The position numbers and the translations under genes were made by a program. A DNA stretch of 64,000 bases from Sulfobacillus thermosulfidooxidans (GTDB taxonomy: Bacteria > Bacillota > Sulfobacillia > Sulfobacillales > Sulfobacillaceae): positions 372,001-436,000 of the forward strand of contig NZ_LGRO01000002.1 in the NCBI RefSeq assembly GCF_001280565.1. The letters are read 5' to 3'. Under the pieces are notes generated by a model, which saw only the letters and a list, made by a program, of their open reading frames with translations, made no database searches and had not been told where the DNA came from. Below, piece after piece: positions 1 to 64,000 of the stretch. How positions within the stretch are numbered: the stretch's first letter is position 1; the number at the start of each line of letters is the position of its first letter.

Positions 1-381
1 CAACAGACCGCGAGTCGGCGTGGGAAGGGGCGGGGCCTGCCGGGCCCGACGTTCGATGAGACTGAGCACCAACGCGGCGAGCAAGAGCACATAACCTAAG
101 GCTTCTACCCGTTCCGGCTTTTGCACATAGAGCGCATCCACAAAGGCCGGGTCTTTTACAAAGCGAAAACGGTGTTCGATGACCGTTTGGCCTTTGTATT
201 CTTCGAGCAATCGGCGGGCATCAAAGGAGGAGGCCGGCAGATTGGTGATTAAGACAAACGTCGCCGCCCGGTCCTGTGCCGCCTGCACGCGTTGCGCATC
301 GACTGCCCCAATGGTGGGATGGACCCGGTATACTGTGGTGGTAGCCGGTTCGGGGGCATCGTGGCGGGGACGCCCGCGGGT
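1..381 (-). pseudogene. IS1634-type transposase, C-terminal fragment, split by IS21 element
   Basis: Read on the minus strand this stretch encodes an open frame with residues such as VIEHRFRFVKDP and KPERVEALGYVLLLAALVL, which are typical of the C-terminal part of IS1634-group (IS4 superfamily) DDE transposases. It has no start codon of its own. If the element at 382-3281 and one copy of the 5-bp duplication are removed, this frame joins in phase to the fragment ending near 3282, giving KRTTR followed by GRPRHDAPEP. It is therefore the severed 3' half of one gene. The frame stays open to the window edge at position 1, so its true end is not visible. Confidence 0.85.
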
Positions 382-535
382 TGTCAACGACAGGTTTAAA
401 ATCCCCAATAAGGACAATTCAATTTCCCCAAAAACGACAGTTGAATTTCCCCAAAACGCCAACGCAATTTCCCGCAAAACGGTAGGGTAAATTCCTCAAA
501 AACGACCGTTGAATTTCCTCATAATCGACAGGATT
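382..535. repeat. IS21 left end with multiple transposase-binding-type repeats
   Basis: A motif close to AATTTCCCCAAAAACGAC is repeated about five times with slight variation (TTCCCC, TTCCCG, TTCCTC forms) between the left tip and about 535. IS21-family ends usually carry several such repeats that bind IstA. The reverse-oriented counterpart is at 3165-3281. The spacing is irregular and there are no unique spacers, so this is not a CRISPR array. Confidence 0.8.
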
Positions 536-604
536 ATCGGGATGTTATGAGGAACGTATCAAAGGGCCTGTCCCTAGGGCGGGCACTATCCGAATACCGA
601 GGCG

Positions 605-1861
605 ATGCGAGACATGGCGTATTATCTATCCCCCGAGGAGTGTCGCAGGATCATGATGATGCACGAACAGAAGCAGACGATTACGGCGATTCAAGCGGCC
701 ACCGGTCGCGATCGCAAAACCATTCGTAAAGTGGTCACCGACCAAAAACACGGGCACGACCTGACCCGTCGTACCCGTGAGAGTAAACTCGATCCATACA
801 AAGAGTATATCGAAGAACGGTGGAACCAGGGGTGTCAGAATGCCGTTGTTCTCTGGGAAGAGGCCCGTGCCCACGGTTACACGGGCAGTCTGAGTTTGAT
901 CAAACAGCTGGTGCAACCGCTGCGTCCGCAGCGGGGTGTTGAACCGGCTCAACGCTATGAAACGGATCCCGGGGATCAAGCACAATGCGATTGGGCCGAC
1001 TTCGGGGCGTTGGTGTATCCGGACCAACGGCGAAAACTCTACATTTTTATTTATACCATGAGTTTTTCGCGGCGTATGTATGGCGAATTTGTGCACGATC
1101 AGCGCCAAACCACCTTGTTTCGCTGCCTCGAGAACGCGTTTGCGTATTTTGGCTGTGTCCCCACGACGATTTTATCAGATAACATGAAACCGATGGTCAT
1201 TGACCATCCGCGCGGGGGAGAGATCGTCTGGAACCCCCGATTCACGGCTTTTGCCGAATTTCATGGTTTTGGACCGAAAGCCGCCCGGCCTTATCGGGCA
1301 AAAACCAAGGGAAAAGTCGAACGCAGTGTGTTATATGTTCGCCAAAATTTCTGGCCGCGGATCCCTGAGGTCATCACCCTCAAGGAATTAAATGTCCGTG
1401 TCATGGTCTGGGCCCAGGAACGTGATCTGCGCATTCATGGCACCACGTTCGAGCGCCCGACAGATCGCTGGGAGGCCGACGTGGCGGGAGCCCAGCCGTA
1501 TGACCTGACGCGGCTGTGGGCCTTCGGCGAACAGTTTCCCCGTAAAGTGACGCGCGATGCGTTTGTGCACTGGCAAGGGCATCGTTTTGCGGTACCGTGG
1601 ACGGCGGCGGGAACGATGGTGTACGTCAGGCGCTACTCCGAGACCGGTATCGTGATTGGGCAAGAGACGCAAGAGCTCACGCGGTATGCGATTCCCTCGC
1701 GCCCGCATCAGATCGTCGGCACGGAGACATGGCACCAAGACGCCCCACCCGAACGCATTCCGGGTCAACCGATTGCTCGGCGTCGTACGTTACGGACACC
1801 CGAGGAGGATTTGCCCACGATCCGTTCATTAGCCGACTATGCGGAGGTGGTCCCGCAATGA
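605..1861 (+). CDS. istA: IS21-family transposase IstA
   Basis: This 418-aa DDE transposase catalyses cut-and-insert of the IS21 element together with the ATPase IstB. An N-terminal helix-turn-helix is visible around residues 10-45 (ITAIQAATGRDRKTIRKVV). The rve/DDE core follows, with QCDWADFG (first Asp), TILSDNMKP (second Asp) and YRAKTKGKVERSV (Glu). The length is normal for the family. The stop codon overlaps the istB start as ATGA at 1858-1861, so the two are translationally coupled. An in-frame ATG at 614 is an alternative start. The gene lies inside the 382-3281 element and shows no disruption. Confidence 0.93.
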   Translation: MRDMAYYLSPEECRRIMMMHEQKQTITAIQAATGRDRKTIRKVVTDQKHGHDLTRRTRESKLDPYKEYIEERWNQGCQNAVVLWEEARAHGYTGSLSLIKQLVQPLRPQRGVEPAQRYETDPGDQAQCDWADFGALVYPDQRRKLYIFIYTMSFSRRMYGEFVHDQRQTTLFRCLENAFAYFGCVPTTILSDNMKPMVIDHPRGGEIVWNPRFTAFAEFHGFGPKAARPYRAKTKGKVERSVLYVRQNFWPRIPEVITLKELNVRVMVWAQERDLRIHGTTFERPTDRWEADVAGAQPYDLTRLWAFGEQFPRKVTRDAFVHWQGHRFAVPWTAAGTMVYVRRYSETGIVIGQETQELTRYAIPSRPHQIVGTETWHQDAPPERIPGQPIARRRTLRTPEEDLPTIRSLADYAEVVPQ

Positions 1862-2694
1862 CCCGATCGACCCTGACGGTTCCGGTCGATCCTTGCGATG
1901 ACTTGGCCGCCCTCTGCGAACGCCTGAAACTTCCGGAAGTGGGCCGCCTCGCGGCTGCCCGCGCCCAGCAGGCCGCGGCAGAACAGTGGACGTATTCCCA
2001 ATACCTCATCGATGTGTTCCGGGCTGAAGTGGCCGCCCGCCAAGCCCGGTATGTCGTGTCGCATACGCAGATGTCACATCTGCCGTTTCACAAGACCTTA
2101 GACCAATATGATTTTACCTTCCAGCCGTCTCTGGATGAGCGCCAAGTGCGCCAGCTCCTGACGCTCCAATGGGTGGATGCGGCGGAAAATCTTATCGTGC
2201 TAGGCCCGCCCGGCGTGGGTAAAACACATTTGGTCGTGGCGATGGCGGGCCAAGCGATCGTGGAGCGTATCTCGGTGTATTTTATTACGATTCAGGACCT
2301 CGTGGCCGATTTGCGAAAAGCGTGGGACGAAAATCGCTTCGCGACCCGTCTCGGTATGTACGTGCGGCCCCGACTGCTTTGTATCGATGAAGTGGGCTAT
2401 TTGCCGCTCAGTTCCCTCGAAGCGAATTTGTTCTTTCGTCTGGTCGCCGCCCGCTATGAACGCGGCAGTCTGGCCCTCACCTCCAACAAAGGATTCGTCG
2501 ACTGGGGCCAGGTGTTTGGCGATCCGGTTCTGGCGACCGCTATTTTAGATAGGCTGGTGCACCATTCCACTATCCTGAACATTCGGGGGGATTCTTACCG
2601 TCTGCGTGAAAAGCGGACAGCCGGACTGCTAGGCGAGGCGGCCGCCCGGCCGTCGCTCGAAGCGTCCTTACCCGGCGGAACAGTGCCGTCATGA
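1858..2694 (+). CDS. istB: IS21-family helper ATPase IstB
   Basis: This 278-aa AAA+ ATPase assists IstA by forming a DnaA/DnaC-like assembly on target DNA. The Walker A motif GPPGVGKTH lies near residue 118 and the Walker B motif LLCIDEVGYLP near residue 180. The sensor-type segment ALTSNKGF follows, and the C-terminal RGDSYRLREK is typical of IstB. The frame stays open upstream to 1597, but the ATG at 1858 overlaps the istA stop as ATGA and gives the family length, so it was chosen. No damage is seen. Confidence 0.93.
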   Translation: MTRSTLTVPVDPCDDLAALCERLKLPEVGRLAAARAQQAAAEQWTYSQYLIDVFRAEVAARQARYVVSHTQMSHLPFHKTLDQYDFTFQPSLDERQVRQLLTLQWVDAAENLIVLGPPGVGKTHLVVAMAGQAIVERISVYFITIQDLVADLRKAWDENRFATRLGMYVRPRLLCIDEVGYLPLSSLEANLFFRLVAARYERGSLALTSNKGFVDWGQVFGDPVLATAILDRLVHHSTILNIRGDSYRLREKRTAGLLGEAAARPSLEASLPGGTVPS

Positions 2695-3118
2695 CACTAC
2701 GTGTCGCTTCAGGACCCCGAGCGAGGAGAAATTCATGGCCATTGGCCGATGGCGTGGCCACTGTGCCCAGTGGCTCGCGATGGTGACCGATTAGGGGCGC
2801 CCGCGGCATCTCTTGTTGGTGACTCGTCACGGGGCGTATGAACGACCCCGATCTTAGGGAAACAGATTGCCCAACACATTCCGACGATCGCGGTGAATTG
2901 AGCTGGAGTGGACCGAGCATTGACCCAGGGGCCCGCGCCACCACGCCTGCCGCACCGCCCCCAGCAAATGAGGTGGGCGGAAAGCGCCTACGACCGGATG
3001 GAATAGGCCACGAATCCGGCATATGGGGATTCCCCAGAGCGTACCCGCTTGTTCGGGCAGCGGAGATCTTAACGAGATGGCAAGGCATCCCCCCTTCGTA
3101 ACCCAACCCATCGCCGAC
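2695..3118. other. Non-coding tail of the IS21 element
   Basis: About 420 bp between istB and the right-end repeats. It is GC-rich. The short frames present on both strands show no recognisable domain or convincing ribosome binding site. It lies within the element, so it belongs to the transposon rather than to the host. Confidence 0.5.
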
Positions 3119-3149
3119 AAAATCCCCAGGAGCCATCCCTGGGGATTTT
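3119..3149. terminator. Hairpin terminator inside IS21 tail
   Basis: A 12-bp perfect stem, AAAATCCCCAGG at 3119-3130 with its complement at 3138-3149, and a 7-nt loop. The A/T ends make it usable in both directions. It would stop transcription leaving istB or entering the element from outside. Confidence 0.65.
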
Positions 3150-3164
3150 GATTTGCTTTGCTGT

Positions 3165-3281
3165 TGAGGAATTTACCTTGTCGTTTTTGGGGAATTAGCG
3201 CTGGCGTTTCTGGGGAATTTACCCTGCCGTTTTTGGCCTGTTTGAATTGTCGTTTTTGAGGAATTTAAATTGTCCTTGACA
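3165..3281. repeat. IS21 right end repeats
   Basis: Several copies of a GAGGAATTT / GGGGAATTT plus GTCGTTTTTG unit run in the opposite orientation to those at the left end. The outermost 40 bp (3242-3281) recur exactly at 4491-4530. Confidence 0.8.
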
Positions 3282-4399
3282 CGGGTCGTGCGTTTGGGGA
3301 CCTGCGTTTCCGCGACAACCGTCGCCTCGACATGATGCCATTGGGCGGTGGCCCGCCAAGCGGCCACGGCCTCTTCGGCATCATGAGCACAGGCAAACAC
3401 GGTTTCCGCGAGGCGAGTCGCCGCCCGGGTTAACTGGTTATGGGCCCGTTCGACCTGGCGGGCAATGGTGTGAGCTTTCCGCTCAGCTAGATGATCGGAG
3501 CGATAAACCACGAGCCGATAGGATCGGCCCTCAATTTCGCCGGTCTGTTCTGCGGCCGCGTAGGTGGCCGCATCGGCCCGCTCCCCGATTTTGCCGAGGG
3601 GAACCCAGGTGTTGGCCGCCAAGGCGGCCGTCTTCGCATCGTGCGCGGCTCGAAATGTTTCCGGACAACGCGAGAGAAAGCGGAGCGAACGGTCAGCCAT
3701 CGCCTTTAAGTTAGGACCCGTGATGAGGGCGGAATCGGCCACGTAGACCAGTTGTTGCAGTTGCTGAGGCGAAAAGTAATCGTCTAAGGCCGCAATCATC
3801 TCGGCATTGAGGATTTTGTCACTCAGATTCCCGTCTTGCACCGTGCCCACCACCGGAATGCCTTCTCGGGTCCCCAACAGCGTCAGGAGAATTTGACGCA
3901 GATCGGGACGATGATCCTTGGAATGGCCATAGGTGGGATGCACTCCGGTCCCGGATCCGGTGTCCGGATACGTGCCATAGACCGAGCGGGTCGTACTATC
4001 CCAGTGGACAAACACCGGACTATCGGGCGTCCACACGTGGTCGTGCAAGAGCGCTCGCGTTGCAACGGCACTGAAGACGGTGGCGCCACCGGCGGCAGCG
4101 ACTTTATCCAGAGCCCGTCCGAGGGCATCATCCGTAAAATCGGCCGCGGTGCGGCCGGATCCAAACAACAAGGGCACATCGGTTAACTGAAATTGCTCGT
4201 GGACGCGATACAGAGGTCGACGAGCGGTGAGCAAATTGACGACGAGCGCGAAAATCCGTTCGCCGGGCGACAGGTGGCAACGCTGCGAATCCCACGCAAC
4301 GGTCTGATTTATGGCCTCGATGAATCCAATTTCTTCACAGAGGGCTCGGATGACCGGTCCAGCCCCCACAACAACGGGTGTCGGCATGGGTGTGTTCAT
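3282..4399 (-). pseudogene. IS1634-type transposase, N-terminal fragment, split by IS21 element
   Basis: About 372 codons of an IS1634-group transposase. The N-terminal region (PVIRALCEEIGFIEAINQTV) matches the DUF4277-type start of these proteins. The DDE core includes VHWDSTTRSVYG, YGHSKDHRPDLRQ and YVADSALIT. The frame then enters the IS21 end and picks up about 36 nonsense residues before stopping at 3173. The missing C-terminal part lies at 1-381. The gene is dead as it stands, although precise loss of the IS21 element would restore it. An A-tract followed by a T-tract (about 4447-4465) precedes the start, probably within the transposon end. Confidence 0.88.
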
Positions 4400-4490
4400 A
4401 AGAGATTACTTCGCCATGCGATACACAATCTCCTTTGCGATCAGCCCAAAAAAAATAATTTTTTTGTTCCCGCCACGTGCGGAAAGTAAG

Positions 4491-4530
4491 TTGAATTGTC
4501 GTTTTTGAGGAATTTAAATTGTCCTTGACA
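4491..4530. repeat. Solo 40-bp IS21 right end
   Basis: These 40 bp are identical to 3242-3281, the right tip of the complete IS21 element, and end in the same CCTTGACA. No istA or istB copy adjoins them. The simplest reading is that the IS1634-type element landed 40 bp inside an older IS21 copy, with the rest of that copy beyond the left edge of the window. An unrelated end left by a deletion is the alternative. Confidence 0.75.
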
Positions 4531-4918
4531 ATACGTAGCATGTGGGCACACAAAGAGCCCCTGCGACGCGACCTTTCTAATGAGCATTTTATCATGCGGG
4601 CACAGTTTTACGAGAACTGTGCCATGGGGAAGAGTGCCATGAACTGTGTGGGGCCGAACCTGAACACCGAGGCAGTATATTCGAAGTCATGTCGGTCAAC
4701 GGCGGTATGACTACCAGCCCTGCTCTGAGTTGCCCAAACACGTGGGACATCTGCAACCGCGGCAACAAACAGGTTGCGTTGCTGTCACCAAGGATCGTTG
4801 GAACGGCGTTCATACGGCATATACGTTTGCAATCATTCTAGGCTATGCTATCGGGTGCCGCCAGGCAACCAGTTCGACCCGAGATGCATCTCGGGTCGAA
4901 AGTGTTCCCGACTCTCGA
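4531..4918. other. Intergenic region with two inverted repeats
   Basis: No convincing gene was found. A hairpin with a 9-bp stem (GGCACAGTT, 4599-4607 and 4615-4623) lies near the transposon junction. A perfect 28-bp palindrome spans 4873-4900, just downstream of the ATP-grasp gene. Neither is followed by a good T-run. Confidence 0.5.
4873..4900. repeat. Perfect 28-bp palindrome
   Basis: The half-site TTCGACCCGAGATG (4873-4886) is followed directly by its exact complement. It sits 18 bp past the stop of the last gene of the minus-strand cluster. It could form a stem at the mRNA 3' end, but the bases following on the minus strand are not T-rich, so a classical intrinsic terminator is doubtful. 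A protein-binding site is the alternative. Confidence 0.55.
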
Positions 4919-6220
4919 TTACTCCTCGTGGACGATCACTTCAATTTTCTCGCCAAAGGTTTTCTCGGCAACGTCCAGCGCTTTCGGTGTGGGGGCATCA
5001 AAAATATAGGAGCCAGCCCGGTCCGAAGACTGTGTAATTGGGCTCAGAGACTCGCCCCGCTGTTTGTCCATTACGATCTCGCGCAGTACAGGAACGAAAG
5101 CGGATGACGGACTCAATCGTGGGCGAGCACCACCGCTCCTATACCACGTGACCGGAATGGGTTCCCCCTGTACCCGCACATCCAACAGTTGCCCTCGACT
5201 GTGATTGAAGTAAACTTGGCGCGCAAACCGACTTGGCTCGGGGTAGGTGGTCGGTTCTCCTAATGCTATTCCGATTAGGGCATCTTCCATTGGAACCCCC
5301 GTGGTCAACTGGTATAGCGGTAGTATGCCGTCCCCGGGATTGCGTGCCGCAATCTCCATGAGAATCGGTCGGTTGCCTTTTGGCGAAACTTTATATTCGG
5401 CATGAGTTATACCATTTTGAAGAGCCAGGCGCTCGATCACCGCCGAATTTGTGCGTAGCAATCCTTGCTTCTTATCGGTCGACAAGCTAATCGCCGGGAC
5501 AGTATGCGCCATTTCGACAAAGAATTGACTCGAGTCGCTATTCGTTCGTTTCTGTGTGATTCCCGCGAAAATTATCCGTCCTCGCTGAACGAGTGTTTCC
5601 ACCGAAAACTCTGGCCCTTCGATGTTTTCTTCGAGTAGTAAGACTTCCCCAGCATCGTACACACTCGAGCTCAACACGCGTGTGAGCGTCTGGCCATCAT
5701 CAACGCGTTGGACCCCTGAACTAGCCTGCCGATTTAGGGGTTTTACCACCGCAGGGAATCGCTTCCAGTTCTCGCCGATATTCGATCGCATGTTCGGTGG
5801 GACTACGGAGAACTTTGGACTAAAATCGGATAGGTAGAGCCGTTGGAGAAATTTGTTGCGACAGACTTTTGCGGCACGCAGTCCCATATTGGGCAGACCC
5901 ATCCAGTCACCGACTCGTCCCACAGCCTCCACAAAGGCTTCACGAATGGTGTATAGCCCACGGATGTCGTACGTCTGGTGCCACTGTTGCACATGGCTCA
6001 GGATACCAATATGGTCCATGGGATCGGCAAACAGATAATCGGCAAAGCTTCGAAATGGATGCGCAGGGTTACTTTCCATGGCGTGGCTGTGGGCTAATGT
6101 TCTGGGATTCCTTTCGTCGATCACGAGCGGAGCAAGATCTCGGCGGATAATGGCATCAAGGAATTCAGGATATCGTCCACACGTAAACCCACCAAACAAA
6201 AGAAATGCCCTAGTCTTCAT
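4919..6220 (-). CDS. ATP-grasp ligase, L-amino-acid-ligase-like
   Basis: A 433-aa ATP-grasp enzyme that would join a carboxylate, as acyl phosphate, to an amine. The visible ATP-grasp features are RFPAVVKPLNRQASSG (phosphate loop and lysine), EENIEGPEFSVETL, and the metal-binding EIAARNPGDGI near residues 285-295. The N-terminus (FLLFGGFTCGRYPEFL) and overall size fit the BacD/L-amino-acid ligase group, so a dipeptide or amide bond is the likely product. The substrate cannot be read from sequence. Its start overlaps the upstream gene by 11 nt, and it is the last gene of the five-gene operon. Carboxylases of the same fold are a less likely alternative. Confidence 0.8.
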   Translation of the reverse strand: MKTRAFLLFGGFTCGRYPEFLDAIIRRDLAPLVIDERNPRTLAHSHAMESNPAHPFRSFADYLFADPMDHIGILSHVQQWHQTYDIRGLYTIREAFVEAVGRVGDWMGLPNMGLRAAKVCRNKFLQRLYLSDFSPKFSVVPPNMRSNIGENWKRFPAVVKPLNRQASSGVQRVDDGQTLTRVLSSSVYDAGEVLLLEENIEGPEFSVETLVQRGRIIFAGITQKRTNSDSSQFFVEMAHTVPAISLSTDKKQGLLRTNSAVIERLALQNGITHAEYKVSPKGNRPILMEIAARNPGDGILPLYQLTTGVPMEDALIGIALGEPTTYPEPSRFARQVYFNHSRGQLLDVRVQGEPIPVTWYRSGGARPRLSPSSAFVPVLREIVMDKQRGESLSPITQSSDRAGSYIFDAPTPKALDVAEKTFGEKIEVIVHEE

Positions 6221-7373
6221 TCAGGTGATCCCTCCATTCAGGATAAAACGTTGTGTAGGGCTCCTCGGCGATCTCGTCGAGTCGCATACGAATGTTCCTG
6301 CCGTGGTCGCCAACGCCTACCGCCAGGCAACCGGCAATATTTTTTTCTTGAAAAAACGCGGCGGTTTGACTATCGGTGGACATGATGTCTGAAGTTGGAA
6401 CCTGCGTGACCGCAAAAAAATCGGGTTCATAGAATGCAACATCGTTTTGGTAAAGAATCTCGGCGATGATGGAGTTCATGTCCTTCAGATAGCTGGCCAT
6501 CTTCTTTCCTCCCGTCATCATAGCGATACCAAACGCATAGGTCTGTGCGAAGTTCAAGTAATTGTGGCAGACGAACGATTGGTTGGGCAGCGCCAACCAG
6601 TCCACCTCTTCATCATGAAGCGGCGCCATCTCTCCGCCATCTGTTAGGGCCCTCAGAGCGGCAGTGTCGGGGCGCATGGAAACCTGCCGCAACTTTGCAA
6701 TCCACTTTCGGAAATCAGGGTCGCTGACGGCAAAACGATTCATTACGTCGATGGGAGCCTCGACGATCCCTTTGGGTTCGTGCAGGCCCGCGGCTCTTTC
6801 GATAGCGTTCCGATAAATCATGGCTCCGTAAGCATAATTCGTAGCATGGCTCGCAAGTTGCCATGCGTGGCGGTCGACGTCAAGAAGAGGATCCTGGAGG
6901 CCATTTTCATACGGAAACGGTTGAGAGAGCAATACCTTATGGCGGACGCTATGGCTTCGGGTGAACAGCACCGTTTGACTTACCTGTCCAGAAGGTGTGC
7001 GATGCCACCAAGCATATGGCTTATACTTAGCGTCCCCCAAGTTATTGTAGGTGACCAGCGTTCGCAGGTGCACTGCTCCAGGGTGCCATCGTTGGGCTAT
7101 AGCATGGACCCACGGGTGAGCAAAGTTCGGCGCAAAGATATTGGGGCTGGCGTGTGGCGAACTCTGAGATACGAAGGTTGATTCGATGAACCGCTGAAAC
7201 GCATCATCGTCCCAACCCACTAAGTCTCGAATTTCGCGCCGATCTTCCTTTGCTCCAGCAAAGACCTCGTGTTCATGTTCCCTTAAGAAATCACAAAACG
7301 CTTGGCGGCGGTCCTTGTAGGGTGTGGCGGATAACTCTAACACACCTAACAAGCGATCATTCAATGACTTCAT
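6210..7373 (-). CDS. Unrecognised 387-aa protein of the ATP-grasp/oxygenase cluster
   Basis: I do not recognise this family. The protein appears soluble, with no signal peptide or membrane span. It looks mainly helical and is rich in aromatic residues and histidine, for example FAHPWVHAIAQRW, RHAWQLASHATNY and FVCHNYLNFAQTYAFG. Scattered His, Glu and Asp residues could bind metal, but no known motif is clear. The start ATG overlaps the RraA-like stop (ATGA at 7373-7370) and its end overlaps the ATP-grasp start, so it is translated as part of the operon. A role in the same biosynthetic pathway is inferred from position only. Confidence 0.75.
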   Translation of the reverse strand: MKSLNDRLLGVLELSATPYKDRRQAFCDFLREHEHEVFAGAKEDRREIRDLVGWDDDAFQRFIESTFVSQSSPHASPNIFAPNFAHPWVHAIAQRWHPGAVHLRTLVTYNNLGDAKYKPYAWWHRTPSGQVSQTVLFTRSHSVRHKVLLSQPFPYENGLQDPLLDVDRHAWQLASHATNYAYGAMIYRNAIERAAGLHEPKGIVEAPIDVMNRFAVSDPDFRKWIAKLRQVSMRPDTAALRALTDGGEMAPLHDEEVDWLALPNQSFVCHNYLNFAQTYAFGIAMMTGGKKMASYLKDMNSIIAEILYQNDVAFYEPDFFAVTQVPTSDIMSTDSQTAAFFQEKNIAGCLAVGVGDHGRNIRMRLDEIAEEPYTTFYPEWRDHLNED

Positions 7374-7858
7374 TCCGCCGCATCCTTAACAGCCTGAGGT
7401 GTTAGCACGATGCCGTCGCGATCTGCGTATACCCAGTGATCTGGTGTCCATACAACCCCACCAAAGCGAAGGACCTCACCCAGTGCACCGTGGCCCTCTT
7501 TCCGGCTTCTCCGTGGGCAGCTTCCCATGGCCACGATACCGATGGGCACGTCCGCCAATTCCTCCACGTCGCGGACACACGCGTTCAACACGATACCGGC
7601 CACTCCCCGAGCGGCGGCCAAGCGTGCCAGATTGCCCCCAATCAGCGCGCAGCGGCGGGACCCACCTCCATCCACCACCAATACTGTGCCAGAGTCAGCC
7701 ACGTCGATGGCCTGCTTTACTAAAGTGTTGTCCTCGAAAACACGGATGGTCCGAATCCGGCCGTAAAACGTCGAAGATCCCCCAAACGAGACCAAGGTCA
7801 AATCGCAGACAGTCGCCAAATCAGGTTGAATATCACAAATATCGGCTGTATGAAGCAT
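7370..7858 (-). CDS. RraA-family protein (HMG/CHA aldolase-like)
   Basis: A 162-aa protein of the RraA fold. Characteristic stretches are VVDGGGSRRCALIGGNLA, GIVLNACVRDVEEL and the terminal DRDGIVLTP. The family includes 4-hydroxy-4-methyl-2-oxoglutarate/4-carboxy-4-hydroxy-2-oxoadipate aldolases, which also decarboxylate oxaloacetate, as well as RNase E inhibitors. The RDVE segment that supplies the catalytic Arg and metal-site Asp is present. In this operon an aldolase or decarboxylase acting on a 2-oxo acid seems likelier than RNase control, although an RNase E/G gene does lie elsewhere in the window. The gene overlaps the MFS gene upstream by 26 nt and the 387-aa gene downstream by 4 nt. 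Confidence 0.8.
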   Translation of the reverse strand: MLHTADICDIQPDLATVCDLTLVSFGGSSTFYGRIRTIRVFEDNTLVKQAIDVADSGTVLVVDGGGSRRCALIGGNLARLAAARGVAGIVLNACVRDVEELADVPIGIVAMGSCPRRSRKEGHGALGEVLRFGGVVWTPDHWVYADRDGIVLTPQAVKDAAE

Positions 7859-8969
7859 TTCTTCCCTCCTCAGAATTTTGGTGAATATAGATTGCTATAC
7901 CCGCTGCAACAATGGCAATCAAAAGTCCGATCCAGAGCAAGACCAGATGCAACCCAAGGGCGGCTATCGCCACTCCCATGAGTATACTGGCTATGGCTTT
8001 CCCGAGGTTTCGCATCACGAATCGCAGAGTGTACACTTGATTGCGATGCTCATCCATGACCTCAAGGTGCATCAAATGGTTTTGCGCGACCACCGATGCC
8101 CCGTCAGCCAGGGACGATACAAACAGAAAAGCGATGACGGCAACTAACGGGGACACAACATCGGCGGCCATGTAACAAAGGCCAAGAATCAACGTAGCTC
8201 CCAGCCACAATTGCAATCGACCTCGCCGCTCGCCATCCGCGAAACGCGAGCCGCGGAGGGTCGTAGAAGCGACTAGAATTCCTATGGACATCGCAAACTC
8301 GGTGAGGACGTAATACAAAGAATTCGCCGAGTGTTGGTGGATTAATACGACGAGCTGATTGTTAAACCCGATTTCCAGACCGAAGGCGATGGTGTTGAAC
8401 AAGATCAGCGATTTGAGGAGGCGACTCCCGGCCATCCACCGCCACCCCATAAGCAGTTCACGCCCGTACCGTCGCGCTTCCCGATGCAGGGACACTACAG
8501 GCACCTGTATAAATACCTCGATACAGGCACTCAGGAGAAAACTTATCGCGTCCATACCAAGTGCCCACTGTACCGAGTGAACGACTACTGAGAACCCAGC
8601 TAGCGCGAAGCCGATAACCATGCTCAAGGTATTAGCCGTCTGTAGATCAGCCGTCAGTCGCCCCAAATGGGAGCTCTGTGCGCTCAATCGCGGCACTAGC
8701 GTCTGGGCCATAGGCCGAGTGATGGCGCGAAATACTCCCAAGACAAATAACGGCGCCAGTACCCATGATGATCGCAACAGCGCAAAAACCATGAGCACCG
8801 TGACCATGCTAAGCAGGTCGGCCATAGCCATGGTCCAATTCGGACGGAAACGCCTCATAAACGGCATCACAAAATAGCCCGGAACAGCTCCGACGTATAT
8901 CGTTGCAAAAGTCAGAGCCAACCATAAACTGGAATGCCTTATAGAGAACACCGAAATGGCCAAGGCCAA
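7833..8969 (-). CDS. MFS transporter, probable exporter of the cluster product
   Basis: About 378 residues of a major facilitator superfamily permease with 10-12 hydrophobic spans (such as LLSMVTVLMVFALL and LILGLCYMAADVVSPLVAVIAFLFV). The TTG at 8969 used here would cut the first helix. The same frame upstream encodes LLLSSQLISGIGDQLLNLA, a typical MFS N-terminus, but contains no ATG, GTG or TTG before the stop at 9093-9095. An ATG at 9037, downstream of a GGAGGGGG sequence, lies one base out of frame. Either the gene has a one-base lesion or the start is unusual. An export role is inferred from the operon. Confidence 0.75.
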   Translation of the reverse strand: MALAISVFSIRHSSLWLALTFATIYVGAVPGYFVMPFMRRFRPNWTMAMADLLSMVTVLMVFALLRSSWVLAPLFVLGVFRAITRPMAQTLVPRLSAQSSHLGRLTADLQTANTLSMVIGFALAGFSVVVHSVQWALGMDAISFLLSACIEVFIQVPVVSLHREARRYGRELLMGWRWMAGSRLLKSLILFNTIAFGLEIGFNNQLVVLIHQHSANSLYYVLTEFAMSIGILVASTTLRGSRFADGERRGRLQLWLGATLILGLCYMAADVVSPLVAVIAFLFVSSLADGASVVAQNHLMHLEVMDEHRNQVYTLRFVMRNLGKAIASILMGVAIAALGLHLVLLWIGLLIAIVAAGIAIYIHQNSEEGRNASYSRYL

Positions 8970-9092
8970 GTTGAGTAACTGGTCACCAATCCCCGAAATT
9001 AATTGACTGGATAGTAACAGTCGGGCGCTTGTAGCATGTCGATCCGTACGGCCCCCTCCTTCGCATGATGATTCTCTGCGACCGGGGGTACC

Positions 9093-10091
9093 TTACACAA
9101 AGTAATCTTCTTCTAATAGGCTATCCATGGTCATCTGCATGTCGGGGGACAGGTGTATCCCGCACTTAATTCCCAGAACCGGAGAACCATTCCGCATCGT
9201 TCCCGGAAGAAAGCGATATGGTTCGAACGCCCCAAAAGCGGTATGCTCAGGATTTTGGCTCACGGCATTCGCAAAAATGGTGTGATCATCTCCCTGGATC
9301 CATATGCGGCGAAGAAGACGCGATCCGCCGTCATGGCTCGGAACATCTTCAATACCATCACGGCCATGAAGGACTCGATAATTGTCCAGAATGAGAATTT
9401 GTCCTTCACGAAGCTTGAGGCGAGTAGAATATCGAGGATTAACTAAGTAATCGGACTGCAACATCTGAACAGACACACTGGACCAGTGCTGCGTGTACAT
9501 CATGGAATCATAACGAAAACGCACGCGCGCGAGATGCTTGGACGTGCGTTCAAACACCGGGAAATCCATTGCCAATTGGTCATCTCGGCAAAACGACACA
9601 CTACCGCGGGTCATCAGAACCTTTGCGTGCCATCGTTCCATGAATAAGAGGTCGCGCAGGACTTTTTCCGTGTCCACAATGATGCTGGTTCCGCCCTGAT
9701 TGGCTTGGGTGACGCACTGCAACAAAATTAGCTTCGGTGGCCCAATCCTATAAAGTTTTCCTTCTACGCGAAGGAACCCGTGCAAATAAGATCCGTCCGT
9801 ATGGGGATTGAACTGGGAGGTGCTAGTTCCAATATATTCGGACTGGTCTCCAGACGGCCGAATGGCCGCTCCGGGCGTCACATCAACAATCCCGTCCTCG
9901 TTGGCTCGAATGTGACTCTGGCGGTTACCGAAATACGAGGCCAATTCTTTGAGGGTGTCGATTTTGGAGTCCCACGCATCAATAACACAAAACCCATCAG
10001 TTTCCAGCTTCTTGGCAATGAACCAAACATTTTTCTTTAACGCTTCTACCGACTCACATGCAATTGCGTTTTCGGTGATGATATCTTGCAT
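9093..10091 (-). CDS. TauD/TfdA-type 2-oxoglutarate-dependent Fe(II) oxygenase
   Basis: A 332-aa non-haem iron oxygenase. It would hydroxylate, desaturate or cyclise a small substrate with 2-oxoglutarate and O2. The metal facial triad is visible: His and Asp in NPHTDGSYL near residue 96, and the distal His in DNYRVLHGRDG near residue 243. The 2-oxoglutarate-binding Arg is probably within SRLLRRIWIQG. The upstream CVTQANQGGTSIIVD stretch resembles the gamma-butyrobetaine hydroxylase/TauD group. A GAGAGGGGAAG site precedes the ATG. It is the first gene of the five-gene cluster, so the promoter should lie in 10092-10400. Confidence 0.85.
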   Translation of the reverse strand: MQDIITENAIACESVEALKKNVWFIAKKLETDGFCVIDAWDSKIDTLKELASYFGNRQSHIRANEDGIVDVTPGAAIRPSGDQSEYIGTSTSQFNPHTDGSYLHGFLRVEGKLYRIGPPKLILLQCVTQANQGGTSIIVDTEKVLRDLLFMERWHAKVLMTRGSVSFCRDDQLAMDFPVFERTSKHLARVRFRYDSMMYTQHWSSVSVQMLQSDYLVNPRYSTRLKLREGQILILDNYRVLHGRDGIEDVPSHDGGSRLLRRIWIQGDDHTIFANAVSQNPEHTAFGAFEPYRFLPGTMRNGSPVLGIKCGIHLSPDMQMTMDSLLEEDYFV

Positions 10092-10410
10092 TACTTCCCC
10101 TCTCGGTTACATTTTCCACTCTTATTACTAAACTTAAAATTCGACTTTTGGGTAAAAATTCCTGCTCCAAACCCTAGACTTTCGGTCGCTCTTATTCGAC
10201 AATCTTCGAGACAGTATGTTCGGTCAGCATTTATGGGCCCGGAGACGGGTCGTCTGATCTGGTCGTACTTATGTAATTCAACGAATTTCCCCGTCAGCGA
10301 AATGTGGATAAAGTTTGACGCTTACGTATGTGTGGGATTAACGTATGACCTTGTATGGGGCTGGCCGATCTCCGTCGACGGGCGACGGGGATCGGCGCCC
10401 GTCCTCGACC
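10092..10410. other. Intergenic region between the oxygenase operon and the kinase remnant
   Basis: AT-rich near the oxygenase start and GC-rich towards the kinase remnant. It must hold the promoter of the minus-strand cluster, but no confident -35/-10 pair was found. No gene is supported. Confidence 0.5.
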
Positions 10411-11040
10411 GCGTTAACGCTGATCGAACAGGAACAGCAGCGTTTGGCCCGTGACTAGCACGATGGCCCCGTGCAATTACTCACTAACCTGAGCATGCGG
10501 CTTAGTATGATGAACCGCTTAGTGGCTGTCGATCCCGCATTAGCCCATGAGGAATGGGAACGGTTGAACGACCGCCTGCGGGAGGCCATCAATTTATTGC
10601 GGCAAGTGTTGTATGATTTGCAACCCATTGTGTTGGATGAGGCCGGATTGGCTGGCGGGATAGACCTGCTGGTCCGTCGCTGGACCGAGGAGACGGGTAT
10701 CGCCTGCACGTTGAACTGGCCGATTCCGGAAGCTGCCTGGCCGCTGTCCGCGGATGATAAGGTGGGTGTTTTTCGAATTTTACAAGAAGCGTTGGCCAAT
10801 ATTCACAAGCATGCTCAGGCGACCCATGTCACTCTGAGTGCCGAATTAACGTCCGAAGGCCTTGTCATCAAGCTTCGAGACAATGGCCGAGGGTTTGATC
10901 CAGCCGTTATGCATCCGGGGCATTATGGCTTGCATACGATGGCGCAGCGTGCAGCGTTGGTCGGGGCTTCGTGGCAGCTGGACACGGCCCCGGGAAAGGG
11001 CACGATCTGCCGTCTGCTGTGGGACCGGGCAGCGCTATGA
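10411..11040 (+). pseudogene. NarL-type sensor histidine kinase remnant, nonsense codon in H-box
   Basis: The frame reads EQEQQRLARD, then a TAG at 10456-10458, then HDGPVQLLTNLSMRL. This is the HisKA_3 H-box (usually RELHDG) with its Leu codon turned into a stop just before the phosphoacceptor His. The HATPase part is intact: EALANIHKHAQ (N-box), LRDNGRGFDP (G1) and GHYGLHTMAQRAALVG (G2). Sensor domains are missing upstream. A GTG at 10471 could restart translation after the stop, but that product would lack the His. The end overlaps the next gene as ATGA. Confidence 0.8.
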
Positions 11041-11720
11041 CTGCGGATGAGGCCATGGCCCGCGGTGACCAATGGTTTACGCATGGCTGGCTGGATGCGG
11101 CCCGCGAATGTTGGCAGCAGGTGGTAGCGATGGAGGGGGGAGCATTCCAACAGGCCGCAGCGTGGGATAATCTCGGCAAGGTCGCGGCTCGCCGGAGCCG
11201 GTGGGAGGATGCCGCCGATGAGTTTCGACGAGCATTGATCATCCTTCCCGGAGACGACACCGAAGGACGCATGCGCATTGCCATGCACCAGGCATTGGTT
11301 TGGACGCAAACGGGCCAAACCGATCTCGCGTATCGCCAATTATGGCAGCTCACGCACGAGGCGACGGCCGTATCTCCCCGCCTTCATACGCTGTTAGGAC
11401 TCAATCTTGCCGCGGTCCAAATTGATTATGATTATCCGCATCAAGCCATCGCCACTCTGCACGCGGTGGCGCAATACTGGACGCCGGAGGATGAGCAACG
11501 TTACGGGTATTTCTGGCATACCAATTTGGGCGTCTGCCATGTGGCCCTACATCAATGGGATGATGCAAGCTGCCATCTGAAGGCGGCTTTGGCCTGTGCA
11601 CCCACTCGTGATCGTCAGGGACCGGTTTTGGTCGAACGTGCGTTGGCAGCTTTTTATCGGGGGGAGGTTTTGGCTAGTCTTACGGATGCTCAACAAGATT
11701 ATGGCCTAAAATTGCTGTAA
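11037..11720 (+). pseudogene. TPR-repeat protein gene, probably truncated at its 3' end
   Basis: 227 residues made almost wholly of tetratricopeptide-like helical pairs, for example AAWDNLGKVAARRSRWEDAADEFRRAL and WHTNLGVCHVALHQWDDASCHLKAAL. Such proteins are scaffolds or regulators. The ATG overlaps the kinase stop by 4 nt, so the two once formed an operon. The stop codon TAA (11718-11720) lies inside the apparent left tip of the IS256-type element, so the original C-terminus was probably removed by that insertion. The base composition is richer in GC than in the neighbouring spo and ger genes. Confidence 0.65.
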
Positions 11721-13071
11721 AAAGCATTGAGCTTTCGCCTACGTAATCATCTGCTCGTTTTCATCATTTTCCGCAACTTTTGGTGGATATTCTTTCCTTA
11801 GCACCTGAATGGTTGCCCATTCATCCGCGTTAATTCCCACAACCCGCCCATGGTGGTGTGTGGCTCGAATGACAGTGCCGAAGATGCGCTTTCACGCACT
11901 CTTTTCCCTCCAAAATCGCGGAAGGATTTTAGTCCGGCGGCGTTCTTCCTCAAAACAGCGTTCGATACGATGCGTTGTCCGCACAATGATCCGATGTCGG
12001 ACAGGGACTTTGCAATGCGCGAGCAAAGCCTCGTGGTCTTCTGCCAGCGATTTGGCGGCGTGGGGAAGTTCTTGCGTTAAGCGCTTTTGTACTCGATGAG
12101 AGGCTTCCAATCCTGCTGCGTCATCCACCGCGTCACGGATCGTATAGAGTAGCTGTTTCACGTCGCCCTGAAAGGCTTCAGGCACTCGACTCAGCACATT
12201 GCGGGTTTTATGCGCCCCACACCGAATGCGTATCGCATTCGGCCATTGCCGTTCAATCGCCTTAATCACCCCTGGAGCGCCGTCGGAGGTAACCGTTAAG
12301 GGCGGTTCCAATCCCCGCCGCACTCAATCCCGCAAAAAGTCGCGCCAGGCTTCAAAGCTTTCGGCTTGACCCACACTCAAACTCAGCAAGACTTTCTGCC
12401 CATTTGGCTAAAACCGCTTCATCGGGGGATCCAGAGCGACGCATCGATTCGTACACAGCATCGAGAAATCAATAGAGAATGGGAATATGCGCAAGCGATC
12501 GGCGTTGAAAAGCTTCGTATTCAGACCACAAGGCATCGGTGACTTCACTGATCGCGGTGCGACTCCATAAGCGCTCTCCTGTTGACGTGGTCAAAGCCGC
12601 CTCGATGTCGCGCGTGGACAAACCCCGGGCAGTCCATCTCCACAGCCAGGCGGTCCACGGTTGGGGTTTCCGTTAACCCCTCTTGGATGGCGGAATGAAA
12701 GGGTTCTGGAGTATTCCGGACTGGGGGGACTGCGACGGAAATCTCCCCTTCTGCTGTTTTTATCCGGTGTGTCCGATAACCATTGCGGTATCCTTGGGCG
12801 CCATGGCGCCCATCCCGTTCATCATGCCCGCGTCCTGAGACATCGGTGACTTCTTGTTCTCATAATGCTTGCACCAGTCGTTGGGCCCCTCATCGTAATA
12901 GCTCGCGCGTCACATCTGTTGCATCCGGTGTCAGGCCCTCCGTAAGAAGTTGTGGAATGGCTTCTTGAATTCGTTGTGATGGGGGTATTCTAGACAGAGA
13001 GAGTTTGAGCCTCCTTAATAGGATGTTTCGTCACGGACTATTGTCGCTCAAGCTTTCGCAATTTTACAGCA
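11713..13071 (-). mobile_element. Degenerate IS256-family element
   Basis: Minus-strand fragments match an IS256 (mutator-type) transposase: GARGYRNG-type N-terminal text, LSTRDIEAALTTSTGERLWS, FLDAVYESMRRSG, the DDE-region VTSDGAPGVIKAIERQWP, and the C-terminal CFEEERRRTKILPRFWREKSA. They are broken by several stops and frameshifts. The longest intact piece is 11892-12323. The sequence TGCTGTAAAA at 11713-11722 and its complement at 13062-13071 are the likely terminal repeats. A matching 8-bp target duplication was not found. The element is dead. Confidence 0.8.
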
Positions 13072-13075
13072 GTTT

Positions 13076-13168
13076 TTAGACATCACTGTTTTGGCGATCA
13101 AATGTCCAAAAGAAGCCCAATCCCACAACCAAAGTCAGGGTATACATGGCTAAAGTCACGATGAGCAT
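13076..13168 (-). CDS. Possible 30-aa single-span membrane peptide
   Basis: The frame encodes a peptide starting MLIVTLAMYTLTLVVGLGFF and ending WTFDRQNSDV. It is one hydrophobic helix with a short charged tail. A purine-rich AGGGGGAAATGAA stretch precedes the ATG at a suitable distance. It sits between the IS256 remnant and fdhD. There is no homology evidence, so it may be a chance frame, although start, Shine-Dalgarno and composition are all consistent with a real small protein. Confidence 0.35.
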   Translation of the reverse strand: MLIVTLAMYTLTLVVGLGFFWTFDRQNSDV

Positions 13169-13297
13169 TTCATTTCCCCCTGTCATCTTCAGATCATAGG
13201 AAGTATTCGCCTCGTCCGACAAAATATGCGAGTTCTTGACGCACTTGCGTATAGCTGATAGTAATGAGTGAGGACAACCGATAACGGGGGGATTTTC

Positions 13298-14125
13298 ATG
13301 ACATCATTACCAGCCAATTTTTTTGAAGACGCGGTTCGTATTTATCCGCGCCAGCACTATGCGCATGGACAGTGGCATCAAGAACCGGCGCAAGTGGTCA
13401 TTGAAGAGCCTCTTACTTTATTTATTAACGGCCGGGAATTTGTCACCATGGTGGTGACCCCCACCGACATTCAAGAATTAATCGTGGGTTTTTTAGCCGC
13501 CGAAGGCTTTATCACCAACGCCGAGGAAATTCGGATTTTCCAATATCACCCCGATGATAAGCAAGTATGGATTCGGGTTCCCCATCTTAAAGCAGAGCAG
13601 TTGAATCAATTTGGCAAACGCTATTTAAGTGGATGTTGTGGGCGTGGGCGACCTGGCTTTTATTTTGCGGATGATGCGGACGTCGAGCCCCTTCATCTCC
13701 CCGCACTGCCCTATCACTTGGATGTCCAAAGAATTAATCACTTATTCCAGGAACTCACCCAATACACCCATCAACAGCATTCGGGGGGGCTTCACGCCGC
13801 GGGATTAGCCAACAATGAACACATGATGGCTGTCCGTTTTGATGCGGGGCGCCACAATGCCTTGGACAAACTGTACGGATACACCTTGTTGCATCAGGTT
13901 ACCCGGGACAATAAAGTCATTGTTTTCTCCGGACGCCTCTCCGCTGAAGTCATTATTAAAACTGGGCGGATGGGCATCCCCGTGATTATTTCCAATGCCG
14001 CACCAACGACCATGGGCCTTGAATTGGCTGAGGCTTTAGGCATTACCGTGATTGGTTTTGTTCGCAATGATGAGATGAGCATCTATACGCATGAAGAACG
14101 CTTGTCCACGATGACCACCTTTTAG
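13298..14125 (+). CDS. fdhD: Formate dehydrogenase accessory sulfurtransferase FdhD
   Basis: A 275-aa protein of the FdhD/NarQ family, which passes sulfur from a cysteine desulfurase to the molybdenum cofactor of formate dehydrogenase. The family signatures seen are LTLFINGREFVTMVVTPTD, ELIVGFLAAEGFI, the Cys pair in SGCCGRGRPG, the HSGGLHAAGLA segment and FSGRLSAEVIIKTGRMGIP. The ATG at 13298 follows GGGGGGATTTTC. A GTG at 13268 is an alternative. No formate dehydrogenase gene is in the window. The gene converges with spoIIP. Confidence 0.9.
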   Translation: MTSLPANFFEDAVRIYPRQHYAHGQWHQEPAQVVIEEPLTLFINGREFVTMVVTPTDIQELIVGFLAAEGFITNAEEIRIFQYHPDDKQVWIRVPHLKAEQLNQFGKRYLSGCCGRGRPGFYFADDADVEPLHLPALPYHLDVQRINHLFQELTQYTHQQHSGGLHAAGLANNEHMMAVRFDAGRHNALDKLYGYTLLHQVTRDNKVIVFSGRLSAEVIIKTGRMGIPVIISNAAPTTMGLELAEALGITVIGFVRNDEMSIYTHEERLSTMTTF

Positions 14126-14177
14126 CGATGAGAACATCGTCGATATGCCGGTGGGATTTGGCCTGTAGTGTACGAGC

Positions 14178-15428
14178 TTAAGAGGGATACTGTTTGTCAT
14201 GAATTACTTGACTGATGGCTTTAGCTAGGTCATTCACCGCATATCTTTCTTCGGCTAATGTGTTGTAAGCGCCTCCAATTTCTATCAATAAGTCTCCGGG
14301 TGCTAATTGCTGATTATAACGATAAGGAACCATATCAATACCATCACCTTGGAGGATGCCGGGCGCAATACTCCGCAAGTGATGGGCAATATGGATGGCC
14401 AGTTCCAAATTTTGATGCCAATACGGATTGGGTAACAATTTATTGCTACCCACAATTAATAGAATGCGCGCTGTTTTGACTCCATGAATCACCGCGGTTG
14501 TTTCATCTAAGGGTTTGTCACTACGATGAATATCCAACAAAATATGAACCGTGGGATACCATTTTAACAAGCGTTTGGCAGTATGGTAGGACTCATTATA
14601 ACTGGGCAAAAGACCTTGGGACATGTTATCGACCCGGGATTGAACTACCGCAATCCCGCGGTTATTCAAATCTTGAGCCAACCACCATCCCACTTGCACC
14701 ACGGTTTTGGACCAATCCGTGGAATAAGCAGTGGGGGAGTTTTTTGGTAAAGCGGGCCAAAATGCCTCATGGCTGTGAGTTTGATAAATGCCGACCAGGG
14801 GTTTTGCGCCCAGTTCCGCCCAAACCCGTCCCTGGTCACCGGGTAAATTGGCATCAATCGCATCTTGCTCTTTGGGACGGGGTAAAGGGCGGGAATGAGC
14901 CGTCAATCCCTCGACACGCGAAGGGACCTGGCTTAAGGCAGGAATTTCTGTCCGCAAAATACGCTCCAAACTATTTAACTCAATCCCCGAGATATCGGCC
15001 AAAGCCGTCATAATAATCGAACGAATGTGCCAAGAAAAGGGATGGGAGGATTCTTTTGATATCTTCGCAAGCGGTAATCCTTGGTCTAACCAGCTAATCA
15101 AGGTCGACCGATTATTTTTCCATTTTTCCAGGTTGCGGCTCAGCCAAGACGTCTTCGTGGGGATGCCGACGTGACCTGTGACCGGCAATGCCGGACCCGT
15201 TCGGGCCGGGACATTAAAAAAAATTATTCCGGCTAATCCTAGGACACCCGCATATAAGCCAAGACTTGTCCACGGTATCCGCTTAGGCAAGAATGGTTGA
15301 AAGGGTTTCTCACGGTCTATTCCTGCAACACGCAAACGTCTTTTCCAGTCCTTAGGCCGTTTAGACCTTCCCGGGGTCCAATGAATCCAAATGACCCGCG
15401 GCAATCGCCAACGAAACGGTCGACGCAT
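14178..15428 (-). CDS. spoIIP: Stage II sporulation protein P
   Basis: A 416-aa cell-wall amidase/endopeptidase that, with SpoIID and SpoIIM, thins septal peptidoglycan during engulfment. A membrane anchor (TSLGYAGVLGLAGIIFF-like, residues about 55-72) follows a basic N-terminus. The catalytic domain shows IYQTHSHEAFWP (zinc-binding His and Glu), LLDIHRSD and the C-terminal LLIEIGGAYNTLAEE. The ATG is preceded by GAGGAGGG. A candidate sigma-E promoter lies at 15449-15478, which fits its known mother-cell expression. No gpr gene adjoins, unlike Bacillus. Confidence 0.9.
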   Translation of the reverse strand: MRRPFRWRLPRVIWIHWTPGRSKRPKDWKRRLRVAGIDREKPFQPFLPKRIPWTSLGLYAGVLGLAGIIFFNVPARTGPALPVTGHVGIPTKTSWLSRNLEKWKNNRSTLISWLDQGLPLAKISKESSHPFSWHIRSIIMTALADISGIELNSLERILRTEIPALSQVPSRVEGLTAHSRPLPRPKEQDAIDANLPGDQGRVWAELGAKPLVGIYQTHSHEAFWPALPKNSPTAYSTDWSKTVVQVGWWLAQDLNNRGIAVVQSRVDNMSQGLLPSYNESYHTAKRLLKWYPTVHILLDIHRSDKPLDETTAVIHGVKTARILLIVGSNKLLPNPYWHQNLELAIHIAHHLRSIAPGILQGDGIDMVPYRYNQQLAPGDLLIEIGGAYNTLAEERYAVNDLAKAISQVIHDKQYPS

Positions 15429-15448
15429 ACGGCTTCCCTCCTCACTAA

Positions 15449-15478
15449 TATGTATGGTAAATCTTGGACAAATAGACC
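15449..15478 (-). promoter_or_regulatory. Candidate sigma-E promoter of spoIIP
   Basis: On the minus strand GGTCTATT (-35-like) is followed, after 14 bp, by CATACATA (-10-like). This agrees at most positions with the Bacillus sigma-E consensus. It lies about 20 bp upstream of the spoIIP start. Confidence 0.5.
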
Positions 15479-15550
15479 GGGTCTGTACCCGCTAGTTTTC
15501 GCTTGACTCGAACAGCCAAAGATCTTGGGAAAATCGCTGGATATAGAGAC

Positions 15551-15579
15551 TTTACCCAGGCTTTGGACCATGCTATAAT
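15551..15579 (+). promoter_or_regulatory. Sigma-A promoter of rpsT
   Basis: An extended -10 box, TGCTATAAT (TATAAT at 15574-15579), lies 17 bp from a weak -35, TTTACC (15551-15556). The AGGAGG ribosome binding site and GTG start follow within 22 bp. Confidence 0.65.
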
Positions 15580-15600
15580 CAACCGTCAGGAGGTATAACC

Positions 15601-15876
15601 GTGGCCAATATTAAGTCTGCCAAAAAGCGCATTAAACAAACACAGGTTCGGACGTTACGCAATAAGATCCGGAAAACCATGGTACGAACGGCTGTACGGC
15701 GCTTTGAAGATGCCTTAAACCGAAATGATTTAGAGTCTGCTGAGATGGCTTTACGTTTTTGCTATGCTCGTTTAGACCGGGCTGCACAAAAGGGTGCCAT
15801 TCACCGAAATGCCGCAGCTCGTAAGAAATCTCGGTTAACGCAGCGCCTGAACAAACTGAAATCAGCGTCTGCTTAA
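15601..15876 (+). CDS. rpsT: Small ribosomal subunit protein bS20
   Basis: A 91-aa basic protein that binds 16S rRNA early in 30S assembly. The N-terminus NIKSAKKRIKQTQVRTLRN and the segment KGAIHRNAAARKKSRL are diagnostic for bS20. The GTG start has AGGAGGTATAACC directly upstream. It is monocistronic, with its own promoter and a strong terminator at 15883-15908. Confidence 0.97.
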   Translation: MANIKSAKKRIKQTQVRTLRNKIRKTMVRTAVRRFEDALNRNDLESAEMALRFCYARLDRAAQKGAIHRNAAARKKSRLTQRLNKLKSASA

Positions 15877-15882
15877 AAGGAG

Positions 15883-15908
15883 AAAAACCCCGCTGATTCG
15901 GGGTTTTT
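15883..15908. terminator. Bidirectional terminator between rpsT and holA
   Basis: A 10-bp stem, AAAAACCCCG / CGGGGTTTTT, with a 6-nt loop and T-runs on both strands. It serves rpsT on the plus strand and holA on the minus strand. Confidence 0.9.
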
Positions 15909-16888
15909 TATTTTATCGCATCCTTTCCGATTAAGGCCAGATAGCTGAGCACCCAAGTTTCAGGATCGCCAAATCCCGTTTTAAGCGCCCTGTCCACGAA
16001 AGCTGCACGATGTAATAAATCATGTAATTCGTTTAATGACCAGTACTGCGAGTATTGCCAAACTTTCTTGGCGGGAAATTCCTTCATCCCTTCCTGCCGC
16101 GCAAATTCTTGCACGGAAATGCCTTGTTGCCTGGCTTTTAAGGCCCGGTGCAATTTAATTAAGTGCCTAACCGCGACGATAAAAATCAAAAGTGGTGCTT
16201 TCCCTTCTCGCAATAAATCCTCTGTTTGTGCTACCGTCTTGGCCGTTTGACGCTGGGCTAAAGGTTCGGTGAGCCGCCATAATTGCGTATCATGAGGCAA
16301 CGGCGGAACAAACTGACGCACACTCTCATCGTCCCATTTGCGAGTGGGATCATAGAGCGCCATTTTATCCAGTTCATATAACACTTGTTGCTCATCATGT
16401 AAGACCAGTTCCGATAACAACTCCACCGCTTCAGATGTGAGCTTTAACCGGCGTTTTTTTACTTCTTGATGCACAAAACGCCGAAAAACGTTCGGAGAAA
16501 GCGGCTTGAGTTCGATGGTCCGAGTGGGGCCAAATGCTTTGATCAGTGAGGGGCTTGGTTTTCTATCCCACACAATCAATAAGGCTTCAGGATCCGGATG
16601 TGTGAGATAGGCACTTAAACTCTCGTCTTTTTTGGTCCACATGGCGTCCTTGACCACCACCATGCGGCGTTGGCTGAAAAATCCTGTTGTGCGCAATTCC
16701 ATGTCGAGTTCAGCCCAGCTATTCACTTGATCTTTGATGAGAAATCCATCTTGATATCCCGCATCCAAAAAGCGTTTGCGAACGCCTTCAATCCAGCGTC
16801 GCGCCCAATAACTATGGTCCCCATGCAAGAGATAACAGGGCGCAAGATTTCCGTGTTCCACAATCGCCAACGCTTCCACAATATCCAC
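15908..16888 (-). CDS. holA: DNA polymerase III delta subunit
   Basis: A 326-aa clamp-loader subunit that opens the beta sliding clamp. Recognisable segments are LAPCYLLHGDHSYWARRWIEGVRKRF near the N-terminus, LIVWDRKPSPSLIKAFG, ELVLHDEQQVLYELDKMALY and a C-terminal helical domain (FPAKKVWQYSQYWSLNELHDLL). GTG at 16888 was chosen because AAGGAG lies about 8 nt upstream and the protein then starts VDIVEALAIV. Upstream in-frame ATGs at 16909 and 16933 lack such a site. The stop lies inside the shared terminator. Confidence 0.88.
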   Translation of the reverse strand: MDIVEALAIVEHGNLAPCYLLHGDHSYWARRWIEGVRKRFLDAGYQDGFLIKDQVNSWAELDMELRTTGFFSQRRMVVVKDAMWTKKDESLSAYLTHPDPEALLIVWDRKPSPSLIKAFGPTRTIELKPLSPNVFRRFVHQEVKKRRLKLTSEAVELLSELVLHDEQQVLYELDKMALYDPTRKWDDESVRQFVPPLPHDTQLWRLTEPLAQRQTAKTVAQTEDLLREGKAPLLIFIVAVRHLIKLHRALKARQQGISVQEFARQEGMKEFPAKKVWQYSQYWSLNELHDLLHRAAFVDRALKTGFGDPETWVLSYLALIGKDAIK

Positions 16889-16992
16889 GGTTCCAAACTC
16901 CTTATGCATAAACCCTGTCATTAGTGGCCACATTGTACCAAAGAACGCAGACGCAAGAAAAGATCACCAAGGCTTTCGGAAGGAGGACAGAC

Positions 16993-18819
16993 ATGTGGCC
17001 ATTTTCTGGGAGTAAACGCCGCATTCATCATACCCCGGCCCCCAAGACATGGGTTATTGAAGATCATCTGGATGACCCTAAACCCTTAAAGACCCCGCCC
17101 GGCAGTGAAAAACTTATGGACAACATGGTAACCACCCAGCAAACATTAGAAGACATTACGGGGGTCGACTTGGGACTTTTGCAAGATCTCATTACCGAAA
17201 CCAAGACCTTTGCCAAAGAGCTCGAAACCTTAGAAAAAACGGTCAAGCAACAAGGATCGGCTACGCAATCATTAGATACCTATAATGGCAGTGTCGAAGA
17301 TGCCTATAATATCTTGCAAAATACGGTGGGACAATCGCCCGATGTCATTATTCGTCGGTTCTTTCTCGGTCGAAAGCACCGCGTTCCCGCACTTTTGGTG
17401 TTTAATGATGGCTTAGCGGATAACCAGATGGTGGATCAAGATACCATTTTTCTGATGCAGCGTTACCAAAATGCGGAGGAACTCTGGAAGGATGGTCCCA
17501 AAATCCATCAATACGTCCATGATTCCATCGTTTCGGTAGGGCATGTGACGGTGGAAAATCGATGGACCAAATTGTTGCCGGACATGATGGGAGGTAATAC
17601 CCTCGTCTTTATCCAGGGCGCATCCCAAGTCTTAGTGCTCGATACGGTCAAATATCCGGCCCGGGCCATCGAAACCCCCGATACGGAGCGGGCCGTGAAA
17701 GGGCCTCAAGAATCCTTTAATGAAGTGGTGCTGACTCAAATGAATTTGATTCGGCGTCGCATTAAGAGTCCAGCGCTACACTTTGATCCTCTCAGCATTG
17801 GCTCCTATACCAAAACAGTGGTCATTATTGCCCACATTGAAGGCATTACCAATCCCGAACTGGTCATGTCAGTCAAACGCCGCTTACGTGGGGTAAAACT
17901 GGATGGGCTACAGTATTCAAACGCGTTGGTCCCCTATCTTACCACCCATCCCATGTCCTTGTTTCCGCAAGTGCGTTCCACTGAACGCGTGGACATTATT
18001 GTCCGAGATCTTCTTTTAGGAAAAGTGGCTATTTTAGTAGACAACACTCCTTACCCATTGACCGTTCCCTCCACGTTCATGGACTTTTATCAAACCACCG
18101 ATGATTATACCGGGAATTTTTGGGAAGCATCCTTGGAACGCCTGGTTCGTCTCTTTGGGCTTTTCGTGGGTCTGTTACTACCGCCTTTCTATGTGGCTTT
18201 TGTGTCTGTAAATCCCGACTTACTGCCATTGAAGCTTGTTATCACGATTGCCGGTTCGAGGGAATCGGTCCCATTTCCGCCGGTACTAGAAGTGTTAATC
18301 ATGTGGATTATTGTAGAAGTGTTGCGGGAAGCGGCCATCCGCTTACCCAAAGAACTCTCAACCACACTCGGTACCGTCGGCGCCATTGTGGTGGGAACCG
18401 CTATCGTCAAAGCCGGAATTGTCGATAGTATCATGATTGTCATCATCACTTTAACAGCGCTCGGATTATTCACCTCGCCGGTTTATGAGATGGCCACACC
18501 CTGGCGAATTTTGTTCTGGGTGCTAGTATTTGCCGCATATTTCTTAGGACTTTATGGCATGGTCCTCGCCATTATGATGATCTTGGCCCATTTAACCAGT
18601 CTAGAGAATTTTGGGGTAGCCTATTTATCCCCGTTTGGGCCTATGCGGCTTCGAGACTTGCAAGATTCTTGGCTGAGATTGCCCTTATCATTTCTCAAGA
18701 AGCGGCCAAGCTACCTGCGCCCTGTCAAAACACGCAAAATGGGCGCCAATATTCCCAAACCAATGAAAAATCCGCAACTCTACACGACGCAACAGGACCG
18801 GGTTGATGATGACGTTTAG
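16993..18819 (+). CDS. Spore germination receptor A subunit (GerA/GerK family)
   Basis: A 608-aa subunit of a nutrient germinant receptor in the spore inner membrane. The soluble N-terminal half includes the typical FFLGRKHRVPALLVFNDGL and GNTLVFIQGASQVLVLDT stretches, and the PHHxxERVD-like LFPQVRSTERVDII. The second half has about five membrane spans, including LFGLFVGLLLPPFYVAFVS and LEVLIMWIIVEVLREAAIRLP. The ATG at 16993 follows GGAAGGAGG. The C-terminal codons overlap the gerC-type gene by about 14 nt. The order A-C-B is one of the known arrangements. Confidence 0.9.
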   Translation: MWPFSGSKRRIHHTPAPKTWVIEDHLDDPKPLKTPPGSEKLMDNMVTTQQTLEDITGVDLGLLQDLITETKTFAKELETLEKTVKQQGSATQSLDTYNGSVEDAYNILQNTVGQSPDVIIRRFFLGRKHRVPALLVFNDGLADNQMVDQDTIFLMQRYQNAEELWKDGPKIHQYVHDSIVSVGHVTVENRWTKLLPDMMGGNTLVFIQGASQVLVLDTVKYPARAIETPDTERAVKGPQESFNEVVLTQMNLIRRRIKSPALHFDPLSIGSYTKTVVIIAHIEGITNPELVMSVKRRLRGVKLDGLQYSNALVPYLTTHPMSLFPQVRSTERVDIIVRDLLLGKVAILVDNTPYPLTVPSTFMDFYQTTDDYTGNFWEASLERLVRLFGLFVGLLLPPFYVAFVSVNPDLLPLKLVITIAGSRESVPFPPVLEVLIMWIIVEVLREAAIRLPKELSTTLGTVGAIVVGTAIVKAGIVDSIMIVIITLTALGLFTSPVYEMATPWRILFWVLVFAAYFLGLYGMVLAIMMILAHLTSLENFGVAYLSPFGPMRLRDLQDSWLRLPLSFLKKRPSYLRPVKTRKMGANIPKPMKNPQLYTTQQDRVDDDV

Positions 18820-19942
18820 AAAAGGACCTGCATCTTGGAAAAAGATATTGCTTCTGCTTCTTTTGGGAATAGGTCTTACCGGATGCTGGGACAATCGCCC
18901 TGTCGATTCCAGGGCCTTAGTGTTTACCCTGGGATTAGAACCCAGTTCCAATCCCAATGAATTCCGGATGCTCTTTCAGTTTCCCACGCCTCCCGCCATG
19001 GCCAAATATTCCAAAGGTTCAGGGGGAAGTTCAAGCACTCCGCCCGTTGCTGATGCAGTGGGTCAAGGCAAAAGTGTGGCCCAATGTTTTAATGCGGCAC
19101 AATCCCAAGTATCAAGGGATTTATATCTTGGCCAAATCCAGCTTATTGCCATTTCTACTCATCTCAGTGCGCCCCTATTAACCCGGGCTCTTGAATCCTT
19201 GGAACGTATCGGCACCCTAGACAAAACGCCCTTTTTGTTTGTAACATCTCAACCCTTAGAAAAAGTGGCATCAGTGGACACCGACCAAGAAGACTTTCCA
19301 ACCCTATACTATGTGACGCTCTTTTCCTGTCAACGCTGTCAAACCGATGCCTTGGGAGTTCGATTATGGCAATTTGCCGCCAATGCCGCCACTCCCGGAA
19401 TCGATCCCTCTCTGCCTCAAGTCACGGTCGATGCAAAAACCAAACAAATTGACGTCAATCGTATCGCGCTATACCAACATCTGCGTTATGTCGGAACATT
19501 AGACGCCAACCAAACCATGACGTTCGGCTTATTGAAAGGAGAAGCCCACAAAGTTAGCTTATTCCTGCCCCGTCAACAAGCGACATTAAGAGCGATCCAT
19601 GGACCAAGCCATCTCACTGTCAAGGAACGCAACGGCATTGTCTATGCAACATTTTATCTGAAATTGTATAGCACCTTAGAAGGCATTAAAACTCAAACAG
19701 AAACAGAAGGTCAGCTCGCTGAATTATCTCGCGAAGGCTCCGCTGTTCTCGCCCACCGTTGCCTTGCCTTGTTGCAAAAAACACAAAAAATGGATGTCGA
19801 CCCCTTTGGCGTCGGCCGAAAATTCGACTGGCGTTATCCCACGGAATTTACAGCATTTAAGCACTGGCATCAAGAATATCCGAAAGTCCATATGAGCGTC
19901 CATGTCAACTTAAGAATCGACAAAATGGGAGACATTAAATAG
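18806..19942 (+). CDS. Spore germination receptor C subunit, lipoprotein (Ger(x)C family)
   Basis: A 378-aa lipoprotein subunit of the germinant receptor. The signal peptide ILLLLLLGIGLTGC carries a lipobox (LTGC), and WDNRPVDSRALVFTLGLE follows, as in GerAC/GerKC proteins. The C-terminal domain has GVGRKFDWRYPTEF and KVHMSVHVNLRIDKMG, typical of the family. TTG at 18803 or ATG at 18809 are alternative starts. It overlaps the A subunit gene, so the two are coupled. Confidence 0.88.
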   Translation: MMTFRKGPASWKKILLLLLLGIGLTGCWDNRPVDSRALVFTLGLEPSSNPNEFRMLFQFPTPPAMAKYSKGSGGSSSTPPVADAVGQGKSVAQCFNAAQSQVSRDLYLGQIQLIAISTHLSAPLLTRALESLERIGTLDKTPFLFVTSQPLEKVASVDTDQEDFPTLYYVTLFSCQRCQTDALGVRLWQFAANAATPGIDPSLPQVTVDAKTKQIDVNRIALYQHLRYVGTLDANQTMTFGLLKGEAHKVSLFLPRQQATLRAIHGPSHLTVKERNGIVYATFYLKLYSTLEGIKTQTETEGQLAELSREGSAVLAHRCLALLQKTQKMDVDPFGVGRKFDWRYPTEFTAFKHWHQEYPKVHMSVHVNLRIDKMGDIK

Positions 19943-19990
19943 TACCAACATTCTGGAATGATCCGGGAGCAAGAAAGGAGCGATGTGGAC

Positions 19991-21157
19991 ATGGATTTCG
20001 GAAAAAGTCAGCGCCTGCCCCGCATTTCCGGATTGCAATTTGGAACGGTCGTCACTGCAGGGTATATGGCTATGGGCATCTTTTACTTTCCCCGGCAAAT
20101 GGTTACAGCAGCCGGGCGTGATGCTATTTGGTCTTTTTGGCTCGAAGGTTTGGTGACCTATTTTCTTATGCGTTTAACCTTTGCCATGAACCGGCTAGTT
20201 CCCAATGAGACCTTGGGCGAATTTGCCCCCAAAATTGTTTCAACCCCTATCGGTCTTTTGATCGGGCTGTATACGGTGGTCTATCATCTCGCGCTCGCTA
20301 TTGTCGCGGCCGTCTTATTCGGCTATGTTTTGAGCAATATTTTTCTCCCTGATACTCCGGTATGGGGTGTAACCGGAGCGCTCGTCCTGACCAGCTTATA
20401 TATTGCCTCTCTGGGCATTTCTTCGCTCGCTAGGACTTTGCAGTCCGGTTATATTCCTATGGTACTTTTGACATTGTTAACCTTGGTCCTAGCGATGGGG
20501 GTGATTCGTCATCCTATCTTGTTGGAACCGCCCGTCAATATTCAGGTGATTCCCATCTTGCAAGGCGCATACCGGGAATATTTTCTCTTCATTGGATTCG
20601 AAGTCAGTGTCACCCTCTATCCTTTTATCCGCAATGAAGAACGGCGCAAGGGCGAGCGCTTTGCATATCTTGGACTGGGTCTTATGGTATTGATCGGAAC
20701 CGTCATGTACGAGGCGACAATGGCCACTTTTGGTCCTGCCTTCATCCCCCTGATGCGTTGGCCTATTGTGAGTCTCATGCGCATTCTGGCCGTCAATGGG
20801 TTTTTTGTGAGCAAATGGGGTATGCTGGTCGTGGTGCTGTGGACCGTTGCTGTGGTGGCCTTTATCGCTATTCGCTTATGGTGCTTGGCTCATGATATGG
20901 CGGCCATGATTCACTGGCACTCGCGCTATAGCTATCCGACATTTTTATTGATCGGCGCCGTTATTATCTTTATTTTTTCCATTTGGATTCCCAACGCCAA
21001 AATCACTGACTACATTACGCAAACCTTTATATTACCCCTAGGCTTTTTGTATTTGCTTGGCATTCCGTTATTAATTTTGACAGTCGCCCATTTTCGCAAA
21101 CCCACCGTCAGGAAATTACGCCAGAAAACCGAGCCCGAACCGCCCACGCCCGGCTAA
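19991..21157 (+). CDS. Spore germination receptor B subunit (GerAB/ArcD permease family)
   Basis: A 388-aa integral membrane protein of the amino acid/polyamine permease superfamily, the probable germinant-binding and transport-like subunit. About ten membrane spans are visible. The family start ISGLQFGTVVTAGYMAMGIFYFPRQMV and the central FIGFEVSVTLYPFI are typical. The ATG at 19991 follows AAAGGAGCG. The stop directly abuts the end of the convergent histidine kinase gene (21158), leaving no space for a separate terminator. Confidence 0.88.
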   Translation: MDFGKSQRLPRISGLQFGTVVTAGYMAMGIFYFPRQMVTAAGRDAIWSFWLEGLVTYFLMRLTFAMNRLVPNETLGEFAPKIVSTPIGLLIGLYTVVYHLALAIVAAVLFGYVLSNIFLPDTPVWGVTGALVLTSLYIASLGISSLARTLQSGYIPMVLLTLLTLVLAMGVIRHPILLEPPVNIQVIPILQGAYREYFLFIGFEVSVTLYPFIRNEERRKGERFAYLGLGLMVLIGTVMYEATMATFGPAFIPLMRWPIVSLMRILAVNGFFVSKWGMLVVVLWTVAVVAFIAIRLWCLAHDMAAMIHWHSRYSYPTFLLIGAVIIFIFSIWIPNAKITDYITQTFILPLGFLYLLGIPLLILTVAHFRKPTVRKLRQKTEPEPPTPG

Positions 21158-22408
21158 TCAATTGGGTTCAGGATATGGCAAGATAATGGTCACGGTTGTG
21201 CCTTCTTGGCGACTGGATGAAATGTCAAGACGACCCTGATGAGCATCCACAAGTTGTTTGATAATAAACAGTCCTAGCCCGTGTCCATCCTGCTTCGTTG
21301 TCCGCCGTTCTAAAAATAAAGTGCGCATAACCTCATCGGGAATCCCATAACCATTGTCATGAATCCTAATATATTGCCACGTGTCGTCTTGTTCGACAAA
21401 AACGGTAATTTGGCCACCTTCTGGCATCGCCTCGGCGGCATTTTTAAAGACGTTTATCAATATCTGTTCAAACCGATCAGGGTCCACATAAATACGGTCT
21501 TCAGGAGAAAACCGCGTTTGGAGCTGCAACTTCTCAGAGGTGGTTGTGCGAATAACTGACCATGCCTTATCCACTAATGTGCTCACTAAGCACCACTGTT
21601 TTTGAATTTCCTGGCTCCTCGACAACCACATGAGATCGGATGTTAAGCGGGACAAACGATCAATCTCCCCCATGGCCCGCGATAAATATTCTTTCGCTGG
21701 TCCCTCCGCCACCTGCATAAGCGCCAGTTCCACATAACCACTTAAGGCTGCCAGGGGATTACGCACCTCGTGCATCATGGCCGAGGCAAACTGCACAGAG
21801 ATTTTATCTTGCTCAATAAGACGCTGTGGCACCGCCTCAAAAATCACCCACGGATAGTGAGTGTGAATACGAATCTCAAAACCCTCTTGGGTCAAAGCAA
21901 AAAAGGACTGCTGACCCCTACGTATCACCACGTGCCAGGGAGGCAACCAAGCCACCGAGTTCCAGCGTTGCCCCACAATGTTCTCCCCAAGAAGCAGGCG
22001 TGCATGATAATTCACCAAAACGAATTGTCCGTCTTGAGCGATAGCAATTCCTGTTTGTAAAAAATCACCGGCTAGACCGGAAAGATTATCGGACACCCAC
22101 AATAGATAGCCTTCCACAGTGCCCGTGAGATTGCGGACGGGTTGGCTCTCCACAGTTACGTTAACACCAGAAGACAAAACGACCGGGTCGAGACGTTGGT
22201 ATTCTTCTGTTTCAACAACCTGACGAAGTAAGGCCCGTACGGTTTTACGATTGGCGGAAAACCATCTGGCATAACGGTTTCTCCACACAATGTGACGGTT
22301 GGGTGCCACAAACAATATGGGTAACGGAAGACGATCCAGAACCTCTTTGCCCACAAGAAAGTCATTAGTTACCTGGATATGGGGCAAAATATGAAACGTA
22401 TGAGGCAC
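21158..22408 (-). CDS. PAS-domain sensor histidine kinase, sporulation-kinase-like
   Basis: A 416-aa kinase with one or two N-terminal PAS-like regions (LPIPILFVAPNRHIVWRNRYARWF near residues 27-50, and GIAIAQDGQFVLVNYHARLLLG). The HisKA box FASAMMHEVRNPLAALSGYVEL has the phosphoacceptor His. The HATPase part has ILINVFKNAAEAMPEGG, IHDNGYGIP and GHGLGLFIIKQLVDAHQG. No response regulator is adjacent and no membrane span is obvious, which resembles orphan phosphorelay kinases such as KinA or KinE. A role in sporulation is inferred from this and from the ger neighbourhood. The GTG start follows AGGAG. Confidence 0.85.
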   Translation of the reverse strand: MPHTFHILPHIQVTNDFLVGKEVLDRLPLPILFVAPNRHIVWRNRYARWFSANRKTVRALLRQVVETEEYQRLDPVVLSSGVNVTVESQPVRNLTGTVEGYLLWVSDNLSGLAGDFLQTGIAIAQDGQFVLVNYHARLLLGENIVGQRWNSVAWLPPWHVVIRRGQQSFFALTQEGFEIRIHTHYPWVIFEAVPQRLIEQDKISVQFASAMMHEVRNPLAALSGYVELALMQVAEGPAKEYLSRAMGEIDRLSRLTSDLMWLSRSQEIQKQWCLVSTLVDKAWSVIRTTTSEKLQLQTRFSPEDRIYVDPDRFEQILINVFKNAAEAMPEGGQITVFVEQDDTWQYIRIHDNGYGIPDEVMRTLFLERRTTKQDGHGLGLFIIKQLVDAHQGRLDISSSRQEGTTVTIILPYPEPN

Positions 22409-22605
22409 GCTGGCGCATCTCCTGTCCTATGGTATCAGATAGAAACCAATTTGATATTCGACGCAAGTTAAAAAAAGTCCTTCTCTCGCTTCCAAGAAAG
22501 TTGTTCGTCAATCATAAACTTCCGAATGCCTGTTAAATAGAGTACGATAGAGAACGTGACATGTACAGGCGAATAAATTTGGCAGTGGACCCAAGGGGTG
22601 ACCAT

Positions 22606-24315
22606 ATGGCTGATAAAGGAGAAAATCGGGGCGGCTTTCATTACGCGGATATTCTGGTTGGAGCCGTCATCATCGCAATTCTTTCCCTCATACTCGCTTG
22701 GGCCACCCATGCCCATCATTACCGTCCCGAAACCGGTGGGATCTCACTAGCGTATGCAAAACTTCCTCTCTATGCATTATATTCATGGTTGCGCATGTTC
22801 TTTGCCTATCTTCTCTCTATTATATTTACATTTGTTTATGCCTATCAGGCTGCCTATAACAAACGGGCAGAAAAAATTTTGATTCCTTTATTAGATATAT
22901 TACAGTCCATTCCCGTCTTATCGTTTCTTCCTGTGGTCCTTTTAGCGTTTATCGCCTTATTTCCGGGTTCCCGTCTCGGAGTCAATTTGGCTTCGATTTT
23001 GCTGATTTTCACCGGGCAGGTATGGAATATGGTCTTCGCCTTTTATCATGGGCTCATTACCATTCCCCGCGATTTGAGAGAATCAGCCCTATCGTTAAAT
23101 CTTTCTCCCTGGCAGCGCTTTCGCACCCTGGAACTTCCTTATGCGATGGTGGGATTAGTATGGAATTCCATGATGTCATGGGCCGGCGGCTGGTTCTTTT
23201 TGATGGCAGCCGAAATGTTTTCGCTAGGTAACCGCAACTACCAATTGCAAGGATTAGGCTCGTACCTGCAAACAGCAGCCAATCAGGGAAATTGGAACAA
23301 GGAAATTTGGGGATTACTAGTATTGATTGCCGTTATTGTCGCCATGGATCAATTGGTCTGGCGCCCTTTATTAGCCTGGTCAGACAAGTTTAAAATGGAA
23401 CTGGTGGAAGGAGCGGTAAAACCGCGTTCTGCCGTGTTGATGATTCTGCGGCGATCGATTTTATTGGAATGGCTGGGCCAAAAAGTGTTTGCTCCCGTGA
23501 CGGAGTGGACCGATCGCCTTTTCAGCCGAACGCTTCCGAAAATTACCCATAAACAACCGGTGGAAAGTCTTATGGGTCTTCTTCGCTCACTACTTCTTGC
23601 CTTCTCCCTTATTGCACTATTCAGCGCATTAGAAGGGGCCTTTCACCTCATGGCTCACTGGACGTGGTCACAAGTCCTGATGGTGTTATTAGCCGTGGGC
23701 GCCACCCTCTTTCGCGTCATGATGTCCTTACTCATCTCGGTGTTATGGACGGTACCTGTCGGTGTATTCATTGGTTCTCATCCCAAATGGGCCCAGGCAT
23801 TAACGCCGATTACCCAAATTGCCGCCTCTGTTCCCGCCACCGCATTGTTTCCGGGGCTTGTTGCCTTATTAATCGGGCTACATGGCGGTCTCCAAACGGC
23901 GTCAATCCTTCTGATGGTTCTAGGGACCCAATGGTATATTTTGTTTAATGTCATTGCTGGGGCATCGGCCATTCCTGAGGATTTACGTGAAGCCACCGTA
24001 ATGTTCCGGTTAAAAGGCTGGCAAGCATGGAAAACATTAATTCTGCCCGCCATCTATCCTTATTTAATCACCGGACTCATTACGGCTTCGGGCGGTGCCT
24101 GGAATGCGAGTATCGTAGCCGAATATGTAAGCTTTCATAATCGTACCTACACCACCTTTGGTGTCGGTTCGTTAATTGCTGAAACCTCCCAAAAAGGGCA
24201 GTTTTCTCTGCTTTTGTTGGCTACAGGGACACTGGCATTAACCGTGGTCCTGATTAATCGATTAATTTGGCGGCCATTATATAACCGAGCTGCGGAACGC
24301 TATTCCTTGTCATAA
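22606..24315 (+). CDS. ABC transporter permease, two fused BPD_transp_1 domains
   Basis: A 569-aa permease of the NitT/TauT (nitrate, sulfonate, bicarbonate) type with two transport domains in tandem. The first carries LRESALSLNLSPWQRFRTLELPYAM, the second LREATVMFRLKGWQAWKTLILPAIYP. Both are the EAA-type loops that contact the ATPase. About 12 membrane spans are visible. The fused form needs only one gene for a full channel. The ATG at 22606 follows AAGGGGTGACC. It is directly followed by its ATPase gene. No solute-binding protein gene adjoins. Confidence 0.88.
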   Translation: MADKGENRGGFHYADILVGAVIIAILSLILAWATHAHHYRPETGGISLAYAKLPLYALYSWLRMFFAYLLSIIFTFVYAYQAAYNKRAEKILIPLLDILQSIPVLSFLPVVLLAFIALFPGSRLGVNLASILLIFTGQVWNMVFAFYHGLITIPRDLRESALSLNLSPWQRFRTLELPYAMVGLVWNSMMSWAGGWFFLMAAEMFSLGNRNYQLQGLGSYLQTAANQGNWNKEIWGLLVLIAVIVAMDQLVWRPLLAWSDKFKMELVEGAVKPRSAVLMILRRSILLEWLGQKVFAPVTEWTDRLFSRTLPKITHKQPVESLMGLLRSLLLAFSLIALFSALEGAFHLMAHWTWSQVLMVLLAVGATLFRVMMSLLISVLWTVPVGVFIGSHPKWAQALTPITQIAASVPATALFPGLVALLIGLHGGLQTASILLMVLGTQWYILFNVIAGASAIPEDLREATVMFRLKGWQAWKTLILPAIYPYLITGLITASGGAWNASIVAEYVSFHNRTYTTFGVGSLIAETSQKGQFSLLLLATGTLALTVVLINRLIWRPLYNRAAERYSLS

Positions 24316-24328
24316 GTGAGGATTGATT

Positions 24329-25702
24329 ATGAATCATGCACCCCATGTTGAAAAAAACAGCCTAATCCGTCTCTTAGGCGTGACCAAGATGTATGAGCAA
24401 CCCGATAAGTACGATATTCTGGTACTCGACGACATCACCTTGGATATCTATCCTGGGGAATTTGTGGCACTCTTAGGGCCTTCAGGCTCGGGAAAGTCCA
24501 CATTACTCCGTATTATCACGGGGCTCTCTCATCCTTCTTTTGGCACGGTTTTATACCGGGGGCGGCCTGTCACCGGCCCCAATCCCAAAGCTGCCATGGT
24601 ATTTCAGTCTTTTGCCCTATATCCGTGGTTGACGATTTTACAAAATGTCGAACTGGGCCTGGTCGCTAAAGGGGAAAATTTAAAGGCGCGGCGGGAAAAA
24701 TCCCTGAAACTCCTCGATTTAATCGGGCTCAATGGTTATGAGGATGCCTTTCCCAAAGAACTTTCGGGGGGAATGCGCCAACGTGTGGGATTTGCCCGGG
24801 CGCTTGCCGTTGACCCGGAACTGTTGTGTATGGATGAGCCCTTTTCAGCACTCGATTTTTTGACTGCAGAAAATCTCCGGTCGGAACTCCTGGATTTATG
24901 GTTGGAATCAAAAATTCCGACAAAAGCCATTTTAATGGTCACGCACGGAATCGAAGAAGCTGTGTTTATGGCCGACCGAATTGTTATTTTATCGAAAAAT
25001 CCCGCGCGCATTATTGCCGATTTGCCCGTACCGCTTCCCTATCCCCGTAACCGCAAATCCCTGGAATTTATCGATCTCGTGGACTATGTCTATAAAGTCG
25101 TAACGGGACGTGACGATGACAAACGTGCAGACACAGAGTCGAAAGATCACACGGCCCATAGTGTCATGACGGATCGTGCCACCTTGCAACCAATTCCTTA
25201 TGGCCATTTGTCGATGTTAAGCGGCTTATTAGAATTAGTAGCCGATCGCGGCGGTCAAGACGATTTATATCATTTAGGCTCGGAATTGTTTTTAGAGGTC
25301 GACGATTTATTGCCCGTCACCGAAACCGCAGAACTCTTTCATCTCGCTGATGTCAAAGAAGGGGACCTCACGTTAACGGATTTGGGTCGCCAATTTGTCG
25401 AGGCCGACGTGAATGAACGCAAACGAATCATTCGCGAGCAATTGCGTGATGTGCCACTTTTTCGGCTTATTGACCGGGTTTTGCGCAGTAAAGCCAATCA
25501 CGCCATGCCTAAAGAATTTTTCAATGACATTCTCGAAGAACATTTTTCCGTAGACGAAGCCGAGCGTCAGCTGATGACAGCAATTAACTGGGGGCGTTTT
25601 GCCGATTTATTCCATTATGATACCGATACCGAACTCTTGTATTTAGCTCTTGACCAGCAAGAACAAGATAATAATGGCACCGTTCCGTTACAAGAAAAGT
25701 GA
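24329..25702 (+). CDS. ABC transporter ATPase with C-terminal AAA-associated domain
   Basis: A 457-aa ATPase energising the preceding permease. Residues about 15-250 hold Walker A (GPSGSGKST), the Q-loop (VFQSFALYPWLT), the signature LSGGMRQRVGFARAL, Walker B (LLCMDEPFSALD) and the switch His (VTHGIEEA). This matches the NitT/TauT/SsuB group. The C-terminal ~170 residues (PYGHLSMLSGLLELVADRGG onward) match the AAA-associated domain found in a subset of these proteins, possibly regulatory. The ATG at 24329 follows GTGAGG. The substrate is not predictable from sequence alone. Confidence 0.88.
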   Translation: MNHAPHVEKNSLIRLLGVTKMYEQPDKYDILVLDDITLDIYPGEFVALLGPSGSGKSTLLRIITGLSHPSFGTVLYRGRPVTGPNPKAAMVFQSFALYPWLTILQNVELGLVAKGENLKARREKSLKLLDLIGLNGYEDAFPKELSGGMRQRVGFARALAVDPELLCMDEPFSALDFLTAENLRSELLDLWLESKIPTKAILMVTHGIEEAVFMADRIVILSKNPARIIADLPVPLPYPRNRKSLEFIDLVDYVYKVVTGRDDDKRADTESKDHTAHSVMTDRATLQPIPYGHLSMLSGLLELVADRGGQDDLYHLGSELFLEVDDLLPVTETAELFHLADVKEGDLTLTDLGRQFVEADVNERKRIIREQLRDVPLFRLIDRVLRSKANHAMPKEFFNDILEEHFSVDEAERQLMTAINWGRFADLFHYDTDTELLYLALDQQEQDNNGTVPLQEK

Positions 25703-25737
25703 GGCATTGGGACATACTCTTATCGGAGGTGATGACT

Positions 25738-26145
25738 ATGCTCATGCGCTGGGATCCTACTGATATCCAGCACTTCCGCAATGATATGTCCCGCGTCTGG
25801 AACCGGATGCGTGACGATTGGAATCTTGATGACACCAAGCCACGGACCCATTTACACCAAATCGAAAATGGGTATATGGCGGAATTTGAACTACCTGGGG
25901 TCGACCCGGATTTAGTCAACATCGAAGTCGATGAGGAATCAATTAGTGTTAAGGGAACATTCCCTGCCTCGCCCTTGGAACAAGATAAGCGAGAAGGAGA
26001 AGAATTTCAAGCCGTGGTGGGCTTTCCCACCGAAATTGATCCCGAATCTGCAGAGGCGGAGTACAAATATGGCTTGCTCCGGGTCAAAGTCTATAAGGCC
26101 ACGGGCCGCCGTAAGAAAATCAGCATTAGTAACGCTGCTCACTAA
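25738..26145 (+). CDS. Small heat-shock protein, Hsp20 family
   Basis: A 135-aa alpha-crystallin-type chaperone that holds unfolding proteins. The core domain starts near residue 38 with ENGYMAEFELPGVDPDLVNIEVDEESISVKG and ends with YGLLRVKVYKATGRRKKISIS, the usual beta-sandwich and I-x-V-like tail. A GGAGGTGATG site lies just before the ATG. It follows the ABC ATPase gene by about 35 nt and is closed by the terminator at 26149-26176. Confidence 0.9.
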   Translation: MLMRWDPTDIQHFRNDMSRVWNRMRDDWNLDDTKPRTHLHQIENGYMAEFELPGVDPDLVNIEVDEESISVKGTFPASPLEQDKREGEEFQAVVGFPTEIDPESAEAEYKYGLLRVKVYKATGRRKKISISNAAH

Positions 26146-26148
26146 ATC

Positions 26149-26176
26149 ACATAAGGGGCCATACGGCCCCTTATGT
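26149..26176. terminator. Terminator after the Hsp20 gene
   Basis: A perfect 12-bp stem, ACATAAGGGGCC and its complement, with a 4-nt loop (ATAC). It lies between convergent genes and overlaps the last codons of the minus-strand 90-aa gene. Confidence 0.8.
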
Positions 26177-26443
26177 TTCTGGTTTATCAGGAGGCTTACG
26201 TTTTTTGCCCGAGAAAATGCCGGCCATTACCCCAATGAGAATGCCTCCCAAAAGAGGCTCCCAGCCTTGTGGAGGGGGTCCGACCCAGATTACCGAAGAA
26301 GCCTCCGCTAAAAGGGCACCGAGTCCGGCGACAATCATAGTCCAAACAATGGAAATTGGACCCTGGGGTCTTAATGCACGACCGAAAATCGCCCCGATGA
26401 CCGCGGAACTGACCGCGATAGCTAAAGCTAATGTCGTCCTCAA
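26171..26443 (-). CDS. Small membrane protein, 90 aa, function unknown
   Basis: Three hydrophobic stretches (LALAIAVSSAVIGAIFG, IVWTMIVAGLGALLAEASSVIWV, LLGGILIGVMAGIFSG) followed by a basic tail, KKRKPPDKPET. I do not recognise a family. The start overlaps the leuS stop by 4 nt (ATGA-type), so it is translated downstream of leuS in the same transcript. Confidence 0.65.
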   Translation of the reverse strand: MRTTLALAIAVSSAVIGAIFGRALRPQGPISIVWTMIVAGLGALLAEASSVIWVGPPPQGWEPLLGGILIGVMAGIFSGKKRKPPDKPET

Positions 26444-28911
26444 CGGATAACCACATTAACAAGACGCCCGGGTACGGCAATGACTTTAACAATTGTCCGT
26501 CCTTCAGTGAGTGTCTTGATTTTTTCATCAGCCAATGCCAATTCTCGCAGGGTCTCGGGAGTCATATCCACTGGAACAGTCAATCGGCTACGCACCTTAC
26601 CATTGATTTGTAAAGCAATGGTCACCTCTTCGTCTTGCAACCACTTATCGTCATATTGCGGCCACGACGCCCAGTGCACACTTGTGTCGTGCCCTAATTG
26701 ATGCCACAGTTCTTCGGCTAAATGCGGAGCAAATGGCGCCAACAACCTCACTAAAATCCCTAAGATCCGGTTTTGGTCCTCCGTATTGAGAGCATCTATA
26801 TCCAGGTATAAAGCATTCGTCAGCTCCATTAAGGCGCTAATCGCTGTATTAAAAGCCCGGCGTTCGCCGATGTCCTCAGTGATTTTTTTCACCGTACGGT
26901 GTACGACCTTGCATACCCGGGTTTTAGCCTCTTCCGACGAAGGTCCACTATATTCAGGCCGCGCCTTCATCACTAAACGATAGACCCGCTGTAAGAACCG
27001 GTAGGCACCTTCGACGCCTTGCTGCGACCATTCGAAATCTTTATCCGGGGGAGCGGCAAACAGCATGAATACCCGTGTAGCATCACTGCCCCATTCTTTC
27101 ATGATGTTTTCCGGGCTTAAAGTATTTCCCTTCGATTTTGACATCTTGGCCCCGCCATAAACCACCATGCCTTGCGCCAACAGGCGCTTAAAGGGCTCAT
27201 CGACCGACACCCAGCCAGCATCATAGAGAACTTTGGTAAAGAAACGGGAATATAGTAAATGGAGTACCGCATGTTCTTTACCACCGACATATTCATCCAC
27301 GGGCATCCAATAGTCGACATCTTTCTTGTTAAAAGGCCGAGGCGCATTGGGCGATGTAAAGCGGTAGTAATACCATGATGAATCAACAAACGTATCCATG
27401 GTATCTGTTTCTCTGGTAGCAGGTCCCTGACAAACCGGGCACGTCGTTTCCAGCCAGTCTTTAGCGCCCGCCAAGGGCGAAGCTCCCTGACCCGTGAACT
27501 CGACATTGGGCGGCAAAAGCACAGGCAATTGGTCCTTAGGAACGGGAACCGCCCCACATTTTGGACAATGAATGATGGGAATCGGCGCCCCCCAGTAGCG
27601 CTGCCGGGAAATCAACCAATCCCGCATGCGGTAACTAACTCGGGGCCCTCCTTTCCCCTGTTCTTTTAACGCACCCGCAATCGCAGCTTTCGCTTCCTGA
27701 TTATCAAGCCCCGTAAAAGGTCCGGAATCCACTAATTTTCCCGGTCCACTATAGGCTTGCTGATCAAAGTCCTCGCCAGGATTTTCAGGTTGGACCACGA
27801 CTTTCATGGGCAAGTGATATTTTTGTGCATACAAAAAGTCGCGCTGGTCGTGCGCCGGCACCCCCATAACCGCCCCGGTTCCATAATCGACCAATACATA
27901 ATTCGCAATCCAGATTGGCAATTTCTCCCCGGTTAAGGGATGAATTGCGTAACTCCCCGTAAAAATGCCCCGTTTTTCCGTATTTTCGGCCGTTCGCTCA
28001 ATATCGCTATGGACCCGTTCTTCCGCAATAAACTGCCGAACTTTATCGGCCTCCGGGTAATCCGCGATCAGTTGTTCAACCAACGGATGTTCCGGCGCAA
28101 GAACCACATAGGTAGCGCCATATAAGGTATCGGGGCGGGTTGTGAATACCGCTATCTGCTGGCCAATACTGGGCACATCAAAAACTACTTCGGCCCCAAT
28201 GCTTTTTCCGATCCAATTTAATTGTTGGGTCTTAATTTCTTGCGGCCAGTCTAAAGCATCTAAGGAGGTTAAGAGCCGCTCCGCATAATCCGTAATACGG
28301 AAATACCACTGCGTCAAATCGCGCTTCGTCACTACCGAATCACAACGCCAACACAAGCCGTCCTCCACCTGTTCGTTGGCTAATACGGTTTCACAACTCG
28401 GACACCAATTGACTGCGCCTTCTTTTTGATAGGCTAATCCTCGTTCGTAAAACAACAAGAATAATTCTTGGGTAAAACGATAATATTCGGGTTCGGATGT
28501 GGTCACTTCACGCGACCAGTCGAATGACAAACCCATTTGTTTCATCTGTTGTTTCATGTACGCAATATTAGCCATCGTCGAAGTACGCGGCGGAATGCCG
28601 TTTTTAATGGCCGCATTTTCAGCTGGCATCCCAAAGGCATCCCAACCCATCGGGTGCAACACATTATAGCCTGCCATGCGCCGGTAGCGGGCGATCACAT
28701 CACCGAGCGTATAGACCCGCACATGGCCCATGTGCAGGTGCCCGGATGGATAGGGAAATTGCTCTAAACAATAAAATTTTTCTTTGTCAGAATCCCTTGT
28801 TTCGTACAGATGTTGGTCTTCCCAGATCTTTTGCCATTTTTCTTCGACCGCGCGCACATTATAGCGATCGGGCGAAGAAATCGTGGAAGATTGTCCTTCC
28901 TTGATCGTCAT
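26440..28911 (-). CDS. leuS: Leucyl-tRNA synthetase
   Basis: An 823-aa class I synthetase charging tRNA-Leu. The HIGH motif is PYPSGHLHMGH near residue 55. The zinc-type Cys cluster WCPSCETVLA, the editing domain (TTRPDTLYGATYVV, GTGAVMGVPAHDQRD) and the KMSKS loop GGAKMSKSKGN follow in order. The ATG at 28911 was chosen because GGAGGG lies 6 nt upstream. A longer in-frame extension to 28995 runs back into the T-box leader and is not coding. Expression should be controlled by the T-box at 28925-29150. Confidence 0.96.
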   Translation of the reverse strand: MTIKEGQSSTISSPDRYNVRAVEEKWQKIWEDQHLYETRDSDKEKFYCLEQFPYPSGHLHMGHVRVYTLGDVIARYRRMAGYNVLHPMGWDAFGMPAENAAIKNGIPPRTSTMANIAYMKQQMKQMGLSFDWSREVTTSEPEYYRFTQELFLLFYERGLAYQKEGAVNWCPSCETVLANEQVEDGLCWRCDSVVTKRDLTQWYFRITDYAERLLTSLDALDWPQEIKTQQLNWIGKSIGAEVVFDVPSIGQQIAVFTTRPDTLYGATYVVLAPEHPLVEQLIADYPEADKVRQFIAEERVHSDIERTAENTEKRGIFTGSYAIHPLTGEKLPIWIANYVLVDYGTGAVMGVPAHDQRDFLYAQKYHLPMKVVVQPENPGEDFDQQAYSGPGKLVDSGPFTGLDNQEAKAAIAGALKEQGKGGPRVSYRMRDWLISRQRYWGAPIPIIHCPKCGAVPVPKDQLPVLLPPNVEFTGQGASPLAGAKDWLETTCPVCQGPATRETDTMDTFVDSSWYYYRFTSPNAPRPFNKKDVDYWMPVDEYVGGKEHAVLHLLYSRFFTKVLYDAGWVSVDEPFKRLLAQGMVVYGGAKMSKSKGNTLSPENIMKEWGSDATRVFMLFAAPPDKDFEWSQQGVEGAYRFLQRVYRLVMKARPEYSGPSSEEAKTRVCKVVHRTVKKITEDIGERRAFNTAISALMELTNALYLDIDALNTEDQNRILGILVRLLAPFAPHLAEELWHQLGHDTSVHWASWPQYDDKWLQDEEVTIALQINGKVRSRLTVPVDMTPETLRELALADEKIKTLTEGRTIVKVIAVPGRLVNVVIR

Positions 28912-28924
28912 GGTGTTCCCTCCA

Positions 28925-29150
28925 ATAAAAAAGCCCCTGTCTACGCAACAGGGACGAGAATTAACCCGCGGTACCACCCATTTTAGTGCTCTCAAAGCAC
29001 TCTCTTAAACCAGCGATAACGAGCTGAATCGTAGCTTTCACACGGTGAGTCAAAGAATCTAATAGGACTAGCTCACACCATCCGCTAGCTCTCTGGTACC
29101 TTTCGGTTCTTTTAGGTCCGTGGTCATTAAGCTTCCTCTATTTTTATCAG
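28925..29150 (-). promoter_or_regulatory. T-box riboswitch leader of leuS
   Basis: Read on the minus strand, the T-box core TGGTACCGCGGG is at 28976-28965. It is followed by a terminator hairpin (CCCTGT / ACAGGG stem with a T-run, 28927-28953). Upstream lie structured Stem I-like sequences and the conserved AGTGCTTTGAGAGCACT helix. A CTC (Leu) triplet at 29049-29047 is a candidate specifier, which fits the downstream gene. Uncharged tRNA-Leu would stabilise the antiterminator and allow leuS transcription. The 5' boundary is approximate. Confidence 0.9.
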
Positions 29151-29311
29151 GATAATTTTACCCTGAAATTCTCAACAAATGCAAATGCTCCACAAGTTCC
29201 CTGGTGGGATGCATAAAATCCTGGAATTTTTTTGGAAGGCAATAAAGGATTTCACCAGTTCGCAACGAAATGGCATAGATTAAATGTCGAAAGAGGTTGG
29301 AGGAGTCCAAA

Positions 29312-32300
29312 ATGAATCAGACGGCAAATCGCTACCGCGACAATCTTTGGCCCGAGTGGTATCGTAGCAAGATTTTACATGCCGCTTTTCAGCCGATTGT
29401 GTCCTTGCGTGATGGTTCGGTATTAGCCTATGAAGGACTCAGTCGACCCCAGATGTCAGATGGCGAACCTGTTTCGGTCTTAGATCTTATGGCCTCTGCC
29501 GAAGGGCATGACGGTTTGCTCATGTTTGATCAACTGGCTTTTCAACAGATTCTTGATGCGTTTTGTCAGAGTGGCTGTCCTGACACATGGGTTCTCTTTA
29601 TAAATATTTTGCCGAAAAGCCTGTTGAATCCGTTACCCTTCTTGCGTGCGTTACAACATTGCGACCAGATCAAACCGCAGCAAATCGTGCTGGAAATCTC
29701 GGAACGGGAAACTATTAGCGAAGGTGACCATAAACTGCACGATTACCTAGCGCCCTTTCGAGAAATGGGCATCCGCATTGCCTTAGATGATCTGGGTTCA
29801 GGGTATTCGGGATTAACTCGGCTCATTGAATTGCAGCCTGACTTTGCCAAAATCGATTTAAGCTTGGTCCGGGACGTAGATAAGAACCCTATCAAATTCG
29901 CCCTATTAGAAAGCACCGCTCGATTCGCCAAGAAAACGGCTGCCACTTCACTCATCGCTGAAGGCATTGAAACTTTTGCAGAACTGTACACCCTCCAAGA
30001 AATCGGAGTGGAATATGGTCAAGGTTATCTATTAGGAAAACCCGAAATGACATTTCATAGCACCTTAACCCCAGCTGATTTCACCAGGGCACCTCTTTTG
30101 AGACCGTCCCCTACCTACCAGCTCGACACTTTATTAACCACGACGCGAAGAATGGTTCAAGGTTTGGCTCACGGTGAAGGACGCTACACGTACTTACTGT
30201 CGTTAGCCAAAAAACTAACGGGTGCTGATGTCGTCGCCATATTTAAGGTGGAAGGCAATGACTTGCGCTATCTGGAATCAACCGAACGGCTCTCTCCCCA
30301 AGACGAGGCGTTCTTTACCCGTACTGTCATTCCCCAATCTTCGGCGTTATACCATTCCATTTTGACGAGAGAACCAACGATTTTTCAACAGCCAACCAAT
30401 GGTCCGCGTATTTGGTCCGATCGTTTTCATATTCACTCAGCTATTGCCGTACCTATTTGTGACAATTTAGGGTGCTGGGGGCTTCTTCATTTGGGCTATC
30501 ATGAACCGAATCAAATCCGCTCCGACCTCATTCATATGGCTCAAGGCATTGCCGCACTGATCGTGTTAGCTGTTGGCTATAGCCAAAAAGAAGAAGCCTT
30601 CAGCGATCAAGGCATGTTGGGCGAACCCTTATTTGAAGCCATCTCGGCGTTAGCCGACAGTGCCGACCTAGAACATCTGTTGGCCAAAGCGATTTCCGCG
30701 GCACTGGCCGTAACAGGGGGACACGAAGGCTGGATTGGCATTCTCAATGAGACCGTTCTTCATTGTGTGCTCCCGGATGGGCAAGCGTTTGATGTGTCGC
30801 GCGACGATTTGTTTAATCCCTCGACCGATGATGGGAAAGGTCCCGTTGGGCAAATTCTTCAGACGCGCACGGCCCGGATTATCCCCAATATTATGAATGA
30901 TCCCACACTAAATCCATGGTTAGAGCAAATGCGTGCCCAAGGCATCCAGTCTGCTGCCGGAATTCCCTTGATTTCACAAGACCAATTGCTCGGTGTGCTC
31001 AAAGTGTATCATAGCCAAATGGGAGGGTTTACTCCCGGACGCATGCGCCGGCTCTATGCGTTAAGCTCTCTCGCGACGGCTCTCATTGAACGCTCGTTAA
31101 ATTCTTTAGCCGCCGAAGAGCGCGCCAGACGGCAAACACTTTTAGCCCAGTGTCTCGCCCAAATCAATTATCTCAAGACGCGCGATGACATTTTAAATCT
31201 TCTCGTGTCAACTCTTGAGAAATATGGCCCCTTCCCCCTAGTCGTGGTAGTTAAGCCTCAAGGAGGCGTATATGTCCCTGTGGCAATCTCGCCTGCAGGC
31301 AATGGCAATCGACTCACTGCCGGATTTATGTTGCCCCGTCATGATGGTCATGCTGTCAACCAGGCCCTCCAGCAAGACAGAAGCGTCTTTATCAATGCAG
31401 GGGAAAGCCGAAGTGATGCCTTGAGCCAGTTTGCTAAGCGTCAGGGATTTCTATCCTATGCCGTCATTGGTATCGGAATTCCCGAAATGGCAGTCATTCT
31501 TTTTTCCCGTGAACACACCGGGATTGACATCCTGCTACCCGAATTAGAGTCGTACATTCATTCGTTGGGCACCGCTTTATCCAAAATTCTTTTACAAGAG
31601 CAAATTGCCCAGGAACAACAGCAAATGGATGCCATGCTCGACGTCATTAAGACGCTGCCCATGGTCGCCTCAGATGACATCCTATGGCAAGAAGTGGCCA
31701 ACACCTTAATCAAGCTAGTCGGGGCCGATGGGGGTTGGCTAATAGAAGGAGACGATGCCCAATGCCCACGCATGGCATTCGGGCACGTTCCGAAACATTA
31801 TTATTTCGTCCCCCAGGCCTTGCGGCAAGATCAATTGCGGATGACGCTAAATGCAGCGGACATACCCCTCTCCCTAAAAGAATGGGGCATAAAACATCTT
31901 GTAGGTTTCCGCCTCGCTTTTCCAAGTTTGCAACAACACCTCTTTTTGCTGGTAGGCAGTGCACAACCTGAAGGTTTTACTCGCTCCCAAACGCACCGCA
32001 TGGAAATGCTCATTTCCTTTGCTGCCTCGATTTATGAGATTCTTGAAATGCGTCGCCAACAGCAACATGCAGCTCACACCGATCACGTGACACAATTGCC
32101 CAATGATTTAGGAATCGAAGAATATTACCGGCAACTTCAAGAAATGCCCCTACACCCCGGTGCGGGATGCATCCTGCTAGATATTGTGGGACTCTCCCAG
32201 ATTAATCAAACTTATGGAGAACAAACCGGGGATCACCGCCTCATCGAGGTCGCACAATATTTGAGTGCCGCGATGAATTATGACGGCGTAGTAGGTCGGC

Positions 32301-32521
32301 TCGGTAGTGATGAGTTTATCCTCTTCCATCCGCATATCGATGGACCCACATTAAAAAAGGAAACCAAACGGCTCGTCAAGAATGCACCACTGCCGCTTCG
32401 TTGGGTTTCGCTTTACATTCCCGATCCCTCCCGAATTAGTTTGCAACACCTGATTCGGACAGCCTACCAAGTCTTGCATAGTCAGGGTTCAGGCCATCTT
32501 GAGATCCTGCCCGAATCCTAG
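29312..32521 (+). CDS. EAL-GAF-GAF-GAF-GGDEF cyclic-di-GMP signalling protein
   Basis: A 1069-aa cytosolic multidomain protein. The EAL phosphodiesterase domain is at about 20-265, and most catalytic positions look present: YEGLSRP (in place of EAL), LEISERE, ALDDLGSGYSG, FAKIDLSLV and IAEGIETFAEL. Three GAF-like sensor regions follow (about 290-420, 450-600 and 640-890 with less certain limits). A C-terminal GGDEF domain has GRLGSDEFILF, so the signature is GSDEF and the RxxD inhibitory site is not apparent. Net activity is probably c-di-GMP breakdown gated by GAF ligands. GGAGGAG precedes the ATG at 29312. Confidence 0.85.
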   Translation: MNQTANRYRDNLWPEWYRSKILHAAFQPIVSLRDGSVLAYEGLSRPQMSDGEPVSVLDLMASAEGHDGLLMFDQLAFQQILDAFCQSGCPDTWVLFINILPKSLLNPLPFLRALQHCDQIKPQQIVLEISERETISEGDHKLHDYLAPFREMGIRIALDDLGSGYSGLTRLIELQPDFAKIDLSLVRDVDKNPIKFALLESTARFAKKTAATSLIAEGIETFAELYTLQEIGVEYGQGYLLGKPEMTFHSTLTPADFTRAPLLRPSPTYQLDTLLTTTRRMVQGLAHGEGRYTYLLSLAKKLTGADVVAIFKVEGNDLRYLESTERLSPQDEAFFTRTVIPQSSALYHSILTREPTIFQQPTNGPRIWSDRFHIHSAIAVPICDNLGCWGLLHLGYHEPNQIRSDLIHMAQGIAALIVLAVGYSQKEEAFSDQGMLGEPLFEAISALADSADLEHLLAKAISAALAVTGGHEGWIGILNETVLHCVLPDGQAFDVSRDDLFNPSTDDGKGPVGQILQTRTARIIPNIMNDPTLNPWLEQMRAQGIQSAAGIPLISQDQLLGVLKVYHSQMGGFTPGRMRRLYALSSLATALIERSLNSLAAEERARRQTLLAQCLAQINYLKTRDDILNLLVSTLEKYGPFPLVVVVKPQGGVYVPVAISPAGNGNRLTAGFMLPRHDGHAVNQALQQDRSVFINAGESRSDALSQFAKRQGFLSYAVIGIGIPEMAVILFSREHTGIDILLPELESYIHSLGTALSKILLQEQIAQEQQQMDAMLDVIKTLPMVASDDILWQEVANTLIKLVGADGGWLIEGDDAQCPRMAFGHVPKHYYFVPQALRQDQLRMTLNAADIPLSLKEWGIKHLVGFRLAFPSLQQHLFLLVGSAQPEGFTRSQTHRMEMLISFAASIYEILEMRRQQQHAAHTDHVTQLPNDLGIEEYYRQLQEMPLHPGAGCILLDIVGLSQINQTYGEQTGDHRLIEVAQYLSAAMNYDGVVGRLGSDEFILFHPHIDGPTLKKETKRLVKNAPLPLRWVSLYIPDPSRISLQHLIRTAYQVLHSQGSGHLEILPES

Positions 32522-34527
32522 ACCCCGTGAAAAGATACAATTTCGCGGGCCTGCAATTGGTCAATCACGTGTTCCCGGCGCGATGCGGGCGCCACATAGA
32601 CCAATAACCGGTCGCCACCTTTAATGGCAAAATTCCCGTGGGGAATCACTGCACCTTGTTGACGCGTCACGGACACAATTAACGCATCTTCAGAAAGGTA
32701 GAGATCTTTCAGTTGCTTCCCCACCATCGGCGAATCATTGGGAATTTCGACCTCGACAAAAATCCCATCGTCAGCCCTACGTTTCAAGGCTTCGACTTGA
32801 TGGGACGTGTCCACCGCATGAACTGCTGACGCATTGTAGGCTTTTAAGACACCAGAACGGGTGACTAAGCCAACAATATGGTGGGTTTGAGAATCTTGGA
32901 CGGGCAAGACCTCGACATCGTAAATCGATAAGTAACGAATGGCTTCATCTAATGAATCATTGTTCATAATAGGTTTAGGCAAAGGTTGGATAATCGATGC
33001 CACCGTGTTATTTTTGCGATCTTGCTGCTGCATGGCGGCCACAATATCCCGCATGGTGACAATCCCGTCTAAGCCTTGAGAACGGCTTATAACCGGCAGA
33101 AAACTTCGGCTTAATGCCGTCATTTTTTGCCACGCCTCATGAATCGACGTCGAAGGCGACACCGCGTCCTCACCGAGGGGTTGCAATGCCGACAACACCG
33201 AAATAGCCGCCATAGGCCGGATATCATCGCCCCGTAAAATCTTTATCCCTCGCCGACGCAATTTCACCGTATACATCGAGTCCCGGGTAAAGAACGTATA
33301 AGTTAAATAACTAACAGCCGCGCACGCCATGACGGGAGCTGTCAGGTGATAATCTCCGGTAATTTCTAATAGAATGGTAATGGCGACAAACGGGGCCTGG
33401 GCCGCGGCCGCAAACAAGGCAGCCATACCGGCAATGGCGTAAATGGAAGGATGGGGAGCTAAATTCGGCGAAATGTGGTAGAGAAGATTTCCAAAAGCAC
33501 CACCCACCATGCCGCCTAAAAACAGCGATGGGGCAAAGACTCCACCGGATCCGCCTGCGCCGATGGTGATTAAAGTGGCGAGATATTTGAAGACGAACAA
33601 TAACGCCAACGCGCCCCACAAGATTTGGTTGGTTAGGGCCAGGTGCATCGTCGGATAGCCGACACCTAAAACCTCAGGCACAAACAAGCCGATGAGACCG
33701 ACCACCATGCCGCCAAGCAATGCTTTGGCCCAGAAAGGAAGAGAGAGCCGATCAAAGAAATCTTCAGACGCTGTCAGCCCCTTCGTATATAACACGCCGA
33801 CAATAGCCATAATCAGTCCAAGCCCCATCATGAAAAGCAGAGCAAAGTGGTTAATCACGTGATATGGCGGGGTTGCTAACACGGCCTGAGATCCCATGAT
33901 AGCATCGAACACGGTTGTCCCGGTAACAGCAGCCAAAAACACGGGAACAATAGCACCAATTTGATAACTGCCTAAAACAATTTCTAATCCGAAAAATCCG
34001 CCAGCAATGGGGGCATTGAATGTCGCGGCAATTCCAGCTGCAGAACCTGCAGCTAATAGCAACGACGTGTATTTTTCGGGTAGGGTCAAGAGTTGACCAA
34101 GGGTTGACCCAAACGCTGCTCCAATTAACGCAATGGGTCCTTCCCGCCCGACGGAACCGCCACTGCCAATCGTCACAGCGGGGGCAATAATCCCTAAAAT
34201 CCCGACGCGCGGTCTAATTTTTCCACCGCGCAAAGCCAACGCCTCGAGAATTTGAGGAACTCCATGTCCCTTGACTTCTCTGGCGCCATAATGGGTAATC
34301 AGACTAACAATTAAGAGGCCTAAAGCCGGTCCGAAGATCAAGAAAGGATGAGGACCTTTTTGCAACACATCACCAATCAATAAATTATGGACTTCTTTAA
34401 TCATCCATCGAAACACGATAGCGCCAAATCCGCCTACGACTCCGGTCACCATGGCCAGTAGGCTCACAATCCAAGGTTCCCATTTAGGATAAAACAGGCG
34501 GGGAATCGCGCGCTCCACATTTGTCAT
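32518..34527 (-). CDS. ClC-type chloride channel/antiporter with CBS and TrkA-C domains
   Basis: A 669-aa membrane protein. The transport domain (about 1-420) has the anion-pathway motifs GSGGSVGREGP (with the gating Glu) and GAGGSGGVFAPSLFLGG. Two CBS domains follow (IRPMAAISVLSAL region and SIIQPLPKPIMNNDSLDEAI region), then a TrkA-C/RCK_C-type domain (MVGKQLKDLYLSEDALIVSVTRQ). In an acidophile such proteins may help expel protons or balance charge; that role is inference. The ATG at 34527 follows GGAGTGGAAGG. The stop codon overlaps that of the EAL gene within the palindrome CTAG. Confidence 0.88.
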   Translation of the reverse strand: MTNVERAIPRLFYPKWEPWIVSLLAMVTGVVGGFGAIVFRWMIKEVHNLLIGDVLQKGPHPFLIFGPALGLLIVSLITHYGAREVKGHGVPQILEALALRGGKIRPRVGILGIIAPAVTIGSGGSVGREGPIALIGAAFGSTLGQLLTLPEKYTSLLLAAGSAAGIAATFNAPIAGGFFGLEIVLGSYQIGAIVPVFLAAVTGTTVFDAIMGSQAVLATPPYHVINHFALLFMMGLGLIMAIVGVLYTKGLTASEDFFDRLSLPFWAKALLGGMVVGLIGLFVPEVLGVGYPTMHLALTNQILWGALALLFVFKYLATLITIGAGGSGGVFAPSLFLGGMVGGAFGNLLYHISPNLAPHPSIYAIAGMAALFAAAAQAPFVAITILLEITGDYHLTAPVMACAAVSYLTYTFFTRDSMYTVKLRRRGIKILRGDDIRPMAAISVLSALQPLGEDAVSPSTSIHEAWQKMTALSRSFLPVISRSQGLDGIVTMRDIVAAMQQQDRKNNTVASIIQPLPKPIMNNDSLDEAIRYLSIYDVEVLPVQDSQTHHIVGLVTRSGVLKAYNASAVHAVDTSHQVEALKRRADDGIFVEVEIPNDSPMVGKQLKDLYLSEDALIVSVTRQQGAVIPHGNFAIKGGDRLLVYVAPASRREHVIDQLQAREIVSFHGV

Positions 34528-34558
34528 ACCTTCCACTCCACTTCTGTTGTCGTTAACG

Positions 34559-35278
34559 TTAATAGGCCAAATTGAGCCCGCCATCTACCCGCAAGGTATG
34601 TCCCGTAATATAGGACGACAGGTGTTCTTCCAACAAAAATTGAATGGCCGGCGCCACTTCTTTCGCCCATCCTAAACGGCCTAAAGCCGTGTGCTCTGAT
34701 AATTCATGAGCTTCTCGATCATCGGCAACACCCATGCCTTCTCTCAACGCACCAACCATCACGGAATTGACGCGGATTCCTTCGTGACCCCATTCCACGG
34801 CTAAATGCCGCATCAGCCCTTCCAATCCCGCTTTGGACGCCCCATACGCCGCGGCTGGGCCAAGCGTGCTGGCCATAAGAGCGTCAACGCTGGATACGAA
34901 AACGATACTGGCGGGCGAAAATAGAAAAGGTTTAACGACTTTGACCAGCTCGAACGCAGCCCGTAAGTTCACATTGAGAGTCTGTTCCCACTCAAAGCCG
35001 GTCGTATGGACAATATCATCACTGTATACCACTCCGGCCACGTGAACAAATCCATTGACGCGGGTAATGTGCCGATCTAACAGAGCTTGTTCTACGCGGC
35101 TAGCCAAGGCATCATAGTCGCTTAAATCGGCTTCAATCCATTCTATGGATGTATTCACGTTGACGGGGGACCGGCGAATTCCTATGATATGCCACGACGG
35201 ATGCATTAAAGCAACAAGGGCTTGCCCAATTGCGCCGGTTAACCCGGTAGCCAACAAAACCGGAGAAGGATTATTCAC
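34559..35278 (-). CDS. Short-chain dehydrogenase/reductase
   Basis: A 239-aa SDR oxidoreductase. The N-terminal nucleotide-binding stretch is ATGLTGAIGQAL (a variant of TGxxxGxG), with ADLSDYD and HVAGVVYSD (NAG-like) further on. Catalytic Ser is in IVFVSSVDAL and Tyr/Lys in YGASKAG. The C-terminal VDGGLNLAY is typical. The substrate is unknown. It lies 31 nt upstream of the ClC gene and is probably cotranscribed with it. Confidence 0.85.
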   Translation of the reverse strand: MNNPSPVLLATGLTGAIGQALVALMHPSWHIIGIRRSPVNVNTSIEWIEADLSDYDALASRVEQALLDRHITRVNGFVHVAGVVYSDDIVHTTGFEWEQTLNVNLRAAFELVKVVKPFLFSPASIVFVSSVDALMASTLGPAAAYGASKAGLEGLMRHLAVEWGHEGIRVNSVMVGALREGMGVADDREAHELSEHTALGRLGWAKEVAPAIQFLLEEHLSSYITGHTLRVDGGLNLAY

Positions 35279-35370
35279 AACTTCTGCCTCCTAAGCATAT
35301 TCTCGCCAATCTAGGGCAAAGATTGGTATGATAGCCTGTGTGTTGTTGATTTCGAGAAAGGATGAGTATC

Positions 35371-37167
35371 ATGGCAGAACCTACTTTCCGTTTTAGTCCA
35401 CGTCCTAACCGGGCGGGAGATATTCATTGGCGTGAGTGGACCCAAGACACTTTTCAACAGGCCCAGGCCGAAGATAAGCCGATTCTCTTGTCCATTTCGG
35501 CAGTCTGGTGCCACTGGTGCCATGTCATGGATGAAACCACATATTCTGACCCTCAAATCATTTCCCGCATTAATTCCGATTTTATACCAATTCGGATCGA
35601 TAATGATCAAAGACCTGACATCAATCAACGTTATAATATGGGCGGATGGCCGACGACAGCGTTTTTAACCCCGGCTGGAGAAATTATTACAGGGGGCACG
35701 TACATTGCCCCGGAACAAATGGCACCGCTGCTCGATCAAGTTATTAGCTATTGGAATGAACATAAAAGCGAAATTGCTGATCAGCTCAATCCGCCTGCAC
35801 CGCCGAAAATTAATCCCCATGCTGAGATTCCCTCTCCAGAATCCGTTACCAAGATAATGGAGGCCATTCGTCAACAATTTGACCGGGCGTATGGTGGGCT
35901 TGGAGTCGCCCCCAAATTCCCGCAAGTGGATGTATGGGATTTAGCTCTGCTCTTCTTTACTGCGACCGGTGATGGCTGGGCGGCAGGAATGGCCGTGCGG
36001 ACCTTAGATGCCATGGCGGGGTCAGCGCTATTCGACGGCATCGGCGGAGGATTTTTCCGCTACTCCACCACCCGCGAATGGACCATTCCCCATTTTGAAA
36101 AGATGCTCGATGATAACGCGCAACTGGCCAAATTATATCTGCACGCCTACCAGGTCTTGGGCGACGAGACCTACCGGCAAATCGCTGACGCCGTGCTCAA
36201 TTGGGCAAATAAGCACCTATTAAATCTCAATGGTTTGTGGGGCGGTTCCCAAGACGCAGATGAGGAGTACTACCGGCTACCGCAAGAAGAACGGGAAAAA
36301 CGGCCGGCACCCTTTGTCGATCCTATTATGTACACCCATGCCAATGCACAAATGATATCAGCCCAGTTATTAGCGGCATCGCTCATTAATCCGACCGTTT
36401 ATGCCCCCATTGCCCTAACCGCGTTGGAAGCGCTCTGGGATAGAATGTGGGATGAAAATACCGGGCTCTATCATTATGATAATGACGGTCCCAAGTTGCC
36501 AGGCCAATTAATCGATGTTGCCCACTTCACCAATACGCTGATCGACGGCTATGAATTTACTGGAGATCCCATTTACTTGGAACGGGCTCAAACCCTCATT
36601 GCCTATGCCGATCAAGTCTTAAAAGGGGAAAATAATGGTTTTTACGATCAAATCGAAATACCTGGCGCTCCTGGACGTCTCAAACACCGTCAACAACCCC
36701 TTAACGAAAACGCCTTAATGGCCCGAGCCTTCTTACGGCTCGGAGCACTTTTCGAGGACGACCAGTGGACGCGTCGCGGGCAGGCCCTTGTAGGCGAATT
36801 CTCACCGATGGCTGAAGAGCAAGGAGTTTTTGGTGCGCTATGGGCTATTGTCGCAGACCGGGCCCATGCCCCTGTGCTGAGCGCGACGGTCGTGCAGTCT
36901 CATCACCGGCCCGGAACGGCGCTCCGCCAAGCTATTTATGGCCTTTATGATCGTAACCGGGTTGTGCGTACATGGCCAGTAGGTAGTCCCGAATTTGCTC
37001 AAAGCGGCTATCCAGAAATCCCCGTTCCAGCCCTTTATATTTGTCAAGGGCAGACCTGTTCTCAGCCTATCACAGAACCTGAAGGCATTTTGCCCGCTCT
37101 CCAACAATTGCAACAAAAAGCCACCGCCGAAGTTCCAAACCCGGGCGGCAGTGCCCCACAGACCTAA
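35371..37167 (+). CDS. Thioredoxin-domain protein of the YyaL/SSP411 family
   Basis: A 598-aa protein with an N-terminal thioredoxin-like domain (KPILLSISAVWCHWCHVMDETTYSD, a WCxxC motif) and GGWPTTAFLTP. An (alpha/alpha)6 glycosidase-like domain follows (FPQVDVWDLALLF, GIGGGFFRYSTTREWTIPHFEKMLDDNAQL, GGSQDADEE). Related proteins of other bacteria are usually longer, around 680 residues, so this one is somewhat compact. The biological role of the family is not settled. The ATG at 35371 gives good spacing to AAAGG; the ATG at 35362 is too close. A terminator lies at 37195-37219. Confidence 0.85.
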   Translation: MAEPTFRFSPRPNRAGDIHWREWTQDTFQQAQAEDKPILLSISAVWCHWCHVMDETTYSDPQIISRINSDFIPIRIDNDQRPDINQRYNMGGWPTTAFLTPAGEIITGGTYIAPEQMAPLLDQVISYWNEHKSEIADQLNPPAPPKINPHAEIPSPESVTKIMEAIRQQFDRAYGGLGVAPKFPQVDVWDLALLFFTATGDGWAAGMAVRTLDAMAGSALFDGIGGGFFRYSTTREWTIPHFEKMLDDNAQLAKLYLHAYQVLGDETYRQIADAVLNWANKHLLNLNGLWGGSQDADEEYYRLPQEEREKRPAPFVDPIMYTHANAQMISAQLLAASLINPTVYAPIALTALEALWDRMWDENTGLYHYDNDGPKLPGQLIDVAHFTNTLIDGYEFTGDPIYLERAQTLIAYADQVLKGENNGFYDQIEIPGAPGRLKHRQQPLNENALMARAFLRLGALFEDDQWTRRGQALVGEFSPMAEEQGVFGALWAIVADRAHAPVLSATVVQSHHRPGTALRQAIYGLYDRNRVVRTWPVGSPEFAQSGYPEIPVPALYICQGQTCSQPITEPEGILPALQQLQQKATAEVPNPGGSAPQT

Positions 37168-37194
37168 TAAACCTCCACCAGAAGTGATGATGAT

Positions 37195-37219
37195 AAAGCC
37201 CCGGGTATTTCGGGGCTTT
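37195..37219. terminator. Terminator after the YyaL-like gene
   Basis: A 9-bp stem, AAAGCCCCG / CGGGGCTTT, with a 7-nt loop and a following TTTTT run on the plus strand. Confidence 0.85.
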
Positions 37220-37326
37220 TTCGTCGCGGAGCCATAAATATTGTGACCCTGAGTTTGCTTCATAATCAGCGGGACTACCTTTGGGGGAGATAGCCCCGTT
37301 AATTACGCTCAAGCGTACTTTCAACG

Positions 37327-39156
37327 CTAGTATCCCTGAAGCTTGTAAGGCATTATCATGACGGTCACATTCTTGCGAAAAATAAATACCGTTTCCAATG
37401 TTAATGCAAGCTGATTATGCAAAAAATGTTCCCAAACGTAACGGACAATCAGTTCCGGCAAAATAATCACCACATGATTCTCGGGATTTTGATGGGATAA
37501 TAAATCAACATAGCGTACAACAGGTCGCACGACCGAGCGATACTGGGTAGGAACCACCGCCAATTTGATGCGAGGATCAGGATTCCATTTTTCCCAACGC
37601 TCTTCAAACTGGTGGGGCGGTTCTTGACTGCGTACCACATGCAGTGCCACCACTTCCTCGGCCAAACCCAAGGCCACCGATAAGCTTTTGATCGATAAGC
37701 GATTAATGCTATTGACCGGTACCACTGCGACAATTTTTGCCGGAACGGGTTTCAAAGAATAATCGGTCACGCGCAATTCATCGGCCACAGCCCGGTAATG
37801 CCGTCGAATTTTACGCATGCCCATGATTAACAACGGTAACGCCAAGGCAACAATCCATGCCCCTTGCGTAAATTTTGTAACCAGCGAAACAATGACCACC
37901 AATGCCGTTAAGGTGGCTCCCATAAGTCCCATGCCGACTAAAATAATGACCGCGCGTTTGGAAAATTGGGCCCGATTTCTCCAGGTTTTTACGGCGAGCG
38001 AGAGCATCGCGATGGTAAAACTTAAATAGACACCAATGGCATAGAGCGGAATCAAATTGGTGGTATTTCCCCCAAATCCCACGATTAATCCGATAGCCAC
38101 GAGCGCTAAAATGATCACGCCATTTTGATAAACTAGACGATCCCCGCGACTCAAAAACATTCGGGGCATCCATTGATCGCGCGCCATAATGCTCGACAAC
38201 TGCGGAAATCCCGCAAAACTGGTATTGGCAGCGATAGCCAAAATGGCCATGGTCACAAACGATAGCCCGTAGAAAAAGATGCCGCGGCCGAAAATATCGG
38301 CGGCCAATTGCTGCAATACGGTGGTATTGGCGGAAGGAATAATATGATAGCGGTAAGAAATAATCGACGTGCCCAAGAACATACTGCCAAGAAACAATCC
38401 CAGCAATAACAATGTGGTACGAGCCCTTGTTGGTGCCGGTTCTTGGAATATCGGGACACCATTGGATATCGCTTCTATTCCAGTTAAGGCTGAAGACCCT
38501 GAACTAAAGGCTCGCAACACAACAAATAAACCGACCGCACCCAGTGGCGGCGTGATATAACTATGCCACGATGGGGATTGCGGCAAGGGCTTAAACAATC
38601 CAACCACAGCCATCAACAAAATCATAAAAATAAATAAATAGGTCGGCAAGGCAAAGGCTCGTGCCGATTCCCTAAGACCGCGGAGATTCAAAATGGCTAA
38701 AACAATCACAATCGCTACGGAAAGTCCCACGGTCCATGGGGTCAGAACTGGAAACGCCGCAACGACGGCCGCCACTCCCGCTGTGACGCTCACCGCCACC
38801 GTAAGAGTATAATCAATAAGGAGTGCTGCTCCCGCGATTAAACTGGCATCGGCTCCTAATGTATCCCGCCCAATGACATAGGCTCCTCCGCCGCCTGGAT
38901 AGGACCGAATAATTTGCCGGTAACTAATCACCAAAAATGTGAGTAAAATCACGATGACGGCCGATATGGGCAAGACATACCATAAAGCCGTAACCCCTGC
39001 GCGTTGCAATTCAATCAAAATTTCCTGCGTGCCGTAAGCGACCGACGATAAAGCGTCTGGCGCTAAAACCGATAATCCCTCAATCACGCCCACGCGTACC
39101 GCTTGCTCTTCACGGTCTTTGAGGGGTCGCCCAATGAGAGCGTGCCAAATGTTCAA
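37327..39156 (-). CDS. kimA: KimA-type high-affinity potassium transporter (APC superfamily)
   Basis: A 609-aa membrane protein with about 12 spans and a cytosolic C-terminal domain. The segments LAPDALSSVAYGTQEILI, SYRQIIRSYPGGGGAYVIGRDTLG, KAFSSGSSALTG-like (LRAFSSGSSALTGIEAISN) and FAGFPQLSSIMARDQWMPRMF match Bacillus KimA (YdaO), a K+/H+ symporter. In Bacillus the gene and protein are controlled by c-di-AMP. I saw no ydaO-type riboswitch upstream here, since the gene is internal to an operon. The TTG start (39156) follows GGTGG. Confidence is high for the family and good for K+ as substrate. Confidence 0.8.
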   Translation of the reverse strand: MNIWHALIGRPLKDREEQAVRVGVIEGLSVLAPDALSSVAYGTQEILIELQRAGVTALWYVLPISAVIVILLTFLVISYRQIIRSYPGGGGAYVIGRDTLGADASLIAGAALLIDYTLTVAVSVTAGVAAVVAAFPVLTPWTVGLSVAIVIVLAILNLRGLRESARAFALPTYLFIFMILLMAVVGLFKPLPQSPSWHSYITPPLGAVGLFVVLRAFSSGSSALTGIEAISNGVPIFQEPAPTRARTTLLLLGLFLGSMFLGTSIISYRYHIIPSANTTVLQQLAADIFGRGIFFYGLSFVTMAILAIAANTSFAGFPQLSSIMARDQWMPRMFLSRGDRLVYQNGVIILALVAIGLIVGFGGNTTNLIPLYAIGVYLSFTIAMLSLAVKTWRNRAQFSKRAVIILVGMGLMGATLTALVVIVSLVTKFTQGAWIVALALPLLIMGMRKIRRHYRAVADELRVTDYSLKPVPAKIVAVVPVNSINRLSIKSLSVALGLAEEVVALHVVRSQEPPHQFEERWEKWNPDPRIKLAVVPTQYRSVVRPVVRYVDLLSHQNPENHVVIILPELIVRYVWEHFLHNQLALTLETVFIFRKNVTVMIMPYKLQGY

Positions 39157-39171
39157 TGAGTCACCACCAGC

Positions 39172-39315
39172 TTACCGCCAGAGTGCTAAGACGAACTCAG
39201 GATCAATGGCGGCTTGTCTTAACCACACATAATATTCTGTAGAGGTCATTTTTCCCTCTAAGTGTAGCGTAGTTAGCCGATGAATTAAATCTATTAGCTC
39301 AGGTTGGTGTGTCAT
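39172..39315 (-). CDS. 47-aa small protein coupled to the KimA-type gene
   Basis: A short gene starting MTHQPELIDLIHRL and ending DPEFVLALWR. Its ATG (39315) overlaps the TGA of the upstream membrane gene (39314-39312) as ATGA, and it ends 15 nt before the KimA-type start. This spacing strongly suggests real translation. The protein is soluble and amphipathic, with no recognised domain. It could be a small regulator of the transporter or simply an operon member of unknown role. Confidence 0.55.
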   Translation of the reverse strand: MTHQPELIDLIHRLTTLHLEGKMTSTEYYVWLRQAAIDPEFVLALWR

Positions 39316-40292
39316 AATCGTTTCCCCTTTGTCTTACGCGACGTATCCCCTACCGAAATCCAAGTCAAGAGAAACCATAGTGGCGCACTATATAAATTCG
39401 CGCCCATAGCCGGTAGCAAGCCTAAATCTTGGCCAAAAATCCAACACCACAATAACAAGAGCGAAGAAATCACGAGAATAGACCAGTAGGACCAATTTTT
39501 CCACGTGATAATGGCTAGTATGCTCAGGAACATAATCAATAAGATATTGATTACCACTGGGTTATTTTGAGCTATGGATATGAAGCCGTCGACAAAATGT
39601 GCCATGGGAGAATAGGGGGATCGCCCAAAAATTATCGTAATATGCGATGTCCAGAACCTGGGCCGTAATTGCGCTACAGCTGCCAGACCATACAAGATGG
39701 CCATAGCGTGACGAATATAAAAGACAACATGGTTTCGTTCCCAATAATCATTGGGCACCAATAATAAGGCGCCCACAATAGCTGCCAACAAACCAGGGCC
39801 TGGGCTGCCTGGCACAATGCTTAACCGCGGCGAAAAGAGTCCCCCAAAAGCTTCGGTGGTGGCCCATGTTGTAAAAGAAAAAAGGGTGGCTAACAGTAAT
39901 GAGATCCACCCCGCGATATTTTCTCGCTCGGTTAAAAGCATAATGCCCACAATAAATTGAAATACCACCAATAAAATGTTCCACGTCACGGGCTGAGTCG
40001 TCCAGGTCACGGCGACGGGCCGAAATAATTGAATCACCCATGACGGTTGTTCTGGATACATTTCCTGAATCAATTGATGGGTATGGATGGTCACGCTCCA
40101 AGGGAAAATCTGTAAGACGGCTGATAAAAGCCACCATCCCCCATAGCCCAACCACAAAAGATAGCGTGAATGTAAGACTGTCGGTTTTTCACTATGGATA
40201 GTAAATAAAATAATGACTTTCGCACCGATGACGAAAAACAAAAATAAAGCGACATCAATTAAGCTTTGATAATAGTTGGTGACTAAAGACAT
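39312..40292 (-). CDS. Polytopic membrane protein, 326 aa, unknown
   Basis: About eight hydrophobic spans, for example VALFLFFVIGAKVIILFTI, WNILLVVFQFIVGIMLL, GLLAAIVGALLLV and NPVVINILLIMFLSILAIITW. I do not recognise a family, and no signature motif for transport or catalysis is clear. A GAGGAG site precedes the ATG. It lies between rsfS and the coupled 47-aa gene in the same minus-strand run, so it may act with the KimA-type transporter; that link is positional only. Confidence 0.65.
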   Translation of the reverse strand: MSLVTNYYQSLIDVALFLFFVIGAKVIILFTIHSEKPTVLHSRYLLWLGYGGWWLLSAVLQIFPWSVTIHTHQLIQEMYPEQPSWVIQLFRPVAVTWTTQPVTWNILLVVFQFIVGIMLLTERENIAGWISLLLATLFSFTTWATTEAFGGLFSPRLSIVPGSPGPGLLAAIVGALLLVPNDYWERNHVVFYIRHAMAILYGLAAVAQLRPRFWTSHITIIFGRSPYSPMAHFVDGFISIAQNNPVVINILLIMFLSILAIITWKNWSYWSILVISSLLLLWCWIFGQDLGLLPAMGANLYSAPLWFLLTWISVGDTSRKTKGKRL

Positions 40293-40345
40293 CGACTGGG
40301 CATCTCCTCGACCTTTTTAGCCAGGATACCCCGCATGTCTAGGAT

Positions 40346-40699
40346 TCATTCCCCAATGGGCACGATTTCCGCATCCCCCCAAAGGCGTTCCAAATCATAA
40401 TAACGGCGCTCTTCATCGGTAAAGATGTGAACCACCACCGCCCCGTAATCCAATAACACCCAGTGCGCTTTATCGCCCCCTACCCGCTGAATCAAAGGAA
40501 CCTGAGCCATAGCTAATGCCTCTTCAATATGATCGGCTAACGCCGCTACTTGAATCACGGTATGCCCGGAGACAATCACGAAATAATCCGCCACTAATGT
40601 CACTTGCCGCATGTCTAAAACGACAACATTTTCACCCTTGCGTTCTATCGCCGTCTTGGCAGCTAATTCTGCCCATTTCCGAGTGTCCTCAGGAATAAT
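40346..40699 (-). CDS. rsfS: Ribosomal silencing factor RsfS, apparent AUU start
   Basis: A 117-aa RsfS/Iojap protein that binds uL14 and blocks subunit joining in starved cells. The core KWAELAAKTAIERKGENVVVLDMRQVTLVADYFVIVSG matches the family from its N-terminus, so translation must begin upstream of the internal ATG at 40612. In that frame a TAG precedes ATT-ATT-CCT-GAG, and no ATG, GTG or TTG occurs before the conserved region. AGGAGG (40705-40710) lies 5 nt from the first ATT and 8 nt from the second. An AUU start is therefore inferred. The gene follows yqeK in the usual order. Confidence 0.85.
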   Translation of the reverse strand: MIPEDTRKWAELAAKTAIERKGENVVVLDMRQVTLVADYFVIVSGHTVIQVAALADHIEEALAMAQVPLIQRVGGDKAHWVLLDYGAVVVHIFTDEERRYYDLERLWGDAEIVPIGE

Positions 40700-40771
40700 C
40701 TATCCCTCCTCATAGTTCTTCCGATATCCAAAACCATTGCCTGATTGCTTATCACCTGGCGTTTAGTGCGG

Positions 40772-41317
40772 TCAACCCAAAGACTCCAGGGTTTTGAGCA
40801 TCAGGGGATGCGGTTTTAAACGGCGGGATTGAAGATATTGCATCGTTTCTTTCAATAACAAAATATAGGCGTCGTCCAATGATTGTTCTTTCGCCACCTG
40901 CTCGATTCTTGCCCGGGCATCAAATTTTCTTCCGGGCTCGACCCCATCTGCAATAAATAAAGCTTTCGCTAACGGGGAAAGATCGGGTGCCGCTGTGGTG
41001 TGATAACGGATGGCTTCCCAGACCTCGGGTCCTCCCAAATTTTCCTGTTGCAACCACGCCGCGGCCACAGGGCCGTGAAGCAAAAGAGGTTCCTCCTCTT
41101 CAGGAGCGTCAATGGGCAATCCCAGACGTCGGGCTTCAAGGCGCAGAGCATCGCGCGACATTTCCCGGGCAAGGTCATGCCCCAAAGCCGACAGTCGAGC
41201 ATCTTCTGCAGGCAAATGATAAATCTGAGCCAATTCCTCCATCAATTGGGCGACGCGCCAAATATGCTTTTGCCGGTGTGTTGTTAACTGAGACAAGCGA
41301 TCCTCTAAAAATCCCAT
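40772..41317 (-). CDS. yqeK: HD-domain hydrolase YqeK (diadenosine tetraphosphatase type)
   Basis: A 181-aa HD-superfamily phosphohydrolase. Its Bacillus relative splits Ap4A symmetrically. Metal ligands are seen in HRQKHIWRVAQLM, LSALGHDLAREM (HD pair), LLHGPVAAAWLQQ and AIRYHTTAAPDLSPLAKALFIADGVEPGR. The size matches the family. It sits between nadD (with an intervening RRM gene) and rsfS, the standard Firmicute neighbourhood for NAD and ribosome-related functions. Confidence 0.9.
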   Translation of the reverse strand: MGFLEDRLSQLTTHRQKHIWRVAQLMEELAQIYHLPAEDARLSALGHDLAREMSRDALRLEARRLGLPIDAPEEEEPLLLHGPVAAAWLQQENLGGPEVWEAIRYHTTAAPDLSPLAKALFIADGVEPGRKFDARARIEQVAKEQSLDDAYILLLKETMQYLQSRRLKPHPLMLKTLESLG

Positions 41318-41378
41318 GATATCACCTGCTCGTCATTCTACCCCAATTTGAGCTCCAGCCCAAGATGAAAGGCAAAAT

Positions 41379-41412
41379 GGCAAAGCTGAAGCGATTTGTC
41401 TTCAGCTTTGCC
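41379..41412 (-). terminator. Hairpin after the RRM gene
   Basis: A perfect 13-bp stem, GGCAAAGCTGAAG (41379-41391) and CTTCAGCTTTGCC (41400-41412). On the minus strand it is followed by ATTTTGCCTTT, a modest T-run, so it is a plausible but possibly leaky terminator within the operon. Confidence 0.65.
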
Positions 41413-41423
41413 GAACCATTTAA

Positions 41424-41681
41424 TTAATACCGGTTCTGACGGGGACGGGCTTCATTGACAATGATGTCACGGCCATTTAACTGCGTACCGTTCATAGCCT
41501 CAACAGCACGGTCCACATCCTCATCCGCTACTTCAACAAATCCAAACCCCCGTGAACGTCCCGTCTCACGGTCCATAATAATTCGAGCACTAATGACATG
41601 AGCGTGTTGGGCAAAGGCTTGAGCCAATTCTTCTTCGGTTGTTGCCCATGGTAAGTTACCGACATATAATGTTTTCGACAT
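41424..41681 (-). CDS. RRM-type single-stranded RNA-binding protein
   Basis: An 85-aa protein that is essentially one RNA recognition motif. RNP2 is TLYVGNLPW near the N-terminus and RNP1 is RGFGFVEV near residue 44. The aromatic residues that stack on RNA are present. A short basic tail (EARPRQNRY) ends it. Such small RRM proteins are common in cyanobacteria and scattered elsewhere. The ATG at 41681 follows GGGAGG. The gene interrupts the usual nadD-yqeK order and has its own leader and hairpin, so it may be expressed separately. Confidence 0.9.
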   Translation of the reverse strand: MSKTLYVGNLPWATTEEELAQAFAQHAHVISARIIMDRETGRSRGFGFVEVADEDVDRAVEAMNGTQLNGRDIIVNEARPRQNRY

Positions 41682-41835
41682 TGTTTTTCCTCCCTGTATA
41701 TCAACAAAGGTACCTGACCAGGGACCCAGGCACCCGGAATACCTCACTCAAGGAAAACCGACCCCGTGATGCTGGGAAACCTCTGACGATCAAGTGGTAT
41801 TATGAACGGCTCAACAAGGAAACATGCGAACAGCC
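41682..41835 (-). promoter_or_regulatory. Structured leader region of the RRM gene
   Basis: 154 bp between nadD and the RRM start with no gene. On the minus strand a GGTGCCTG / CAGGTACC stem with one G-U pair (about 41710-41735) lies just ahead of the ribosome binding site. An RNA element or self-regulation by the RRM protein is conceivable but unproven. Confidence 0.4.
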
Positions 41836-42459
41836 TTATGGGCCATGTTCGTATAAGTGATTTTTCTCGATATAATGCTCGACAGCCTCAGGCACGAGAT
41901 ATTTTATCGACAATCCCAAACGCAACCGTTCCCGAACCTGACTCGATGAAATGGCTAGCGCCGGCACTTCTAATTGATGGATCCGTTGCACTTTTTCTTC
42001 GCCAAGCTCACGAGCCAGGGCATGAATGCGTGACAACGAGTAGCCCGGTCGGCTTGCGGCAATAAGGTGAGCATACCGAAAAATATCCTCAGGATAATGC
42101 CACGAGGCGATTTCGAGAATAGCATCGGCCCCACTAATGAAGTACCAATCGACATCGGGATCTAGCCGGTGAAAATAGGCAAGAGTTTCACTGGTATAGG
42201 ATGGGCCTTGACGATCAATTTCCACTCGAGATAACTCAAAATGCATATTAGGAGCAATCGCCAGAAATGTCATCAAGAACCGGTGTTCCGCACTCGCCAG
42301 CACCGAAGGCGGTTTGTGCGGAGGCTGCCCAGAAGGGATAAAAATGACCCGATCCAAATGGAATGCATCCCGGGCTGCTTCCGCAGTCACCAGGTGTCCG
42401 TAATGAATCGGGTTAAACGTTCCTCCCATAAGCCCTATGGCTCGTGTCTCTTTACCCAT
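41836..42459 (-). CDS. nadD: Nicotinate-nucleotide adenylyltransferase
   Basis: A 207-aa enzyme adenylating nicotinate mononucleotide in NAD synthesis. The nucleotidyltransferase signature is GLMGGTFNPIHYGHL at the N-terminus (GxFxPxHxGH). IPSGQPPHK follows, and the C-terminal ALAISSSQVRERLRLG is the ISSTxxR motif. The length fits. It lies downstream of obg in the same direction. Confidence 0.93.
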   Translation of the reverse strand: MGKETRAIGLMGGTFNPIHYGHLVTAEAARDAFHLDRVIFIPSGQPPHKPPSVLASAEHRFLMTFLAIAPNMHFELSRVEIDRQGPSYTSETLAYFHRLDPDVDWYFISGADAILEIASWHYPEDIFRYAHLIAASRPGYSLSRIHALARELGEEKVQRIHQLEVPALAISSSQVRERLRLGLSIKYLVPEAVEHYIEKNHLYEHGP

Positions 42460-42539
42460 TCTTCACTATGAATTCGCGGTCCGTTGGCAAATTCCTGCTA
42501 CCGCCCAAGTAAACCGCAAATTTCCTCCAACTAGTACTG

Positions 42540-43805
42540 TCATTCTAACACGAGTTCTCCTTCTCTCCAATAAAATGTGCCTTCTCCCACCCTGACCGCC
42601 GAACCATCGGGCACCTGTTGGCGTCGTAATAAATTTTCCACCCCTCGCCGCCGTAAATATTCGAGAAAATATTCTTCAGCATCGTGATTACCCCATAGCG
42701 TCATTCCTGCACGTTCTTCCACGTCCCCCACCACGCGTACGCCCTCTTCACAAGGTTCCAGGGCAAATCCGCGGACAACGGGTTTAATTACGGGTTCTGG
42801 TTTTTGAAACACGGGTTTAGGCGTTTCATCCAAAATTTTGCGCACTTCCCACATCAACGCATCAATGCCCTCCCGGGTCAGCGAGGAAATAGGCCACACT
42901 TTTAAGGGGGCAACGTATTCTTGTAATCGTTGAAGATTCTCAGGGCTCCCTGGCAGGTCGATTTTTGTCCCGACAATAAGGCGGGGTCTAGCAGCCAAAT
43001 CCGGGGAAAACGCTTCGAGTTCATGGCGAATAATCCGGAAGTCATTCACCGGATCGTGACCGCTTTGCGGATCCATATCGACTAGATGCAATAACACGCG
43101 GGTACGATTTAAATGGCGCAGAAAAGTGTCTCCAAGTCCTTGACCTTGATGAGCCCCTTCAATTAGTCCGGGTACATCGGCAACCACAAACGGATCCCCA
43201 TATTGACTGACCACTCCCAAATTTGGCACAAGAGTTGTAAATGGATAGTCCGCAATTTTGGGCTTGGCTGCAGAAATCACTGAAATCAAGGTCGATTTGC
43301 CCGCATTAGGGAATCCTACCAGTCCCACATCGGCCAGTAAATTGAGTTCCAAGGTAACCCAAAGTGCCTCACCTGCCTGGCCGCGTTCTGCCACTCGCGG
43401 CGCCCGGTGCCGCGAGGACGCGAAATGCGAATTACCTTTACCCCCACGCCCGCCACGCGCAATAACCGCCCGTTGTCCCGGTTCTGTCAAATCCGCAATG
43501 AGTTCGCCCTCCTCCGAACGGACAATCGTGCCGGGGGGCACGCGCACAATAATATCCTCGCCGTCTCGTCCATACATATTATTGGTGCCGCCCGGTTCTC
43601 CATCTTGGGCGCGATAATGCTTTTGATGACGAAAATCCATAAGCGTGTTTAGTCCTGGATCGACTTCAAAAATCACACTGCCGCCTTTACCCCCGTCACC
43701 GCCAGCCGGTCCTCCATTGGGCACAAATTTCTCCCGCCTAAAGGCTACAGCGCCGTTTCCCCCTTTACCGGCCTGGACAAAAATTTTTACTTCATCGACA
43801 AACAT
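42540..43805 (-). CDS. obgE: Obg family GTPase, ribosome assembly
   Basis: A 421-aa GTPase involved in 50S assembly, stringent response and, in Bacillus, sporulation. The glycine-rich Obg fold is at the N-terminus (QAGKGGNGAVAFRREKFVP, GGPAGGDGGKGGSVIF). The G domain has GFPNAGKST, DVPGLIEGAHQG and GTKIDL. The C-terminal OCT domain ends at WREGELVLE. It lies directly after the spo0B-like gene, as in Bacillus. Confidence 0.96.
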   Translation of the reverse strand: MFVDEVKIFVQAGKGGNGAVAFRREKFVPNGGPAGGDGGKGGSVIFEVDPGLNTLMDFRHQKHYRAQDGEPGGTNNMYGRDGEDIIVRVPPGTIVRSEEGELIADLTEPGQRAVIARGGRGGKGNSHFASSRHRAPRVAERGQAGEALWVTLELNLLADVGLVGFPNAGKSTLISVISAAKPKIADYPFTTLVPNLGVVSQYGDPFVVADVPGLIEGAHQGQGLGDTFLRHLNRTRVLLHLVDMDPQSGHDPVNDFRIIRHELEAFSPDLAARPRLIVGTKIDLPGSPENLQRLQEYVAPLKVWPISSLTREGIDALMWEVRKILDETPKPVFQKPEPVIKPVVRGFALEPCEEGVRVVGDVEERAGMTLWGNHDAEEYFLEYLRRRGVENLLRRQQVPDGSAVRVGEGTFYWREGELVLE

Positions 43806-43820
43806 GTCTTCGTCCCCCCT

Positions 43821-44456
43821 TTACCGATGACCCCATGATGCTGTAATCATGCCCTGTTGGCGATTCCACCGGACGCCTTTAATGTGCTTACGGGGAAAAG
43901 CTTTCATGCCCTTTTCGTCAACTTCCACCGTAAACCGGCCCGGTTCGAACCGCACCACGATGGTGCCTTTGGCCAATGGGATGACACAACGTAACACGGT
44001 CCGTAATTTCCATAGCATCATGTAAGTACCTGCAATATGTTCTGGATTTTCCCAGAGAATCATGTTACCGAGAGATTCCGCATAGGCGTCTAAGGCAATC
44101 ATTTGATACGTCCATCTCAAAGGCAAGCCCCGAAATATCCCGGGATGAACGCTCGCTAATGCATGATCCATGAGATATTTGTCAGCCCGTTCATTTTGGC
44201 CCAATTGCAACCATCCGCTGATCACTTGCAAATGGTTAGCATAACGATGCCGGTATCGCCGGATAATTTCGACGGCTTGAGCTTGGCTAGCGAGACGCAC
44301 CCAAATACTGAGATATAAAGCAAAAAAGATGAGAAAAATAATACGCCAGAAGTGGGTACTCAAATACACGCCCACTCCCAGCGCAATAAGAATAATGAAC
44401 CGCATGGCTAGGCCATACACACCAATAAACCCCTTCGAACCGCCCTTAACCCTCAT
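43821..44456 (-). CDS. spo0B: Spo0B-like phosphotransferase with N-terminal membrane spans
   Basis: A 211-aa protein placed exactly where Bacillus has spo0B, between rpmA and obg. The segment [30 protein letters not shown] resembles the Spo0B H-box (His-Asx-Leu-Gln-x-Ile-x-Gly-x-Leu), whose His passes phosphate from Spo0F to Spo0A. Unlike Bacillus Spo0B it starts with two hydrophobic spans ([16 protein letters not shown] and [15 protein letters not shown]). The ATG at 44456 overlaps the rpmA stop by 11 nt. Function by homology is likely but the sequence is divergent. Confidence 0.7.
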
Positions 44457-44724
44457 TGACGGGCAAGATGCGCACTTCGCGCCGATCATGCCCTTTCCGG
44501 ACAAAAGCTACCGTTCCGTCAACTTTGGCATAGAGCGTGAAGTCACGGCCCATTCCCACGTTCGTTCCGGGATGGAACTTTGAACCCCGTTGACGAACAA
44601 TAATACTTCCGGCAGTGACTAACTGCCCTTGATGACGCTTGACGCCCAACATCTTGGGCTTGGAGTCACGGCCGTTGCGGGAGCTACCGCCTCCCTTTTT
44701 ATGAGCAAAGAGTTGTAAACGCAT
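44446..44724 (-). CDS. rpmA: Large ribosomal subunit protein bL27 with cleavable N-terminus
   Basis: A 92-aa protein next to the peptidyl-transferase centre. The core [20 protein letters not shown] is diagnostic. It has the Firmicute N-terminal extension (MRLQLFA), which must be removed by the protease Prp; the cut is expected after LFA. The prp gene lies immediately upstream, 1 nt away. Confidence 0.96.
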
Positions 44725-44725
44725 G

Positions 44726-45073
44726 CTAATCCCTCCCTCGTGATCTGTGGCGATTTATCGTGTGCTCATGATATTGCACAAATTTGGGTTCGGTATTGGC
44801 CAAATCTTGCAATCCTAAACAAAAGGTATCAATTATCGCTTGGGCAGCCTCTGATGGGTCTTCATGAAATACCATGCTGAGATCGCCTTCATCTAAATGG
44901 TAATCCATCGTGATGGGGGCAATCCGTGTTAACCCCAACACCAAAGTTTCAGATAAAGCGGATACCGCAGCACAGACAATATCATGACCATAAGGTCCTT
45001 GGCCAGCATGACCGGTAATCGTAATTTCCTGCACCACTCCACGCGTGTCCCGGCCAATTTTAACCTTAATCAC
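44726..45073 (-). CDS. prp: Ribosomal-processing cysteine protease Prp
   Basis: A 115-aa protease (YsxB family) that trims the N-terminus of bL27. The catalytic His is in [12 protein letters not shown] and the catalytic Cys in [10 protein letters not shown], the two hallmark segments. It lies between rplU and its substrate gene rpmA, the standard order. Confidence 0.93.
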
Positions 45074-45078
45074 AGAAT

Positions 45079-45399
45079 TTAGACCGTGGCATTAATGCGG
45101 TCAATGCGCACCCGGGTTAAGTACTGGCGATGACCTTGGCGACGTCGGTAGTTACTCTTGGGCTTATATTTGAATACCAAGATTTTTTCACCACGTTCTT
45201 GTCGGACGATGGTGCCCACCACATTGGCGCCTTGGACATATGGCGTGCCCACAATGGGCTGTCCATTATCATCGACAACCAATAGCAAACGATCAAACGT
45301 ATATTCATTGCCTTCATCGAGGGGCAACTTTTCTATCAAAAGTTCTTGTCCAGGGGTCACCCGATATTGCTTTCCCCCTGTCTCAATTACCGCGTACAC
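45079..45399 (-). CDS. rplU: Large ribosomal subunit protein bL21
   Basis: A 106-aa 23S-rRNA-binding protein. The N-terminus YAVIETGGKQYRVTPGQ and the C-terminal YKPKSNYRRRQGHRQYLTRVRID are typical. The GTG at 45399 was chosen because a GGGGG sequence lies about 7 nt upstream and the product then begins at the family N-terminus. It is the first gene of the rplU-prp-rpmA-spo0B-obg run, with a promoter at 45446-45474. Confidence 0.95.
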   Translation of the reverse strand: MYAVIETGGKQYRVTPGQELLIEKLPLDEGNEYTFDRLLLVVDDNGQPIVGTPYVQGANVVGTIVRQERGEKILVFKYKPKSNYRRRQGHRQYLTRVRIDRINATV

Positions 45400-45445
45400 A
45401 CTAAATCCCCCTATTCCATCCATCACCGTGGCATTAATCCAATGC

Positions 45446-45474
45446 ATGTTACCATAAATCTTGAAGATCGTCAA
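45446..45474 (-). promoter_or_regulatory. Sigma-A promoter of the rplU operon
   Basis: On the minus strand TTGACG (45474-45469) and TAACAT (45451-45446) are separated by exactly 17 bp. The -35 box overlaps the last codons of the rng gene. About 45 nt of leader precede the rplU start. Confidence 0.7.
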
Positions 45475-47387
45475 ACCTCAGAACAAGGCGGTGGCAACAT
45501 ATTCGAATAGGTTTCGACCCCGTCAAGAGACACCGGGGCCAAATCGATAAGGGAATCTTCATGGTCGTCAACGATGCGCGCTGTCGCAAATGTCCTCAAC
45601 GCGCGTACAATTTCTACGTGGACCACTTCCCCCACTTTGTCCCCCGCTGACTCAATGTCCACCACATAACCTTCGAGACGCGCAATTCCATCTTTCGCGT
45701 TACTGGCATGACGTTCTTGAACTAACACGTCCAATCGTTGTCCCTCGTGAACCGGAAGCGCCAGCCGTTCAACTTCTTCCCGAGTTCCCACTTTGATAAT
45801 TTTTATCTCTTCCATCTCACAGTCTTGGGCTCCACGCACAAAGACAGCTCGTCCTGTGTTCCGTTCGAGTTCTTTAAGATTGGTCCCGCCAGGACCAATC
45901 AAATGGCTCGCAATAGCGGGATTAGCTTCCGCTAAGATGGCCTCTGCACCCGATTCTTTGAGGCGCTCGACAATGCGCTGACGAAGACGACGGGCAATCA
46001 CCTCTTCAGATAAGACATGTCCCCGTCCATCACACTGTGGACAAACGCGTGTTAATTGATTGAGAAGAGATTCCCGCACTTTTTTCCGGGTCATCTCCAG
46101 TAATCCCAGCCGAGTCAGCCCTAACACGGTCACGCGAGTGCGATCATGTCGTAACGCGCGTTGAAATGTCTTTAAGACTTCGGCTTGGTCTTCTTCGTTT
46201 TCCATATCGATAAAATCAATAATAACGATGCCACTAATATCTCGTAGCCGCAGCTGCCGTGCAATTTCAATTGCAGCCTCCTTATTGGTGGCTAAGACGG
46301 TGTCGGAAAGATCCGTAGATCCCACATTTTTTCCCGTATTTACATCAATAACCGTTAACGCCTCGGTTTCATCAATAACCAAGTACCCTCCGCATTTTAA
46401 CCAAACCCGGCGTTTGACGGCACGATCGAGTTCTGCTTCCACTCCGCGTAATTCAAAGAGTGGGACTGTGCCATTATCGAGTTCAATTCGGTGTTTCAAA
46501 GCAGGAGAAATGGTTTCCGCAATTTCCCGGGCCCGGTAAAATGCCTGCTCATCATCAATCACAAAACGATCGACCGATTCGTCCAGATGATCGCGAATCG
46601 TCCGGGCAATTAGGCTCGCTTCGCGGTGCAATAACGCTGGAGCCCTCATGACCCGCGCTTTATGCTTAATGCGTGTCCACATGCGCCTTAAATAGGCTAA
46701 ATCGCGAATCAGGGCCTTTTGTGAGGCTCCTTCAGCTACAGTGCGGACGATAAGTCCCATTCCTTTGGGACGAATCTTTTCGGCAATACTTCTAAGCCGC
46801 TCACGTTCACGTTCGGAGTCAATCCGTCGGGAGACCCCGATCGTTTCCGAATATGGTGTCAACACCAAATAACGCCCGGGCAGACTGATGTTAGTCGTCA
46901 CACGGGCCCCTTTGTTGCCGATCGCTTCTTTAACAATCTGCACAACAATTTCTTGGCCCACTTTCAAGACATCTTGAATGGGCCGGGATTTCTTATGATC
47001 CCGTTCTTCGGCGTGAGCGTCATCCACGTAAAGAAAACCATTCTTCTCTAACCCCAGATTGACGAAAGCTGCTCGCATCCCGGGTAAAACATTTTCGACT
47101 TTACCTTTGTAAATATTGCCTGCTGATTGTTCTTCATCGTCACGTTCAATATAAAATTCAACCAACTGTCCGGCTTCTAAAATGGCCAAGCGACTTTCGT
47201 GAGGCTCATAATTTACCAACAGTTCCTTGAAAACTTTTGGTTCCGGCGCCAGAGGAGCGCTATCATCTTGATTTAACGATGCGGCGGCCCCTGGGGATTC
47301 GACGCCAGCGTCCCTATTAGCCGCTCCCATAGAGTCCATTGACTCTGCAGGAAGAATCCCCCAACGGCGACGTTTGCGCCGTGTCAT
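45471..47387 (-). CDS. rng: Ribonuclease E/G family endoribonuclease
   Basis: A 638-aa RNase that cuts single-stranded AU-rich RNA in rRNA maturation and mRNA decay. After a short variable N-terminus come the S1 domain (GNIYKGKVENVLPGMRAAFVNLG), the 5'-sensor/RNase-H-like region and the DNase-I-like catalytic part. The catalytic metal ligands are in VIDVNTGKNVGS and IVIIDFIDMENE, and the zinc link is CPQCDGRGHV. The ATG at 47387 follows AAAGGGG. An RraA-family gene elsewhere in the window (7370-7858) is probably unrelated to it. Confidence 0.93.
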   Translation of the reverse strand: MTRRKRRRWGILPAESMDSMGAANRDAGVESPGAAASLNQDDSAPLAPEPKVFKELLVNYEPHESRLAILEAGQLVEFYIERDDEEQSAGNIYKGKVENVLPGMRAAFVNLGLEKNGFLYVDDAHAEERDHKKSRPIQDVLKVGQEIVVQIVKEAIGNKGARVTTNISLPGRYLVLTPYSETIGVSRRIDSERERERLRSIAEKIRPKGMGLIVRTVAEGASQKALIRDLAYLRRMWTRIKHKARVMRAPALLHREASLIARTIRDHLDESVDRFVIDDEQAFYRAREIAETISPALKHRIELDNGTVPLFELRGVEAELDRAVKRRVWLKCGGYLVIDETEALTVIDVNTGKNVGSTDLSDTVLATNKEAAIEIARQLRLRDISGIVIIDFIDMENEEDQAEVLKTFQRALRHDRTRVTVLGLTRLGLLEMTRKKVRESLLNQLTRVCPQCDGRGHVLSEEVIARRLRQRIVERLKESGAEAILAEANPAIASHLIGPGGTNLKELERNTGRAVFVRGAQDCEMEEIKIIKVGTREEVERLALPVHEGQRLDVLVQERHASNAKDGIARLEGYVVDIESAGDKVGEVVHVEIVRALRTFATARIVDDHEDSLIDLAPVSLDGVETYSNMLPPPCSEV

Positions 47388-47497
47388 GAATGGACCCCTT
47401 TCCACAACAGTGACAAAAAAATGAAAATCTTAGGCATTAGCTTATAGGGCTGCTTCACCAATGCCTTATTTCTATCATACCATGACCTGGTAATGGG

Positions 47498-48364
47498 TCA
47501 ACGATGCGTCAACAATTCGCGAAGACTTATGCCCGGCCCATAATCATGAAGCCCTTGCAATAAGTCCTCTTCATATAGAATGCCCATTTTTTTCATCTCT
47601 GGGGATAAAATCACCACGCGGTGATATTTCATGGGCCGCATCACTTTTAACACATCTTTAAGCGGGGTGTCACAGTGCACTGCGAAATCATCTAACGTCC
47701 AAATCGGTTTTTTCTGAAACCAGCCTGCCCTCAAATGCAAATCCCGTACAATAAGATATTGAGCCGTGTCATCCGAATGAAGAGCCCCCCAATGAAGAAA
47801 CAAGGCAAATAGCCCTAAGCTTAACAGAGGCCGGGGAGTTAAAAAAGAGAAGACCGTGATCACAAACAAAATACGAGCCAGCCAGACACCGCCTTGAATC
47901 ACGCGTTGTTGAGCGGCTTCATACCCAATTTTTCGCGCCCAAAACAAACGGGCCAAATGCCCCCCGTCCAAAGGGGCGACAGGCAGAAGATTCAGAAGAC
48001 CAATAGCCAGATTAAAATGAATAAATTCGTGGATCCACCGTGGCTCAATGGGCAGCCATGGGGCAGCGAGCCACGCAACCGAGGCCAAGATAAAGTTTTG
48101 TAACGGGCCTACCACCGCAATCATCGCTTCAACATAGGGTTCTTGGTGATTCATCCCGGCAATCCGGGCAATCCCTCCAAATGGCCAAATTTCTATGCGT
48201 TCCACTGTGGTCCCGTAACTTTCAGCAATGACAGCATGGGTAAGTTCATGGAGTGTCACCACAAAAAAGGCCAAAGCCATGCGAAGACCTTGACCCACAA
48301 ATACATAAACAAGAAGAAGAACAACAAACCACGGATTAACCGAGATTTTACGCCACAAACCCAT
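47498..48364 (-). CDS. spoIVFB: Intramembrane metalloprotease SpoIVFB
   Basis: A 288-aa site-2-type (M50) protease that releases sigma-K from pro-sigma-K during sporulation. Zinc ligands are in VVTLHELTHAVIAE (HExxH) and NLLPVAPLDGGHLARL (third ligand Asp). Several membrane spans surround them, and a C-terminal CBS-like part follows (LKDVLKVMRPMKYHRVVIL). AAGGAGG precedes the ATG at 48364. The partner spoIVFA gene lies 19 nt upstream. Confidence 0.9.
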   Translation of the reverse strand: MGLWRKISVNPWFVVLLLVYVFVGQGLRMALAFFVVTLHELTHAVIAESYGTTVERIEIWPFGGIARIAGMNHQEPYVEAMIAVVGPLQNFILASVAWLAAPWLPIEPRWIHEFIHFNLAIGLLNLLPVAPLDGGHLARLFWARKIGYEAAQQRVIQGGVWLARILFVITVFSFLTPRPLLSLGLFALFLHWGALHSDDTAQYLIVRDLHLRAGWFQKKPIWTLDDFAVHCDTPLKDVLKVMRPMKYHRVVILSPEMKKMGILYEEDLLQGLHDYGPGISLRELLTHR

Positions 48365-48383
48365 GGCAGCATCCTCCTTGGGT

Positions 48384-48953
48384 CTAGTGGCGTAACCAAT
48401 CGCTGCCAAAATATTCTGGTCCCAAAGGATTAACCGGTAATTGATCGCGCGTCACAGCAATCTGGATGCTATGATTCATCTGCCCAAGATTTTGGCGTGG
48501 CAACACAACTTGTCCTGGATGAACTAACACCGTCCGAAGTCCTAAAAATTCTATGTGCACAGTCCCCATGGCTAAGGTAAGGTCATGACCATTCACTGAC
48601 AACACCTTTGCTGAAGAAGGAGCCAGCACTGATGCGGCCCCTGTCGTGTATACCGTAATCCGTGGAACAAAGCGCATGGTGCCGTGGTCGTTATGCCAGC
48701 CAAAAGCTACACCCAATGTGGCAAACTGGCTAAGAGGAGCACTTAACTGATTAGTTGCTGGGAGTTTCAAGTGAGCATGGGACCATGATCCATTTGAGCT
48801 GATCACCTCGTGAATCCATATGCGAACATCGCCGGACAACGTCGGTGGGAAGATCTGGGTCAGATAAATAACACTGATCAATCCCAGAGCCAGCCACCAC
48901 TTCCAATATTTCGCTTTGTGAGCGCGGGATTTGATAACCGGTGTCCCTTGCAT
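48384..48953 (-). CDS. spoIVFA: SpoIVFA-like M23-domain protein
   Basis: A 189-aa protein with one N-terminal membrane span (YWKWWLALGLISVIYLTQIF) and a degenerate M23/LytM-type domain (SAKVLSVNGHDLTLAMG, LVHPGQVVLPRQNLGQ). In Bacillus SpoIVFA holds SpoIVFB inactive until signalled by SpoIVB. Identification leans on position directly ahead of spoIVFB and on this architecture. AAGGAGG lies upstream of the ATG. Confidence 0.78.
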   Translation of the reverse strand: MQGTPVIKSRAHKAKYWKWWLALGLISVIYLTQIFPPTLSGDVRIWIHEVISSNGSWSHAHLKLPATNQLSAPLSQFATLGVAFGWHNDHGTMRFVPRITVYTTGAASVLAPSSAKVLSVNGHDLTLAMGTVHIEFLGLRTVLVHPGQVVLPRQNLGQMNHSIQIAVTRDQLPVNPLGPEYFGSDWLRH

Positions 48954-49111
48954 GCTTCGTCCTCCTTGTCCTATCCGTCACCACATCATATGCGTTCCAC
49001 GGCTGTTCATGCGTAAGCTGGTGTTGGGTTAGGGACTTAGGGCGCTCAACACCGGTCATTGATTCGCACGAAACCAAGATGGTATGATGCAAACAAGAAG
49101 GGAAGATCTGT

Positions 49112-49372
49112 ATGGCACCATGGCTAGCGTTAACAATCGCACTGGTTTTTGTCTTTGTCGGAACATATTTACAAAAGCGGGCATTTAGGGTATGGCAAAT
49201 GCCGCGCTATCTCGCCAAAAGTTGGGTTCGTTACTCATTAATGCTGGTAACTATCATCGTCCTCGGGTTTCCCTCCATAACCGGCTATGGTTGGTTAGCA
49301 CCCATTTATGGTACCGTGATCGGGTTTTTGGGGGGCCGCCAAGCAGACTGGGAAGAAGCCTGTAAAGATTAG
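49112..49372 (+). CDS. Small membrane protein, 86 aa, unknown
   Basis: Two or three hydrophobic spans (LALTIALVFVFVGTYL, YSLMLVTIIVLGFP, YGTVIGFLGG) with an acidic tail, QADWEEACKD. GAAGGGAAGA precedes the ATG. It is a lone plus-strand gene among minus-strand ones, divergent from spoIVFA. No family recognised. Confidence 0.55.
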   Translation: MAPWLALTIALVFVFVGTYLQKRAFRVWQMPRYLAKSWVRYSLMLVTIIVLGFPSITGYGWLAPIYGTVIGFLGGRQADWEEACKD

Positions 49373-49389
49373 TCGTCACCCGGGTCGTT

Positions 49390-49551
49390 CTAAAACTCCA
49401 TTGACTTCGAGGATTTTTTCGTGGCACGGCGTGTAGACCGTGCCTTCTTCTTTTCGAGATGGGTTAAGCGTTGTTCAATGCGGGCTAAAACCGCAAAAAT
49501 GGCTAAGAAGAGCGCTCCATCCACTGCTAAAAGCACAATAATCCATGTCAT
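49390..49551 (-). CDS. 53-aa single-span protein with basic tail
   Basis: It starts MTWIIVLLAVDGALFLAIFA, one membrane helix, and continues into a short charged helix and a Lys/Arg-rich end (KKKARSTRRATKK). A GAAGGGGAT sequence precedes the ATG. It lies 41 nt after the PAP2 gene on the same strand. Function is unknown. The composition is credible for a real small membrane protein. Confidence 0.5.
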   Translation of the reverse strand: MTWIIVLLAVDGALFLAIFAVLARIEQRLTHLEKKKARSTRRATKKSSKSMEF

Positions 49552-49592
49552 CCACTATCCCCTTCTTTCATCCCCATGAGCCCTTCATGGGA

Positions 49593-50213
49593 TTAGCCAA
49601 GTCGCTTATACCGACGAGACGATTGGGGTCCAAAGCGAAATAAGCGAAATAGCCACATCACGAGACCTTCCAAATGGCGATGCCATGCCAGCACAATAAA
49701 TCCAGCAATCATCCCTATCACATCGCCAGCTAAAACATCTGTCGGCCAGTGAACACCAACAAAGACCCGGGCTATACTAATGGCTGCCGCCAATAATGTC
49801 GCCAACCAACCATCCCGCCGTCCCGCATAAAATAGAGCGATAGCAAAAGCAAAACTGCCCGTCGCATGATCACTAGGAAATGATGTATCGGGAGCATGGG
49901 AAATCAATAAGTGTACCATTTTCGGTTCAAAGACAAAGGGACGCGGGCGATAAGGCAAAACATGCGATAACGTCATTGACACCGCCAAACTTAAAAAACC
50001 TGCCACGGTAGCATAGACTACAGCCCGCCGTGCACGATTTTGGCGCAAGGGAGGCCAAAACCATAACAGTAAGAAAATCACAGCCCAAATTTCTACCGCA
50101 TCTTTGGCCAGCACGATCGCAAAATCGTTGAGTAATGGGCTAATAGTCGCCCACGAGTTAATCACATGAAACCAATGCCGATCAAACATCGGAATAGGAA
50201 AGTTAGTCGCCAA
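49593..50213 (-). CDS. PAP2-family phosphatase, BcrC-like undecaprenyl-diphosphatase
   Basis: A 206-aa membrane phosphatase that would recycle the lipid carrier for cell-wall synthesis. The PAP2 signature is complete: KDAVEIW near the first span (weak), HVLPYRPRPFVF, SFPSDHATGSFAFAIAL and GVHWPTDVLAGDVIG. The start is uncertain. TTG at 50213 has AAAGGTGG upstream; ATG at 50189 is the alternative. It directly follows rodA, consistent with envelope work. Confidence 0.8.
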   Translation of the reverse strand: MATNFPIPMFDRHWFHVINSWATISPLLNDFAIVLAKDAVEIWAVIFLLLWFWPPLRQNRARRAVVYATVAGFLSLAVSMTLSHVLPYRPRPFVFEPKMVHLLISHAPDTSFPSDHATGSFAFAIALFYAGRRDGWLATLLAAAISIARVFVGVHWPTDVLAGDVIGMIAGFIVLAWHRHLEGLVMWLFRLFRFGPQSSRRYKRLG

Positions 50214-50235
50214 GCCGTTGCCACCTTTAATGAAT

Positions 50236-51411
50236 TTAAGTGTTCTTGCTATATACAACCTGCGTGACCGGAGCACTACGGTTATAGGATAAATCATGCC
50301 GGCGCATGTAAACATTTAGTAAAATGCCAATACCAGCCGAGTCGGCAAGAAATGCCGAGCCCCCATAGCTCATAAAGGGCAAGGGCACGCCGGCCACGGG
50401 CATAATGCCCGAGACCATCCCAGCACTCTCAATCACGTGAAATGCAAACATCGAGACTACTCCGGTGGCAAGTAGCATCCCATAGCGATCTTTGGCTTGA
50501 TTCGCAATATAGATGCCACGTGCCAGCAAGAGGAGATATACCAACAAAAGCGCCATTGACCCCACAAATCCCAACTCTTCCGCTACGACAGCAAAAATAA
50601 AGTCGGTATACGACTCGGGCAAAAAGCTCAGCTGGTTAAAATGCGCTGTAAATATTCCTGTCCCGAAAAGTCCGCCGCTGCCCACCGCGATTCGCGATTG
50701 AATCACATTAAAACCGGCTCCTAAGGGATCCTTATTAGGATTCAGAAAAATGATAAGCCGGTTCAACTGATATTGATGCATGGGAATGGGGATATGAAAG
50801 CGGTAATGCAGATAAATCCACAAAATGACGGTCAAGAGACCTCCGGGAAAAATAATGACCAATTTCCACCACGAGGCTCCTGCCATAAATAACATACCCG
50901 CTGTGATCGCCACAAAGACCAGCGTTGTTCCCAAGTCCGGCTGTTTTAACACCAGCAACATGGGAAGAAGCACATGTAGTCCCGGCGAGATAAAATCTTT
51001 CCAACGCGACAGCCGCTGTTTTTGACTGAGGTGGGTCGCGAGGGTAATAACAATGGCGATTTTAGCAAATTCTGAAGGCTGAAGCTGGAAGGGTCCCACA
51101 TTAATCCAGCGCTGAGCTCCGAGTGCCGTATGTCCTTTGACAAGCACAAACGCCAACAGAAGAACCGATGTCCAATATAAATAAGGACTTATGACCCGGA
51201 ACTTTTCATACGGTACCCAAGCCACAATGGCCATGGTCAAGAGACCGAGAAATATCCACGCGATTTGGCGATGGACAAAATAGAGTTGTGATCCCGGGGA
51301 TAACAAAGGTTTGGTCGCGCTGCCAATGACAAAAAGACTTAATCCTGATATCAACAGCACAATCAGAACGGTAAGGATATCAATGTTTTTCCAGATGCTT
51401 TTCGAATGCAT
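50236..51411 (-). CDS. rodA: RodA/FtsW/SpoVE-type peptidoglycan polymerase (SEDS)
   Basis: A 391-aa membrane glycosyltransferase polymerising lipid II for elongation. About ten spans are visible. SEDS motifs are GAQRWINVGPFQLQPSEFAKIAIVI and the C-terminal PVAGVPLPFMSYGGSAFLADSAGIGILLNV. The RodA assignment over FtsW or SpoVE is based on the minCDE/mreBCD neighbourhood. The ATG is not preceded by a clear Shine-Dalgarno sequence. Confidence 0.88.
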   Translation of the reverse strand: MHSKSIWKNIDILTVLIVLLISGLSLFVIGSATKPLLSPGSQLYFVHRQIAWIFLGLLTMAIVAWVPYEKFRVISPYLYWTSVLLLAFVLVKGHTALGAQRWINVGPFQLQPSEFAKIAIVITLATHLSQKQRLSRWKDFISPGLHVLLPMLLVLKQPDLGTTLVFVAITAGMLFMAGASWWKLVIIFPGGLLTVILWIYLHYRFHIPIPMHQYQLNRLIIFLNPNKDPLGAGFNVIQSRIAVGSGGLFGTGIFTAHFNQLSFLPESYTDFIFAVVAEELGFVGSMALLLVYLLLLARGIYIANQAKDRYGMLLATGVVSMFAFHVIESAGMVSGIMPVAGVPLPFMSYGGSAFLADSAGIGILLNVYMRRHDLSYNRSAPVTQVVYSKNT

Positions 51412-51835
51412 GCTTTAACCTCGCTTAGTCCATTCACGTTGTGCGTCTCATCCCGATTTCTCTCAAGAAGATAACTCCATGATTTCTGCAATCCAAGGTC
51501 TTGCCCACACAGATTTCGGCTCGTGGACCTTCATAACAAATAAATACAAACATTGTGCGACCGGGATATTCTGAACCTCAACCGAACGTCGAACCTATCC
51601 GTGCCTGCTCAGATTGCCTTAATCATACCTTGGGTCCGAAGCGGATTCAAGCAGCCCATGGCTTTCCTTCTTCTTCCTGGTTTACAGGACGTATTAGGAA
51701 TGTCTCGCCTTTTAATTTAGAATAGCGATGGCAAAACCGCATGAGATGCCCATGAGATGGGAATAAAATATTTTTTTATTGTCACGCCCATCATGAAAAG
51801 TCAGGTAAAATGAGAAATCCACACAAAATCATAAA
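51412..51835. other. Long intergenic region upstream of rodA
   Basis: About 420 bp with no supportable gene on either strand. It lies between the minE terminator and rodA and must hold the rodA promoter. An AT-rich block is present near 51760-51785. No known riboswitch or small RNA was recognised. Confidence 0.45.
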
Positions 51836-51878
51836 GCTGCAAGCTCTCCCTCAATGGATCGGAAAGAGAGGTTGCAGC
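51836..51878 (-). terminator. Terminator after minE
   Basis: A 13-bp stem with one mismatch, GCTGCAAGCTCTC (51836-51848) and GAGAGGTTGCAGC (51866-51878). On the minus strand it is followed by TTTATGATTTTG. It closes the minCDE transcript. Confidence 0.7.
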
Positions 51879-51903
51879 AAAGTCGCCATATGAGTACAGC
51901 GTC

Positions 51904-52170
51904 TTATACGGAATGGTGCTTGACTTTGCGTATGGGAATATTGGCTACAAGAGCCATGGCATCATCATGTCTGGAAAAATCGACCCGAAATCCCTGATCA
52001 TCAATATCCATATACTCCGATATGACCTTAAGCAGATCGTTTTTCAGATTTTCGAGCGCTTGGGGTGAGAGGCTTGCACGGTCATGCACCAAAACCAGAC
52101 GAAGCCGCTCTTTTGCCACGTCCTTGCTCGCATCCTCACGCCCGAAAACCCGTGCGAACAAATCAAACAT
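51904..52170 (-). CDS. minE: Cell division topological factor MinE
   Basis: An 88-aa protein that stimulates the MinD ATPase and drives Min oscillation. After a short FDLFARVFG membrane-targeting start comes the anti-MinCD segment AKERLRLVLVHDRASLSPQALENLKNDLLKVI and the dimerisation part. GGGGAGGG precedes the ATG at 52170. MinE is absent from Bacillus subtilis but present in many other Firmicutes, so this lineage uses an oscillating Min system. Its gene is 17 nt after minD. Confidence 0.92.
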   Translation of the reverse strand: MFDLFARVFGREDASKDVAKERLRLVLVHDRASLSPQALENLKNDLLKVISEYMDIDDQGFRVDFSRHDDAMALVANIPIRKVKHHSV

Positions 52171-52187
52171 GGACCGCCCTCCCCTAC

Positions 52188-52985
52188 TCATGCCTTAAAC
52201 CCCATAAACTTCCGCAACTTACTAAATAATCCAGACCCATCATCGAGTTTCATCATTGGCACATTCTCCCCCCGAAGGCGCCGCGTAATGTTGCGATAGG
52301 CTTCCCCTGCTTTCGATTGCGGGTTCAGCACGGCCGGTTCACCGCGATTGGTAGATACCACAATGGACTCATCGTCAGGCACAACCCCTAACAATTCAAT
52401 GGCAAGAATTTCTATCATGTCATCTATGTCCATCATGTCGCCTTTTTTTACCATGCTGGCACGAATTCGATTAATAATCAAGAAGGGTTTATGTTTTTCT
52501 TGTGCCTCCAGTAAACCAATAATACGGTCAGCATCCCGGACAGATGAAACTTCCGGTGTCGCTACAACCAATGCTTTATCTGCACCGGCAACGGCATTCT
52601 TAAATCCTTGTTCGATACCAGCTGGCGAATCAATCAGCACGTAATCAAAGTCTTCTTTCATCTGCGAGACGAGTTCACGCATCTGATCCGGCGATACTGC
52701 GGTCTTGTCCCGTGTTTGAGCAGCCGGCAACAAATACAAGTTTTCAAATCGCTTGTCCTTAATTAACGCATGCTTCAGTTTGGCAAACCCTTCGACGACG
52801 TCAACCAAGTCGTACACGATTCGGTTTTCTAATCCCATCACGACGTCCAAATTGCGCAAGCCGATATCCGCGTCAATTAATGCAACTTTTTGCCCCATTT
52901 GAGCCAGACCGGCACCCAAATTCGCCGTTGTCGTGGTTTTTCCCACGCCTCCTTTCCCTGATGTAATGACGATGGCTTCCCCCAT
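52188..52985 (-). CDS. minD: Septum site-determining ATPase MinD
   Basis: A 265-aa membrane-associated ATPase of the ParA/MinD family. The deviant Walker A is VITSGKGGVGKTTTTANLG, and Walker B-like YVLIDSPAGIEQGF follows. The C-terminal amphipathic helix (GLFSKLRKFMGF) binds membrane. It recruits MinC and is released by MinE. The ATG at 52985 follows GGGGGAG. The frame remains open to 53042, but that overlaps minC and lacks the family start. Confidence 0.95.
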   Translation of the reverse strand: MGEAIVITSGKGGVGKTTTTANLGAGLAQMGQKVALIDADIGLRNLDVVMGLENRIVYDLVDVVEGFAKLKHALIKDKRFENLYLLPAAQTRDKTAVSPDQMRELVSQMKEDFDYVLIDSPAGIEQGFKNAVAGADKALVVATPEVSSVRDADRIIGLLEAQEKHKPFLIINRIRASMVKKGDMMDIDDMIEILAIELLGVVPDDESIVVSTNRGEPAVLNPQSKAGEAYRNITRRLRGENVPMMKLDDGSGLFSKLRKFMGFKA

Positions 52986-53001
52986 AACTAAAGGCTCCCC
53001 C

Positions 53002-53586
53002 TTACTTGATGTTTCCGAGTGTACTATGCTGCCATTGATCAATGATTAATTGTCCGTCCCGCACCTCAGCAATTTCTGGCACAGTCGGCAATGCTGCTTC
53101 GTCGCTATCTGGTGCACGACCGATAAAATGGGCTATGCGAATTTGGGTAGGACTCAGTCTAAATGCGGCGACCACCGCATCCTGATTTCCTTCGGCACCG
53201 GCATGAGCTAATCCCCGTAGCCATCCCATCACGATAATATCGCCGCCTGCCGTGATTTCCGCGCCAGGATTGACATCACCCAACACTACTACATTACCGT
53301 AAAATCGTACATGTTGCCCAGATCTTAATGTTTTGCGAATCAACAAGGTTGGATGCCTGCGGGCTTCATCCTCCCAATCCCGCGCATTGCGCCGTTCAAC
53401 ATAATGTTCAATAAAAGGCTTGTCTTGTCCATTGTGCATGCTTCCGCCCCCTAATCCTAATAGAGCGACTCGACCGGAATCGGGCGAAAATTCAGTACGT
53501 TGCTGGCCGTAAATGCTTAACGAAGGAAACGAGCTAGAGTCGCTTGATCTGCCGCCAGAAAGGTTTTGGGATAAACGGCGCGCCAC
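53002..53586 (-). CDS. minC: MinC, C-terminal domain only
   Basis: A 194-aa protein whose second half is the MinC beta-helix: LIRKTLRSGQHVRFYGNVVVLGDVNPGAEITAGGDIIVMGWLRG and HAGAEGNQDAVVAAF. That domain dimerises and binds MinD. The first ~75 residues are Ser/Gly-rich (GGRSSDSSSFPSLS) and do not resemble the MinC N-domain that blocks FtsZ. GTG at 53586 follows AGGAGG; ATG at 53616 is an alternative. Position before minD supports the identity. How it inhibits division without the N-domain is open. Confidence 0.85.
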   Translation of the reverse strand: MARRLSQNLSGGRSSDSSSFPSLSIYGQQRTEFSPDSGRVALLGLGGGSMHNGQDKPFIEHYVERRNARDWEDEARRHPTLLIRKTLRSGQHVRFYGNVVVLGDVNPGAEITAGGDIIVMGWLRGLAHAGAEGNQDAVVAAFRLSPTQIRIAHFIGRAPDSDEAALPTVPEIAEVRDGQLIIDQWQHSTLGNIK

Positions 53587-53939
53587 GGTGCTATCCCTCC
53601 TCTTTTCACTCAGCATCTAACACATTCTCTATTGATGTCTAAACTCCTGCCAATCGTTCGACCCTTATATAGAAGATTTTCTCTTGTTGTTCGGTCAAAA
53701 GTCCTAGTAAAGGGACAAAAACCGACGGCATCATTCACAGATGTCGTCGGTACATGGATAATGTCGTCATGTGTTTGAGAAGTGGATATCCCTGCGCCCT
53801 CTATCTCCCGGTGAAAAATATGGAAAATTTCACATGGGTAAAACTTCCAGACCTTCGACGGTGTTTAAACAAGGTACAGATGCACGGATATTCCTTGTGT
53901 CCTCATTATCTTTTTACGCGATCGGTGTCGGCACCAAGG
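53587..53939. other. Intergenic region between mreD and minC
   Basis: Contains the mreD-end terminator at 53717-53750 and presumably the minC promoter downstream of it. No gene is supported on either strand. Confidence 0.5.
53717..53750 (-). terminator. Terminator of the mreBCD transcript
   Basis: On the minus strand an 11-bp stem, CCGACGACATC / GATGCCGTCGG with one G-U pair and a 7-nt loop, is followed by TTTTTGTCCCTTT. It lies about 190 nt past the mreD stop. Confidence 0.75.
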
Positions 53940-54455
53940 TTATGATGAAAGTGACCGATAACGTGAACGGCGACGGCCCCGTGAACCAAACCCAATAATT
54001 CCCCCTAAAGCCGGGGTAAACAGCATCGAAAACAAAATCCAGACTGGTAAAGGCCGAGAAAACACAAACCATGAAAAATGGTATCCAAACACATACAAAA
54101 GTAACCACTGAAATGGCAGGACCACCACTTGGCTTAACGCCGCAATCAAACCCGGCACAAAGATGGGATCGCGGACTATCTTTTGCTGGACGGTTGCGAC
54201 GGCATAACCCAACAATGCAAAGGTTAGGGCATTTAATCCGATTAACCGTCCCGCCCACAAATCTTGCATAAGTCCTCCCAACAGACCGGCCCACATGCCC
54301 CGTTTGGGCGTTTCATGCAAGGCAATCAGCACCGTCACCGAAAGCACTGCATTAGGCACATAACCGCCTGGAAATATTTGCGGTAATAAGGCAACTTGAA
54401 TCAACAATGCCAGAAGATAAAGGACAAGCCATGTTCCTATCCGCAAACGGTCCAT
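53940..54455 (-). CDS. mreD: Rod shape-determining protein MreD
   Basis: A 171-aa membrane protein of the elongasome with about five spans (LVLYLLALLIQVALLPQIF, ALTFALLGYAVATV). ETPKRGMWAGLLGGLMQDLWAG is the typical conserved loop. Its start overlaps the mreC stop by 1 nt. Confidence 0.9.
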   Translation of the reverse strand: MDRLRIGTWLVLYLLALLIQVALLPQIFPGGYVPNAVLSVTVLIALHETPKRGMWAGLLGGLMQDLWAGRLIGLNALTFALLGYAVATVQQKIVRDPIFVPGLIAALSQVVVLPFQWLLLYVFGYHFSWFVFSRPLPVWILFSMLFTPALGGIIGFGSRGRRRSRYRSLSS

Positions 54456-55324
54456 TAACTATTTCCTCCACCAAATACCGGAGGAATGCTCGCTCCCGAA
54501 GGATGCGATTCCACCACCATCACCGTTTGCAGACGGTTAAAATCAACAGCGGGCTTGATGGTCGCTGTCTCTGTCAACCCATATTGATTGTGTGACACCG
54601 ATACCACTTGCCCAATGAGCAATCCTTTCGGATAATATTGGCTTAAACCTGATGTCGCAATGACATCGCCAGGGAGCACATCGGGTTTACTTGAAAAAAG
54701 TTGGAATTGCAGTAACCCCGTGACGGGATCCTGGCCCAATACCACCCCCGTTGATTGTGAGCGGACATCTAAAGCCCCAATACCGCTTTTCGGATCCAAA
54801 ATCAACATCACGGTTGCCGTACTGGGACCGGCCGATAACACGCGACCGACCACGCCTTGTGGTACAATCACAGCCATTCCCGCATGCACGCCATTGTTCG
54901 TGCCTTGATCAATGACAACCGTGTCAAACCAGCTGTCGGGATTCCTGGCAATAATGCTGGCCGGATCCAGTTTCCAACTTCCCAAGGAATGCTCTAATCC
55001 TAATAGACCCCGTAATTGACCATTTTCCGCAAGAACTTCCGAGAGTTCCAACTTCATACTGTTATACTCCAGCAACTTCCGTTTCAATTCGCGATTTTGT
55101 TGTTGGAGCGTAAAAATGTCCCCTATGGTACTGACTCCTAATCCGGTTTCACGCCCAATAAACGCCATACTGGATTCCGCAGGAGACACGACGGTATTAA
55201 TGATGTTGCTTAACCCGACAACTTTACCGCGTATGCGGGCGGTCAAGCTTAAACTCACCGTGACAACCATGACGACTAACACCGTGATGAGCAACCGTCG
55301 CCAACGGTATATGAATCCGCCCAC
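54455..55324 (-). CDS. mreC: Cell shape protein MreC
   Basis: A 289-aa single-span protein scaffolding wall synthesis outside the membrane. The N-terminal span is RLLITVLVVMVVTVSLSL. A coiled coil follows (LQQQNRELKRKLLEYNSMKLELSEVLAENGQLRGLLGL). The beta-barrel part has VIDQGTNNGVHAGMAVIVPQGVVGRV and VLPGDVIATSGLSQYYPKGLLIGQV. It stands between mreB and mreD. Confidence 0.94.
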   Translation of the reverse strand: MGGFIYRWRRLLITVLVVMVVTVSLSLTARIRGKVVGLSNIINTVVSPAESSMAFIGRETGLGVSTIGDIFTLQQQNRELKRKLLEYNSMKLELSEVLAENGQLRGLLGLEHSLGSWKLDPASIIARNPDSWFDTVVIDQGTNNGVHAGMAVIVPQGVVGRVLSAGPSTATVMLILDPKSGIGALDVRSQSTGVVLGQDPVTGLLQFQLFSSKPDVLPGDVIATSGLSQYYPKGLLIGQVVSVSHNQYGLTETATIKPAVDFNRLQTVMVVESHPSGASIPPVFGGGNS

Positions 55325-55347
55325 TGCGTTACCTCCCCTTCCTCCTC

Positions 55348-56382
55348 TTAGCGTCGATTACGGCGGCGGAGCGCTTCCAGATGGTGCATATCTTCTAGAA
55401 CCATTCCCGTTCCCCGGACAACGGTCAATAGGGGTTCATCTGCTTGATGCACGGGCATTCCTGTTTCCGAGCTCACTAACTTGTCGAAATTGCGCAAGAG
55501 GGAGCCTCCACCTGTCATCACAATGCCCCGATCCATAATGTCCGCAGCGAGTTCCGGTGGTGACTTTTCCAAAGTCGCTTTAATCGCATCCACAATGGTG
55601 TTCACCGTTTCACTTAATGAGCGCTGGATTTCGGTGGAATTAATTTTTAGGGTTTTTGGTAGACCCGTCACCAAGTCCCGTCCACGCACGTCCATAGTTT
55701 CTTCATGATCGGGAGGATACGCGGACCCGATGGTAATCTTAATTTCTTCGGCCGTCCGTTCTCCAATCATCATATTGTATGTCCTTTTAATATGATTGAC
55801 GATAGCATCATCCATCTCATCGCCGGCAACGCGAATCGATTGCGACGTCACAATACCGTCCAAAGAAATAATCGCCACTTCACATGTCCCGCCCCCCACA
55901 TCGACAATCATATTGCCGGTGGGCTCATTGACTGGCAAACCGGCACCGATGGCCGCCGCCATGGGTTCTTCTACGACTAACGCCTCTTTCGCTCCTGCCT
56001 GTACGGCAGCATCCTTAACTGCCCTTTCTTCCACACCTGTGACCCCTGAAGGCACGCCAATTACCACGGTAGGGTGAATCATACGCGAATTATTCGAGGC
56101 TTTTTTGATAAAGTATTTGAGCATCGCCTGGGTCGTATCAAAATCTGCAATAACCCCATCTTTTAAGGGCCGGACAGCACGAATATTACCGGGAGTCCTT
56201 CCCACCATCTGTTTAGCTTCTTGTCCTACCGCAATAATTTCACCAGTCATGGTATCGATGGCCACCACAGATGGTTCTTGCAAAACAATCCCTCGACCCT
56301 TGACATAGACCACCGTGTTGGCCGTTCCTAAATCAATTCCCATGTCTTTTGCAAAAGACCCAAATAAACTTCTTATGGGCAC
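55348..56382 (-). CDS. mreB: Rod shape-determining actin homologue MreB
   Basis: A 344-aa bacterial actin that guides elongation. ATP-binding motifs are [47 protein letters not shown] and [15 protein letters not shown]. The length and all subdomains fit. First gene of mreBCD. Confidence 0.97.
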
Positions 56383-56436
56383 AGAATAATCCTCCCTTTA
56401 GATCCTATAGGTCCTAGATCCCCTAGGTTCAAGCAC

Positions 56437-57111
56437 TTAATTTGTTAGTTCTGTTAGTTGTCCTTGATGGACACTCACATGACGGGATTTTCCCACTATC
56501 ACATGGTCTAATACAGGAATCCCCAATAAATCCCCCGCATCCTCTAACCTTTTGGTTAAAGACCGGTCGGCCCTGGAGGGTGAAGGATCCCCACTAGGAT
56601 GATTGTGTACAACGATAATGGAAGCACAAGACCACCCAACAGCCCGCTTAAAGATTTCGCGTGGAAACACCTCAACGCTATCGAGCCCCCCTCGAAAAAT
56701 GGTTTCGATCGCTAGCACCTGATTTTTGGTGTTTAAAAACAACACACGAAATTCTTCTTGATTGAGTCGAATCATATCTTCCATCAAAATGACAACATCT
56801 TCCGGGCCGGTAATCCGGTTTCCCATTTCTTGACGCCGCACCCGATTCCCAATCTCCAATGCTGCTAATAAAAGAGCCACCTTGGCTTGTCCCAACCCTT
56901 TTATCTGCAGCAATTCTTGAACCTGCCGGCGGCTTAAGGCCTGCCATCCATCTTGCAACAATGATCCACTGAGTTCTAAGACCGATTGGCCCGATGTTCC
57001 GGTTCCAAGGAGCACGGCCAGTAACTCTCGGTCTCCTAATACTTTGGCCCCGTGGCGCATAAGACGCTCCCGGGGACGTTCTTCGCTGGGCAGGTCTTGG
57101 ACCCGGCTCAC
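56437..57111 (-). CDS. radC: RadC/JAMM-domain protein
   Basis: A 224-aa protein with an N-terminal helix-hairpin-helix part (LLQIKGLGQAKVALLLAALE) and a C-terminal JAMM metal-binding motif, VVHNHPSGDPSPSRAD. The family was once linked to DNA repair, but its function is uncertain. Its GTG start overlaps the maf stop by 4 nt. The order maf-radC-mreB is common in Firmicutes. Confidence 0.93.
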   Translation of the reverse strand: MSRVQDLPSEERPRERLMRHGAKVLGDRELLAVLLGTGTSGQSVLELSGSLLQDGWQALSRRQVQELLQIKGLGQAKVALLLAALEIGNRVRRQEMGNRITGPEDVVILMEDMIRLNQEEFRVLFLNTKNQVLAIETIFRGGLDSVEVFPREIFKRAVGWSCASIIVVHNHPSGDPSPSRADRSLTKRLEDAGDLLGIPVLDHVIVGKSRHVSVHQGQLTELTN

Positions 57112-57689
57112 ACCCCACGCTCCTTGTCCCAGTGGGATAACAACTTTTTGACAAGACGAGTGGGTAATCCAATGACGGTTTCCACATCGCCTGTGAGTTC
57201 TTTAATCCACTCCCCAGCCCGGCCTTGAATGGCATAGGCTCCTGCCTTATCCCAGGGTTCCGGACTGGCTAAATACGCATCGATTTCACTGTTAGACAGC
57301 GCCTGAAATGTGATCTCCGTACAGTCCACTTGGACATATCCTCGTTGCGATAGCGGATCCCAAATCGCCACCGCCGTATACACCTGATGACGATGATCCG
57401 ACAGTTGGCGAAGCATATCCTGGGCATGCCCCATCGACCGCGGTTTGCCAAATATCTGTCCGTTATAGGAAACAACGGTGTCCGATCCAATAATGAGACA
57501 CTGAGGATGGCGTGTGCCCACCACGATGGCTTTGTGTGCCGCCAGGCGCCTCACCAAATCATGGGGTGTTTCCGGAGTTCTGGCTGTTTCATCAATGTTT
57601 GCAGCATCAACAATAAATGACAAACCTATTTTCGCCAATAATTCACGGCGTCGTGGTGAGGAAGACGCTAGGACATAACACTGTGCCAT
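57108..57689 (-). CDS. maf: Maf-family nucleoside triphosphate pyrophosphatase
   Basis: A 193-aa house-cleaning enzyme hydrolysing dTTP, UTP or modified nucleotides. Key segments are LASSSPRRRELLAKIGL at the N-terminus, IIGSDTVVSYNGQIFGKPRSM and YAIQGRAGEWIKELTGDVETVIGLP. It overlaps radC by 4 nt and abuts the DUF4321 gene. Confidence 0.95.
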   Translation of the reverse strand: MAQCYVLASSSPRRRELLAKIGLSFIVDAANIDETARTPETPHDLVRRLAAHKAIVVGTRHPQCLIIGSDTVVSYNGQIFGKPRSMGHAQDMLRQLSDHRHQVYTAVAIWDPLSQRGYVQVDCTEITFQALSNSEIDAYLASPEPWDKAGAYAIQGRAGEWIKELTGDVETVIGLPTRLVKKLLSHWDKERGV

Positions 57690-57953
57690 CTAAGCCTTCC
57701 TCCGTTGAAACCACCACAAACCACCTAAAAGACCTATGATTCCGCCAAGATTCAAGTCGAGCCATATTCCCAAATCCAGGCCAAACACTCCCAGATTCAA
57801 CGTCCAAGGACCCGCAGGCGTCCCCAATTCAAAATAGGAGTGACCCAAAGGCGGCCATAACGGCGCAAGAAAGTGCCCCAACAATGAGCCCACTAATCCT
57901 CCAATCAGGACGTAAATCAGTGCAATCCATCCTGAACTTTTTCGACCGTGCAT
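57690..57953 (-). CDS. DUF4321 small membrane protein
   Basis: An 87-aa protein with two or three spans, ALIYVLIGGLVGSLLGHFLAPLWP and LGGIIGLLGGLWWF, and the segment PWTLNLGVFGLDLGIWLDLNLGG typical of the DUF4321 family found next to maf in Firmicutes. Function unknown. The ATG is preceded by CCGGAGGAG. Confidence 0.8.
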   Translation of the reverse strand: MHGRKSSGWIALIYVLIGGLVGSLLGHFLAPLWPPLGHSYFELGTPAGPWTLNLGVFGLDLGIWLDLNLGGIIGLLGGLWWFQRRKA

Positions 57954-58095
57954 GACAAACTCCTCCGGTATCCCGGCATTTCGTGACGCATCGCCTGTTT
58001 CCTCGACAAAAACTTAGGCCTTGTTCAGCATAACATTCGTGAGATACTCACGGCAATCATGGAAAAGATTCCTTCATTGGACAAATTCTCCTGCA

Positions 58096-59349
58096 TTATT
58101 TGACGAGGTTTCCCGCGTGTTTGCGTCGCTGTTGCAGAATATAACTAAGCAGTGCTAACGAGCCTGTCGTTAAAATCGCCTGGTTTTCGGCAGTTCGCTC
58201 AAAAGCCTTTTGCACCGCATCCCATGGGTCCTCAACGAAATCTGCCTCGGGGCAGATGGACAAGAGACTTTTCGGATCTCCTCCCCGTTCGGACGGTACA
58301 CGCGTGAGAATCACATGATGCGCATAGGGCACTAACATCTTTAACATCTCTTCTGCCGGTTTATCGGCCAACGCACTAAACACGATGGTCCATTGGTACT
58401 GTTGGTAAGGTTCCATCTCTAGAGTTTCGAGCACGCCTCGAATTCCATGAGGATTATGTGCTCCATCAATAACCCATAATGGGTGGCGATGAAGTACTTG
58501 AAACCGACCCGGCCATGAAAACCCCGCCCATGCCTGCAATACCCGTGACCAATCGCGGATTAACCCGTCTTGAGCCATGACCTCCACTGCAGCAAAAGCC
58601 GTCGCGACATTTTCTTTTTGATATGCCCCTAAAAGGGGCACAGATAATGGTCCGGCGGGACTCTGCCCAAACACACCCTGTTCGCCCACATTGGGAAACC
58701 ATGATGGTTCCACCACCCTAACCCCCTCGTGTCTCGCCCGCTCCATAATCACGTCACGGGCAGCAGGGTAGGGTTGACGCGCCAATACCACTTGCGATCC
58801 CGGTTTGATTATCCCAGCTTTTTCAAAAGCAATCGCTTCAATCGTGTTACCTAGGCGATCCATATGGTCAAAAGCCACCGGTGTAATCACGGCTAAATAA
58901 GGGGGATCAATAATATTCGTGGCGTCAAGCCGTCCCCCCAGCCCTACTTCCACCACCGCAATATCCACGTTCCAGTGATGAAATGCTAGAAACGCCAATG
59001 CCGTAACCGCTTCAAAAAAGGTGGGAACATCCTGAAGTTTTCGGCCAGCGTGTTCCACTGCTTCACCTAATTGGTCCCATAATGATTCAGGCATAGGTTG
59101 CCGGTTGAGCATCACCCGCTCATTAATATGTCCCATGTCCGGTGAGATGGTTAGGCCGACGCGTAAACCTTGTGACTGCAACGCCTCCGCAATTAATGAA
59201 GCGGTAGATCCCTTCCCATTGGTTCCTGCTACGTGAATGATGGGATAGCCTTTTTGGGGATTATCGAGGGCCTCTAAAAGTTCTCGAATGCGTTCAAGGC
59301 CCGGGCGAATCCGAACACGTTCGAGGTCTTCCCACCAGTTTTCTTTCAC
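58096..59349 (-). CDS. folC: Folylpolyglutamate/dihydrofolate synthase
   Basis: A 417-aa Mur-ligase-type enzyme adding glutamate to folates. The P-loop is VAGTNGKGSTASLI, and the folate region SPDMGHINERVML follows. VVEVGLGGRLDATNII and VIDGAHNPHGI are further signatures. The start overlaps the valS stop by 4 nt; valS-folC is a frequent Firmicute pair. Confidence 0.95.
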   Translation of the reverse strand: MKENWWEDLERVRIRPGLERIRELLEALDNPQKGYPIIHVAGTNGKGSTASLIAEALQSQGLRVGLTISPDMGHINERVMLNRQPMPESLWDQLGEAVEHAGRKLQDVPTFFEAVTALAFLAFHHWNVDIAVVEVGLGGRLDATNIIDPPYLAVITPVAFDHMDRLGNTIEAIAFEKAGIIKPGSQVVLARQPYPAARDVIMERARHEGVRVVEPSWFPNVGEQGVFGQSPAGPLSVPLLGAYQKENVATAFAAVEVMAQDGLIRDWSRVLQAWAGFSWPGRFQVLHRHPLWVIDGAHNPHGIRGVLETLEMEPYQQYQWTIVFSALADKPAEEMLKMLVPYAHHVILTRVPSERGGDPKSLLSICPEADFVEDPWDAVQKAFERTAENQAILTTGSLALLSYILQQRRKHAGNLVK

Positions 59350-61979
59350 TGTAAATCCTCCCAGCGCTCTTTGAGACGGGTAATTCGCGATACGAGTTCT
59401 TCGCGTTGCGCCTTGGCTTTAGCCACGACTTGTTCGGGGGCGCGTTCGAGGAATTTCTGATCGTTCAGTTGCCGCTCGATACGCTCTAATTCTGCTTGTG
59501 TTTGATCCATCATTTTTTTGACTCGAGCCGCTTCCTTTTCTAAATCAACGACCCCTTCCAACAATAATGAGAGACTTCCTCCCAAAGCTACCCCGGTTAG
59601 GGCATGGTGCGGTTTGGAAACCTTCTCACTTTTTACATGCCAGGCAATATCCTGGGCTCGTAACAACTCCCGAATTGCCACCTCTTCCTGCCGCCAATCG
59701 CCAAGAACTGATGCGTTATCCGCTACCGCAAAAAATTGCACCCGTTGTCCCGGAGGGAGATTGACCTCGGCCCGCAGATTGCGTCCGGCACGGATGAGAC
59801 TCTTCACCCGCTCCATTGTCGCTAAAGCCTGCTCGTAGCCCGGTAGTGCCGTCACCTTGGGCCAAGGAGCAATCATGATACTCTCGCCCTGATGTGGAAT
59901 GGATTGCCACAACTCCTCTGTAACAAAGGGCATGAAGGGATGCAGCAGTTTTAGCGATTGTTCCGCAACATAAATTAGTGTGCTTAAGACGTCGTCAGCT
60001 TCCGCCGGATATTCACGGAGACGAATTTTGCTTAACTCAATGTACCAGTCGCAATAATCATCCCAGAGAAAATCATAAATAGCCCGTGCGGCTTGCCCAA
60101 ATTCGAATTCATGCAACCAAGCCGTCATTTTCTCTATGGTTTGATTCAGTTGCTGGACAATCCATACATCTTCGACGTGGTGGGGATTAAGAGGTTTGAG
60201 CACAAAATTCTCTGGCAAATTCATGCGCACATACCGAATCGCATTATAGATCTTATTCGCAAAATGACTCGCTGCTTGCACGCGTTCATCACTGTAGCGC
60301 TGATCATTGCCAGGGGCTGAACTGAGCACTAATGCCATCCGCAGCGCATCTGCTCCATAGCGTTCAATAACGTCCATGGGATCAACACCATTGCCCAACG
60401 ATTTACTCATCTTACGCCCTTGGCTATCTCGTACCAAGCCATGCAGCAACACGGTAGTAAACGGTTTTTGACCAGTAAAATGGATCCCTTGCATGATCAT
60501 CCGTGAGACCCAGAAAAAGATGATGTCATACGCCGTGGACAAGACAGATGTCGGGTAAAAGGTTTTCAAATCCTCCGTCTTCTCGGGCCACCCTAACGTC
60601 GAAAATGGCCATAACGCCGAAGAAAACCACGTGTCTAATACATCTTCGTCTTGGTGCACGGGACCACCACACACATCACAATGATCGGGAGCCTCTCGAG
60701 CCACCATCACGTGATTACAACGATCACAATAATATGCAGGAATGCGGTGTCCCCACCATATTTGCCGGGAAATACACCAATCGCGGATATTTTCCATCCA
60801 GTTCGTATAGATTTTCTCAAACCGCTCCGGCACAAATTTAATGGCCCCCATGCGCACAGCATTCAAGGCGGGTTCGGCTAGCGGTTTAATCTTCACGAAC
60901 CATTGCAAAGACAAGAGGGGTTCAATAACTGTTCCGCATTTCTCGCAATGTCCTACCGAATGAATGAGATCTTCTTGTTTCTCGATCGCGCCCACTTCGC
61001 CGAGATCTTTAATAATACGCTGACGCGCTTCATACCGGTCCAACCCCTGATAAGGGCCAGCTGCCTCGGTCATGTGCCCATCCTCGTCAATCACAGCGAT
61101 TTGCGGCAGCTGATGACGCTCACCCATTTGAAAGTCATTGGGATCATGAGCCGGGGTGACTTTGACCGCTCCCGTTCCGTATTCAGGATCCACATAGGTA
61201 TCGGCGATAATAGGGATAATGCGGCCGATTAAAGGCACCTTGACCTGATGCCCCACCAAATGTTGCCAGCGTGCATCATCCGGATGGACCGCAATCGCCG
61301 TATCTCCAAGCATGGTTTCGGGCCGGGTGGTCGCGACCACAATGTCTCCTGGTTCATCGACCAACGGATAACGTATAAACGTTAAGGTCCCTTTTTCATC
61401 GTCGTGTTCGACTTCAATGTCTGATAACGCTGTGCGGCATGAAACACACCAATTGGTTATATAATTACCGCGATAAATAAGTCCTTCTTCATAGAGACGG
61501 ACAAATACTTCGGTAACCGCCTTGGAAAGACCCTCATCCATCGTAAATCGTAGTCGGTCCCAATCCACCGAAGCCCCCAATTTTTCTACCTGCCGGAGAA
61601 TCTCTCCGCCGTACTTCTCTTTCCATTGCCAAACCTCTTGAATGAAGGCTTCCCGTCCAATACTGCGCCGGTCAATATTCTGACTCCGCAATAATTCTTC
61701 GACCTTCATTTGGGTGTGGATTCCCGCGTGGTCTGTTCCTGGCAGCCATAACGTATTGTCCCCTAGCATCCGGTGAAAGCGAATCAGAATATCTTGCCAG
61801 GTGTTGTTCAAGGCATGTCCAACGTGCAAAATCCCCGTCACATTGGGAGGTGGCATGACAATGCTAAAGGTAGGAGCTTCGGGATTCATATTCGGTTTAA
61901 AATATCCGTGCTCTTTCCAAAAGCTGTACCACTTTTTTTCTACTTCATGCGGTGAATATTGAGCACTGAGCTCAACCAC
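59346..61979 (-). CDS. valS: Valyl-tRNA synthetase
   Basis: An 877-aa class I synthetase. Motifs in order: PPPNVTGILHVGHALNNT (HIGH), the editing domain (TTRPETMLGDTAIAVHP, GTGAVKVTPAHDPNDF), KMSKS in DSQGRKMSKSLGNG, and a C-terminal tRNA-binding coiled coil (DLEKEAARVKKMMDQTQAELERIERQL). GTG at 61979 was chosen since AAGGAGG lies 8 nt upstream; the frame open to 62066 runs into the leader. Controlled by the T-box at 62146-62390. Confidence 0.96.
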   Translation of the reverse strand: MVELSAQYSPHEVEKKWYSFWKEHGYFKPNMNPEAPTFSIVMPPPNVTGILHVGHALNNTWQDILIRFHRMLGDNTLWLPGTDHAGIHTQMKVEELLRSQNIDRRSIGREAFIQEVWQWKEKYGGEILRQVEKLGASVDWDRLRFTMDEGLSKAVTEVFVRLYEEGLIYRGNYITNWCVSCRTALSDIEVEHDDEKGTLTFIRYPLVDEPGDIVVATTRPETMLGDTAIAVHPDDARWQHLVGHQVKVPLIGRIIPIIADTYVDPEYGTGAVKVTPAHDPNDFQMGERHQLPQIAVIDEDGHMTEAAGPYQGLDRYEARQRIIKDLGEVGAIEKQEDLIHSVGHCEKCGTVIEPLLSLQWFVKIKPLAEPALNAVRMGAIKFVPERFEKIYTNWMENIRDWCISRQIWWGHRIPAYYCDRCNHVMVAREAPDHCDVCGGPVHQDEDVLDTWFSSALWPFSTLGWPEKTEDLKTFYPTSVLSTAYDIIFFWVSRMIMQGIHFTGQKPFTTVLLHGLVRDSQGRKMSKSLGNGVDPMDVIERYGADALRMALVLSSAPGNDQRYSDERVQAASHFANKIYNAIRYVRMNLPENFVLKPLNPHHVEDVWIVQQLNQTIEKMTAWLHEFEFGQAARAIYDFLWDDYCDWYIELSKIRLREYPAEADDVLSTLIYVAEQSLKLLHPFMPFVTEELWQSIPHQGESIMIAPWPKVTALPGYEQALATMERVKSLIRAGRNLRAEVNLPPGQRVQFFAVADNASVLGDWRQEEVAIRELLRAQDIAWHVKSEKVSKPHHALTGVALGGSLSLLLEGVVDLEKEAARVKKMMDQTQAELERIERQLNDQKFLERAPEQVVAKAKAQREELVSRITRLKERWEDLQ

Positions 61980-62145
61980 GCGAAATTCCTCCTTTGATTC
62001 TGATCCTTTGATCCTCTGAGCATGCCTACAACGCTGATAGCACGAGAAAACCTCGTCAAACGCCATTGTCCAAAAGACGGCTATATCGTCTCAAATGCCC
62101 ATGAAAATTTCATGCGAAATGTGTTCAAAATTTTTCACGATCACC

Positions 62146-62390
62146 AAAAAGAGACCCTCTTCGCTAAGGGCGAAAAGAGTCTCTTTCGCGGTACCACCTT
62201 AATTCGCCCTAAAATCTTTAGGGCCTCCTTTTGCGATAACGGGCAAAACCGTTTTAGATTGCCAAGGCTAACCTTGACTCACTAAAACACCTCGGGGTCC
62301 ACCTGCAAGTCATCACGCACGAAGATTTCACCAAATTACTTCGCTCTCTACGCGTTTGTGTCCCGCTTCTTCCCGTCATCGGCAAAAGAT
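62146..62390 (-). promoter_or_regulatory. T-box riboswitch leader of valS
   Basis: On the minus strand the T-box core GGTGGTACCGCG lies at about 62198-62187. A strong terminator hairpin follows (AGAGAC... GTCTCT with TTTTTGG, 62146-62187). Further upstream are paired segments, including CCCTAAAGATTTTAGGG. The specifier codon was not identified with confidence. Its 5' end lies almost at the groES stop, so transcription may come from the groES promoter or one inside groES. Confidence 0.85.
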
Positions 62391-62394
62391 ATGA

Positions 62395-62661
62395 TTAATC
62401 TTCCACGACAGCCAGAATATCGTCAGTCGACAGAATGAGGTGTTCCTCATTGCCAATCTTGATTTCGGTGCCGGCAAATTTGGCAAATAAGACCCGCTGG
62501 CCTTCCTTTACCTTAATGTCTTCACCATCGCCGACTGCTACGATAAGACCGGTCTGGGGTTTATCTTTGGCAGTATCGGGTATGTAAATACCACTCTGAG
62601 TCCGTTCCTGTTCCTCCACCAGTTTTACCAGAACGCGGTCCCCTAACGGCTTGACCTGCAT
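62395..62661 (-). CDS. groES: Co-chaperonin GroES
   Basis: An 88-aa lid of the GroEL folding chamber. MQVKPLGDRVLVKLVEEQERTQSG, the mobile loop and the C-terminal LILSTDDILAVVED are typical. AAGGGGGAT precedes the ATG at 62661. Unusually, no groEL follows; the next gene is valS. A promoter lies at 62720-62747, and no CIRCE element was seen. Confidence 0.94.
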   Translation of the reverse strand: MQVKPLGDRVLVKLVEEQERTQSGIYIPDTAKDKPQTGLIVAVGDGEDIKVKEGQRVLFAKFAGTEIKIGNEEHLILSTDDILAVVED

Positions 62662-62719
62662 TGGAAATATCCCCCTTGGATGGTGTATCTGATGTTCCAC
62701 AAAAATCGTGGCATCTAAC

Positions 62720-62747
62720 ATTATATCGTACAGCCTAAGCGTGTCAA
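62720..62747 (-). promoter_or_regulatory. Sigma-A promoter of groES
   Basis: On the minus strand TTGACA (62747-62742) and TATAAT (62725-62720), both consensus, are separated by 16 bp. About 60 nt of leader precede groES. Confidence 0.8.
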
Positions 62748-62826
62748 TGAACCAACCCGGGCTGGTCTCAAACCTGTCCTCTATGCATAGTGTGGATTGA
62801 TATCCATCGCTGAGGAGGATGCTGTG

Positions 62827-63732
62827 ATGAAAAATCCCCGAAAATGGAAGAAATGGATCCTTCCCTGGCTGACGCTCACCTTAACAGCCTGCGGACAGCA
62901 CACACCAAAGCCACCTCAACCTTCATGGCCTATAGTGCGTGTTTCGGTCAATGTGTCATCACCTTTTCTCGCATTGCCCCTTTATATTGCCCAGAACCTT
63001 CACTTGTTCCAAGATGAACATATTCGTGTAGACATCGTATCAGCCAATCACAGCGAGCTCATGATTGCGGATACTGTCAAATCATGGCCTGTTTTAGGCT
63101 CCTTGGCAAGTCGTCCTGATATGTTTTTGGTAGCCCCTGCCCCAGATCCACATTTTCGTCTAAGAGTCTTAGACCGTCTTCCCGTAGAATATGCCGATAA
63201 TCTCCACATCTCCATTCCCTTACTGCAGAGCATTATGACACTCAATCGTACCCATCCCTATTTGGAGACCGTATCCTTTAGACATATACAGAATTTATGG
63301 AAGCAGCGTCACTTACCCTGGGCCATCGTAACTCTTCAACAATTTTATCAACTACACCAGCAAGATCCTCACACAGTGATTTTGAACTGGCTAGGAGCGT
63401 CCACCGGTGCCATTCCTGCCCTGACCATCAGTGGCCATAGTAAAGACAGCGTGCAATTTCTTCGGGCCATCAACCTCGCATTATGGTACATCCATACATC
63501 ATCCCCAAAAACCATTGCAGGTATTCTTTCCAATCCTCAGGAAAAGTTCCTGCCACAACAAATAGCTCAGGGACTCCATTATGGATTGTGGCCCGTTACA
63601 ACCTATATATCCCCCAGCGAATATAACCGGGGACGAGCATTATATAGTTTAAGCACCAAGGATACCTGGCCCCCTTATTACGCGGGCGTTGATAAAGATT
63701 TAGCCACTCAAGCTTTAAGTGCAGCATATTGA
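62827..63732 (+). CDS. Putative NitT/TauT-type solute-binding lipoprotein
   Basis: A 301-aa secreted lipoprotein with signal WILPWLTLTLTAC (lipobox LTAC). The start VRVSVNVSSPFLALPLYIAQNLHLFQDEHIRVDIV resembles NMT1/SsuA-like binding proteins, in which a VGYxxxxxxxPLYVAxxxGxFxxxG pattern opens the mature chain. GGTIGAI-like text is weak and the rest is divergent. No permease or ATPase genes adjoin; the ABC pair at 22606-25702 lacks a binding protein and could be its partner. The ATG at 62827 follows GAGGAGGATG. The stop overlaps the convergent GNAT gene by 25 nt. Confidence 0.65.
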   Translation: MKNPRKWKKWILPWLTLTLTACGQHTPKPPQPSWPIVRVSVNVSSPFLALPLYIAQNLHLFQDEHIRVDIVSANHSELMIADTVKSWPVLGSLASRPDMFLVAPAPDPHFRLRVLDRLPVEYADNLHISIPLLQSIMTLNRTHPYLETVSFRHIQNLWKQRHLPWAIVTLQQFYQLHQQDPHTVILNWLGASTGAIPALTISGHSKDSVQFLRAINLALWYIHTSSPKTIAGILSNPQEKFLPQQIAQGLHYGLWPVTTYISPSEYNRGRALYSLSTKDTWPPYYAGVDKDLATQALSAAY

Positions 63733-64000
63733 TGTGCCCATGATTCCATGAGCACCAGTTCTGTGCTGCCTTCTAGACGTCCTGATGCGGCTAGCATGGC
63801 GATCTTTTTAAATCCCGCTTTTTCATAGGCGCGAATTGCTCGATAATTATCTTTTTTCACTCGTAAATAAATCTTATTGAGTCCATAGCGGACATAGGCC
63901 ACATCCAACACATCTAAGATGGCCCCAGAGCCATAGCCTTGATTCCAATATCGTTTATCGCCAATAGAAATCCTCAGCTCGGCTTGCCCATTGCGCCAGG
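63708..64000 (-). CDS. GNAT-family acetyltransferase, 5' end beyond the window
   Basis: The visible 97 codons carry the acetyl-CoA-binding and C-terminal part of a GNAT enzyme of the RimJ/RimL type: KRYWNQGYGSGAILDVL (motif A-like QGYGSG), LNKIYLRVKKDNYRAIRAYEKAGFKK (motif B). The substrate is unknown. The frame is open through position 64000, so the start is outside. It overlaps the convergent lipoprotein gene by 25 nt. Confidence 0.85.
   Translation of the reverse strand, partial: WRNGQAELRISIGDKRYWNQGYGSGAILDVLDVAYVRYGLNKIYLRVKKDNYRAIRAYEKAGFKKIAMLAASGRLEGSTELVLMESWAHQYAALKA

What the first reader, a model, noticed from the sequence alone, without database searches (positions are those of the whole stretch)
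4919..10091. Five-gene overlapping operon resembling an undescribed peptide-like metabolite pathway
Seen: oxygenase, MFS, RraA-like, 387-aa unknown and ATP-grasp genes on one strand, with stop/start overlaps of 26, 4 and 11 nt between the last four. Known: ATP-grasp L-amino-acid ligases with Fe(II)/2OG oxygenases and MFS exporters build and export modified dipeptides in other bacteria. Inference: a 2-oxo-acid-derived precursor is made or cleaved by the RraA-like enzyme, oxidised, joined by the ligase and exported. The combination with an RraA-like enzyme and the 387-aa protein is not one I recognise. The flanks are transposon debris, suggesting transfer.
Basis: partly seen in the sequence, partly recalled or inferred. 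Interest (0 to 1): 0.75.

Follow-up and report, generated by a model that had tools for sequence, protein, structure and literature searches.

The report
Mobile HvrJ–ATP-grasp metabolite gene cassette
Five overlapping genes, recently swapped between two distantly related bacterial genera, look like a compact pathway that builds and exports a small amide compound, and one of them is a non-phosphonate relative of an unexplained protein from the onion-rot toxin (pantaphos) pathway.

Summary
Five intact minus-strand genes (TauD-type oxygenase, MFS, RraA, 387-aa protein, ATP-grasp ligase) lie at 4919-10091, with overlaps of exactly 26, 4 and 11 nt.

(1) The 387-aa "unknown" is a full-length, distant homologue (24%, pairwise E 1e-17) of HvrJ, the protein of the Pantoea pantaphos phosphonate cluster whose function its discoverers could not predict. 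It sits there, as here, beside ATP-grasp and MFS genes.

(2) There is no PEP mutase here; the genome has only a methylisocitrate-lyase-type homologue. The product should not be a PepM-derived phosphonate, so HvrJ is separable from C-P chemistry.

(3) The operon is one 5.76-kb mobile block (4530-10287), 98% identical in DNA to a plasmid-like contig of another genus whose holA protein is only 38% identical, and absent from the other 152 genomes of the class searched. pN/pS is 0.30 and a compensated 3' hairpin is kept, so both copies look functional.

Best reading: an NRPS-independent amide pathway: RraA-type lyase and 2OG oxygenase make or tailor an oxo/polycarboxylic acid, the ATP-grasp ligase (with HvrJ) couples it to an amino acid, and the MFS exports it. 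Product unknown; interest moderate.

The parts
4530..10287 (-). mobile block carrying the whole operon; 98.06% identical over 5758 nt to L003 (another genus), no similarity beyond either edge
9093..10091 (-). TauD/TfdA-type Fe(II)/2-oxoglutarate oxygenase, 332 aa; HTD at 97-99, H242, RR 261-262
   Evidence: weak similarity to TmpA/TMLD/GBB dioxygenases and, at the C-terminus, arginine hydroxylases
7833..9038 (-). MFS transporter, about 390-400 aa; start codon uncertain (first listed in-frame start TTG 8969)
7370..7858 (-). RraA-like protein, 162 aa, with G75-X20-RD-X2-E metal/catalytic motif; nearest solved proteins 2pcn, 3c8o and 1j3l; the only RraA in the genome
6210..7373 (-). 387-aa HvrJ-family protein, no known domain
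4919..6220 (-). ATP-grasp carboxylate-amine ligase of L-amino-acid-ligase type, 433 aa
4873..4900 (-). 28-bp perfect palindrome 18 nt after the last stop codon; terminator-like hairpin without a U run; unique in the genome; L003 copy carries a compensating A-T to G-C change

Best explanation
The block is a compact, horizontally mobile, NRPS-independent biosynthetic operon for a small exported amide. Most likely steps: (i) the RraA-like enzyme, a metal-dependent pyruvate-enolate lyase/aldolase/decarboxylase, makes or trims a 2-oxo or hydroxy polycarboxylic acid (inferred); (ii) the TauD-type Fe(II)/2-oxoglutarate oxygenase hydroxylates, or otherwise oxidises, that acid or an amino acid (class of reaction inferred from family and residues); (iii) the ATP-grasp ligase activates a carboxylate as acyl phosphate and joins it to an amino acid (inferred from family); (iv) the HvrJ-family protein works with the ligation step, as a second tailoring or coupling enzyme or a partner of the ligase, because an HvrJ gene is found beside an ATP-grasp gene and an MFS gene both here and in the pantaphos cluster (inferred from context only); (v) the MFS protein exports the product. 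Shown: gene content, intact conserved frames, translational overlaps, HvrJ homology, absence of a PepM-type PEP mutase, and recent transfer between genera. Not shown: any substrate or the product.
For: Family assignments and active-site motifs. ATP-grasp relatives at 38-41% over full length in Streptomyces/Embleya, in metabolite-type gene clusters with an MFS gene adjacent or nearby (also Sulfuriferula at 31%). HvrJ homology: E 3e-10 against 72,556 plasmids, only HiVir-type clusters hit; shared PHASxNIF, AVHLR, PYAWW blocks. In Pantoea the gene directly follows the ATP-grasp and MFS genes, and PMC7858074 reports that HvrJ has no characterised homologue and suspects peptidic pantaphos derivatives because of the ATP-grasp proteins. 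RraA homologues with the metal-binding motifs likely act as class II pyruvate aldolases (PMC5065237). Precedent for 2OG oxygenase + ATP-grasp making a dicarboxylic acid-amino acid amide: E-64 (PMC12568646). Transfer and selection. PepM absent.
Against: No substrate is assigned for any enzyme. No second coupling enzyme, no self-resistance gene and no regulator is evident within the block. RraA proteins of some bacteria are RNase E regulators without lyase activity. The oxygenase is only distantly related to characterised enzymes, so its substrate cannot be read off. The MFS start codon is unclear. The HvrJ role rests on context in only two kinds of cluster.
Confidence: 0.55

Rival explanations
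1. It is a small catabolic or salvage operon: MFS uptake of a hydroxy/oxo acid or quaternary amine, oxidation by the TauD-type enzyme, cleavage by the RraA-like lyase, with the ATP-grasp protein as an accessory.
For: The RraA family includes the last enzyme of gallate/protocatechuate 4,5-cleavage (PMC5065237). The weak TauD matches are to the TmpA/trimethyllysine/butyrobetaine dioxygenases.
Against: No ring-cleavage or other catabolic enzyme is in the block. An L-amino-acid-ligase-type ATP-grasp gene and an HvrJ gene are typical of biosynthesis, and all Pantoea HvrJ hits inspected lie in HiVir-type clusters. The MFS matches a drug/H+ antiporter model (TIGR00900, below its cut-off).
Confidence: 0.15
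2. It is a degenerate or rearranged pantaphos-type (phosphonate) pathway that takes its phosphonate precursor from elsewhere in the genome or from the environment.
For: HvrJ, an ATP-grasp and an MFS gene are shared with the HiVir cluster.
Against: The only PEP-mutase-family protein in a 99.98% complete genome carries the lyase-type KKCGH site, not the EDK-X5-NS of PepM. The ATP-grasp is far closer to Streptomyces enzymes (about 40%) than to HvrH (21%), and the MFS shows no significant similarity to HvrI.
Confidence: 0.07
3. The product is a metal-binding or signalling amide rather than an antibiotic: polycarboxylate plus amino acid joined by ATP-grasp, exported to bind metals in acidic, metal-rich habitats.
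For: A polycarboxylate-forming lyase, an oxygenase, a ligase and an exporter would suit a chelator; L003 comes from a MAG labelled Solf, perhaps Solfatara.
Against: No uptake receptor or metal-responsive site was looked for or found in the block; no direct evidence.
Confidence: 0.15

Closest known systems
HiVir / hvr pantaphos cluster of Pantoea (HvrA-K)
   Same: HvrJ homologue, ATP-grasp gene, MFS gene, tightly packed one-strand operon; on plasmids in the P. agglomerans records seen here
   Different: no PepM, HvrB, HvrC, HvrDE, HvrF, HvrG or HvrK in the block; has a TauD oxygenase and an RraA protein instead; HvrJ only 24% identical; ATP-grasp and MFS not specifically HvrH/HvrI-like
ATP-grasp L-amino-acid ligase systems (bacilysin BacD/BacE, BL00235, dapdiamide DdaF)
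   Same: ATP-grasp ligase plus MFS; 2OG oxygenase also in dapdiamide (from memory)
   Different: none of the cluster partners recognised; RraA and HvrJ not part of these systems; similarity to BacD, BL00235 and DdaF is low
Streptomyces/Embleya/Sulfuriferula ATP-grasp clusters (H16, H18, H19, H22, H24)
   Same: ATP-grasp 31-41% identical over full length, MFS gene adjacent or nearby in the annotated ones
   Different: no TauD, RraA or HvrJ relative of this operon in the loci checked
E-64 pathway of fungi
   Same: logic: Fe(II)/2OG oxygenase makes a dicarboxylic acid, ATP-grasp joins it to an amino acid
   Different: unrelated ATP-grasp family, third coupling enzyme (ABS), no RraA or HvrJ

Membership tests
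Pantaphos-type phosphonate cluster (hvr) | PEP mutase (PepM/HvrA) | tested here: not met
   one PEP_mutase-family gene in the genome, with a lyase-type KKCGH site, unlinked on contig C1
Pantaphos-type phosphonate cluster (hvr) | HvrB-F orthologues (conserved in the hvr-like groups; one type replaces HvrDE by an aconitase, PMC7858074) | tested here: not met
   block holds only five genes, none of these families
Pantaphos-type phosphonate cluster (hvr) | HvrJ homologue beside ATP-grasp and MFS genes | tested here: met
HvrJ protein family | full-length sequence similarity incl. PHASxNIF, AVHLR, PYAWW blocks | tested here: met
   BLASTP E 1e-17; tblastn E 3e-10 over 87% of the query
ATP-grasp L-amino-acid ligase | ATP-grasp domain with LAL-type substrate region | tested here: met
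   PF13535 above cut-off; LMEIAARNPGDG region aligned to 3vot; LAL_C2 only sub-threshold
ATP-grasp L-amino-acid ligase | dipeptide-forming activity | not testable with these tools
   needs enzyme assay
RraA-type class II pyruvate aldolase/decarboxylase | G-X20-R-D-X2-E/D metal/catalytic motif (motif formula from memory of Mazurkewich 2014; PMC5065237 confirms that most homologues carry one of two such motifs) | tested here: met
   G75...RDVEE; aligned to 1j3l and 2pcn
Fe(II)/2OG TauD-type oxygenase | HxD/E...H triad and distal Arg | tested here: met
   H97-T-D99, H242, R261/262
Gallate/protocatechuate catabolic operon | ring-cleavage dioxygenase and hydratase genes with the aldolase | tested here: not met
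   none among the five genes of the block; not sought elsewhere in the genome

The most novel reading that the evidence does not exclude
A previously undescribed, mobile family of non-phosphonate metabolite clusters defined by an HvrJ-family enzyme that directly takes part in ATP-grasp-dependent amide formation, with an RraA-type aldolase used biosynthetically to build the polycarboxylate unit.
Probability: 0.25. Interest if true: 0.7.

Novelty: new variant of a known kind. Interest (0 to 1): 0.5.

Why it matters
HvrJ is the protein of the pantaphos toxin operon for which its discoverers could predict no function. A cluster that keeps HvrJ with an ATP-grasp ligase and an exporter, but has no phosphonate machinery, suggests that HvrJ belongs to the amide-forming or tailoring step rather than to C-P chemistry, and gives a five-gene system in which that can be tested. 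If RraA acts here as a biosynthetic aldolase, that would be an unusual use of a family known from catabolism and RNase regulation. The block also documents very recent gene transfer between genera whose HolA proteins are only 38% identical.

Tried and rejected
Structure of the 387-aa protein: AlphaFold2 with the two copies available gave mean pLDDT 36, so no fold search was run. Pfam, NCBIfam and PDB profile searches with HvrJ sequences found nothing. More HvrJ relatives: none in viral contigs, phages, 398 genomes of the phylum apart from its own or other plasmids; other phyla could not be searched because the tool only accepts centres with a genome handle. Considered and rejected: a PepM phosphonate cluster (no PepM), a catabolic operon (no catabolic partners). 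No paper in the held library combines RraA, ATP-grasp and biosynthetic gene cluster. The ATP-grasp resemblance to HvrH is general, not specific.

Full report
What is there. Five minus-strand genes occupy 4919-10091 exactly as described, with overlaps of 26, 4 and 11 nt. Pfam gives TauD, MFS_1, RraA-like and ATP-grasp_4 for four of them; the 387-aa protein matches no family and no solved structure. The oxygenase keeps the HTD...H...R residues, and the RraA protein keeps G-X20-R-D-X2-E. The ATP-grasp protein aligns to L-amino-acid ligase 3vot over residues 74-313.

The 387-aa protein is an HvrJ homologue. Against 72,556 plasmids it hits only seven Pantoea agglomerans plasmids from onion, with E-values from 2e-9 to 3e-10 over 87% of its length. 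Pairwise E is 1e-17, with shared PHASxNIF, AVHLR and PYAWW blocks. The Pantoea gene lies in an operon of PEP mutase, flavin monooxygenase, 2-isopropylmalate-synthase-like protein (read from its translation), dehydratase subunits, methyltransferase, GNAT, ATP-grasp, MFS, this gene, flavin reductase, which is the gene order of the HiVir/hvr operon, so it is HvrJ by position (gene table in PMC9933511). The pantaphos paper states that HvrJ has no characterised homologues and no predicted function, and suggests that ATP-grasp proteins make peptidic derivatives (PMC7858074).

It is not a PepM phosphonate pathway. The single PEP_mutase-family gene of the 99.98% complete genome has the KKCGH site of lyases, whereas the Pantoea HvrA has EDKTGLKKNS. 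The ATP-grasp protein is about 40% identical over full length to Streptomyces and Embleya enzymes, but only 21% to HvrH; in the annotated loci its relatives have an MFS gene adjacent or nearby. The MFS is not specifically HvrI-like. So only HvrJ ties the two clusters together, plus the general ligase and exporter logic.

Mobility. A 5758-nt stretch, 4530-10287, is 98.06% identical to L003, a contig of another genus in the same family; outside it the two share nothing. L003 carries a ParA-type ATPase, a MerR-type protein and an integrase, so it is probably a plasmid or integrative element (inferred). Between the same two genomes the holA protein is only 38% identical. The block is absent from seven congeners, from the rest of 154 genomes of the class, and from 397 other genomes drawn across the phylum. 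A congener with 95% identical holA aligns to the window only from 13089 onward in the stretch compared, so the first 13 kb of the window is variable, transposon-rich DNA. Copies of all five genes show pN/pS 0.22-0.46, pooled 0.30, with no broken frame.

Operon end. A 28-bp perfect palindrome, 4873-4900, follows the last stop codon. It is unique in the genome and folds as a strong hairpin (z -3.5). The L003 copy has a compensating A-T to G-C change. It may be a terminator, although no U run follows.

Mechanism. RraA homologues with the metal-binding motifs are likely class II pyruvate aldolases with oxaloacetate decarboxylase side activity (PMC5065237). Pairing a 2OG oxygenase with an ATP-grasp ligase has precedent in E-64, where a dicarboxylic acid is oxidised and then joined to an amino acid (PMC12568646). 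I therefore favour an exported amide of an oxidised oxo/polycarboxylic acid, with HvrJ assisting or completing the coupling. The steps are inferred from families; no substrate is known.

Limits. No usable fold was obtained for the 387-aa protein (pLDDT 36). Only two kinds of cluster with HvrJ were accessible, so the HvrJ-ATP-grasp link rests on few independent cases.

Noticed in passing
window 8960-9040: The MFS gene has no in-frame ATG/GTG at its natural N-terminus (LLLSSQLISGIGDQ); an ATG behind a strong ribosome-binding site lies in another frame. The same arrangement is in L003, so either an unusual start codon or a frameshift.
   Followed up: partly
window 4873-4900 and L003 about 10018-10045: 28-bp perfect palindrome behind the operon with a compensatory base-pair change between the two copies.
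   Followed up: yes
window 1-13088: Not conserved in the closest congener compared (G018); synteny starts at 13089. Holds IS21 IstA/IstB, a DUF4277 transposase, a Mutator fragment, and the C-terminal part of a histidine kinase (10471-11040).
   Followed up: partly
L012 (Sulfuriferula nivalis plasmid): Metabolite-type cluster with two ATP-grasp genes, argininosuccinate-lyase-like, PhzF, cysteine-synthase-like and MFS genes next to an acyl-homoserine-lactone synthase.
   Followed up: no
L009 (Streptomyces clavuligerus plasmid) 7409-12653: DUF3865, isochorismatase-like, arginase-like, ATP-grasp and MFS genes side by side, a possible small metabolite cluster.
   Followed up: no
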